From Polyangiaceae bacterium (GTDB lineage: Bacteria; Myxococcota_A; Polyangia; Polyangiales; Polyangiaceae), in NCBI GenBank assembly GCA_025453595.1, contig JALOQB010000015.1, forward strand, positions 1 through 37,920: a stretch of DNA of 37,920 nt, written 5' to 3'. This document shows, piece by piece, positions 1 to 37,920 of this stretch. Numbering within the stretch: the stretch's first letter is position 1; each line of letters begins with the position of its first letter. Both the position numbers and the translations under genes were made by a program. Under the pieces are notes generated by a model. The model had not been told where the DNA came from. It saw only the letters and a list, made by a program, of their open reading frames with translations, and searched no databases.

Positions 1-12
1 CCACGCTTCGCG

Positions 13-131
13 CGGGACCCGCGGGGCTCGACCCTTGGTGAACCAACTTTCACACACGCTCGTCACACCCCGAGACGATTTGTGCACAAACGAATGGGAG
101 AGACGGGGAGGTACGAGCCCCGCGGGTCCCG
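13..131. repeat. 18-bp perfect inverted repeat around an 83-bp spacer
   Basis: CGGGACCCGCGGGGCTCG at 13-30 is repeated as its exact reverse complement at 114-131. The spacer holds a 12-bp perfect palindrome, TTTGTGCACAAA, at 79-90, which is unusually A+T-rich for this window. No gene covers the stretch. It could be a long hairpin, an operator region for a gene left of the window, or the ends of a very small mobile remnant; no target-site duplication was identified. Confidence 0.6.
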
Positions 132-238
132 TCCCGAAGGGATGGGCAAGGGGCGCTTCTGAGCTCGTTCCGTTGCTCTTCGTCTCGCCCGGATGCCTGC
201 TGATGGAGGGGGAGCCGGGGGATGCAAGGGGGCCGCGC

Positions 239-359
239 GGGGCGCAAGCCCCATCGGCCCCCTTGACGCGGGCGTGGGCTGCGCAAGCCCACCGTTTCCA
301 CGAAGCAGACGGGGCGCAGCCCCTCAAGTCCCTACCGGGCGTGGGCCACGAAGGCCCAC
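239..359. repeat. Tandem pair of ~70-bp units, each with two hairpins
   Basis: Unit 1 has GGGGC-GCAA-GCCCC (239-252) and GTGGGCT-GCGCA-AGCCCAC (274-292). Unit 2 has GGGGC-GCA-GCCCC (311-323) and GTGGGCC-ACGAA-GGCCCAC (341-359). The second hairpins differ in loop sequence and in one base pair (T-A against C-G), so pairing is kept while sequence drifts. The array lies immediately downstream of the minus-strand gene ending at 377 and may act as its terminator or mRNA 3' stabiliser. There is no U tract. The rest of 1-376 holds no convincing gene. Confidence 0.6.
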
Positions 360-376
360 CGTTCCCCCGAGCGGGA

Positions 377-2212
377 TCAAGGAGAGAGCTTTTCCCCCTC
401 GGAGGTGGTGATGTTGGTGGTCACACGCTGAGCGTAAAGCTGCTCCGGGGTGGTCCCCCCCTTGAGGAGGGCCTTGGTACGGCGCAGCTCGTGATCGATC
501 ACCTTGATCAACCGCTCCGGGGGCTGAAGCCCGTCCATCCTGCGCCCGTTGAGGAAGGAGACCGGCGTACCGCGGACCCCGAGGCGGCGCCCCAGGGTGA
601 TGTCCTGCTCGACGATGGGAGGGGCCTTGCCCAGCTTTCCGGCCAGGGAACCGGCCCCGAGCCCGGCCTCGACGGCGACCCGCTCCAGCCCGGCCTCGTC
701 GAGCTTCTGCCCGGCGGCCAGCCCGACGAAGGACCAGAAGATATCGGCGCCTCCTGTGGACCAGACCTGCGCTGCTGCGGCCGAGGCTCGCTGCGCGTCG
801 GCGTCGCCGGGGGGAGGGTAGAATTTCCATACAATCCGGAGCTCTTCGCCGTAGCGTGCGGCGAGGGCCGGGAGGGCGGCGAGGGCGCGGGCGGTGAAGG
901 GGCAGGTGAGGTCAGCGAAGAGAACGAGGGTGACGAGGGCGTTGCGCTCGCCCCAGACCGCGGCGTCGGCGGGGATGGGGAGGAGCGCGGTGGTATCCGC
1001 GGGGAAGGTGGCGGGACCGCGGGACCGCGGGAGAGGCATGCGGGGGGAGTCAGGAGGGGCGACCGCGGAAGAGGAAGACGGGGGGCTCACCGAGGCGTGG
1101 GCGGTGGCGGGGGTGGCAGGGGTGGCGGGGGCGGGGCGCTGGCGAAGCGAGAGCAAGGCGGCGGCGACGCTCCCGCCGAGCAGGAGCAGGAGGCCGGCGC
1201 CAAAGACCACGCCGAGGAGGCGGCGCTGGCGTGCCTCCTGGATGGCCTCGGTATCCGGAAGTTCCGGATGGGCAGAGGGGTCTGGCGCGGGGGCGGAGGG
1301 GCGCGAGGCGGAGGGGCGAGGGGCCGGGGCCGAGGGGGCGGCGTCGGGGACAGGAGGGGCCGCGGAGGGGACGGGGGCCGGGACCGAGGAGGAGGGAGGC
1401 GGGAGGGGGGCGCTGGCGCCGGCGAGGAGTTCGCGGAGGAAGACGCGGGGGTCGAGGGGGCGAGCGCGGGGGCTGGGATCGAGGGTGCGCTGGAACAGGT
1501 CGGTGACCTGGGGAGAGACGATCAACCCGTGGGCGTCGAGGGGGGGCACCCGGCCTTCCGCGAAGAGGCCGCGGGTCCCGGTGATCAGGTCGAGGGCGAG
1601 GAGGGCGAGGGCGGCGATGTCGGTCCAGGGGCCAGGGCTGGAGGGACGCTCGCCACGCAGCTCCGGGGGTTGATACGGGAGGGCGAGCAGATCGCGAGAG
1701 CCCCGGGCCCCGCAGGCGACCTCGGCGGCGGCGCCGAGGCCGAAGAAATCGAGGGTGAGCTCGCCGTTGCGCCGGCCCACGGTGAGGGGGCAGAGGGCGC
1801 CGTGGACCAGCCCCTGATCATGGATGGCAGCGAGGGCCTCGGCCAGCGGGGTCAGGAGGCGCACGGCCTCGGCGATGGGGAGGCGCCCGGGCAGCGGCTC
1901 AGGATCGGCGCCGCCGCGGCGCACCGCCACGAGCCAGGAGCGGTCAGGGCCCGCGAGGGTGGACCCCCGCAGCAGGGAGACAACCCCCTTGACCCCGACG
2001 GCGTGGCGACCGGCCCGGTCGACGGCGGCTTCGAGGGCGGTGGCCGCGGTTTCTACCCGGACCTGGGGGGCGACGATGACCGTGTAGAGACCGCCGTCCA
2101 CGGTGGAGGTGGCCTCGAAGAGCGCGAGGGCTCCGTCTTGCCGGAGCAGGCGGTCAAGCCGGTGCTCCCCGAGAACGACCTGCCCAACCAGCGCATCCAT
2201 CGGCGTGCTCAT
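377..2212 (-). CDS. Pseudokinase / transmembrane / DsbA-like thioredoxin-fold fusion protein
   Basis: A 611-residue protein. Residues ~10-270 resemble a Ser/Thr protein kinase, but the key residues are gone: the VAIK lysine position reads TVIVAP, the HRD-loop equivalent is VHGALCP with no catalytic Asp, and DFG is DFFG. PPELRG matches the APE region. A Pro/Ala/Ser-rich linker (~270-325) leads to one membrane helix (~331-352). From ~415 to 600 lies a DsbA-family thioredoxin fold with LFADLTCPFT (Cys437; the second Cys of CxxC is Thr) and a cis-Pro loop GVRGTPVSF. By topology the kinase-like part is cytoplasmic and the thiol domain is outside. Active phosphotransfer is unlikely; a sensor or scaffold that uses the outer domain is an inference. 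The start is the first ATG (MSTPMDALVG); a second in-frame ATG lies four codons in. Two copies of the dispersed palindrome lie inside it. Confidence 0.85.
   Translation of the reverse strand: MSTPMDALVGQVVLGEHRLDRLLRQDGALALFEATSTVDGGLYTVIVAPQVRVETAATALEAAVDRAGRHAVGVKGVVSLLRGSTLAGPDRSWLVAVRRGGADPEPLPGRLPIAEAVRLLTPLAEALAAIHDQGLVHGALCPLTVGRRNGELTLDFFGLGAAAEVACGARGSRDLLALPYQPPELRGERPSSPGPWTDIAALALLALDLITGTRGLFAEGRVPPLDAHGLIVSPQVTDLFQRTLDPSPRARPLDPRVFLRELLAGASAPLPPPSSSVPAPVPSAAPPVPDAAPSAPAPRPSASRPSAPAPDPSAHPELPDTEAIQEARQRRLLGVVFGAGLLLLLGGSVAAALLSLRQRPAPATPATPATAHASVSPPSSSSAVAPPDSPRMPLPRSRGPATFPADTTALLPIPADAAVWGERNALVTLVLFADLTCPFTARALAALPALAARYGEELRIVWKFYPPPGDADAQRASAAAAQVWSTGGADIFWSFVGLAAGQKLDEAGLERVAVEAGLGAGSLAGKLGKAPPIVEQDITLGRRLGVRGTPVSFLNGRRMDGLQPPERLIKVIDHELRRTKALLKGGTTPEQLYAQRVTTNITTSEGEKLSP
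815..833 (-). repeat. Dispersed GGAANTTCC palindrome, copy 1
   Basis: Minus strand reads TGTATGGAAATTCTACCCT, centre 824. It lies in the thioredoxin-fold part of the pseudokinase fusion gene and encodes W-K-F-Y there. Confidence 0.55.
1252..1270 (+). repeat. Dispersed GGAANTTCC palindrome, copy 2
   Basis: TATCCGGAAGTTCCGGATG, centre 1261; CATCCGGAACTTCCGGATA on the minus strand, where it encodes P-E-L-P-D just before the membrane helix of the fusion protein. Both arms are CCGGAA/TTCCGG. Confidence 0.6.
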
Positions 2213-2379
2213 CGTGAGGCAGGCAGCCTAGCACAGGCGCCAGAACGCCCCCCGGACGGCCGGACAAGTTGACACGACCGCAGGACGAGGCTGCCAGATT
2301 GTCGCAATCCACCTGCCCCACCCTGGCCCCCCAACGAGGGATTTGCTTGCTGGCACGCGACGTGCTCAAACGACCGGCG

Positions 2380-3684
2380 ATGCATCGCTCTTGCCTTCTG
2401 GCCGGGCTCGCGGCCCTCCTGCTCTCGCCCCGGGAAGCCTCGGCGCAGAGCATCACCCTCAACGAGACCAACGTGCGTCGCACCGGGGGGTTCCGGGCTC
2501 AGAGCCAGAACCCGACCTGGATCAGCCGGGCGGATTGCCTCAAGGATGACAAGCTCATCTTCCCGCTGACGCTGACGGGCTTCCCGATCGGGTTCTCGAT
2601 GCAGGTCTGGGTCGGGGAGAGCGGGGCCCAGTGCAACGACATCAACAACCGCACCGGCACCACCGCCAAGTGCTGGAAGGTCTCGGACTTCTCCCCCACG
2701 ACCTCGTTCACCCCGGAGATCATCATCCCGGTGCGCGACATCGTGGCCCGCAAGATCGGCAGCGGCACCAGCATTGGCTCCATCGACGACTGCAACAACT
2801 CCTCGTTCTCCAGCAACGACACGCCCCAGCCCCTCGACCTCTACTTCCTGCCCATCCAGGGCAACACGACGGGCACCGGCGTCATCTACTCGACCAAGAT
2901 CGACCTCGTGGGCCCCGCGGCCCCCACCGAGGTCAAGGTCGGCGTGGGCGAGAACCTGCTGGTCCTCAAGTGGAAGCAGGTGTCCAGCGGCGACATCACC
3001 GGTTACCAGTTCTTCTGCGATCCCCCTCCCGGGTCCTCCTCCTCCGATATCCGCTCCACCGAGGACGAGGACCCCTTCCTCGACCAGTGCGCCGGCAGCG
3101 GCGGGACATCCGGAAGTTCCGGACAGGCGGGCGCAGGAACCGGCGGGACCGGCGGCTCCGGTGGGGACGCGGGCTCCGGCGGGGACGCGGGCGAGGGCGG
3201 AGAAGGGGGCGAGGGCGGAGAAGGGGGCGACGCAGGCACGGCAGGTACGGTGCAGACGGGGACAAGCGGCACCGGCGGCACCAGCGGGACGAACTGCACG
3301 CCGACGGAGGGGAGCGCCTGCCCGTCGCTGCGGCTGATCGCGGGCAAGACGCTGCAGGACCCGGGGAAGTACCTGTGCGGGTCCGTGGGCAGCATCTCGG
3401 CGACCGAGGGTACGGTGGAGAAACTGGACAACTTCAAGGTGTACACGGTGGCGGTGGCGGCGGTGGACGGCGTGGGCAACGTGGGGCCCCTGTCCTCGCT
3501 GGTGTGCGATACGCCGCAGCCCATCGATGATTTTTACAAGGTCTACCGGGACGCGGGGGGGCGCGCCGGGGGTGGTTACTGCCAGGTGAGCCAGGTGGGG
3601 GCGCCGCTGCGGTTGCTGGCGCCGCTCCTGGCCCTGGCCGCGTCTGCAGGGGCGCTGCTGCTGCGCCGCCGGGGGGGCCGATGA
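2380..3684 (+). CDS. Secreted, C-terminally anchored FN3 protein (resembles MXAN_2561 family)
   Basis: A 434-residue protein starting at the ATG that gives a clean signal peptide (MHRSCLLAGLAALLLS, then ASAQS); an in-frame ATG further upstream would bury it. After a β-rich N-terminal half comes an FN3-like segment (TEVKVGVGENLLVLKW...ITGYQFFCD), split by a Gly/Ser/Glu-rich insertion, then resumed (FKVYTVAVAAVDGVGNVGPLS). The end has PIDDFYKVYRDAGG, a Cys (GGYCQV), a hydrophobic helix and LLLRRRGGR, the Cys-TM-Arg layout of MYXO-CTERM-type sorting signals. The stop overlaps the next ATG by 4 nt (ATGA), so the pair is coupled. The family name is from memory; a surface anchoring role is inferred. 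Confidence 0.85.
   Translation: MHRSCLLAGLAALLLSPREASAQSITLNETNVRRTGGFRAQSQNPTWISRADCLKDDKLIFPLTLTGFPIGFSMQVWVGESGAQCNDINNRTGTTAKCWKVSDFSPTTSFTPEIIIPVRDIVARKIGSGTSIGSIDDCNNSSFSSNDTPQPLDLYFLPIQGNTTGTGVIYSTKIDLVGPAAPTEVKVGVGENLLVLKWKQVSSGDITGYQFFCDPPPGSSSSDIRSTEDEDPFLDQCAGSGGTSGSSGQAGAGTGGTGGSGGDAGSGGDAGEGGEGGEGGEGGDAGTAGTVQTGTSGTGGTSGTNCTPTEGSACPSLRLIAGKTLQDPGKYLCGSVGSISATEGTVEKLDNFKVYTVAVAAVDGVGNVGPLSSLVCDTPQPIDDFYKVYRDAGGRAGGGYCQVSQVGAPLRLLAPLLALAASAGALLLRRRGGR
3107..3125 (+). repeat. Dispersed GGAANTTCC palindrome, copy 3
   Basis: CATCCGGAAGTTCCGGACA, centre 3116. It opens the Gly-rich insertion of the anchored FN3 protein and encodes S-G-S-S-G-Q, the same peptide as copy 9. Confidence 0.6.
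3154..3226 (+). repeat. Two pairs of 18-bp tandem repeats coding Gly-rich insertion
   Basis: GGCTCCGGNGGGGACGCG occurs twice in tandem (3154-3171, 3172-3189), followed by GCGAGGGCGGAGAAGGGG twice (3191-3208, 3209-3226). The length is a multiple of three, so copy-number change would keep the frame and only lengthen or shorten the Gly/Glu/Asp linker inside the FN3 domain. Confidence 0.75.
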
Positions 3685-4445
3685 AGAGGCGAGGATGGCT
3701 GGGCGCGGCGGCCCTGGTCGCCCTGATGAGCCCCGCGGTGGCCGAGGCGCAGGTCGAGACCCGCGATTACCGCCGCACCGATCGTCGCGTCCCGGAGAGC
3801 CCGCAGCGCTTCGCCTTCGAGCTGAGGCTGGGGCCCTACAAGCCCCGCATCGACGAGGAGTTCAACGGCAGGACGCCCTTCGCCGACACCTTCGGCAACG
3901 GGAAGGGGTTCCATATCGGGGCCGAGATCGACTGGCAGGCGCTGCGAATCCCTTACCTGGGCACCCTGGGCCCCGGGTTCTCCTGGGGGTACACCTCGCG
4001 CTCCGCGAAAGCCCGCATCAGCGGTACCGGCAAGGAGTCGGCGGAGGAGACCTCGCTCAGCATCATGCCCATGACCCTCGTGGGCGTCGCCCGGCTCGAC
4101 GTGCTCCCCCGGGAGTTTCATGTCCCGGTGGTGCCCTACGGCAAGCTGGGGCTGGGGCTGGGTCTATGGAGCATCTCTACCAGCAAGGGCACGGTCACGC
4201 GGGACGGCGTGCAGGGGCGTGGCCGCTCGTGGGGCACTCACGCCGCGGTGGGCGGCATGCTGCACCTGGATTTCCTCGAGCGGGACGTGGCTTTGTCGTT
4301 CGACGACGAGCTGGGGGTGAACAACTCGTACCTGTTCTTCGAGTGGATGTGGAGCGACCTGGGGTCGTCCGGCCTGATCGAGGACAGGCCCCAGATGCGG
4401 GTGGGCACGTCGGGCTGGGTGCTGGGGCTGGCGTTCGAGATGTGA
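3681..4445 (+). CDS. Outer-membrane beta-barrel protein (resembles MXAN_2562 family)
   Basis: A 254-residue protein with signal peptide MKRRGWLGAAALVALMSPAVAEA followed by QVETRDYRRTDRR. The mature part alternates polar and hydrophobic residues in β-strand fashion (FAFELRLGPYKPRID, FHIGAEIDWQAL, VPYGKLGLGLGLWSI, MLHLDFLERDVALSF) and ends in GLAFEM, close to the aromatic C-terminal signature of barrels. The start codon overlaps the stop of the anchored FN3 gene, so the two products are probably made together and may act together at the outer membrane. It converges on the stress-protein gene with one base between the two stops. Confidence 0.82.
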   Translation: MKRRGWLGAAALVALMSPAVAEAQVETRDYRRTDRRVPESPQRFAFELRLGPYKPRIDEEFNGRTPFADTFGNGKGFHIGAEIDWQALRIPYLGTLGPGFSWGYTSRSAKARISGTGKESAEETSLSIMPMTLVGVARLDVLPREFHVPVVPYGKLGLGLGLWSISTSKGTVTRDGVQGRGRSWGTHAAVGGMLHLDFLERDVALSFDDELGVNNSYLFFEWMWSDLGSSGLIEDRPQMRVGTSGWVLGLAFEM

Positions 4446-4446
4446 C

Positions 4447-4905
4447 TCAGCCGTTCCCGGTGGCGGGGATCAGCAGCGCCGGGCAGGGGGAGCGCTGGAC
4501 GATGCGCTGGGCGACGCTGCCGAAGGCCACGCGGGCGATGCCGGTGCGGCCGTGGGTCCCGACGACGATGAGGTCGATCTCGTTGACCGGATCGAGGGCA
4601 AAATTACGGATTTCCTCGTCAGGGATGCCGTTCATCACGACGCCCTCGCAGGCAAAGCCATCGGCCTGGGCGGCGGCCACGAGCACCTGGAGCTCCTTCT
4701 TGGCGGCGGCGGTGATCTGGGCTGCCATGTCGGGGAAGGCGAAGGTACCGGCGCCAAAGAGGTTATCGGTGAGGTAGAGCACGTGCACCATCACCAGCGA
4801 TGCGCCGGTGAAGGAGGCATACGCCTTGGCGGCCTTGAGCGCGGCGGCGCAGGGTTCGGAGAAATCCACGGCGACGAGGATGCGACGAGGCTTGGAGAAA
4901 TCCAT
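4447..4905 (-). CDS. Universal stress protein (UspA family)
   Basis: A 152-residue single-domain USP of normal family length. It begins RILVAVDFSEPCAAALKAA, the usual first strand and nucleotide-binding Asp, and ends with the ATP-binding signature GTHGRTGIARVAFGSVA (G-2x-G-9x-G-S/T) followed by CPALLIPA, so it is of the nucleotide-binding type. It sits 31 nt downstream of the histidine kinase gene and could be the last gene of a three-gene stress/sensing operon. Confidence 0.95.
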   Translation of the reverse strand: MDFSKPRRILVAVDFSEPCAAALKAAKAYASFTGASLVMVHVLYLTDNLFGAGTFAFPDMAAQITAAAKKELQVLVAAAQADGFACEGVVMNGIPDEEIRNFALDPVNEIDLIVVGTHGRTGIARVAFGSVAQRIVQRSPCPALLIPATGNG

Positions 4906-4936
4906 GGGCGCAGGGTGCCTGGATTCAGCACGAGTC

Positions 4937-6496
4937 TCAAGCGCCGGCGGGGAGCCAGATCGCGAAGGTCGCCCCCTGCCCCTCCTCGCTGTGGACGCGG
5001 ACGCGCCCCCCGTGCGCCTCGGCGATGTGCTTCACCAGGGCGAGGCCGATGCCCGTGCCTCGGATCCGGCTGTTGGTGGCGCTGCGACCCCGGACGAAGC
5101 GATCGAAGATCCGCCGCTGATCCTCCCGGGGGATCCCGGGGCCATGGTCCCGTACCTGGACCTCGACCCCGCCGCTCGCCGCGCTGACATGCACCTCGAT
5201 TTTCTTGCCGTCTCGCGCGTATTTCAGCGCATTATCGATCAAATTCAGGACGGCCAGCTCCAGGGCCCGGGCGTCGATGCGGGCCTCCGGGAGCGCCTCC
5301 GGCAGGGTCAACTCGAGGGCGACCTCCTCGCGCTCGGCGCGAAAACGGTGCACCTCGACGGCCCGCTGGACCACCTCCCCCACGTCCCCCTCGGCGAAGG
5401 TGAGCGTCGCCTTGCCCCGCTCGACCCGCGCAAAATCGACGACGTTCTCGATGAGCGCGGTCAGCCGCTCGCTCTCCTGGTGCATGATCTGCAGGTACTG
5501 CTGGCGCTTCTCCTCCGTCGAGACGCGCCCCGTGAGCAGCAGCTCGGCGAACATGCGGATCGACGAGAGCGGGGTCTTCAGCTCGTGGCTCACGTTGGCC
5601 ACGAACTCGCTCTTCTGCTCCGAGAGACGGCGCTCCTTCTCGACCGCAAAGAGAACGAAGGCGACCCCCACCACCATCACCATGCAGGCGGTCGCCACCA
5701 GCAGCAGCTCCAGGGACTGGCGCCGCTCGACCCGCTGCCCCAGCTCGTCCGCCGTCGTCAGCGACACCTGCAAGCGCCACCCGTACAGCGTCGTGGGGAA
5801 GGGGCGCCCCACGGTGAACTCCCCCTGGCGCAGCGCGGCCCCGAACACCTTGCGCCCCTCCTCGTCCACCACGTTCACCCGGGATGCCCCTCGCGGATCG
5901 GCAAAGAGCCTCGGGAACACGTCGTGCACGAGCCGGGGCACGTCGTGCCACGCCACCACCAGGTACGGCCTCCCCCCCGTGTAGCTCTGCCAGTAGCTCA
6001 CCAGGTAGCTCTGCCCGTTGTAGGGCCGGTGCAGATGACGGAGCTGCTGGGTCGGCGGCCCCAGGTCGATCTCCTTCAACATGCGCAGCAGGAACAGGCG
6101 ACGGAACGACTCGTCGTCGGTGCCTCCGCTGTCCACCGCGCGGCTGGCGAAGGCCACCACCTGGTGCTCCTCGCTGCTGCGATCCAGGATCAGCACCGCG
6201 CGCACCGTCGGCGTCTCCCGGGCCGCCGTCGGCAGCCACCGCCGCGCGAGCTGCCCCGGATCGGTCACGTCCACCTCGGACAGCAGCACGTTGTCCTGCT
6301 CGATGATCAGCCGGTCCAGCCGGTCCACCTTCTCGTTGACCAGCGTCAGCGTCGCCTCGACCACCGACCGCTGGCGCAGCTGCTCCGTCTGCCTCGACGC
6401 CCGGAACAGGAACACCCCGATGACCACCGCCGCCGCCACGATGGCCGGTAGAAACAGGAACATCACCAGCCGCCCGCGGCGCGTCCCCTCCGCCAT
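4937..6496 (-). CDS. Membrane sensor histidine kinase, orphan
   Basis: A 519-residue protein. Membrane helices at ~11-31 and ~262-283 bracket a ~230-residue outer sensor region with no recognised domain. Then come HisKA with FVANVSHELKTPLSS (phospho-accepting His304) and HATPase_c with NLIDNALKYA (N box), DHGPGIP (G1) and RGTGIGLALVKHI (G2). All catalytic motifs look intact. No HAMP linker is evident and no response regulator lies nearby, so its partner must be elsewhere. It starts 6 nt after the stop of the GAF protein gene, which implies co-transcription and a shared signalling role. Confidence 0.93.
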   Translation of the reverse strand: MAEGTRRGRLVMFLFLPAIVAAAVVIGVFLFRASRQTEQLRQRSVVEATLTLVNEKVDRLDRLIIEQDNVLLSEVDVTDPGQLARRWLPTAARETPTVRAVLILDRSSEEHQVVAFASRAVDSGGTDDESFRRLFLLRMLKEIDLGPPTQQLRHLHRPYNGQSYLVSYWQSYTGGRPYLVVAWHDVPRLVHDVFPRLFADPRGASRVNVVDEEGRKVFGAALRQGEFTVGRPFPTTLYGWRLQVSLTTADELGQRVERRQSLELLLVATACMVMVVGVAFVLFAVEKERRLSEQKSEFVANVSHELKTPLSSIRMFAELLLTGRVSTEEKRQQYLQIMHQESERLTALIENVVDFARVERGKATLTFAEGDVGEVVQRAVEVHRFRAEREEVALELTLPEALPEARIDARALELAVLNLIDNALKYARDGKKIEVHVSAASGGVEVQVRDHGPGIPREDQRRIFDRFVRGRSATNSRIRGTGIGLALVKHIAEAHGGRVRVHSEEGQGATFAIWLPAGA

Positions 6497-6502
6497 GGAG
6501 CC

Positions 6503-9037
6503 TCAGAGCCGCGGCGGCTTGAAGGCCAGGATCGCCTCCGGGTCCAGCAGCAGCCCCCGCTGCCCCAGGAACTCGGCGAACTGCTCCCCCATGTACGCCA
6601 GCGCGTAGCCGTCCCCCTCCGAGAACGGCTTGCCATCCATCGGGTTCACCAGCTCAAGAACCCCCAAAAACCTGCCCCCCAGCACCACCGGCGCCGACAC
6701 CGCGCTCTGCACCTGTTGCCCGATCGCTCCCCAGCGCTCCCCCGCCAGCAGCGGATCCCCCGCGTTCATCACCACCGCGCGCCGCCGCCTCAGCACCTGC
6801 TGCAGCAACGGCTCGCGCTCCGAGACCCGCTTCAGCAGCAGGTCTGCCCGGCGTTCCCCCAGCGCGTGGGCCACCACAAACTCGCGCCGGTTGATGTCGA
6901 ACAGGTGGCAGATCGCCGCCCTGCACGGCATCTTCTCCACCGCCAGCGAGAGCACGAAATGCACCCCTTCCAGCAGCCCTGGCTGGAAATGCACGTCGTG
7001 CATCGCCTCGAACAGGTCGCTCAGCAGATCGTCCCCCGAGAGCCGCCTCGTCTGCTTCACCTCCTTCCCGCGGGCGTCCAGCGCCGGACCCGCCGCGGCC
7101 GACGGCGCAGCAAAGGGATCCGCCGTCACCAGCGTCGGCGCCACGGTCTCTTCCTTGCCCTCGGGGGCGGCAGGTGCAGGCTCCGGCTCCGCTGGCTCCG
7201 ACTTCGCAGGCTCGTTCGCGATCTCGGGGATCACCACCCCGCCGACCGGCGCCTCCGACGTCGTGGATACGGTCTCGGAGGTGCCCCCGGCGGGTGCCTC
7301 CCCCTCCGGCGATGCGCTCGCAGGGTCACCCGCAGGGGCAGCTTCGGGGGCAGGTTGATCGTAGGGAACTTCTGGACTTTTGGCGGGAGACGCCTCTGGA
7401 ACCTGCGCTTCCGTCGCCTTCTCCTCCGCAGGCCGGGGCTCGGTCGGCTTCACCTCCACGGGCGGCGCTTCTGCGAGGACAGCCCCGATCGCCTCGGTGG
7501 GCTGCGGCTCCGCAGGCTGCGCCTCTGCAGGCTGCGGCTCCGCAGGCTGCGCAGGCTGCGCCTCTGCAGGCTGTGCGTCTGTTGCAGGAACAGGAGGCGG
7601 AGGCTCGGTGGGCTGGGCCTCGCTCAGGCCTGCATCCGCGGGCTGCGTGCGGACCGGGAGCGGCTCGACCACGGGGGCCGGAGCGGGGGTGGGGTTCGAC
7701 GGAGCAGCAGGGGCGTTCTCGGTCGAAGGGACCGGCGCGAGGAGCGCTTCGGTGGGGGGGAGGGAGGGGGATTCCGGCGCCGCAGAGGGGGATTCCGGCG
7801 CTGCAGAGGGGGCCGGGGCCATGTCGAGGACTACCGGCGCGGGGACCGGCGGAGCGAGGCTCGGAAGCCCGGGGGTGAAGAGATCATCCGGCGGCGCGGG
7901 CAGGGTGAGCGAAGAGACGGGCTCCGGCACCGGGCTGGAGGGCAAGGTCTCTGGCAGGGAGGAGGAGGCAGGGGCCACGGGGGTGGCCTCCGGGCTCAGC
8001 TCGACCTCGACCTCGACCTCGACGGAGACCAGCGACACGGGGGCCGGTGGGACGCGCGGAGGAGGCGAAGGGGGGAGCGAGGACGGCTTGCGAGGAGGTA
8101 CGGACGCCGGCGAGGCCCCCGCGGGGGCGGAGAGGATCGTGGGCGGGATCTGGGTGGGGGGCCCCGCCGACGGGGGCATCGTGGACGCCGGGATGCCAGG
8201 GAGCGCGGAGGGGGGCAGGGAGACCGGAGGTATGGAAGTTCCGGACATGGGCGGAGGCGCCTGGGACGCGCGCTGCCGCAGGGGGAAAGCGATCTCGGGG
8301 TTGGGCCCGCGCCAGTCCTTCCAGGTGAGGGTGACGAGGGGGGGCCTGGGGGGGCGCCCGGAGAAGGAGATGTCGAAGGCGGCGAGGTTGATGAACTTGC
8401 CGGGGGGGGAGGCCCAGAGCTGCTGGACAAGCTCGGCCCAGAGCTTGCGGAGCAGGTTCTCGGCGGCGGCCTCGGAGGTACCGGGAGGCACGCAGTAGAC
8501 GACCTCCCGGTAAGTGAGGGGAGACTTGGCGGAGGGTTGCTCCTCGCGCGCCATGATGACCTCGAAGGAGGGGAGCGCGTCGGGGTCGGCGGGAGGGGGG
8601 CGCGAGAGGGGAGGTGAGGCCTGGGCGGGGGCGAGGGAGGGGGGCGGAGGCACCGGGGCGAGGGAGACAGGGGAGGCCACGGGGGCCGCCGGGGCCGGCG
8701 CCGGGGCTGGCTCAGCCGGGGGAGACGGGACGACAGGAGCCACCGCAGCTGCATCGACCGGAGGCGCGGTGGGGGCGAGGGAGGAGCGCAGCGGGGTCTC
8801 GTCGGGGACCTTGCGGACCAGGTAACGCACCTTGGAGGCCGGATCGGTCGCGCGGTAACCCTCGGCCAGCAGCTCGATGGAGAGCTGGGAGATGGGGCCT
8901 GCGCCGGGCTCGTGGGCTCGCGCTTCCTGGAGGGCAGTCTGCCAGGATCTGGCCTCGACCACGAGGAGTTGAGAGGGGGGAGGAGGGTCGCCGGGAGCGG
9001 GCGTACGGGGGGAAAGGACCTCGATAGACCAGCGCAT
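6503..9037 (-). CDS. Pro/Ala-rich multidomain protein with C-terminal GAF domain
   Basis: An 844-residue protein with a small α/β N-terminal module (~1-80: MRWSIEVLSP...KVRYLVRKV), a central folded module (~160-250: TYREVVYCVPPGTSEAAAENLL to LVTLTWKDWRG), and a C-terminal GAF domain (~665-820: LFEAMHDVHFQPGLLEGVHF, AICHLFDINRREFVVAHALG, SAPVVLGGRFLGVLELVNP). These are joined by long Pro/Ala/Glu linkers. No membrane helix is seen, so it is probably cytoplasmic. Being directly upstream of the histidine kinase, it may feed signals to it; the GAF ligand is unknown. A divergent 105-bp region separates it from the glycosyltransferase-like gene. It carries two copies of the dispersed palindrome. Confidence 0.85.
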   Translation of the reverse strand: MRWSIEVLSPRTPAPGDPPPPSQLLVVEARSWQTALQEARAHEPGAGPISQLSIELLAEGYRATDPASKVRYLVRKVPDETPLRSSLAPTAPPVDAAAVAPVVPSPPAEPAPAPAPAAPVASPVSLAPVPPPPSLAPAQASPPLSRPPPADPDALPSFEVIMAREEQPSAKSPLTYREVVYCVPPGTSEAAAENLLRKLWAELVQQLWASPPGKFINLAAFDISFSGRPPRPPLVTLTWKDWRGPNPEIAFPLRQRASQAPPPMSGTSIPPVSLPPSALPGIPASTMPPSAGPPTQIPPTILSAPAGASPASVPPRKPSSLPPSPPPRVPPAPVSLVSVEVEVEVELSPEATPVAPASSSLPETLPSSPVPEPVSSLTLPAPPDDLFTPGLPSLAPPVPAPVVLDMAPAPSAAPESPSAAPESPSLPPTEALLAPVPSTENAPAAPSNPTPAPAPVVEPLPVRTQPADAGLSEAQPTEPPPPVPATDAQPAEAQPAQPAEPQPAEAQPAEPQPTEAIGAVLAEAPPVEVKPTEPRPAEEKATEAQVPEASPAKSPEVPYDQPAPEAAPAGDPASASPEGEAPAGGTSETVSTTSEAPVGGVVIPEIANEPAKSEPAEPEPAPAAPEGKEETVAPTLVTADPFAAPSAAAGPALDARGKEVKQTRRLSGDDLLSDLFEAMHDVHFQPGLLEGVHFVLSLAVEKMPCRAAICHLFDINRREFVVAHALGERRADLLLKRVSEREPLLQQVLRRRRAVVMNAGDPLLAGERWGAIGQQVQSAVSAPVVLGGRFLGVLELVNPMDGKPFSEGDGYALAYMGEQFAEFLGQRGLLLDPEAILAFKPPRL
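7360..7378 (-). repeat. Dispersed GGAANTTCC palindrome, copy 5
   Basis: Minus strand AGTCCAGAAGTTCCCTACG, centre 7369, in a Pro/Ala linker of the GAF protein, where it encodes P-E-V-P-Y. The left arm has one mismatch (AGAA). Confidence 0.5.
7485..7572 (-). repeat. Imperfect tandem repeats coding (PAEAQ/PAEPQ) linker
   Basis: A run of short units related to CAGGCTGCGCCTCTG and CAGGCTGCGGCTCCG encodes an alternating A-Q-P-A-E-P-Q-P stretch of the GAF protein. It probably arose by replication slippage and varies in length without breaking the frame. Confidence 0.65.
8229..8247 (+). repeat. Dispersed GGAANTTCC palindrome, copy 4
   Basis: GGTATGGAAGTTCCGGACA, centre 8238, closest to the consensus. 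It lies antisense within the GAF protein gene, where the minus strand encodes S-G-T-S-I-P. Confidence 0.6.
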
Positions 9038-9100
9038 GGATCAGGCTCGGGGCGGGAGTAGACTCGGGGTGGGTCAAGGGTGCAAGGCGGATGAACCGCT

Positions 9101-9127
9101 CGACACCGGTTTTTCCCCCTGGTGTCG
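9101..9127. promoter_or_regulatory. Inverted repeat in divergent promoter region
   Basis: CGACACC (9101-9107) and GGTGTCG (9121-9127) form a perfect 7-bp inverted repeat with a 13-nt spacer that includes a T5 run. It sits 16 nt upstream of the ATG at 9143, between divergent genes, so it could be an operator or an mRNA leader hairpin. No promoter boxes could be assigned with confidence. Confidence 0.35.
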
Positions 9128-9142
9128 TGCTAGTCACCGCAC

Positions 9143-12100
9143 ATGCTCGGCAAGAACCAGGGCTGGACCCGGCTGGCCTACCTCGTCTGGGCCGCGCTGC
9201 TCACGCTCGCGTCGGCCAGGCTGTTCTACGGAGCGATGCTCCAGCAGACCGGCGGCGAGTGGTCCGCGCCGCTGGACGACGTCTTCATTCACTTCGACTA
9301 CGCGCGCTCCACGGCGCGCGGGTACCCGTTCCAGTGGACCGAGGGGAACGGCTACTCCAGCGGCGGGACGAGCCTGCTGTACCCGCTGGTGCTGGCGCTG
9401 GGGTACTGGGTCGGGTTCCGGGGGCCCGAGCTGATGGTGTGGGCGGCGCTGGTGGCGACGGTGTCGGTGCTGGGGTTCCTCTGGGGGACCTCGACGCTGT
9501 TCCGCCGGCTGCCGGGGGGCGCGCCGGCGCTGCTCCCGGTGGCGATCTTCTCCGTCGGGGCGCTGAGCTGGTCCCTCTGGAGCGGCATGGAGGTCGCATT
9601 TTTCCTCGGCATCTGGGCCTCCGCGCTGGTCGCCTGGCGAACGATGCTGGACGAGGAATCCCCCTCCCGGTGGGGGCCCGCCTGGCTGGGCTTCGCGGGG
9701 GTGCTGGTGGTGCTGACGCGGCCCGAGGGGGCGACCAGCCTGGCGGTGCTGGGCCTGAGCGCGGCGGTGGCGCTGGGGCGTCGGCACGGGGTCGCCTCGG
9801 GGGCGCGTACGCTGCTCTGGGCAGGCGCTCCGGGGGCCCTTGTGCTCGTGGTGCAGGCCTTGCTCAACAGGCTGCTGACCGGCGAGAGCTCGGCCAACGG
9901 CGCCCTGGTCAAGCTGGCGCTCCACAACCCCTTCCTGACGCCTGACGAGAAGTGGGCCGACTACCGCTTCAACCTGCGGTACATCTTCGACCGCCTGTCG
10001 TACCACCACCTCGGCGAGGAGCGCCCCTGGGGCCTCGTCCCCCTGGCGCTGGGTCTGCTCGCGCTGGTCGACCGACGCACCCGAGGGCCCGCGGCGCTGC
10101 TGCTGACGAGCGCCCTCGCCTGGTCCCTCGCGGTGGCCACCAACGGCCAGGTCCGCTGGCAGAACGAGCGCTACGCGATGCCCGCGCTGGCCTGGGTGCT
10201 GGCGGCCGCGGCGCTGGGGCTCGTGGCCCTCGCCGCGCCGACGCGCAAGGGCAAGCTGGGCGCGGCCCACGCGGTGCTGGGCTCGCTGCTGGCCAGCTTT
10301 TTGGTGCTCCGCTTCTGGCAGGGCGAGCGGATCCAGTTCCGGGATCAGGTGTGGTTCTTCGCCAGGGCAAGCCGCAACATCCGGGACCAGCACACCTCGA
10401 CCGGGCGCCTGCTCCGCGAGCTCGAGGCCCCGCCCAGGCGCCTGATGGTCGGCGACGCCGGCGCCCTGCTCTACGCCGCCGATGTCCCCGGGTTCGACCT
10501 GATCGGACTCGGCGGCTACAAGGACCTCCCGCTGGCCCGCGCCGGGGTCCATGGCCTCCCCGCCACCCTCGAGCTGGTCGAGCGCCTCCAGCCCGCCGAG
10601 CGCCCCGACTACATGGCCATCTACCCCACCTGGTGGCCCGCCCTCCCCCACTGGTTTGGTCGCCAGGTCTTCTCGATGCCGGTCCGCGGCAACGTGATCT
10701 GCGGTGGCGCCGAGAAGGTCGTCTACCGCGCCAACTGGAGCCTGCTGGGCACCGGCCAGCGCCCTCGCTCCCAGCGCCCCGGCGAGATCCTGGTCGACGA
10801 GATCGACATCGCCGATCTGGTCAGCGAACGGCAGCATGACTACCGCTTCCCCACGCCGCAGGGGGGCTGGACCGACATGAGGGTCCTGCCCGACCCCGAG
10901 GTGCGCGAGCGCGATCTCTGGGACGCGGGGCGGCGGATCCCCGGGGGTCGCCCGGAGACCTTCCGGCTCCGTAACATCCCGCCGGGCCGACCTCTCCGCC
11001 TGGTGCTGCGCACCGTACTGGACCAGCCCTCCAGGCTCGAGGTCGCGATCGAGGGCAAGGCGCGCCTGCTGTCGTCGCCAAGGGCGGAAGGGTGGCAGGA
11101 GCTCTCGGTCGAGATCCCGGCGGAGGAGGTTCGCCCCGAGCTTCAGGTGTCGCTCACCCCGAGGGAGGGCGAGTGGGTGAATTATCACGTCTGGGCCCTC
11201 GCTCGACCCTTATCCTGGGGCCATGGATCTCTCCCGGATCAAGCGCGTCCTGGCCCAGTCCACCCTCGCCGCTCCGCCCCGCGTTCTCCAGACCTTCGCC
11301 CCCTCGCTCCGCGCCGATGGCGCCGCCCTCGACCCCCAGATCGCGGCGCTGATTCGCCTCGGCAACCTGCTGCGCGAGCCGAAGACCCACGAGCAGCCGG
11401 TGCCCCTGGCCCGCGCCACCTTCCGGCACCAGACCCGCATCGTCGACCTCTCCCCTCCCCCCGACGTGGCCTCCGAGGAGCTGCGGCTCCAGATCAATGG
11501 AACTTCCCTACAAGCACGGCTCTACCGACCGGCGGGCGCCCCGGGTCGCCCCCCGGCGCTGGTGTACTTCCACGGGGGAGGCTTCGTGATCGGGGATCTG
11601 GACAGCCACGACGGGGTGTGCCGGTGGCTGAGCCGCGGGTCCGGGGCGGCGGTGCTGTCGGTGGCATACCGGATGGCGCCGGAGCACCCCTTCCCGGCGG
11701 CGGTGGACGACGCGGTGGCCTCGTACCGCTGGGCGCTGGAGCAGCGAGAGCGGCTGGGGCTGGGGGCCCTGGGGGTGGGCGGAGACAGCGCCGGGGGCTG
11801 CCTGGCGGCGGTGGTGTGCCAGCAGGCGCAGCGCGAGGGGCTGCCGCAGCCCGCGATGCAGCTGCTGGTGTACCCGGTGACGCACGTGGGGAGCCAGCTC
11901 CCCTCGCGGGAAGCCTTCGCTCGCGACCTGTTCCTGGAGAGGCCGACGATCGACTGGTTCTGCGATCAGTACCTGCCCCCGCCCCTCCCGCGGGACGACC
12001 CGAGGGCCTCGCCGCTGCTGGCGCCGGAGCTGACCGGGCTGGCCCCGGCGCTGGTGATCACGGCGGGCTTCGACCCGCTACGCGACGAGGGCGAGCGCTA

Positions 12101-12514
12101 CGCGGAGCGGCTGCGAGAGGCCGGGGTGCCGGTGGAACACCACCGGGCGCAGACGCTGCCCCACGGGTTCTGGTCCATGGGTGGGGTCTGCGACGAGGCG
12201 CGGCGCTGGGTGCTACGGATGGCCCGGCGGACCGGGCAGCTCCTGGCGTCGGGCGGCTAGGCCGCGCTCAGGAGTCGAGGGGGTGCCGGCGCGCCCAGAG
12301 GGCCAGGCCGCCCAGGGCCAGCAGGGCGCCCGCGGCGGAGGCGGCGAGGCAGACAGGGCCGCCCCAGCGATCCCAGGCCAGCCCGAAGAGCAGGTTCGAG
12401 GGCAGCAAGGCGATGCCGGTGACCAGGTGGAAGCGCCCGAAGGCCGCCCCCAGCACGGACCTCGGCGCCAGCGACGCGACGATGGCCCGCTCTGCCCCCT
12501 CGGTGAACCCGTAG
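9143..12514 (+). CDS. Membrane glycosyltransferase-like protein (GT-C type), with run-on open frame
   Basis: Family-like sequence covers residues ~1-690. It has an N-terminal membrane helix, then [17 protein letters not shown], an Asp-rich first outer loop of the kind used by GT-C lipid-sugar transferases, about eight to ten further membrane helices to residue ~400, and a soluble C-terminal region with a β-sandwich feel ([23 protein letters not shown]) ending YHVWALARP. The natural end should be near 11210-11220, but no stop occurs: the frame stays open to 12514, all through the esterase gene and into the MFS gene. The extra ~430 residues are Arg/Pro/Gly-rich shadow sequence and are unlikely to be functional. 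TCC-TGG at 11213-11218 is one substitution from a stop. The donor and acceptor sugars cannot be told. Confidence 0.7.
11223..12260 (+). CDS. Alpha/beta hydrolase, hormone-sensitive-lipase-type esterase
   Basis: A 345-residue protein with the full family IV esterase signature: oxyanion HGGGF (117-121), nucleophile elbow GDSAGG with Ser189, acid Asp284 in [12 protein letters not shown], and His314 in LPHGFWSMG. The N-terminal ~75 residues form the usual helical cap. No signal peptide is visible, so a cytoplasmic carboxylesterase acting on short acyl esters is expected; the true substrate is unknown. The ATG lies inside the run-on frame of the upstream membrane protein. It converges with the MFS gene, with a 7-bp gap. 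It carries palindrome copy 6. Confidence 0.93.
   Translation: MDLSRIKRVLAQSTLAAPPRVLQTFAPSLRADGAALDPQIAALIRLGNLLREPKTHEQPVPLARATFRHQTRIVDLSPPPDVASEELRLQINGTSLQARLYRPAGAPGRPPALVYFHGGGFVIGDLDSHDGVCRWLSRGSGAAVLSVAYRMAPEHPFPAAVDDAVASYRWALEQRERLGLGALGVGGDSAGGCLAAVVCQQAQREGLPQPAMQLLVYPVTHVGSQLPSREAFARDLFLERPTIDWFCDQYLPPPLPRDDPRASPLLAPELTGLAPALVITAGFDPLRDEGERYAERLREAGVPVEHHRAQTLPHGFWSMGGVCDEARRWVLRMARRTGQLLASGG
11494..11512 (-). repeat. Dispersed GGAANTTCC palindrome, copy 6
   Basis: Minus strand TGTAGGGAAGTTCCATTGA, centre 11503. On the plus strand it encodes N-G-T-S-L-Q of the esterase, in the β-strand region before the oxyanion loop. Confidence 0.55.
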
Positions 12515-13422
12515 AACAGACCGTAGGCGAAGAACCCCGGCAGGAACGACGCCAGCGAGGAGGACGAGGCCATCGCCCCGTAGGCCACCGCGTAGAGCAA
12601 CCAGCCCAGCATCATGCACCGGGCGCGCCCGATCCGATCCGCGAGGAGCCCCCCCGGGTAGCCCGCCATCGCCCGCACGCCGTTGAGCACCGCCCACAGC
12701 AGCGCGACCCGGGCCGTGGAGGCGCCCAGCTCTTCCATACGCCGCAGCAGGAAGAGATCGCTGGTGTTGACGACGGAGAAGAGGCCCAGGATCAGCAGGT
12801 AGCTCCGCAGCGCGCCAGGCGGGGGCGTGACCGTGTCTGCCGGGCGCGTCGAGGGCGGCGTGGGCTCTTCTCGCACGAAGAACCAGAGCGTGGCCACGGC
12901 GAGGAGGCCCGGCACCACGCTGGCGACCAGCACCTTGTGCACGTCCCCCGCCCACCACCAGAGCCCGGCCCACACCAGCAGCGGCCCCAGCGTTGCCCCC
13001 AGGTTATCCATCGCCCTGTGGAAACCGAAGGTCGCCGCGCTGCGCTCCCGCGAGGAGCTCGCCGCCAGGAGCGCGTCCCGGGGGCTGGACCGGAGCCCCT
13101 TGCCGATCCGGTCCAGAAACCGCACCGCCACCAGCTGCCAGGGCGCCGCCGCCAGCACCACCAGCGGCCTCGCCAGGTTCGACAGCGCGTAGCCCGCCAG
13201 CGCCAGCGGCTTGCGCCGGTGCGCCTTGTCCGACAGCTTCCCCGCGACCAGCTTGAGCACCGCCGCCGTCGCGTCCCCTACCCCCTCGATGGCCCCGAGC
13301 CACCAGGCCCCGGCCCCCAGCACCGCCACCAGCCTCGGCAGCAGCGGGTACACCATCTCGCTGGCCATGTCCGTGAACAGACTGACCAGACCCAGCGCGA
13401 CCACAACCCGAGGGAGCCTCAA
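12268..13422 (-). CDS. Major facilitator superfamily transporter
   Basis: About 384 residues and 12 predicted helices. It has the conserved opening SLFTDMASEMVYPLLP, motif A as GKLSDKAHRRKP after helix 2, DRIGKGLRSSPRDAL and FGFHRAMDNLGATLGPLL in the first half, and GGLLADRIGRAR as the second-half motif A. This marks a widespread proton-linked MFS subgroup of uncertain substrate. The start is unsure: the frame is open to 13749, but that would overlap the divergent lipoprotein gene with Arg/Gly shadow sequence. The likely start is the TTG at 13422 (L-R-L-P-R-V-V), preceded by a GGTGG; a GTG at ~13404 is an alternative. Confidence 0.85.
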   Translation of the reverse strand: MRLPRVVVALGLVSLFTDMASEMVYPLLPRLVAVLGAGAWWLGAIEGVGDATAAVLKLVAGKLSDKAHRRKPLALAGYALSNLARPLVVLAAAPWQLVAVRFLDRIGKGLRSSPRDALLAASSSRERSAATFGFHRAMDNLGATLGPLLVWAGLWWWAGDVHKVLVASVVPGLLAVATLWFFVREEPTPPSTRPADTVTPPPGALRSYLLILGLFSVVNTSDLFLLRRMEELGASTARVALLWAVLNGVRAMAGYPGGLLADRIGRARCMMLGWLLYAVAYGAMASSSSLASFLPGFFAYGLFYGFTEGAERAIVASLAPRSVLGAAFGRFHLVTGIALLPSNLLFGLAWDRWGGPVCLAASAAGALLALGGLALWARRHPLDS

Positions 13423-13538
13423 ACAACCACCGTGTACGACTGGCAGCAGCGCGCCCTGCGCCACGCCGACGTGAGCCGCCCTCAGGATGGCACAGCCACC
13501 CCACCCACAACAGCCCCTCTTCGGGTTACCCTGCCACG

Positions 13539-14054
13539 GTGCGACGCCTCCTGCTCCTCGCCCTCCTCGTCCTCCCCGCCTGCCGCGAGCACCATGGCCA
13601 CGACCACGGCCACGGCCATGGCCACGCACCGCCGGCGGCCTCCGCCGACCCCCTCGCCGATGTCGCTCGCGTCCACGGCGGCTCGGGCCCCTGGGCCGTC
13701 GCCGGCTACCGCATGGGCCAGTTCGCCCTCCGCAAGCTCGACCTGCCACGACAGAGCTTCGACCTCGACGTCACCCACCGGGGCCCCATGGAACCTCAAT
13801 ATGCCTGCGTGGCCGACGGAGCCTCCGCGGCGACCGGGGCCAGCCTGGGCAAGGTGAACCTGAGGCTGGAGGAGGCGCCGGTCGACGGCGTCGTGACGAT
13901 CTACAAGAACAGGAGGACGGGGCAGACGGTCGCGCTGCGGCCCACCACAGCCTTCAAGCAGCGCTTCCTGAACGTGCCGCGACCCGAGCTGGGCAAGGCC
14001 GGCGCCCAGGTCCTGACCCTCAAGGACGAGGAGATCTTCGAGGAGGCGCCCTGA
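13539..14054 (+). CDS. His-rich lipoprotein with FmdE-like domain
   Basis: A 171-residue protein with a GTG start and lipoprotein signal MRRLLLLALLVLPAC, followed by a metal-binding-looking run, HHGHDHGHGHGH. The rest resembles the FmdE (formylmethanofuran dehydrogenase subunit E) fold: VHGGSGPWAVAGYRMGQFAL matches the HGH-CPG-xxxGYRMG opening, though here the Cys is lost, and YACVADGASAATGASLGKVNL matches the C-x-DA...TG-T-GK-NL core. By its lipid anchor it lies outside the cytoplasm, so it cannot be a methanofuran enzyme subunit; metal or cofactor binding is an inference. The P450 gene starts 30 nt downstream and is probably co-transcribed. It is divergent from the MFS gene. Confidence 0.82.
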   Translation: MRRLLLLALLVLPACREHHGHDHGHGHGHAPPAASADPLADVARVHGGSGPWAVAGYRMGQFALRKLDLPRQSFDLDVTHRGPMEPQYACVADGASAATGASLGKVNLRLEEAPVDGVVTIYKNRRTGQTVALRPTTAFKQRFLNVPRPELGKAGAQVLTLKDEEIFEEAP

Positions 14055-14084
14055 CCGGGCCTCTACAGGCAGAGGAACCACAAC

Positions 14085-15530
14085 ATGCGTTACGAAGAGA
14101 TGCCGCAGCTCCCGGCCCGCGGCTGGGCCGGGAACATCGCCGACCTGGTGGAAGACCGGCTGGGTCTGTTGCGCAAGCTGAGCCTCCGCGAGGAGCTGCT
14201 GCGCGGCCGGGGCCTGTACCTGCCGCTGGTGTTCGTGAACGGCCCCCGGGCCGCCCACGAGGTGCTGGTCGAGAAGCCTCGCGCCTTCGAGAAATCCCCC
14301 GGGTTGCGCCTGCTCCTTCACTACTTCGCGGGTCAGGGCCTGTTCACCAGCGAGGGAGACCTGTGGAAGCGGCAGCGGAGGCTGATGGCCCCGCTGTTCA
14401 ATCCAGGAGCGCTCCAGCAGTACGCGGCCTCGATGAACCGCTGCGCGCTGCGCGCGGCGGGGCGGTGGCAGGACGGGCAGCACCTCGACCTCGCCCACGA
14501 GATGACCCGGATCACCATGGCCGTGGTGGGCGAGACCCTCTTCGGCGCCGACACCTTCGAGGAGGCGGACGACCTCGGAGAGGCGCTGACCACCGCGCTC
14601 CAGTGGACCAACGACCGGCTGGGCTCTCGCCGGCTTCTGCTCCACGTGCTCCTGCAAGATGTGGCTCGCGCCGTCGAGCCCCGGGCCCCGGCGCCGCTCC
14701 GGGGGCCGCTCCACCGGCTCCAGGAGCGGCTCAACGAGCCCTTTCTCCTGGAGGGCGCCCGATCGCCGACGCTGCAGGGCGCCATCGCACGCCTGGACGC
14801 CCGGGTGCAGGAGATGATCGACGAGCGACGGCGCGACCGCGAGGCCCACCGGGATCTGCTGACCAGGCTCCTCGACGCTCGTGACGAGGAGGACGCCGAG
14901 GATCAGGGCATGAGCGATCGGCAGGTGCGCGACGAGGCCCTCACCCTCTTCATCGCGGGGCACGAGACCACCGCAACGGCCCTCGCCTGGAGCTTCTACC
15001 TGCTGGCTCGCCACCCTGATCTCCTCGCCCGCGCGCAGCAGGAGGCCGATGCCTTCGAGGGGGACGGCCCCTCTCGCTACGAACCCGAGCGCCTCGCCTT
15101 CCTCACCCGCGTCTTCAAGGAGTCGCTGCGCCTCTACCCTCCGGTGGTGCTCCTGCCCAAGCGTACCCTCCAGGAGGTCGAGATCGGGGGCTACACCCTG
15201 TCCCCCAGGACCCTGGTGTTCATCAGCCCCTATACCCTCCACTATCGCCCCGAAATCTTCCCGGATCCGGACCGTTTTGACCCCGACCGGTGGCTCCCTG
15301 AACAGGAGGCCCGGCGGCCCCGCTCTTCCTTCTTGCCCTTCGGCGCTGGCCCCCGCGTCTGCATCGGCAACCACTTCGCCATGATGGAAGGCCCCCTCCT
15401 CATGGCGACCCTGCTGCGCAAATTTCGCATCCAGATCGACCCACGGCGCGAGATCTTGCCGGACGACTTCGCCACCCTGCGTCCCGCCGGGGGGGTCCCC
15501 GCGGTTGTCACCTTGCGCGCCACCTCCTGA
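14085..15530 (+). CDS. Cytochrome P450
   Basis: A 481-residue soluble P450. It has WKRQR in helix C, AGHETT (291-296) in helix I for oxygen activation, ESLR (346-349) as the K-helix ExxR, and FGAGPRVCIGNHF with Cys426 as haem ligand. No N-terminal membrane anchor and no fused reductase are present, so it needs external redox partners, none of which are in the window. The AGHETT pattern and length fit fatty-acid or terpenoid-type bacterial P450s more than macrolide ones, but the substrate cannot be read. A purine-rich stretch (AGAGGAACC) upstream of the ATG serves as ribosome site. It follows the FmdE-like lipoprotein gene. Confidence 0.95.
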   Translation: MRYEEMPQLPARGWAGNIADLVEDRLGLLRKLSLREELLRGRGLYLPLVFVNGPRAAHEVLVEKPRAFEKSPGLRLLLHYFAGQGLFTSEGDLWKRQRRLMAPLFNPGALQQYAASMNRCALRAAGRWQDGQHLDLAHEMTRITMAVVGETLFGADTFEEADDLGEALTTALQWTNDRLGSRRLLLHVLLQDVARAVEPRAPAPLRGPLHRLQERLNEPFLLEGARSPTLQGAIARLDARVQEMIDERRRDREAHRDLLTRLLDARDEEDAEDQGMSDRQVRDEALTLFIAGHETTATALAWSFYLLARHPDLLARAQQEADAFEGDGPSRYEPERLAFLTRVFKESLRLYPPVVLLPKRTLQEVEIGGYTLSPRTLVFISPYTLHYRPEIFPDPDRFDPDRWLPEQEARRPRSSFLPFGAGPRVCIGNHFAMMEGPLLMATLLRKFRIQIDPRREILPDDFATLRPAGGVPAVVTLRATS

Positions 15531-15590
15531 GGCGCAAAGGGTGCACGCTCGCGCGCAGGAGCTGCCCTCTTGTTGCCCTCATTGAGGCTG

Positions 15591-15606
15591 ATTTTCCGCT
15601 GAAAAT
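15591..15606. promoter_or_regulatory. Small A+T-rich inverted repeat upstream of CBS gene
   Basis: ATTTTC-CGCT-GAAAAT is a perfect 6-bp inverted repeat located 33 nt before the ATG at 15639, in the only A+T-rich stretch of the 108-bp gap. It could be an operator or part of a promoter; no -35/-10 pair was assigned. Confidence 0.35.
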
Positions 15607-15638
15607 AGCTGGTCCAGGGATTGCTAATTTTGCGGAGC

Positions 15639-16046
15639 ATGAAGGCGATCCCGAAGATCAACAAGTACATGACCACCAGCCCCATCACCGTCGGCAAGGA
15701 TCAGACGCTTGCCTACGCGCACAAGGTCCTGCGTGAGCATCACATCCGGCACCTGCCGGTCCTCGACGGGGGCCACCTGGTGGGCATCATCTCCGATCGC
15801 GACCTCAGCCTGGTCGAGACCCTGAAGGACGTGGACCCCCAGAAGGTCACCGTCGAGGACGCCATGACCCCTTCCCCCTTCACCGTCGCCCCCGAGGCCT
15901 CCCTCGACGAGGTGGTCGCCGAGATGGCCGAGAAGAAGTTTGGCTCTGCCGTCGTCGTCGATAACAACAAGGTCGTCGGGGTCTTCACCACCATCGACGC
16001 CATGAGCGCCTTCGCCGAGCTGCTTCACACCCGCCTCAAGGGCTGA
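15639..16046 (+). CDS. CBS-domain pair protein
   Basis: A 135-residue protein made of two CBS motifs (~8-62 and ~72-130): MTTSPITVGKDQTLAYAHKVLREHHIRHLPVLDGG...GIISDRDL and MTPSPFTVAPEASLDEVVAEMAEKKFGSAVVVDNN...VGVFTTIDA. Such stand-alone Bateman modules bind adenine nucleotides and act as energy or ligand sensors; the partner is unknown. The start was chosen at the ATG with GCGGAG 4 nt upstream rather than a TTG six codons earlier. Its stop is followed by a weak inverted repeat, ACCGC/GCGGT at 16050-16068, between convergent genes. Confidence 0.93.
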   Translation: MKAIPKINKYMTTSPITVGKDQTLAYAHKVLREHHIRHLPVLDGGHLVGIISDRDLSLVETLKDVDPQKVTVEDAMTPSPFTVAPEASLDEVVAEMAEKKFGSAVVVDNNKVVGVFTTIDAMSAFAELLHTRLKG

Positions 16047-16073
16047 GAAACCGCCGCCCTCCCGCGGTCTGCG

Positions 16074-17456
16074 TCAGGGCAACCGCCCGGCGAAGCGTGG
16101 GAGCGAGGTCCATCCCATGCGATGCGCAACGATCTGCGCCGTGTTCACCCCCACGGGCCCCCCGATGTCCAGATCGTAGTACCCGCGCAGCCGGGCGACC
16201 ACGGTCCGGGTCAGCCCGGCGGCTGGCGCCGGCGGGGCTGCGAACCGCAGATCGACGCGCTCCCCGGGCTGGAGCACCGCGCGCTGCCCGTCGTTGGCGA
16301 GCAGCGCGTTCAGCTCATCACCCCGCACCGAGCGGGCCGACTGGGGGCGGATTTCCTGCGGTGTGACCTCGTGACCTTCCGCGAACAGCGCGACCTGATC
16401 GATCTCCCAGAAGCGCGGCGTCGCCTCCAGGCGGACCTCCACGGGGCCAGCCCCTGCGGGCAGCTCCAGCGGCACCACCTGGCTCCGGAGGATCGCGGGG
16501 CCCACCGGCGGCAGCGCCTCGGGCTGACCCCCGGCAGCCACCCCGGCGACCTGGATCCGGAGCGGGAACCCCATCCGCTCGATCTCGCTCGCCACGTAAT
16601 CCTGGTAGCAGGCACAGCCCTTGTAGTTCTCTGCGCTCAGCTCCAGCAGCGGGCGCACGCCCTGGCCCATCGTGGCCATGTACCGGATGAAGGCCTCCTC
16701 CGCGAAGGCGGTGTTCCGGCCCCGGATCACGAGGAACGCCCGGCGCCCCTCGGGGCGCTCGAAGGAGAGCGTCCAGGTGTCCCTGGGCTCACGCCCGGCG
16801 CCCGGAAGGACGCCACGCTCGACACCGATGGCGCGGCCATCCGGGGAGGATAGCTCGTCGGTCACGCTGCGGCCTCCAGCGTCCACGGCGCTCTGGAGGG
16901 GCAAGGGCGCGCGGAGCGAGAGCAGGCGCTGGGTGGGCGTCGGGAGCACCTCGGACCCTTCCGGCGCGTCGACCACGAGCAGCGAGAGGCTATCGATATG
17001 ATCGACCTCGTCCAGATCGTTCTGGAGCCGGAGCAGGTAGGCACCATCCACCTCCCGCAGCGACTCCAGCCGATCGGTGTCATCGCGCTCGGCCCCCTTG
17101 TAAAGAGCCCCCGAGGCCAGGTCCGCGTCGAGCTTGTACCCCTCGCCGTCGTGGGCATAGAGGTGCGGGCAGGAACCCCGGTTCAGCGCGCTGAGCCCCA
17201 TCAGGAAGAACACCCCCCAGACCAGGGCTCCGAGGGTACTCAGGGTACCGAGCACGATGCTCACCGAGGCAAGATCGTGGCGCTGCGGCCGATCGGGCGG
17301 GTCGGCGCTGTTCCGATCCACGAGGGCGAGGATCAACCCCACCGTGCCGATGACCCCTGCAAAGGGGAAAATACCCGCCACGAACCCGAGGATCGCGAGG
17401 ACGAGCGCCAGGATCGACAGGACCGAGTGGGGCGGAGGAGAGGGGGGCTGGTTCAC
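16074..17456 (-). CDS. Membrane-anchored protein of unknown function
   Basis: A 460-residue protein starting at a GTG that overlaps the radical SAM stop (GTGA). The N-terminus has two or three hydrophobic segments, VLSILALVLAILGFVAGIF, FAGVIGTVGLILALVD and SIVLGTLSTLGALVWGVFFL, like short DUF4190-type membrane modules. A soluble region follows, starting CPHLYAHDGEGYKLDADL and containing β-rich segments and ENYKGCACYQDYV. No enzymatic motif was recognised. Longer upstream starts would only add Arg/Pro shadow sequence. Tight coupling suggests it works with the radical SAM protein, for example as its membrane partner or substrate, but that is inference. Confidence 0.75.
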   Translation of the reverse strand: MNQPPSPPPHSVLSILALVLAILGFVAGIFPFAGVIGTVGLILALVDRNSADPPDRPQRHDLASVSIVLGTLSTLGALVWGVFFLMGLSALNRGSCPHLYAHDGEGYKLDADLASGALYKGAERDDTDRLESLREVDGAYLLRLQNDLDEVDHIDSLSLLVVDAPEGSEVLPTPTQRLLSLRAPLPLQSAVDAGGRSVTDELSSPDGRAIGVERGVLPGAGREPRDTWTLSFERPEGRRAFLVIRGRNTAFAEEAFIRYMATMGQGVRPLLELSAENYKGCACYQDYVASEIERMGFPLRIQVAGVAAGGQPEALPPVGPAILRSQVVPLELPAGAGPVEVRLEATPRFWEIDQVALFAEGHEVTPQEIRPQSARSVRGDELNALLANDGQRAVLQPGERVDLRFAAPPAPAAGLTRTVVARLRGYYDLDIGGPVGVNTAQIVAHRMGWTSLPRFAGRLP

Positions 17457-18898
17457 GGGTGAGCCTCGGGGGGCAAGAGCGGCAGCCGGCGGCGCGCGGC
17501 ATCCCGGGCGCGCCCCTCGTAGGACGCGATGCTCCGGGGCGAGGTGGAGGGCGGGTGCTGATCGAGGAGCGTACGGACCGCTTGCAGCTCCTCTTCGAGG
17601 TTGGCTCCGCACCACGAGGGGCAACGCTGCGAGCGATCCCGGTAAGCAACGAAATAGGGGTGCCCCAGCAGCTCCGCCAGGCGCCCGGGGGCGCTGGTGG
17701 GCTCCAGCTGGCAGTCGGCCGGCGCAAACGGGACCCGCAGGCACGGCGAGACCTGCCCGGTGATGCCGTCGATGTAGATCGATTCTCCGGCGCGCGAGTG
17801 GCACCCGGTGTGCTGCTCGACGTCATCCAGATCCATCAGCAGCATCCCACGATGGCTCTGCAGCGCGTCGAAGCGCCGCCGGTAGTCGAGCAGCTCCTCC
17901 GCGCCGAGCGCAAGGTCCTGGAGCCCGGAGGACGCCAGGGGGAAGTAGCGCGAGAAGATCCCGACGGCGCATCCCGCCTCCTCCTGCGAGGCGAGGTACT
18001 CTGGCGAGGTGAGGGCCTGGTGGCTCTTCGCCGAGACCATGCACGAGAACCCGAACAGCGCGCCATGCTCACGGAGCCGCGCCATCGCCGCCCGTACCCG
18101 GCGGTGAGAGCCCGCCCCGCGGCGCGCGTCGTGCATCTCCTCCGGCCCATCCACGGCGATCAGGAGCAGCAGGTTCCCCAGGCGCCCCAGGCGCTCTGCC
18201 AGCGCGTCGTCGATGTGCATCCCGTGGGTGGCGAGGGTGAAGAAGGTGTGAGGACGCTCCTCGATCACATCGAGCAGCTCCCCGGCCCACCGCGGCGACA
18301 GGAAGGGCTCCCCCTTGCCGATGATGTGGATCCCGAAGGCCCCGCAGGAGATCGCCTCGTCGAACAGGTAAGCGATGCGCTCGCGGCGCGGCGCCGTCCC
18401 CCCGCGATCCTCCGCGGTGTAGCACCCCTCGCAGGTCAGATCGCAGCCCGGGGACAGCGCGATCTGGGCCTCCATCAGCAACCGCGGCGGGACCCCAGGG
18501 GCGCCCAGCCGCAGGTTCAACAGCTCGTGCCTCAGCGTCCCCAGCACCCCCATGCGGAGCCACGCGTCGAGCCTCCTCGACGCCCGCTCTGCCGGTTGCG
18601 CTTTCAGGAAATGCCCCATCCGATCCAGGATCCCCGCCCGCTCGAAGCGCTCCACGTAGCGCTGGAGGAACTTGTAGTGGGGCGTCCCCGAGCGGCAGCA
18701 GGCGGCTTCCATGCGGATCCACCCGAGCAAGGCCCTGCGCAGCAGCGCCCCCGGGAGGAGCGACCGCAGGCGGAGCGCCCCCCGGGTCAACCACAGCGAG
18801 GCGCGCCGCGCCCACGGCGAGGAGGCACGCCGCGCCAGCTCCTGGTAACCCAGCACCGGCCAGGGCAGAGAGGATTCCTTGCGGAGGGTCATCGTCAT
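17453..18898 (-). CDS. Radical SAM protein with SPASM-like C-terminus
   Basis: A 481-residue protein. GCDLTCEGCY gives the CxxxCxxC cluster ligands Cys152, Cys156 and Cys159. IIGKGEPFLSP matches the GGEP-like SAM-binding strand, and HGMHIDDALAERLG follows. The C-terminal part has further Cys residues (HTGCHSR, GQVSPCLRV, PADCQL, CPSWCG) in a SPASM-like arrangement that may hold a second Fe-S cluster. An N-terminal ~140-residue helical extension is unassigned. SPASM enzymes usually modify peptides or proteins, but no precursor peptide gene was found next to it. The ATG at 18898 is preferred because AAAGGA lies 6 nt upstream; a GTG five codons earlier is possible. Confidence 0.9.
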   Translation of the reverse strand: MTMTLRKESSLPWPVLGYQELARRASSPWARRASLWLTRGALRLRSLLPGALLRRALLGWIRMEAACCRSGTPHYKFLQRYVERFERAGILDRMGHFLKAQPAERASRRLDAWLRMGVLGTLRHELLNLRLGAPGVPPRLLMEAQIALSPGCDLTCEGCYTAEDRGGTAPRRERIAYLFDEAISCGAFGIHIIGKGEPFLSPRWAGELLDVIEERPHTFFTLATHGMHIDDALAERLGRLGNLLLLIAVDGPEEMHDARRGAGSHRRVRAAMARLREHGALFGFSCMVSAKSHQALTSPEYLASQEEAGCAVGIFSRYFPLASSGLQDLALGAEELLDYRRRFDALQSHRGMLLMDLDDVEQHTGCHSRAGESIYIDGITGQVSPCLRVPFAPADCQLEPTSAPGRLAELLGHPYFVAYRDRSQRCPSWCGANLEEELQAVRTLLDQHPPSTSPRSIASYEGRARDAARRRLPLLPPEAHP

Positions 18899-19001
18899 TT
18901 CTGATCCTTTCACGCTAAAGAATCCCCCCGAGTCTGGACCAGATTTGCGTCAAAAAAACCCTGGATGTCGGCCCTGGCTGCACATGTTACAGGCACCATC
19001 C

Positions 19002-20468
19002 ATGAACACCGGCGTTCTGCCTTCCGTCGGCCGGGTCTTGTGGCTCGCCATGCTCACCGGCTGCTCTCCCGCTCGCGGCACAGACGCAGCGAACGGCCCA
19101 AGGCCTGTCTCCGTCGCTCCGTCCCCGTCTCCATCCACCGCCCCCACGCCGCCAGCGCTTCGACCGGCCTCGTCGTCTGCCAGCGCAGACAGCGCGTTCG
19201 AGACGTGCTCGATGAAGTCAGAATCCGTGGCTCAGGTCGATGAGCCCGGATACCGGCTCGAGATCCTCGCGTCGAGAAACGTATGCATCGTGCCATGGGA
19301 ATCCCAGGATCTCTGGAAGTACGCCGCGGTTCTCAGGATCACGAACACCTCCTCGCAGCCCATCAAGCTCCACCACGAGGACGGCTCCGTGGCCGGCTGG
19401 GCGCTCCAGGCTCGCGTCATGGACCCCGCTCGCCAGCGGCAGGCCGAGCTCCCTTCGCATCCGGTCGACGCCACCGGCGCGAAGAAGACGAGCCTGGTGC
19501 TTCCGCCCGGCAGCTCGGCCGACCTCCGTGGAAACCCGGCAGCCTACTTCCTCGTGCCGATCGCCCTGACCCGAGACGGGAAGGATGTGGAGCGCAACGA
19601 TGTTGGCAAGGATCGGCGGTTCCGCCAGGATTTTGCGATCGATTTCACGGCCAGCTTCGAGCTGGAAATCGCGGGCAAGAGCAGGCAGGTGAGCAAGGTC
19701 CTGCCGACGACGTTGAGCGTATTCGTCAAGGAGAACCCCCAGGGCACCCCTCCGTTAGGAGCGCTGCCGAAATTTCCTTCGCCTCCTGGCGAATTGCTCC
19801 CCGAGCGCATGTCTGCGCCACCTTCGCAGCATGATATGGAATATCTCTATGAAACGACCCCTGCTTGCCCTGGCCCTCATGGCCTCCTGCACGCCTGCTG
19901 CTCCGGGCATCAGCAAGATGTCCGCGGCGACCCCTCCCGGGTCTGCGAGCGGCGCGAGCGCCCCTGCCCCCCCGGAGCCGGGCGACCCGGCCCTGGTGCT
20001 CCTGGGGATGGTCGGCCGCTTCGCTCCGGAGAGCCTGAGCAACATCGGGCTACCAGGCCGCGAGAGCGAGGTTCTCGACCTGGCTCCCGGGCTGGAGGAG
20101 CGCATCGACGCGACGCTGGACGCGGCGGTACGCACGCTGCGCGAGCGAGCCTCGCGAGAGAACGACCCGGGGCAGCGGCTGGACGCGCAAATCGTGCTCC
20201 AGGTGGCCGAGAACATGGCCGAGCAGGAGCGCCTCGGTCGCTCTTTGTTCGTGCCCCACCAGAACGTCGGGCGCGTGGTCTACAACGGGCTACGCGCCAA
20301 CCTGCGGTCCCCCGGCGCCGAGGCGCACGCGCTGGCCCGGTTGAAGAAGTACGCGGGCGACGGCGGCCCCTCGATCTTTGCCCTGGAGCGCCAGCGACGC
20401 GCGGCACGCGCGCACGAGACGGCGCTGCTCTACCCCACGCGCGAGGAGGTGCTCGACGAGCTACGTGA
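19002..20468 (+). CDS. Lipoprotein of unknown function, with run-on open frame
   Basis: The start MNTGVLPSVGRVLWLAMLTGC gives a lipobox (LTGC). A Pro/Ser linker follows, then a β-sandwich-like region (YRLEILASRNVCIVPW, YAAVLRITNTSSQPIKLHH, ASFELEIAGKSRQVSKV) to about residue 265. No family was recognised. The expected end is near 19750-19845, but the frame has no stop and stays open to 20468, inside the metallopeptidase-like gene, where it reads as Arg/Gly-rich shadow. The functional protein is probably ~250-280 residues. It is divergent from the radical SAM gene across a 103-bp gap. Confidence 0.6.
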   Translation: MNTGVLPSVGRVLWLAMLTGCSPARGTDAANGPRPVSVAPSPSPSTAPTPPALRPASSSASADSAFETCSMKSESVAQVDEPGYRLEILASRNVCIVPWESQDLWKYAAVLRITNTSSQPIKLHHEDGSVAGWALQARVMDPARQRQAELPSHPVDATGAKKTSLVLPPGSSADLRGNPAAYFLVPIALTRDGKDVERNDVGKDRRFRQDFAIDFTASFELEIAGKSRQVSKVLPTTLSVFVKENPQGTPPLGALPKFPSPPGELLPERMSAPPSQHDMEYLYETTPACPGPHGLLHACCSGHQQDVRGDPSRVCERRERPCPPGAGRPGPGAPGDGRPLRSGEPEQHRATRPRERGSRPGSRAGGAHRRDAGRGGTHAARASLARERPGAAAGRANRAPGGREHGRAGAPRSLFVRAPPERRARGLQRATRQPAVPRRRGARAGPVEEVRGRRRPLDLCPGAPATRGTRARDGAALPHARGGARRAT

Positions 20469-21627
20469 CCTGGAGATCTACCTCGGCGAGCTGAAAGGAT
20501 TGTTCGCCGAGCGCAAACCACCGGGGTACGAGGCGCCCCTGGCGCTGCTGGTCAGGGAGGCGCAGACGCATGCAGAGCACCTGCGCCAGGAGGTGCTGCC
20601 GCGTGCGCGCACCGACTTCCGTTTGCCGCTGGCGTTTTACGATCTTCTCCTGCGCAAGAACGGCGTCCAGACGCCGCGCGCAGAGCTCTCGCGGCAGGCC
20701 CGTGCCGCTTACGCCGCGACCCTGCAGGAGATGGTCCCCCTCGCTGCCCGCGTGGGTGAGGCGCGCGCCATCAAGCCGCCCACGGTGGCCGCAGTGATCG
20801 CCCGGCTCAAGACCGAGCAACGCTCCGGCGATGCCTTGCTTGCGCTCTACCAGAAGCGCCTCCAGGACCTGGACGCCATGGTGCGCCGCGAGCGCCTGCT
20901 CACGCTCCCTGACGTGCCCGTGCGCGTGCGCCTGGCGACGCCGGGTGAGACCGCCAACAACCCCTCGCCCACCATCGACACCCAGGCGCTCTTCCAGAAA
21001 GGGACGCCCATCGATTTCTTGCTCCCGGTGGCTGCACTCCCGCGCGAGGGCGAGCGTGCAACGGACCTCGCTTACACGGATTTTTCCTTCGAGGCAGCGT
21101 CCTGGTCCATCGCCGCGCATGAGGCTCGGCCCGGGCATGAGCTGCAATTCTCGGCCATGAAGCGCCAGGGGCTCAGCCTGTCGCGCACGCTCTTCGCGTT
21201 CAACTCTGCCAACGTGGAGGGCTGGGGGCTCTACGCCGAGTGGATGGTGTCCCCCTTCTTCCCTGACGAGGGCAAGCTCATCACGCTGCGTTTCCGCGCG
21301 CTGCGCGAGGCCCGCGCCTTCCTCGACCCCGGGCTGCACGAGGGCTCGATCTCGATCGAAGAGGCGCGGCGCGTGCTGCGCGATGAGCTGGGCTTCTCCG
21401 AGGGCGTGGTGCGCCAGGAGATCGATCGCTACACCCACGAGGATCCGACCCAGGCGACCACCTACTTCTACGGCTACCGCGCGCTGCGTGAGCTGCGCGC
21501 CGAAGCCGAGCGCCTGCAGGGCCCGCGCTTCGAGCCGAAGACCTTCCATGACGCCCTGCTGGCCACGGGCCTGCTGCCCATCTCGCTCCAGCGACCCCTG
21601 GTGCTGGCCGCGCTCGACGGCAAATAA
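19849..21627 (+). CDS. DUF885-type zinc metallopeptidase-like lipoprotein
   Basis: A 592-residue protein starting MKRPLLALALMASC, a lipoprotein signal with Cys14; an ATG six codons upstream is less likely. The C-terminal half carries HEARPGHE (His424, Glu425, His430), the DUF885 form of an HExxH-like zinc site, and NVEGWGLYAE with Glu457 as likely third ligand. YFYGYRALRELR and FHDALLATGLLP are also typical of the family. The second His of the usual HExxPGHH is Glu431 here. An envelope peptidase or carboxypeptidase role is inferred from the family. The ATG lies inside the run-on frame of the preceding lipoprotein gene. Confidence 0.9.
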   Translation: MKRPLLALALMASCTPAAPGISKMSAATPPGSASGASAPAPPEPGDPALVLLGMVGRFAPESLSNIGLPGRESEVLDLAPGLEERIDATLDAAVRTLRERASRENDPGQRLDAQIVLQVAENMAEQERLGRSLFVPHQNVGRVVYNGLRANLRSPGAEAHALARLKKYAGDGGPSIFALERQRRAARAHETALLYPTREEVLDELRDLEIYLGELKGLFAERKPPGYEAPLALLVREAQTHAEHLRQEVLPRARTDFRLPLAFYDLLLRKNGVQTPRAELSRQARAAYAATLQEMVPLAARVGEARAIKPPTVAAVIARLKTEQRSGDALLALYQKRLQDLDAMVRRERLLTLPDVPVRVRLATPGETANNPSPTIDTQALFQKGTPIDFLLPVAALPREGERATDLAYTDFSFEAASWSIAAHEARPGHELQFSAMKRQGLSLSRTLFAFNSANVEGWGLYAEWMVSPFFPDEGKLITLRFRALREARAFLDPGLHEGSISIEEARRVLRDELGFSEGVVRQEIDRYTHEDPTQATTYFYGYRALRELRAEAERLQGPRFEPKTFHDALLATGLLPISLQRPLVLAALDGK

Positions 21628-21746
21628 CCGCAAGGGATATTCGCCGCGCCGCCTGCTTGCCAGGTCCGATACACGCTCGCTTCCAGCTGTTGCTTCCACC
21701 GCTGGCGATGCTGCGTAACCTGTTCCTGCTCCCTGTCGTGCAGGTG

Positions 21747-23834
21747 TCAGGCGTGCGCGTGCTGCCGGGGCGGTAAGCCCACCGTTGCAGTTGCCATTTT
21801 TGCCCTGAGTCGAGCCAGCCATGGCACGACCCCGCGACGCTCCATGCTGGTCACCGCAGCCTGGTAGCGCCCGAGAGCATCGGCGAAAAGACCTCGATGC
21901 ACCAGGGTATCGCCCTGAATTTCCATACACAAGGATACCTCGATCGGCATGGGCATCGCGGCGAACAGCGTCATCGCCTCCTCGGCCAGCGCCAGCCGGT
22001 CGGGCAACCTCGTCTGCGAAGGCAGCCGTCGGGCCAGATCACGGAGAATTTCGGCCTCGATCCGCGTCGAGCCAGTCATCTTGCACACCGCCCGCAGGAT
22101 CTCCAGGCTCACCTCGATCTCGGCGGCTGAAGCCTCCAGCGCGACCTGCGCGAGCAGCCGGTTTGCCAGCAACCGACAGCGCTCTTTCAGGTAGCCACCG
22201 GTTGAGGCGGCAGCCTCGCCTTCGACCACCGCCGCCAGTGCCTCGGCGTACTCACCATCGAGCAGCAGCAGGTCGGCCAGAACACGCCCTGCCTCGGCGA
22301 CCAGCTCGTCGTGCTCTGCACGCGCCAGTTCAAGCCCTTGCCTGGCCAGCGCGATGCCCTCCTTGCGCCATGCCGGCGCAGATCTCGCGAGGGCCCTGTA
22401 GCCAAGGAACCGAACATGGAACCACGCTGGCTTTTCGCCTTCCTGCTTCTGATACGCGAGCCACGCGTCCTCGACGCCTTGAATGACCCTGGCCTGCAAC
22501 CTCTCGTCGGTCTCGAAGGCCGGGTGGTCTGCGAACAGTTGCAGGTACAACGGTGCGCCTGAAGTGTCGCTTCTGATATCATCGTTCAGGATCGCCCCGA
22601 CCAGCTCTTGCGGAGGCTTTCCTTGAAGCGCTTCGCAGGCCAGGGTCAGCCAGAGATGCCAGTGGCGCGCCACGAGCCGGGCTTGATCGATTTCTCCGGC
22701 ATCGATCCAGCAGAGCGCCTGCGTGTACCCGAGAGAGCTTCCGTCTTCTGCTCCTCCGAGCAGACCGAGCGCTCGCTCACCTTCGGCAAGCGCCTCGCGC
22801 AGGCGGCCTGCTTGTCGGAGCCATTCGGTCTTCACATCCATGAAGATGCTCTCGTTGAAGGCCTGATGAACCCGGTAGGTCTTCGGTCTCTCGATGAGCG
22901 GCGCTGCCTGCTTCAGATCGCCTGCATGGATAAAAAACTCGGCTAGCCGGAGCTCGATGAGTGCCCGATCTTCCGGCGCTATGCCGTATCGCTGGGCCAG
23001 CTCGCTGGCCTCTGCGAGTCGCCGTCGGTTGACCCCGTAAGGGCCTGGAGAAGCCGTCGCCAGGTGGATCTTCAGGGGGTTGCTCTGCGTGACGGGCAGG
23101 CGCCATGTCAGCTCGTTTGCCTGCTCGAGCACTTGCTCTGCAGAGCCAAACCTGCCCTGTTGTTTGCGCAGGATCCCCAGCAAACGCAGCAGCAAGATCT
23201 CGATCCTGCTCAGGGCATCATCTGCCGCATAAGCCGTGATTTGCAGCCCTTTTTGCACCTCCAGAACGGCTTCCTCGTCGCGGCCCACCATCCAGAGCGC
23301 TTCTGCCAGGTTCAGCTGCGCGCGCGCTTTATCCTGCCTTGTCTTGGCCTTTTTATGCTGCCGTCTTGCCAGCGCGAGGGCCTCGCTCTCACCCGCAGGT
23401 ATCGCGGATGGGGTGACCGCGCCCTGGAGCGCGACCATGCCCGAGCGAAACGAGAACGCATCGGGTGCCACGTGGCGAAGCGTGCGAACCTCGTCCTCGT
23501 CGCGAAGCCAGAGCGCGACAGGAGCGCCTCGCAGCAACTTCTCCCGGTGCCAGTTGAGCGCTTCGAGGACACCTTCGGGGTGCGGGGGGAGACTGAAGCA
23601 GAGGCGTCGCTCGTGCTGTTGAGACTGAGCGAGCAACGCGCCAAGCATCGCGCGACCGTCGGTCATCTCGACCGGTTCGTGCAGCCCCGGGACGCCCCGG
23701 CGCAGGTGGTCGATGGCGAGAGGACGTAGCGCAGGTGCGCACTGGATCAGCACGAAGGCGGATTCGCTGGCGAGCCAACGGGCGACCCGCGCGAGCTGCT
23801 CTTCATCCGCCTTGAGCAGGCGCAGGTCTGACAT
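21747..23834 (-). CDS. Helical-repeat (TPR-like) partner of NTPase
   Basis: A 695-residue protein starting MSDLRLLKADEEQ, inside the last 32 nt of the NTPase gene. Residues 1-140 form an α/β module with no Walker motif that ends in LWLRDEDEVRTLRHVAPDAFSFRS; the APD-x-FS-x-RS motif (123-131) recalls, from memory, TPR proteins paired with NTPases in multicellular bacteria. The rest (~145-690) is a run of helical hairpins of TPR type (ARAQLNLAEALWMVGRDEEAVLEV, LRLLGILRKQQGRFGSAEQVLEQA, EAGRVLADLLLLDGEYAEALAAV). The likely role is protein binding and control of the NTPase. Base composition appears less G+C-rich than the flanking genes. It carries palindrome copy 7. Confidence 0.8.
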   Translation of the reverse strand: MSDLRLLKADEEQLARVARWLASESAFVLIQCAPALRPLAIDHLRRGVPGLHEPVEMTDGRAMLGALLAQSQQHERRLCFSLPPHPEGVLEALNWHREKLLRGAPVALWLRDEDEVRTLRHVAPDAFSFRSGMVALQGAVTPSAIPAGESEALALARRQHKKAKTRQDKARAQLNLAEALWMVGRDEEAVLEVQKGLQITAYAADDALSRIEILLLRLLGILRKQQGRFGSAEQVLEQANELTWRLPVTQSNPLKIHLATASPGPYGVNRRRLAEASELAQRYGIAPEDRALIELRLAEFFIHAGDLKQAAPLIERPKTYRVHQAFNESIFMDVKTEWLRQAGRLREALAEGERALGLLGGAEDGSSLGYTQALCWIDAGEIDQARLVARHWHLWLTLACEALQGKPPQELVGAILNDDIRSDTSGAPLYLQLFADHPAFETDERLQARVIQGVEDAWLAYQKQEGEKPAWFHVRFLGYRALARSAPAWRKEGIALARQGLELARAEHDELVAEAGRVLADLLLLDGEYAEALAAVVEGEAAASTGGYLKERCRLLANRLLAQVALEASAAEIEVSLEILRAVCKMTGSTRIEAEILRDLARRLPSQTRLPDRLALAEEAMTLFAAMPMPIEVSLCMEIQGDTLVHRGLFADALGRYQAAVTSMERRGVVPWLARLRAKMATATVGLPPRQHAHA
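21911..21929 (-). repeat. Dispersed GGAANTTCC palindrome, copy 7
   Basis: Minus strand TGTATGGAAATTCAGGGCG, centre 21920, encoding C-M-E-I-Q-G in the helical-repeat protein. The first 13 bases are identical to copy 1. Confidence 0.55.
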
Positions 23835-25155
23835 TCTTCTTGCTCCGCTCCTCGAGCAAAGGCCACAGGATGGGGTTCGCCTCGAACCAGACCGACCCAT
23901 TGTAGCACTCGATCACGCGAGCCAGGTCGAGCAACCTACGGTCTTCGGGCCGCGGCAGCTCGTTGGTCAGGTGCACCTGGAGGAGCGTCTCGTAGTCGGG
24001 TGTGTAGAGGCCGATAGACTCGTTGCGGCGAGCCTCGTCGAGGGCGATGCGCATGGCAACCAGGTCAAGCCTGTCCAGGCCATTAAAATCGGCTAGATCG
24101 ACGCCTGCACGCAGCAGCCTGAAGAAATCACGTAGAACGCCGCCGGAGTGAATCGCCGCCAACCTGATGGCTTCAGGATCGATGAGTCCGGGCTCGATAC
24201 GATGATCGACAAGGTCTTGAAAGTACGCCAGCCGGTCGGGGAAGGCCGCCCGATCGGGGTCGAAACAATCAGGGGATTTTCGCAGGACACGCGGCGGGTA
24301 GAGGTGCGTCACGCTCGAGCGAATCTCGGCCCTGTTTTCTCCAAAAAGTACGCCGGTCGGCAGCGTGAGCACCATGTCGACAGACATGGCGAGGATGGCG
24401 CCGAGGTTGGTGTCGAAGATCTCTTTTTGGTGCTCAGGGTTACGCACCTTGTCGAGATCATCCACCAGGATCAGCATGCGGTCGGGGCGGTCTTGATGCA
24501 TCGAGAGCTGCGCTTCGACGGCACCGGTAAGCGCGGTCTGGAGATCCTGGAGGAGCGAGCGGTTGGTCTCTCCAAGCTCTCGAAATTGCCTGCGAGCCTT
24601 GTCGCTCAGCTTGAGCTCTTGCTTGAGCTTGACGATGAGCAGATCAAACTCGAGGCTTGCTGAGCCATCGGCCGTGACCAGACCCATCGGCTGAAAGATC
24701 GCGTTGCTGAGGGCCGAGAACGAGCGCATAAGCCTCTCGTCTGCCGTGATCTCTTGCTTGTAGCGCCTGAAGATCGCCTCGGCGATCAGGAAGCGAAGCT
24801 GCATCGAGTCGAGGGTCGCCCACTCATGCTCCTCAATGCGCAACGAGACGACTTCGAAGCGCTTCTTGATATCCGGGTTGACCGCGAGCTTGCTCAGCTC
24901 GGTGCTCTTGCCGCTGCCCACATGGCCACAGAGAAAATGTTTCTCGTACCTGCTGGCCAGGCGAATCGCGCGGATCAGCCCATCGATCGGGCTTGGCGGT
25001 CGGACTGCCCCCTGGGGGGTGGGGGCAGGGGTATAGAACGAGGGGTCGCTGGCGACGCTATCCAGACCTCTCCTGGAGGAGAAATCGAGAGGTCTCGGGT
25101 CGAGGACCCTGTACGCCTCGCTTAGGTTCCTGGCTTTCGGCACGGAGCCGACCAT
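23803..25155 (-). CDS. P-loop NTPase (AAA/STAND-like)
   Basis: A 450-residue protein with Walker A GHVGSGKST (77-85) and Walker B LILVDDLD (Asp232/Asp233), then TLPTGVLF as a possible sensor strand. The C-terminal part (LLDLARVIECYNGSVWFEANPILWPLLEE) looks like the winged helix that closes many AAA/STAND-type ATPases. The start MVGSVPKARN has a GGGG ribosome site; upstream in-frame ATGs exist but add Arg-rich sequence. Its last 32 nt overlap the partner gene. It probably acts as an ATP-driven switch together with the TPR-like protein; the effector and trigger are unknown. Confidence 0.85.
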   Translation of the reverse strand: MVGSVPKARNLSEAYRVLDPRPLDFSSRRGLDSVASDPSFYTPAPTPQGAVRPPSPIDGLIRAIRLASRYEKHFLCGHVGSGKSTELSKLAVNPDIKKRFEVVSLRIEEHEWATLDSMQLRFLIAEAIFRRYKQEITADERLMRSFSALSNAIFQPMGLVTADGSASLEFDLLIVKLKQELKLSDKARRQFRELGETNRSLLQDLQTALTGAVEAQLSMHQDRPDRMLILVDDLDKVRNPEHQKEIFDTNLGAILAMSVDMVLTLPTGVLFGENRAEIRSSVTHLYPPRVLRKSPDCFDPDRAAFPDRLAYFQDLVDHRIEPGLIDPEAIRLAAIHSGGVLRDFFRLLRAGVDLADFNGLDRLDLVAMRIALDEARRNESIGLYTPDYETLLQVHLTNELPRPEDRRLLDLARVIECYNGSVWFEANPILWPLLEERSKKNVRPAPAQGG

Positions 25156-25437
25156 AACCCCGGGTGGAACCCCGGGCAATTGCGTGCGTTCGGCGGCCCG
25201 AGAGGGGGTCGGAGCCAGCATCCACCTGATCGACCTCGCACCCCTCATCTCACGGGAGTTCTCCTCACGAACCCGCTGAAACCAGCGAGGAGCAAGGGCA
25301 GAACAGAGCCCCGAGCGAGGTCGTGGGCAAGGTGCGCACAGGGCGATAAGAAACGGGGTTCAGCGCGAGCGGATGGCCTCGCGTAGCACGCCGGGCAGGT
25401 GAGCTGGTGCGAGCGACCAACCTCCCGCCGGTAGGTA

Positions 25438-25478
25438 CCATGCGAACTTGCATGGCGACGCTGCGAACATGCGTTCGC
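25438..25478. promoter_or_regulatory. Adjacent palindromes sharing GCGAAC, possible operators
   Basis: CCATGC-GAACTT-GCATGG (25438-25455) and GCGAAC-ATGC-GTTCGC (25463-25478) are perfect inverted repeats eight bases apart, and both contain GCGAAC. They lie in the 406-bp gap between the divergent NTPase gene and the small membrane protein gene. Nothing else in that gap looks like a gene. They may bind a dimeric regulator. Confidence 0.4.
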
Positions 25479-25561
25479 GGCCCCGAGCACGCATCACGAT
25501 CCTGTCATCCCGATGACGCGTTGCATTGCACCTCCATACAGGCGACGTAGCTTCGATTTTC

Positions 25562-25780
25562 ATGACGGCGAAGGCGAAATCGACCTTGTTTCTGGTGCTG
25601 GCCCTGGTGACGGGTCACCTGTGGTTCTTCGGGTCCGGGTTCATGATTCTCGCAGCCATCACCCTCGCCTCGACGGGACCGAACCCGGTCAACTGGCCGG
25701 GATTGTTCGTCTTCATCGGCGCGACGGGGCTTGTGCCGCTCGGCCTGCTCGTGGCGGCAAGCGCCACCCGTAAAGGGTAA
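25562..25780 (+). CDS. Small two-helix membrane protein
   Basis: A 72-residue protein starting MTAKAKSTLFLVLALVTG. Two hydrophobic segments (~8-32 and ~46-65), FLVLALVTGHLWFFGSGFMILAA and GLFVFIGATGLVPLGLLVAA in pieces, suggest an inner-membrane protein. No family was recognised. The ATG at 25562 is preferred to one 12 codons upstream because the extra residues are not membrane-like. Confidence 0.55.
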   Translation: MTAKAKSTLFLVLALVTGHLWFFGSGFMILAAITLASTGPNPVNWPGLFVFIGATGLVPLGLLVAASATRKG

Positions 25781-25947
25781 CCGTGGCCGGCAAGGAGAGC
25801 GGCTTTGTCGAGGGTGACGCGGCAGTGGGGCTCCCCGAGGCAGGGGGCCGAAGGCACGGGATAGCTCCGCAAGAGGCGCCCGGTCACGGAGGTCGTGTAC
25901 GCCCTCTCGCTGACCCCCGAAGCGTTTACGCGTCTTGACGGGCGCGC

Positions 25948-26550
25948 ATGGACTCCCCTCCTCTGCTAGCTCGTCTCTGGCCCATCGTTGCAGGCGGCAC
26001 GATGCTCGCCTGCAGCCCCTCCTCCTCTTCTTCGATGGCCTCCACGCCTTCTCCGGCAACACCCCCTCCGCCAGCCGCAACCCTGGCGACCCGCAGTTCG
26101 GCGCCCCCCTCACCTCTGCCAGCAGCAACCTCCGCAGGCAACCCGTTCTGTCACCAGGGGGCTTCCTGCGTGGTAGGCAGCGTGTGCTTCTTTGTCACCC
26201 AGCGCGATGGCGACATCCCCAACACAGGCCAGGTGTGCCAGTGCGACGGGCAAGGCAAGATGCAGTGCCCTGCCACCGGGCTCATGACCGAACCCGTCCA
26301 GGTGTGCATCACCAGGGCGTCCGCCGCCTGCCCAGCCGCCAGCGATCCACAGGCGAGGGCCGCGCTGAACGCCCAGTTCGAGCCCGGGTGTCCGATGCTG
26401 GTCAACCCGACCCTCTCCGGCGAGCACAGGACCCCCTCCGGCGAGGCGGCCTGCTGTTACCGGTCGGAGCTGGGCAAATGCCAGGGGCGTCCGCTGGTCA
26501 TCGCAGGACGCTCTCGCCTGGCTTGCGTGCAGCGTGGGTCCTGGGGCTGA
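25948..26550 (+). CDS. Cys-rich lipoprotein
   Basis: A 200-residue protein with lipobox MLAC (IVAGGTMLAC), then a Ser/Pro/Ala-rich linker of ~40 residues and a compact domain with about 13 cysteines (NPFCHQGASCVVGSVCFF, CQCDGQGKMQCP, EAACCYRSELGKC). The density suggests several disulfides and a secreted, stable fold. No known domain was recognised. It converges with the collagen-like lipoprotein gene across ~120 bp. Confidence 0.75.
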   Translation: MDSPPLLARLWPIVAGGTMLACSPSSSSSMASTPSPATPPPPAATLATRSSAPPSPLPAATSAGNPFCHQGASCVVGSVCFFVTQRDGDIPNTGQVCQCDGQGKMQCPATGLMTEPVQVCITRASAACPAASDPQARAALNAQFEPGCPMLVNPTLSGEHRTPSGEAACCYRSELGKCQGRPLVIAGRSRLACVQRGSWG

Positions 26551-26670
26551 GGATTCACCGAGCAGCGGCGGCGCACCCACGGAGGGCAGCACTCGTTGAT
26601 CCGTTGGCCAGCAAGGACGGTGCGAACAGGCCAACGCGTGGAGGTGCGGCTGGGAGCGCTGGTGGCCTCT

Positions 26671-27432
26671 CTATCCGGAGCTTCCAGACTCGCCGCCCGC
26701 TCCGGCCTCGCCTGCGCCCCCACCCGCGCCCGCTGGATCGGAACCGCCCGCACCAGCAGGATCAGAACCGCCCGCGCCTGCCGGATCGCTCCCACCCGCG
26801 CCCGCCGGATTGCTCCCACCGGCGCCTGCTGGATCGGAGCCGCCCGCACCGGCCGGATCGCTCCCGCCTGCACCCGCGGGATCGCTCCCACCGGCGCCTG
26901 CGGTGCTCCCGCCGGTTCCAGACCCACCCTCGCCGCCGTTGCCGGCAGGGTCGGCCCCGCCAGTTCCGGCCTGCCCTGCCTCGCCGGCAGACCCCGCCTC
27001 ACCGGCAGCGCCTGCCTCGCCGGCCTGCCCTGCGGCCCCGGCGTCACCGGCGCTGCCGCCCTGGCCTGCGGCCCCCGCCTCGCCAGCGGAGCCTGCGTCA
27101 CCGGCAGCCCCGGCGTCTCCACCGGCGCCGCTGGATCCCCCCTCGCCGGAGGCACCGGAAGCACCGCCGCCCGCGGCCCCTGCCTGTCCGGCACTCCCGG
27201 ACTCACCGCCGGCCCCCGCCTGTCCGGAACTTCCGGAACCACCACCGGAGCCAGCCTGCCCGGAGCTACCCGAGGAGCCTCCACCGCCGGACTTGCCGGC
27301 GGTGCCGGCGGCGCCGGCGGCGCCAGCGGTGCCAGCGGAAGGTTCTTCGTAGGACTCGGTGAGGGCGTCGAGGTCGAAGGTGCAACCCTGGAGGGCGAGG
27401 AGGGCGAAGGAGAGGAAGAGGGGTGTCTTCAT
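26671..27432 (-). CDS. Collagen-like Gly/Ala-rich lipoprotein
   Basis: A 253-residue protein with lipoprotein signal MKTPLFLSFALLALQGC, a short TFDLDALTESYEEP stalk, then ~225 residues of Gly-x-y-like and GGSDPAGA repeats with almost no hydrophobic core. It probably forms an extended surface fibre or spacer. The last gene of the envelope operon. The ATG follows a pyrimidine run (CTCTCCCCCC) with no Shine-Dalgarno site, so translation may depend on coupling with the upstream barrel gene, whose frame runs through this start. Palindrome copy 8 overlaps its stop codon and copy 9 lies in the repeats. Confidence 0.8.
   Translation of the reverse strand: MKTPLFLSFALLALQGCTFDLDALTESYEEPSAGTAGAAGAAGTAGKSGGGGSSGSSGQAGSGGGSGSSGQAGAGGESGSAGQAGAAGGGASGASGEGGSSGAGGDAGAAGDAGSAGEAGAAGQGGSAGDAGAAGQAGEAGAAGEAGSAGEAGQAGTGGADPAGNGGEGGSGTGGSTAGAGGSDPAGAGGSDPAGAGGSDPAGAGGSNPAGAGGSDPAGAGGSDPAGAGGSDPAGAGGGAGEAGAGGESGSSG
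26672..26690 (-). repeat. Dispersed GGAANTTCC palindrome, copy 8
   Basis: Minus strand AGTCTGGAAGCTCCGGATA, centre 26681, running into the TAG stop codon (26671-26673) of the collagen-like lipoprotein gene. The core has GCTCC in place of GTTCC. Confidence 0.5.
26740..26915 (-). repeat. Tandem 24-bp-type repeats coding GGSDPAGA
   Basis: Successive degenerate 24-bp units code for G-G-S-D-P-A-G-A (one unit has S-N). The units differ mainly at third codon positions, which suggests selection on the peptide or old duplications rather than recent slippage. Confidence 0.75.
27221..27239 (-). repeat. Dispersed GGAANTTCC palindrome, copy 9
   Basis: Minus strand GTTCCGGAAGTTCCGGACA, centre 27230, encoding S-G-S-S-G-Q. 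A diverged version with TCCGGGAGTGCCGGACAGG is found 30-40 bp away (27183-27205). The copy and its flank match copy 3 over 23 bases. Confidence 0.6.
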
Positions 27433-28213
27433 GGGGGGAGAGGAGGGCGAGAGGTAAGTGGAAGGTGTAGGAGATCTGGATGGGGACGCCGAAGTAGGCG
27501 CCGGAGGTGCCGAGGCGCTTGTCGGCGCTCTTGATCAGCTCGGATCCGTAGAGCAAGGTCATGGAGAGACCGCTGCGGATCTGCCAGCCGGGGGTGAGCT
27601 GGTAGGCGAGCATGGGGTAGAGCGAGAGGGCGATCCCGCGGGAGCTGGTGGATTCATCGGACTCCTTGCCGTTGATGGTGACGGGGCGGGAGCTGGAGCC
27701 GAAGTAGAGGCCCAGGCCGGCGCCCGGGACGAGGGCGAAGCGAGAGGCCATGGGGAGGGCGTAGTGAACGGTGCCCTCGACGAAGAGATCGCTCTCGCTG
27801 GCGATGGTGCGCCCCTCGCGGTTGACGGATTTGGTCAGGATACCGGCGGAGAGGCCCAGCTCGACCTGGTCGAGGAGGAAGTAGCCAACGCGGGGGGAGA
27901 GGCGAAGGAAGAGGTTGCGGTTGCTCTCCTCTCCGCCGCTGAGCAGATCGCTGTTGGAACCGGAGTACGAGAAGGTCCCGAAGCCGCCGACCTGCCAGTT
28001 CCCGCGCTTCCAGGGGAGCTCGAGGCTGCCCTCCTGGGAGGAGGACGCGCCGGGGCGAGTGGGCGGGGTGACCGCCTCGACCGGGGGTGCCTCCGGGTGA
28101 GAGACCGCGTAGTCCTCGAAGGGGTCAGGAGCGTTGCCAGCGGCCAGCGCTGCGGGCGAGGCGAAGGTGAGGGCGAGGGCGAGGGAAAAGCGCGCCGAGA
28201 AGGGGGTGTTCAT
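27266..28213 (-). CDS. Outer-membrane beta-barrel protein, with run-on open frame
   Basis: The signal peptide MNTPFSARFSLALALTFASPAALA is followed by a Pro-rich stalk and a small barrel (NWQVGGFGTFSYSG, FLRLSPRVGYFLLDQVELGLSAGI, IALSLYPMLAYQLTPGWQIRSGL, GVPIQISYTF). The aromatic end SYTF at ~residue 250 looks like the true C-terminus, but no stop follows; the frame continues ~60 residues of Arg/Pro-rich sequence into the collagen-like gene. A C6 run lies just before that gene's ATG; one more C would end this protein at the overlapping TGA. It starts 27 nt after the OmpA-type gene. Confidence 0.75.
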   Translation of the reverse strand: MNTPFSARFSLALALTFASPAALAAGNAPDPFEDYAVSHPEAPPVEAVTPPTRPGASSSQEGSLELPWKRGNWQVGGFGTFSYSGSNSDLLSGGEESNRNLFLRLSPRVGYFLLDQVELGLSAGILTKSVNREGRTIASESDLFVEGTVHYALPMASRFALVPGAGLGLYFGSSSRPVTINGKESDESTSSRGIALSLYPMLAYQLTPGWQIRSGLSMTLLYGSELIKSADKRLGTSGAYFGVPIQISYTFHLPLALLSPHEDTPLPLLRPPRPPGLHLRPRRPHRVLRRTFRWHRWRRRRRRHRRQVRRWRLLG

Positions 28214-28240
28214 CGTGGTATTCCTTGAGAAAAGACCGGC

Positions 28241-31200
28241 TCACTTCCGCTCGAGGAGGATCTCGACCCGACGGTTCGCGGCGCGGCCATCGGCGGTGTT
28301 GTTGTCGGCGATGGGGTTCTCGGGCCCACGGCCCTCGGAGGCGACCAGGCTGACGGGGACGCCCTCGGCGAGCAGCGCCTGGAGGATGGTGCGAGCGCGC
28401 CCGGCAGAGAGCGATTTGTTGACCGCCGCGCTGCCGCGGTTGTCGGTGTAGCCGACGAGACGGATGATCTTGACCGCGTCCTTGTTGGCCTTGATGACCG
28501 CGGCCAGCTCCTTGACCGCCTCCAGGCTCTTGGGCGTCAGCTTGTTGGCGTTGCCTCGCTCGAACTCCGGGGCCGGCATGAGCACCAGCTGGTCCTCGCG
28601 GAGCGCCACCTTGCTGATGCCATCAGGCATCTTGAAGCGGGGCTTGCTGTCGTAGATCTTCTTGAACAGCTCCCGGGCTTGATCCGCCTGCTCGCGGGTC
28701 TGGATCATCTGGCCGGCGGCCTGGTTCCTGCGGGCCGCGGCGAGCATCTGCTCGGCCCGCAACCAGTTCTCTGCGTCCACCTTCTCGCAGCCGTCTTTCT
28801 TGCAGAGCGTGTAGGCGATCTCGGCCTCGCGGAGCGCGGTCTCCGCGTCCTGCTTCTGCTTCTCGATCTCCTTGGGGTCCACCGGGGCGGGGGGAGGGTT
28901 CTTGCGGGGCTTCTGGGCCACCTCGTCCAGCTTGCGGCGGGACTGCTTGGCCATCTCCAGCGCGTAGGAGAAATCCCCCGAGTCGAGGGCCTTGCGGGCC
29001 GACTCTGCCAGGTTCTTGCCGCGGATGAACTCGGCGTTGTCCCGGTCATCGCAGCGCTCCTGCTCGCAGATCTCGGCGGCGACGCGGGCCTCGCGGACCG
29101 CATCGGCGGCCTCGCGCTGCAGCGCCTCCTTGTCCCTGGGCGCGTTCTTCTCGGCGCGCTCCCGGATGGACCGGGCAATGGCGGTGTACTCGGCGACCGC
29201 GGAGCGAGCGTACTCCTGGGCAGCCTTGTAGTCCTTCTGCGCCCAGGCGCCGCGGGCACGCCCCAGGTTGAGCGAGGCGCGCTGGAGCGCGGCCTGATCC
29301 GGATCGCCAGCGGTGGGCGTGATGCGATCGCGCAGCGTGAGGGCCTCGGTGACGGCGCGGTAGGCAGGGCCCCAGTCCTGGGACTCAGCGCCGGGCGGCG
29401 TGTTGACGACGACCACGGTCTCCGGCGGGCGCTCCTGGGAAGCAGGTCCCTGGGGCGCAGGACCTTGCGGCGCTGGACCCTGGGGCGCTGGGCCCTGGGG
29501 CGCCGGGCCCTGGGGGCCTGCCTGCGGCTCGCGCGGGGCGGGGCCTGTGGATGGGGCGGCGGTGACGGCGGCGGGGTTGGCGGGCAAGGCCGGGGGCTTG
29601 GCGCCGGCATCGACGCCCTCGATGGCCTCGAAGCCTTCGAGCGCGATCCGCGACAGCATCTCGGCCTCACGGAAGCGCTTGGCCTGGTAGTCCTCCTTGG
29701 CCTTGGTGAGGTGCGCGTCGGCGCGAGCAAAGAGGGAACGTCCGGCGTCGGTGCGGGGGCGCACCTGCTCGCGCAGCTTCATGGCGCGCTGGGTGGTCTC
29801 GAAGGCGACGCGCCAGTCGGCCTCGACGCGGGGGGCCTCCAGGGGAAGCGGCTCGCTGGCCCCCGGGAGCTCCTCGGCGGTGCGGTTGGCCTTGTTGACG
29901 ATCTCGTCGGCCTTGCTGCACTCACCGGCGCGGGCCCGCTGGGCGGCCTGGTCGAGGGCCGTCACCATGTCGTCGCGCTGCTTCTTCTGCTGCGGTGACA
30001 CGTCCGGGGGGACCTGGGCGAGCTGCTTCTTGAGCGTCGCGATGCGGTCAAGGCTGGGGGCGCAGGTCTCGCTGTCCTTGCGCTCCTCCGCCTCGGCCTT
30101 GTCGCCCTTGCCCTTGGCAGGCGCCCTGGTGCCCTTGCCATCGATCTCGGCGAGGAGCTTGCTTGCCTCCTGGGCAAAGCCCTCGCTCACCTCGAACTCG
30201 CTCTTCTCGAACCACTGCTCGGCCCGGGTCACGAGGGCCGCGGACTGGGTCAATCGCTTGTCCTCGGGGTGCCGCGCGGTGGCCCGCGCCTGCTCTTCCT
30301 GAGCTTTTTGCAGCGCCTTGAGGGCCTTCCCACGGGGGGTCACCTCGTCGCGGCGCGCCTCCTTGGCATCCCTGGCATCCCTGGCATCCTTGGCGTCCTT
30401 GGCCCCCCTGGTCTCTTTCCTGGCTTCTGCCGTGAGATCGCAGGCACGGAGGCGCTCGCCAGCGCGGACCGCGATCTCGAGGGAGCGAGGGTAATCGCGG
30501 GCATCGAAGCGCTTCTGGGCGAGGTCGAGGGTTGCGTCGAATTCCCGGAAGACGCTCTTGCACAGCTCGTCGGCGCGCTGGCCCAGGAGCTCGGTGCGGC
30601 GAAGCTGCAGGTCGAGGATGCGCTGCTCGGCGAGGGTGCGAGTGGCGCTGGTGCGCTCGGAGGCAGGGACCGGGGCCGGGGGGGGCACCGGGGCCGGCGC
30701 CGGCGCGGAGGCCGCTGGCGGGGTGACGATGACGAGGGGGCCAGCGGGTTTTTCCGCCGGCTCCTTGGGGGCCTGGGCGAGCTTGCCGCGCGCCAGCAGG
30801 ATGGCCTCATCGAAGACCGCGATGGCGCGGGTCGCGCTGCGGCGCGCCTCGGCGGCGTCCCCCGAGGCCAGCGCGTCGACGGCCTTGTCGACGAGCCCGC
30901 GGCCCTCGGTGTAACGCTCGGCCGCGGAGACCGGAGCGCCCTCCCGGATGGCCTCCGCCTGGCGATCCCGGGCGTCGAGCACGAGGCGGTGCGCCGCGTC
31001 GAGGGCGGGGTCTTTTTTACCCTTGGCCTCGACCTGGCGGAGCTTGGCCTCCAGCTCTTCGAGGCGCTTGCGCTCGCCGCTGGTGGACTCCTCGCTGGCG
31101 AGGCGCGCGCGGCGGAGGGCGGTGGCCGCGTCCCGTTCGACGAAGTTCGCGGCGGTCTGGTAGCGGGCGATGGCGATGTTGGCCAGGAGCGAGGCGGTGT

Positions 31201-31426
31201 CGTCGTCGCCGTTGGCGTGAGCGAGCTCCGCCTCCTTGAGGCGCTGGCGGGCCTCGTCGACGAGGGCAGGTCGCTGGGACTGGAGCTCGCTGGTCTCCTT
31301 GCGGGCCAGCATCGACGAGGCGTCGCTGAGGACGGCGGGCCGGGCGGCGGTGGCGCAGCCCTGAAGGGCGAGCGCTCCGACGAGCCAGGTGGCCGAGTTC
31401 AAGAGATAACCACCGGAGCGGATCAC
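28241..31426 (-). CDS. Large helical lipoprotein with C-terminal OmpA peptidoglycan-binding domain
   Basis: A 1061-residue protein with lipobox LQGC (Cys24). Most of the length is charged, helical, coiled-coil-like sequence with TPR-like segments and Pro-rich breaks (PQGPA repeats near 660). The last ~115 residues are OmpA-like: FERGNANKLTPKSLEAVKELA, LVGYTDNRGSAAVNKSLSAGRA and NRRVEILLE, with the Asp and Arg that hold diaminopimelate. It therefore likely ties the outer membrane to peptidoglycan over a long distance. The ATG overlaps the stop of the DUF4398-like gene (ATGA), a pairing common for this class. Confidence 0.9.
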   Translation of the reverse strand: MIRSGGYLLNSATWLVGALALQGCATAARPAVLSDASSMLARKETSELQSQRPALVDEARQRLKEAELAHANGDDDTASLLANIAIARYQTAANFVERDAATALRRARLASEESTSGERKRLEELEAKLRQVEAKGKKDPALDAAHRLVLDARDRQAEAIREGAPVSAAERYTEGRGLVDKAVDALASGDAAEARRSATRAIAVFDEAILLARGKLAQAPKEPAEKPAGPLVIVTPPAASAPAPAPVPPPAPVPASERTSATRTLAEQRILDLQLRRTELLGQRADELCKSVFREFDATLDLAQKRFDARDYPRSLEIAVRAGERLRACDLTAEARKETRGAKDAKDARDARDAKEARRDEVTPRGKALKALQKAQEEQARATARHPEDKRLTQSAALVTRAEQWFEKSEFEVSEGFAQEASKLLAEIDGKGTRAPAKGKGDKAEAEERKDSETCAPSLDRIATLKKQLAQVPPDVSPQQKKQRDDMVTALDQAAQRARAGECSKADEIVNKANRTAEELPGASEPLPLEAPRVEADWRVAFETTQRAMKLREQVRPRTDAGRSLFARADAHLTKAKEDYQAKRFREAEMLSRIALEGFEAIEGVDAGAKPPALPANPAAVTAAPSTGPAPREPQAGPQGPAPQGPAPQGPAPQGPAPQGPASQERPPETVVVVNTPPGAESQDWGPAYRAVTEALTLRDRITPTAGDPDQAALQRASLNLGRARGAWAQKDYKAAQEYARSAVAEYTAIARSIRERAEKNAPRDKEALQREAADAVREARVAAEICEQERCDDRDNAEFIRGKNLAESARKALDSGDFSYALEMAKQSRRKLDEVAQKPRKNPPPAPVDPKEIEKQKQDAETALREAEIAYTLCKKDGCEKVDAENWLRAEQMLAAARRNQAAGQMIQTREQADQARELFKKIYDSKPRFKMPDGISKVALREDQLVLMPAPEFERGNANKLTPKSLEAVKELAAVIKANKDAVKIIRLVGYTDNRGSAAVNKSLSAGRARTILQALLAEGVPVSLVASEGRGPENPIADNNTADGRAANRRVEILLERK
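29450..29520 (-). repeat. 15-bp tandem repeats coding (PQGPA)n
   Basis: About four or five copies related to GGCGCTGGGCCCTGG code for P-Q-G-P-A in the OmpA-type lipoprotein. The near-identity of neighbouring units suggests recent slippage. Confidence 0.75.
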
Positions 31427-31815
31427 GGCGCATCCTCCTTGTCATTCTCATCCTTCTTGGGGGCGTCGTTCTGGGTTGGCTGCGCGGCCATCTGGGCCTC
31501 GCGGCGGGAGAAATAAGACTTCACCTTGACGAGCTGGGCCTGGATGGCGTCGAGGTACAGGCGCATCTTCGAGCCATCCGCGTCGGCGGCCAGCTTGCCT
31601 TGCGCGGTCTCGAGCCAGGCCTCCGCCTTCTCGAGGTCGACGGTGGCCTCACCGGCCAGGGGGTGACGGCGCAGATCCGCGAGGGCGGCCCGGTAGCGGA
31701 TCAGCTCATCTTGCTTGGCCTCGCTGGGTGCCGAGGCAGGGCGCTGGGAGCCACCGCAGGCCACGGAGGCCGCGGCCAGGCTGGCGCAGAGGAAAAAGAG
31801 GGGGGCGCGTGACAT
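31423..31815 (-). CDS. DUF4398-like lipoprotein
   Basis: A 130-residue protein with start MSRAPLFFLCASLAAASVAC (lipobox SVAC); the frame is open far upstream but that part overlaps the barrel gene. The mature part is two or three amphipathic helices (LIRYRAALADLRRHPLAGEA, TVDLEKAEAWLETAQGKLAA) in the style of DUF4398, then an acidic/basic tail, KKDENDKEDAP. It lies 10 nt after the barrel gene and overlaps the OmpA-type gene. DUF4398 lipoproteins are often found beside OmpA proteins. Confidence 0.82.
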   Translation of the reverse strand: MSRAPLFFLCASLAAASVACGGSQRPASAPSEAKQDELIRYRAALADLRRHPLAGEATVDLEKAEAWLETAQGKLAADADGSKMRLYLDAIQAQLVKVKSYFSRREAQMAAQPTQNDAPKKDENDKEDAP

Positions 31816-31825
31816 GGAGGGATCC

Positions 31826-33388
31826 TCAGAACAGGGCGTGGTTGAGGCGCAGCGCGAGGGATTCAACGTGCTGGAGCGACGGGATGCCCAGCTCGTCGCG
31901 GCGGAGCGAGTAGGTGTACACAAGCGAGACCAGCTGGCCGAGGCGCACCGTGGCGGCGGTGTCCCAGCGGAAGATCGGCTTGATGGTCTCGCCCAGCTGG
32001 CTCGAAGGGACGAAGGAGTCAAAGCGGGTCTCGACCGAGACGATCTGGGAGAGCCGCAGCCCCGCGATCGCCGTCAGCTCGCCGCCGAAGCGCTTGTTGT
32101 TCCCCAGCTGCAGCATGTCGACGACGTTGCCGTCGCGCCCCACCGGGTAGCGCCCGTTCCCGTAGTACGCCTGCCGCGCCGAGGCGCCCGCGCGCACCAC
32201 CAGCGTCGCCACGTCCCTGTCGAGGATCGTCAGCGCGGCGCCCGCGCCCTGCTGCAGCTGCAGCGGCGAGAAGGCCTCGAAGGTCGTGACCTTGTCGCCC
32301 GCCCCCACCTGCTCCGACGCCAGGGTGCGCCCGTCCACGTCCCGCGTGACCACCGTCACGTCTCGCTCCGGGATGTAGTTCGACGCCAGCAGCGATGTCC
32401 TCGCCAGACCCCTCGCGTAGGGCCCGATCGCCCCCGCCACCCGGAAGTTGTAGAGCAGCTCCCCCTCCACCTCGTTCGTGTAGGGCCGGATCGGCTTCTG
32501 GTGCCCGTACTCGTCCTTCACCCCCAGGAACGTCTGATCCACGTTCAAGCGAAGCAGCGCCAGGTGCTGCAGCGTGTCGATCCCCGCCTCGAACCGGCTG
32601 AACGCGTTGCCGAACAGCCACTGCCCCTGCACCCCGTTGAACGTGCTCTGGTTCCGGGTCAGGCTGCCTGATGCTCCGATGACCCACCGGAGCCTCCATA
32701 TCTTCTCCGTGTCTCGCACCGGGTCGTCGCCGAACTCCGAGCGAACCACCCGATCCCCGTCGATCACGAGGCGGTAGCGGGCGATCTCGCCGGCGGTGAC
32801 GGTGAAGGCGAAGGAGTTCTCCCGGGCCTCCGGGTTGCGCCCGAAGACCACCACGTAGCGGCCCGGGGGCAGGAGCCAGCTCGGCTGGGCATGGGCCTTG
32901 GGCCCCTTCTCCATCGACACGGGTCCGTAGCTCTGCTTCCGGTCCACGCTGGCGATGACGTAATCCCCGGCGACCGCCTCTCCGGAGGCGCTCACCAGGT
33001 TGATCCGCACCGCCCCGAAGAACGGCTTCACCACCGCGGTCTTCCCCTCCTTCACCTCGACCTCGACGGCCGCCTTGCCGTCGTTGTCGCCCAGACCGAT
33101 CAGCACCCGGTACGAACCGGGCGGCACCACGATCCTCCCCCCGGTCGGCCCCGAGGCCAGCCGTTCCCCTTGCCGCTCGACCACCACCGCGGGCTCCTGC
33201 GACGCGCTCGTCAGCGAGGGGACAAAGACCGCCCCCATCCCTGCCGGCAGCGGCGTCAGATCTTGCTCGAGTTGATCCTCGACGTGGACGTTGTTCCCGC
33301 GCTGCTCGGCCCAGGCAGCCGGCGCAAACAGCGTCGTGGCTAGGCCGACCGCGGCGGCCAATTCTAGGAGGCGTTGGACGCTTCTCAT
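31826..33388 (-). CDS. Outer-membrane barrel with N-terminal PEGA-like domains
   Basis: A 520-residue protein starting at MRSVQRLLELAAAVGLATTLFAPAAWA, a clear signal peptide; in-frame starts to 33439 would hide it. Residues ~30-200 look like one or two small β-sandwich domains (GGRIVVPPGSYRVLIGLGD, PSWLLPPGRYVVVFGRNPE). From ~220 to the end it is a β-barrel ending SLALRLNHALF, the terminal Phe signature recognised by the BAM complex. First gene of the five-gene envelope operon. A ribosome site GGAGGT lies ~17 nt upstream. Confidence 0.85.
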   Translation of the reverse strand: MRSVQRLLELAAAVGLATTLFAPAAWAEQRGNNVHVEDQLEQDLTPLPAGMGAVFVPSLTSASQEPAVVVERQGERLASGPTGGRIVVPPGSYRVLIGLGDNDGKAAVEVEVKEGKTAVVKPFFGAVRINLVSASGEAVAGDYVIASVDRKQSYGPVSMEKGPKAHAQPSWLLPPGRYVVVFGRNPEARENSFAFTVTAGEIARYRLVIDGDRVVRSEFGDDPVRDTEKIWRLRWVIGASGSLTRNQSTFNGVQGQWLFGNAFSRFEAGIDTLQHLALLRLNVDQTFLGVKDEYGHQKPIRPYTNEVEGELLYNFRVAGAIGPYARGLARTSLLASNYIPERDVTVVTRDVDGRTLASEQVGAGDKVTTFEAFSPLQLQQGAGAALTILDRDVATLVVRAGASARQAYYGNGRYPVGRDGNVVDMLQLGNNKRFGGELTAIAGLRLSQIVSVETRFDSFVPSSQLGETIKPIFRWDTAATVRLGQLVSLVYTYSLRRDELGIPSLQHVESLALRLNHALF

Positions 33389-33466
33389 GTTTTTTCCCGG
33401 TTCACCTCCCTTCCCTACAAGGACCATACCACCCGGCACCTGGGGCGTTTTCTGGCGAAATCTGCG

Positions 33467-33486
33467 GGAATAATTCCTCCATACAG
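33467..33486. promoter_or_regulatory. Palindrome upstream of envelope operon
   Basis: GGAATAATTCC (33467-33477) is a perfect 11-bp palindrome, followed by TCCATACAG. It lies ~80 nt before the first gene of the envelope operon, in the only A+T-rich part of the gap. The second half resembles one arm of the dispersed palindrome, but the spacing differs, so it was not counted as a copy. Confidence 0.35.
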
Positions 33487-33567
33487 GGCAACCCGGTCCC
33501 GCCCTGCCCCCGGATGATGCCTCCCGGCATCACCTCGTGCGGCTCGCCGTCCTCATCCTTTGCCCGC

Positions 33568-35538
33568 TCAGGGGCAAGGTACGCCGCGCCGCTTCGCCTC
33601 CTGCGCGTAGGGCCGCGCCCCCTGCGGATCGCGCGCCTTCAACCAGTCGAAGGCCGAGCAGAGCATCTCCTGGATCCTCGGGTCCCGATCGGCCAGCAGC
33701 TTCGAGGCCTCCAGCGCCCGGCGCGCCCCGACGTGCCGGTAATGAAACCGCCGCGCGAAGGCCGGCGCGCTCTGCTTCTCCCGCCGCTGCTCCTCGCCCG
33801 ACCGCAGCGCCGCTGGCTCCCGCTTCGACGGCTTTCCCACCGCCTCGTCCTCGTCGAATTGCCCGTCATCCACCCGCCAGTCCGGCCCCAGCTCCATGCC
33901 CAGAAGTTCCATGCCCTTGTGGCGCTCCAGCCGGGCCATGGCCCAGAGCGCCTCGGCTCGCTCCTGGGCCCCCGGCGCCTTGCTCTTCTCCCGGGCGACC
34001 AGGTACGCATCCAGGTCCGGCAGCAGCGCCGGGGGGAAGTAGGGGCGCGCCTCCGTCCATCGATCGGCCCGCGCCAGGCGCCGCCCCAGCAGGTAGCGGA
34101 GCCGCTCCCCGTCGCTCATCGGCTCGACAGCGGCGGGCTCCGCGGGCTTGCCGGCGCTGGCCCGGGGGGCCGGGGGCCAGCGCTCATCGACGTGGGCCCG
34201 GAGCTCCTCCAGCGAGAGGACCCGCTCGGCGACGAAGGCCGCGTCGCGCCAGTACCCGGCCCGCAGCAGCAGCTCATGAGCCTCCAGGAACTGACCGCGG
34301 CCCAGCTTCAGCACCGCCAGCTCGGCCCGCAGGCGCCGCGGGGCGATGAGGCGGGGGCTCTCCTCGTCCTGCAGCGGGGTCGAGGCCAGCAGCGGGAACG
34401 CCTCGACCGCCCGCGTCAGCTCGGCGGCGGCGTCGCGGTACTTCCCCCCGCGCGCCAGCATCTTGGAGCGGATCCACGCCCGCACCGGCGAGGACTCCGG
34501 GGCGCGCTGCAACCAGGCCTCGGTGGCCTTGAGATCCCCGCGCTGGTAGGAGAACCACGCGAGGCGATCGGCGCCCGCCATGTCCCGCTCGTCCCGGGTC
34601 TCGTCCAGCAGCAGCGCGTGGATCCGGCTCTCTCGCGAGGACGGGCCCAGCTCGGTCACGTCGGTCGACGTCAGGTAAGCACCGAGCACCTCGCGCACCA
34701 CCGGGTCCCGGAGCGCCTGCTTCTGCGCCTCCGGCGTCGCCTCCATCAGCGCCCTCACCACCACCGTGATCGAGGCTGAACCGAACGGGTCGCCGAGGGC
34801 CGAGGCCTCCAGGTACAGCCGCGACGCCCTGGGGAAATCCCGGTCCGCCAGCGCCAGCGCCCCCTCGGCCCCAAGGCTCGCTGCCCCCAGCCCCAGCCCG
34901 TCCCGGAACCCCTGCGCCGCCAGCTCCCGCGTCTTCTGGAACCACCGCGCCGCCTCCGCACGGTTCACGTCCCGCGAGTGCACCCCCAGCATGTACGCCG
35001 CCCAGGTGGACCGGTAACCGCGCTCCGCTGCAGGCCGCGCCAGCAGCCCCTCCCACTCCTTCTTCGCCCCCGCGCTGTCGCCCCGCGCCCGGGCGATCGC
35101 CCCCCGCAGGTAATCCGCGAACTCTCCGGGGATGCCGTCGGGCGGCGCCAGCGCCGGTACCAGCGCCCCCCCGCCCCCGTTCGCCGGCTGCACCGTCAGG
35201 CTCCAGAGCACCCCGCGCACCGCCCGGTACCGCTTCACGATCGCTTCCCCCTCGGCCTTCCCCCGGAGCGCCTCCGCCAGCTCCGCCACGTCCACCTCGA
35301 CCGTCTGCCGGGCCTGCGGGAACTCCTGCTCCCCGGGCGCCCAGTTCGCCTTCACCGGCGGCGTCTTCACCTTCATGCTCGCCACCTCCAGCGACAGCCT
35401 CGACCGCGGCGCTTGCAGCAGCGACTTCGACCGCTCCAGCAGCATCCTCTCCGGGAAAAATGGCCCGCACGCCCACGCCACCCCCGCGCTCACCAGCAGC
35501 CCCAGCCCGGCCCAGTAACCCTTCCGCTTCATCGCCAT
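33568..35538 (-). CDS. Secreted repeat protein with CGPFFP motif, unknown function
   Basis: A 656-residue protein with signal peptide MAMKRKGYWAGLGLLVSAGVAWA then CGPFFPERML; the CGPFFP at the mature N-terminus is conserved in a family of unknown role that I know only by sight. The rest is helical, TPR/Sel1-like (AAYMLGVHSRDVNRAEAARWF, RLYLEASALGDPFGSASI, AWFSYQRGDLKATEAWL). A second ATG two codons in (MKRKGYW) is equally plausible. The start lies inside the run-on frame of the DUF3142-like gene. It carries palindrome copy 10. Confidence 0.8.
   Translation of the reverse strand: MAMKRKGYWAGLGLLVSAGVAWACGPFFPERMLLERSKSLLQAPRSRLSLEVASMKVKTPPVKANWAPGEQEFPQARQTVEVDVAELAEALRGKAEGEAIVKRYRAVRGVLWSLTVQPANGGGGALVPALAPPDGIPGEFADYLRGAIARARGDSAGAKKEWEGLLARPAAERGYRSTWAAYMLGVHSRDVNRAEAARWFQKTRELAAQGFRDGLGLGAASLGAEGALALADRDFPRASRLYLEASALGDPFGSASITVVVRALMEATPEAQKQALRDPVVREVLGAYLTSTDVTELGPSSRESRIHALLLDETRDERDMAGADRLAWFSYQRGDLKATEAWLQRAPESSPVRAWIRSKMLARGGKYRDAAAELTRAVEAFPLLASTPLQDEESPRLIAPRRLRAELAVLKLGRGQFLEAHELLLRAGYWRDAAFVAERVLSLEELRAHVDERWPPAPRASAGKPAEPAAVEPMSDGERLRYLLGRRLARADRWTEARPYFPPALLPDLDAYLVAREKSKAPGAQERAEALWAMARLERHKGMELLGMELGPDWRVDDGQFDEDEAVGKPSKREPAALRSGEEQRREKQSAPAFARRFHYRHVGARRALEASKLLADRDPRIQEMLCSAFDWLKARDPQGARPYAQEAKRRGVPCP
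33897..33915 (+). repeat. Dispersed GGAANTTCC palindrome, copy 10
   Basis: TGCCCAGAAGTTCCATGCC, centre 33906, within the CGPFFP protein gene; the minus strand encodes G-M-E-L-L-G. One mismatch (AGAA) in the left arm. Confidence 0.45.
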
Positions 35539-36793
35539 CCACCTGCACCTCGACCTTGACCACCCCGCCGCCCTCCAGCCTCAACCAGCCCACCTCGCGC
35601 TCCTCCCCGGGCGCCAGGTGCAGCTCCCCGATTGTATGGAATTTCCACATTCGGTCGGCCCCTCCCCTCCCCTCGAACCCTCGCAGCGCGTCCGACGCCA
35701 CTCGCTCCCCCTCGCTCCATCGAACCATCACCCGCCCCGCAAACCGCGCCCCGTCCTCCCCCTCGTTCCGGAGCCGCACCGACCAGCTCCCCTCGAACTC
35801 CACCGCGACCCCGCGCAGCAAGGCCCGCGGCGCCACCCCGCGCTGCACCGCACGCAGCGTCGTCAGGCTCCAGTTCAGCCGATCCCCGCGCACCGGCAGC
35901 CGGTACCAGAGCAGCCCACCCAGCGCCGCGGGGCGGCCCCGGAGCAGCGACGCGACGAGGGAGGCCACCGCGGAGGCCGGAGCTTCCATACGATGGACCT
36001 CGGCGGCCCCGGGCCACTCCCCTCCCCCCTCGGCGGCGAGGCCGAGGAGGCGCCGCTCGGGGTCGAGGGCGACGCGGTACGCGTAGGTCGGCAGGGCCAG
36101 GCGGAAGGGTGCGCCGATGGCGCCGGCGAGGTCGACGGCGCGGCGGGCTTCGACCGGGTCAAAGAGGCGCGTCTGGGAGGGAGAGAGGCGGGCGAGCCCG
36201 TGCACCTGGAGCACGAGGCCGTCGGCGGCGGCGCAGAGCCGGAGGAAGGAAGGGCGCTTCAGCCAGGAAGGGAGCGCCGTGAAGGTGAGGCGCCCCCCGG
36301 GGATCCGCGGGCGCAGGGCCTCGAGCCAGGCCCGGTATCCATCGAGATGAGCCGCGGGGCAGTCGAGATCGATCTGCCACTCTGCAGGGGAAAACCCGGC
36401 CTGCGAGGCGCGCTCCTGGCAGCGAACGATCTGCCCCGAGACCGCCTGCAAGACCTGCTCGTCCGGGGCCCCCGAGCCGCCGTGGACCCGGAGCGCGAGG
36501 CCCGAGGGGGCACCGGTGCTGGCGAGGAGCCCGGCGTCGAACGGCACCGGGAACGAGCGGATCCGGGACCCGGAGCGCTCGATCTCGGCCCCCAGCACGA
36601 CGAGCCCGGAGAAATCGAGGGAGGCCGCGGCGACGGCCTCACGCACCGGCTCCCCCCAGGAGCGCTGCCACACGTAGGCCTGCTGGGGGAGGCTCCCGGA
36701 GGCCATCCAGGGCAGACGGCGCCCGGCGATCCAGGCGACGCCCAGGGCGCCAGCGCCCAGGAGCAAGCGGCGACGGGGGCAGGAGGTCATCAA
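34274..36793 (-). CDS. DUF3142-like protein, with run-on open frame
   Basis: Residues 1-~417 form the real protein: a twin-Arg-like or signal-anchor start (RRRLLLGAGALGVAWIAG), then PQQAYVWQRSWGEPVREAV and FSGLVVLGAEIERSG, typical of DUF3142, with a TIM-barrel-like run (WQIDLDCPAAHLDGYRAWLEAL, RLTFTALPSWL, RLALPTYAYRVALDP) and a C-terminal β domain ending VVKVEVQVDG. No stop follows. The frame continues as Gly/Ala/Arg-rich shadow through half of the CGPFFP gene to 34274. The functional end should be near 35530-35545. It carries copies 11 and 12 of the palindrome. Confidence 0.7.
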   Translation of the reverse strand: MMTSCPRRRLLLGAGALGVAWIAGRRLPWMASGSLPQQAYVWQRSWGEPVREAVAAASLDFSGLVVLGAEIERSGSRIRSFPVPFDAGLLASTGAPSGLALRVHGGSGAPDEQVLQAVSGQIVRCQERASQAGFSPAEWQIDLDCPAAHLDGYRAWLEALRPRIPGGRLTFTALPSWLKRPSFLRLCAAADGLVLQVHGLARLSPSQTRLFDPVEARRAVDLAGAIGAPFRLALPTYAYRVALDPERRLLGLAAEGGGEWPGAAEVHRMEAPASAVASLVASLLRGRPAALGGLLWYRLPVRGDRLNWSLTTLRAVQRGVAPRALLRGVAVEFEGSWSVRLRNEGEDGARFAGRVMVRWSEGERVASDALRGFEGRGGADRMWKFHTIGELHLAPGEEREVGWLRLEGGGVVKVEVQVDGDEAEGLLGRAGAAGERGGGVGVRAIFPGEDAAGAVEVAAASAAVEAVAGGGEHEGEDAAGEGELGARGAGVPAGPADGRGGRGGAGGGAPGEGRGGSDREAVPGGARGALEPDGAAGERGRGGAGTGAGAARRHPRRVRGLPAGGDRPGAGRQRGGEEGVGGAAGAACSGARLPVHLGGVHAGGALAGREPCGGGAVVPEDAGAGGAGVPGRAGAGGSEPWGRGGAGAGGPGFPQGVAAVPGGLGPRRPVRFSLDHGGGEGADGGDAGGAEAGAPGPGGARGARCLPDVDRRDRAGPVLAREPDPRAAAGRDPGRAGHGGRRSPRVVLLPARGSQGHRGLVAARPGVLAGAGVDPLQDAGARGEVPRRRRRADAGGRGVPAAGLDPAAGRGEPPPHRPAAPAGRAGGAEAGPRSVPGGS
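35633..35651 (+). repeat. Dispersed GGAANTTCC palindrome, copy 11
   Basis: TGTATGGAATTTCCACATT, centre 35642. The minus strand encodes W-K-F-H in the DUF3142-like protein, the same frame use as copy 1. Confidence 0.6.
35974..35992 (-). repeat. Dispersed GGAANTTCC palindrome, copy 12
   Basis: Minus strand CGTATGGAAGCTCCGGCCT, centre 35983, encoding R-M-E-A-P in the DUF3142-like protein. Core GCTCC as in copy 8. Confidence 0.5.
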
Positions 36794-36836
36794 GGGGGTA
36801 GCGAGGACGAAGAAGGCGGCGCGATCTCAGCAAGGC

Positions 36837-37475
36837 TCAGCGAGCGAGGAGACCTCCCGGGGAGACCGCCGTGGAGGCCTGCCACCCGAGGCCCGGCGGC
36901 GAGGAGGTCGGGGCCGCGACGGTGTTCACCTTGACGACGCCCTTGCAGCTCTCGGGCAGCGCGATGTTCCCGCTCGCATCGCAGGACTGCTCCGGGAGAG
37001 CGGCCTTGCAGGTGTCGTAAGAAGGCGTGATGCCGACCGCCTCTGCGCAGGGGACGCTGCCGGCCAGCTGCTGCCTGCAATCGCTCTTGCTCACCTTGCC
37101 GCAGGCTGCCAGCGCCTCGCAGAACGTGTCGAGAAATTCGTTGCAAAGCTGGATGGCAGGAACCGTGTCGGCGATCCCCTGGCACTCCGCCGGGGTGCCG
37201 CCGCAGGCAGCGGTCTCCAGGGCCTTGGCACAGGCCGTCGCGGTGGCGTCGCTCTTGCAGAAGAGCGCCTGGAACGTGTCGTCGCATTCAGCGCGAGGGG
37301 CCTCCTTGCATCGATCCGAGATACGGTCGCAGGAGGCATCCTGCATGGCCTTGCAGGCCGCCGAGCGTGTCGTCGAGGGGTTCGAGGTGGAGGAGCTGCT
37401 ATCGCCCGGATCGGAGCAGGCCGGTGCAAGAAGGAAAAGCGTCGAGAAGAGGACAAGACTCGGTCTGGGAACCAT
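36837..37475 (-). CDS. Cys-rich lipoprotein
   Basis: A 212-residue protein starting MVPRPSLVLFSTLFLLAPAC (lipobox APAC), with GGAGAAAC upstream. About 17 cysteines are spread evenly through helical-looking segments (AACKAMQDASCDRISDRC, CDDTFQALFCKSDA, CNEFLDTFCEALAACGK), suggesting a disulfide-stabilised helical repeat. No family was recognised. It lies 43 nt upstream of the DUF3142-like gene on the same strand, so the two may be co-transcribed. Confidence 0.78.
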   Translation of the reverse strand: MVPRPSLVLFSTLFLLAPACSDPGDSSSSTSNPSTTRSAACKAMQDASCDRISDRCKEAPRAECDDTFQALFCKSDATATACAKALETAACGGTPAECQGIADTVPAIQLCNEFLDTFCEALAACGKVSKSDCRQQLAGSVPCAEAVGITPSYDTCKAALPEQSCDASGNIALPESCKGVVKVNTVAAPTSSPPGLGWQASTAVSPGGLLAR

Positions 37476-37641
37476 GATGCACCGTTTCTCCGGGATGCTT
37501 GCGGGCCGCAAACGTTAAAGCGACGCCTCCGGTCGATGGCGCTCCAGCGGCGCCAGGAAGGGGCGCGCCGAGCAGGTGATCCGGTGGGTGAACAGCAGGG
37601 GCGAGCGCGCAACCAGGAGCACGACCGGCCGATGAGCCCCC

Positions 37642-37845
37642 ATGCCTTGTCGTGGTCCATCCCGGGTTGGCCTCTTGTTCCCTGCCTCACGCGTCGCCTT
37701 CCCTCTCGTCCCTCTGCTGTTCCTGGCGCTGACCCCCGGGTGCTTCGCCGAGCGAACGCTGGCGCAAGCGCCTTACCCGGAGCGACTGGTTCCTCCGGTA
37801 AACCATCACCGCCGTGAACGACTCATCATTACCCCAAACAATTGA
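37642..37845 (+). CDS. Possible small lipoprotein
   Basis: A 67-residue open frame with a hydrophobic stretch ending in a lipobox-like sequence (FPLVPLLFLALTPGC) and a short polar tail. No clear ribosome site and no recognised family. It may be chance; the rest of 37476-37920 shows no other candidate. The window ends with an ATG at 37918 that could open a further gene. Confidence 0.25.
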   Translation: MPCRGPSRVGLLFPASRVAFPLVPLLFLALTPGCFAERTLAQAPYPERLVPPVNHHRRERLIITPNN

Positions 37846-37920
37846 CCCACCCGGATCAGGGCCACAGGAGGGGTCCACCATTGCTCTGGCTTCGCTGGTA
37901 CGCTTGGCTACTGCCTCATG

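Follow-up and report, generated by a model that had tools for sequence, protein, structure and literature searches.

The window, by which we mean the whole 37,920-nucleotide stretch of DNA analyzed (contig C6 of a 7.65-Mb genome in 570 contigs), carries a gene whose modeled product has the FmdE fold and which, by its sequence, belongs to a distinct, mostly exported-looking branch of FmdE proteins. The fold is familiar from methane-making microbes. We tentatively propose, at close to even chances, that the protein is a transition-metal binder or buffer of the cell envelope whose metal site would have been rebuilt. The cytochrome P450 encoded just downstream is, on present evidence, no partner of it. 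By the FmdE-like gene, the nearest relatives of the window genome are Polyangiaceae (Myxococcota). The features discussed below are collected in Table 1.

TABLE 1. Features of the FmdE-like gene and its downstream neighbor (window positions)
Feature	Positions	Strand	Basis
Predicted exported FmdE-fold protein, 171 aa, GTG start	13539..14054	+	PF02663, AF2 model, structure match to 2gvi
Putative signal peptide with lipobox-like LPAC, Cys15 being the last residue; atypical Pro at -2	13539..13583	+	Heuristic; relatives
His-Gly run HHGHDHGHGHGH in flexible linker; low-complexity DNA with 6/12-bp repeat	13590..13625	+	
HGGSGP, residues 46 to 51, where canonical FmdE has its HGHxCP metal motif; His46 is still there, the second His and the Cys are not	13674..13691	+	
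His80, invariant in the 49-row subfamily	13776..13778	+	
Cys90-x-x-Asp93, equivalent of Cys55/Asp58 in 2glz	13806..13817	+	Alignment; ligand roles as given in the available part of PMC2954224
Cytochrome P450, neighbor, not a conserved unit	14085..15530	+	PF00067, E 1.5e-83

The gene product has the FmdE fold

Upstream of the assigned start, the gene's own open frame contains no further ATG, GTG, or TTG codon. Residues 45 to 168 of the product matched PF02663 with an E value of 6.7e-16 and a score of 59 bits, against a curated cutoff of 22.9. The AF2 model built from 49 sequences had a pLDDT of 89.4 overall and of about 98 over the domain; an earlier model from seven sequences had reached 80.8, and the linker region was of low confidence in both. 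In a Foldseek search with the model, the PDB matches below 0.001 were FmdE structures only. VIA-align likewise placed the three solved FmdE proteins first, namely, 2gvi (Z 15.4 over 133 residues, 2.3 Å, 23% identity), 2glz (Z 14.2 over 128 residues, 2.6 Å), and 3d00 (Z 11.5 over 123 residues, 3.1 Å), the first unrelated chain following at Z 6.3. Fold matches to dihydrodipicolinate reductase, QSOX, phosphoglycerate dehydrogenase, and fumarase were rejected as background. The first-pass annotation had called the domain FmdE-like and had named an unrelated fold as the outcome that would speak against this; with the curated cutoff exceeded, solved FmdE structures well ahead of the other matches, and a predicted fold that is that of FmdE, the assignment holds.

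A patchy branch of the FmdE family

A protein search of 59 close genomes, the window's included, found the FmdE-like gene in seven of them, plus one spurious low-complexity match. Scanning the genomes of 84,980 species with the patterns HG[GA][AS]GP[WF][AV]V and [VP]Q[YF][SAT]C[VI]ADG yielded 44 loci, which were mostly from Myxococcota, with five planctomycete, three cyanobacterial, and one acidobacterial locus, a few that could not be placed, and one labeled Comamonas. These loci together with the window sequence, G020, G032, G373, and G369 gave the 49 rows used throughout, and in a tree they separated from four canonical rows with a support of 100/99. The locus labeled Comamonas sp. KCTC 72670 (L050) grouped with Corallococcus in the tree, and its label may be wrong.

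The subfamily is patchily distributed: a clear member was present in at least 4 of 377 sampled Myxococcota genomes, a lower bound since the first look scored only nine candidates per genome, and a fifth genome gave a weak match in a locus of the canonical type. In the literature, judged mainly from abstracts, we found no description of an exported or His-rich FmdE protein; as far as the abstracts show, the branch is an undescribed variant of a known family.

Predicted export and lipid anchor

Lipid anchoring of the window protein is plausible, given its strong hydrophobic stretch and the features of its relatives. Its LPAC box fails the strict lipobox pattern owing to the Pro at -2; Cys15 was invariant in an alignment of seven sequences. 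By a home-made heuristic (not SignalP) applied to the 49 rows, 30 had a strict lipobox, 2 (the window protein among them) a relaxed one, 16 a Sec-like start, and 1 none of these; a hydrophobic, exported-looking start was thus found in 48 rows and a lipobox-like Cys in 32, which by this heuristic makes lipid anchoring the norm in the branch. Nor is export confined to the branch with the HGG motif, as indicated by L025 (G336), a protein of the same class, which has a lipoprotein-like start with a lipobox-like box before an FmdE domain with the canonical motif intact (FHGHLC) and which differs from the window protein also in having no His run. Further FmdE proteins of the phylum had exported-looking starts as well, which means that the window gene stands out in neither export nor lipidation. 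Of the earlier view that a lipid-anchored FmdE domain is unusual, the anchor itself stands as probable, but its rarity does not.

A His-rich linker, mainly in one lineage

The run HHGHDHGHGHGH has 7 His in 12 residues, a density that was never reached when the protein was shuffled 20,000 times and that compares with a maximum of 6 among 308 neighboring genes. The His run, already pointed out in the first pass, is thus not a product of chance. The DNA beneath it is a short tandem repeat, and the run may have arisen by repeat slippage. Linker length and His content varied widely among the 49 rows, and 11 linkers had four or more His; 9 of these 11 fell in a single 10-row Polyangiaceae cluster with modest support (84/82). 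Since the other 38 rows have no His-rich linker, the tether would lie outside the core function of the protein.

A putatively remodeled metal site

In 2glz and 2gvi, both His and the Cys of the HGHxC motif, together with a second Cys, coordinate Zn or Zn/Ni; 3d00 lacks the first His and the Cys of that motif and has no metal at the site, as described in the available part of PMC2954224. In a profile alignment to 2gvi, HGHKCP lay opposite HGgaGP of our family profile and the second Cys opposite Cys90, which means that both His17 and Cys19 (2glz numbering) are missing; the fourth ligand, Cys55 of 2glz, is retained as C90. The loss of the HGH-C cysteine noticed in the first pass is therefore real, and it extends to the second His, which had gone unnamed. 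All 49 rows share the motif HG-x-x-G, the window sequence reading VHGGSG, and the FHGHxC of the 2glz/2gvi type is absent. This absence leaves the membership in PF02663 intact, for 3d00 is also described, in the part of its report available, as having lost the motif.

The first His (His46) and Asp93 were found in 49 of 49 rows, as was Gly at the position of the lost Cys, and position 90 was Cys in 47 rows and Ser in 2; Arg58 was likewise conserved. Because 44 of the loci had been fetched by the two peptide patterns, part of the conservation seen at His46, Gly50, and Cys90 is built in. That of His80 is not, as this residue lies outside both patterns; it was His in 49/49 subfamily rows versus 0/6 canonical ones, and in the model it sits in the strand preceding the helix with Cys90. 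His80 would thus be a candidate for completing a new metal site with His46 and Cys90, although the split from canonical FmdE is a single evolutionary event and the case for compensation by His80 has a sample size of one.

Each solved relative resembles the window protein in a different respect. The single-domain protein 2glz of Desulfitobacterium hafniense shares the fold, two metal-site residues (a His and a Cys), and the absence of a zinc finger, but has the metal-bound HGHxC where the window protein has HG-x-x-G, a predicted export signal, and a His-rich linker. The best structural match, 2gvi of Thermoplasma acidophilum, differs in its C-terminal zinc finger and in its two additional ligands in the N-terminal domain (NTD), and the window protein is, by prediction, exported. 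The protein of Syntrophus aciditrophicus, 3d00, is alike in having lost two of the four ligands, as far as its available description goes, but the pair differs: the first His and the HGHxC Cys there, the second His and the HGHxC Cys here. Unlike the window protein, 3d00 keeps a zinc finger.

These comparisons leave a serious rival to a metal-binding role, doubtful as we consider it: an exported protein of the FmdE fold in which metal use has been lost, whose conserved groove would bind an organic ligand or another protein and whose His run would be a neutral repeat expansion. The loss of two metal ligands, for which 3d00 offers a metal-free precedent, speaks for such a protein, as do the large groove of the solved FmdE dimers (both points as given in the available text on these structures), the variability of the linker, and the repeat DNA beneath the run. 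It fits less well with the retention of His46 in every row and of Cys90 in nearly all, or with the clustering of the His-rich linkers in one lineage, which is not a random distribution.

That the protein is an enzyme facing the periplasm, with Cys90 in the FmdE groove serving as its nucleophile, seems improbable to us. An unexplained density in 2gvi, 1.8 Å from the equivalent Cys61, was considered by its authors to be consistent with a thioester (PMC2954224, available part), and Cys90, Asp93, Arg58, and His80 are all conserved; the same part of that paper, however, gives no reaction for an FmdE-fold protein, and two of our rows carry Ser in place of the presumed nucleophile.

The cytochrome P450 is a neighbor in one genome

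The P450 gene, whose product contains the heme motif FGAGPRVCIG, begins 30 bp after the FmdE-like gene on the same strand, and the close link of the two had been singled out as unexpected. A tblastn search with the window P450 at an E value of 0.01 found its self-match in the window and no match in the other 46 subfamily loci covered (represented by 50 records, since four contigs had been fetched twice; L027 and L030 were outside this test). Four of the 46 loci extended only about 1.1 to 1.4 kb downstream and several had little sequence upstream; a P450 gene directly downstream would still be partly visible in them. A scan of the same loci for the heme motif with an open-frame filter returned the window P450 and one chance match without ExxR. 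In the single genome of the same genus (84% complete), a mevalonate-decarboxylase-like gene follows the FmdE-like gene, and a search of this genome turned up no close relative of the P450.

Close relatives of the P450 (47 to 58% identity) were present in 12 other genomes, 10 of which had no FmdE-like gene, and in the remaining two (G025 and G029) the genes were on different contigs. Among the 59 genomes, 7 had the FmdE-like gene, 13 a close P450 relative, and 3 both, a co-occurrence not above chance (Fisher P = 0.17, or 0.36 without the window's genome). None of the 19 other window genes tested was found in six regions around P450 relatives. P450 family matches occurred at eight places in the window genome, which makes an accidental P450 neighbor unremarkable. 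Between positions 13300 and 16200, a scan found no promoter-like site and one terminator-like site, which was inside the P450 gene and at about the level of shuffled sequence.

The cross-genome comparison suggested by the first-pass annotation thus went against a conserved pair, and the adjacency looks like an accident of one genome. A functional FmdE-P450 pair, e.g., one handling heme or metal for the P450, is very improbable: the short same-strand gap would allow cotranscription in the window genome, but the 46 other loci, the gene order in the same genus, and the chance-level co-occurrence all argue otherwise. The P450 is removed as a lead and is, on present evidence, unrelated to the FmdE-like protein.

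No recurrent partner in the neighborhood

By Pfam, the other genes around the pair are a divergent MFS gene, one for an alpha/beta hydrolase, and one for a small protein with two CBS domains (positions 15636 to 16046, 105 bp after the P450 gene). A distant CBS match near an FmdE-like gene was seen in only one other locus, L064, on the same contig as L011. We clustered the neighboring ORFs of 47 loci and tallied Pfam families for the 308 neighboring genes in three sets; neither the clustering nor the 25 commonest families per set, a depth at which rare partners can be missed, contained a partner family recurring across lineages. What recurred was lineage bound: a kynureninase-FmdE-AhpC/TSA-Lgt block in L056, L061, L063, L066, and L069 (with a glutaredoxin-like gene in L061), an SPFH-FmdE-S58 peptidase block in a few loci, and a DUF1304/TetR block in Corallococcus. 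Subunits of fmd/fwd were absent from the immediate neighbors in the window, and none of the Fmd/Fwd families was among the 25 commonest per set near the relatives' genes. We found nothing to connect the window protein with molybdenum or tungsten, the metals with which FmdE-like domains had been associated at the outset.

Several neighbors in single genomes are linked to metals. In the same-genus genome, a LarC-like nickel insertion protein whose start is strongly enriched in His (L038:5509-6804) is encoded about 5 kb from the FmdE-like gene, beside an AIR-carboxylase-domain gene (L038:4658-5494) that we take to be LarB-like. In Minicystis rosea, genes for an MbnP-domain protein and a di-haem peroxidase (MauG/CCP) and a third gene lie just upstream (L039:6209-9614). 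A TonB-dependent receptor is encoded 255 bp downstream in a cyanobacterial MAG, and CobU is encoded 1.4 kb from the acidobacterial gene. As many neighbors were inspected and none of these associations recurred, we give them little weight.

Proposed function

The protein would lie on the periplasmic face of the membrane, where its domain, a dimer in the solved relatives, may bind a transition metal (Zn, Ni, or Cu, for example). The site would combine the surviving canonical ligands, His46 and Cys90, with His80, which is specific to the branch. The disordered His-Gly tether of the Polyangiaceae cluster could bind further metal loosely and thereby gather or buffer it close to the site in the domain. 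The P450 would have no share in this. Such a role is favored by the conservation of the two surviving ligands of a pocket that holds Zn or Zn/Ni in the solved proteins (PMC2954224, available part), by the invariance of His80, by the exported-looking starts of nearly all rows, by the concentration of His-rich linkers in one cluster, and by the metal-related neighbors scattered over single genomes. It is disfavored by the loss of half of the four ligands, since 3d00, with the same number lost, is described in that source as metal free there, by the Ser at position 90 in two rows, and by the failure of the metal-linked neighbors to recur. A broader proposal, which we consider rather unlikely, is that the exported branch in Myxococcota, Planctomycetota, and Cyanobacteriota forms a new class of periplasmic metallochaperones or buffers, with the site rebuilt as His46/His80/Cys90 and the tether feeding it metal in one lineage.

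In the literature that we found, no function is established for the FmdE fold itself. With its simple architecture and no tie to methanogenesis genes, the exported branch would lend itself to studies of what this fold does and of whether other residues can be recruited to rebuild its metal site.
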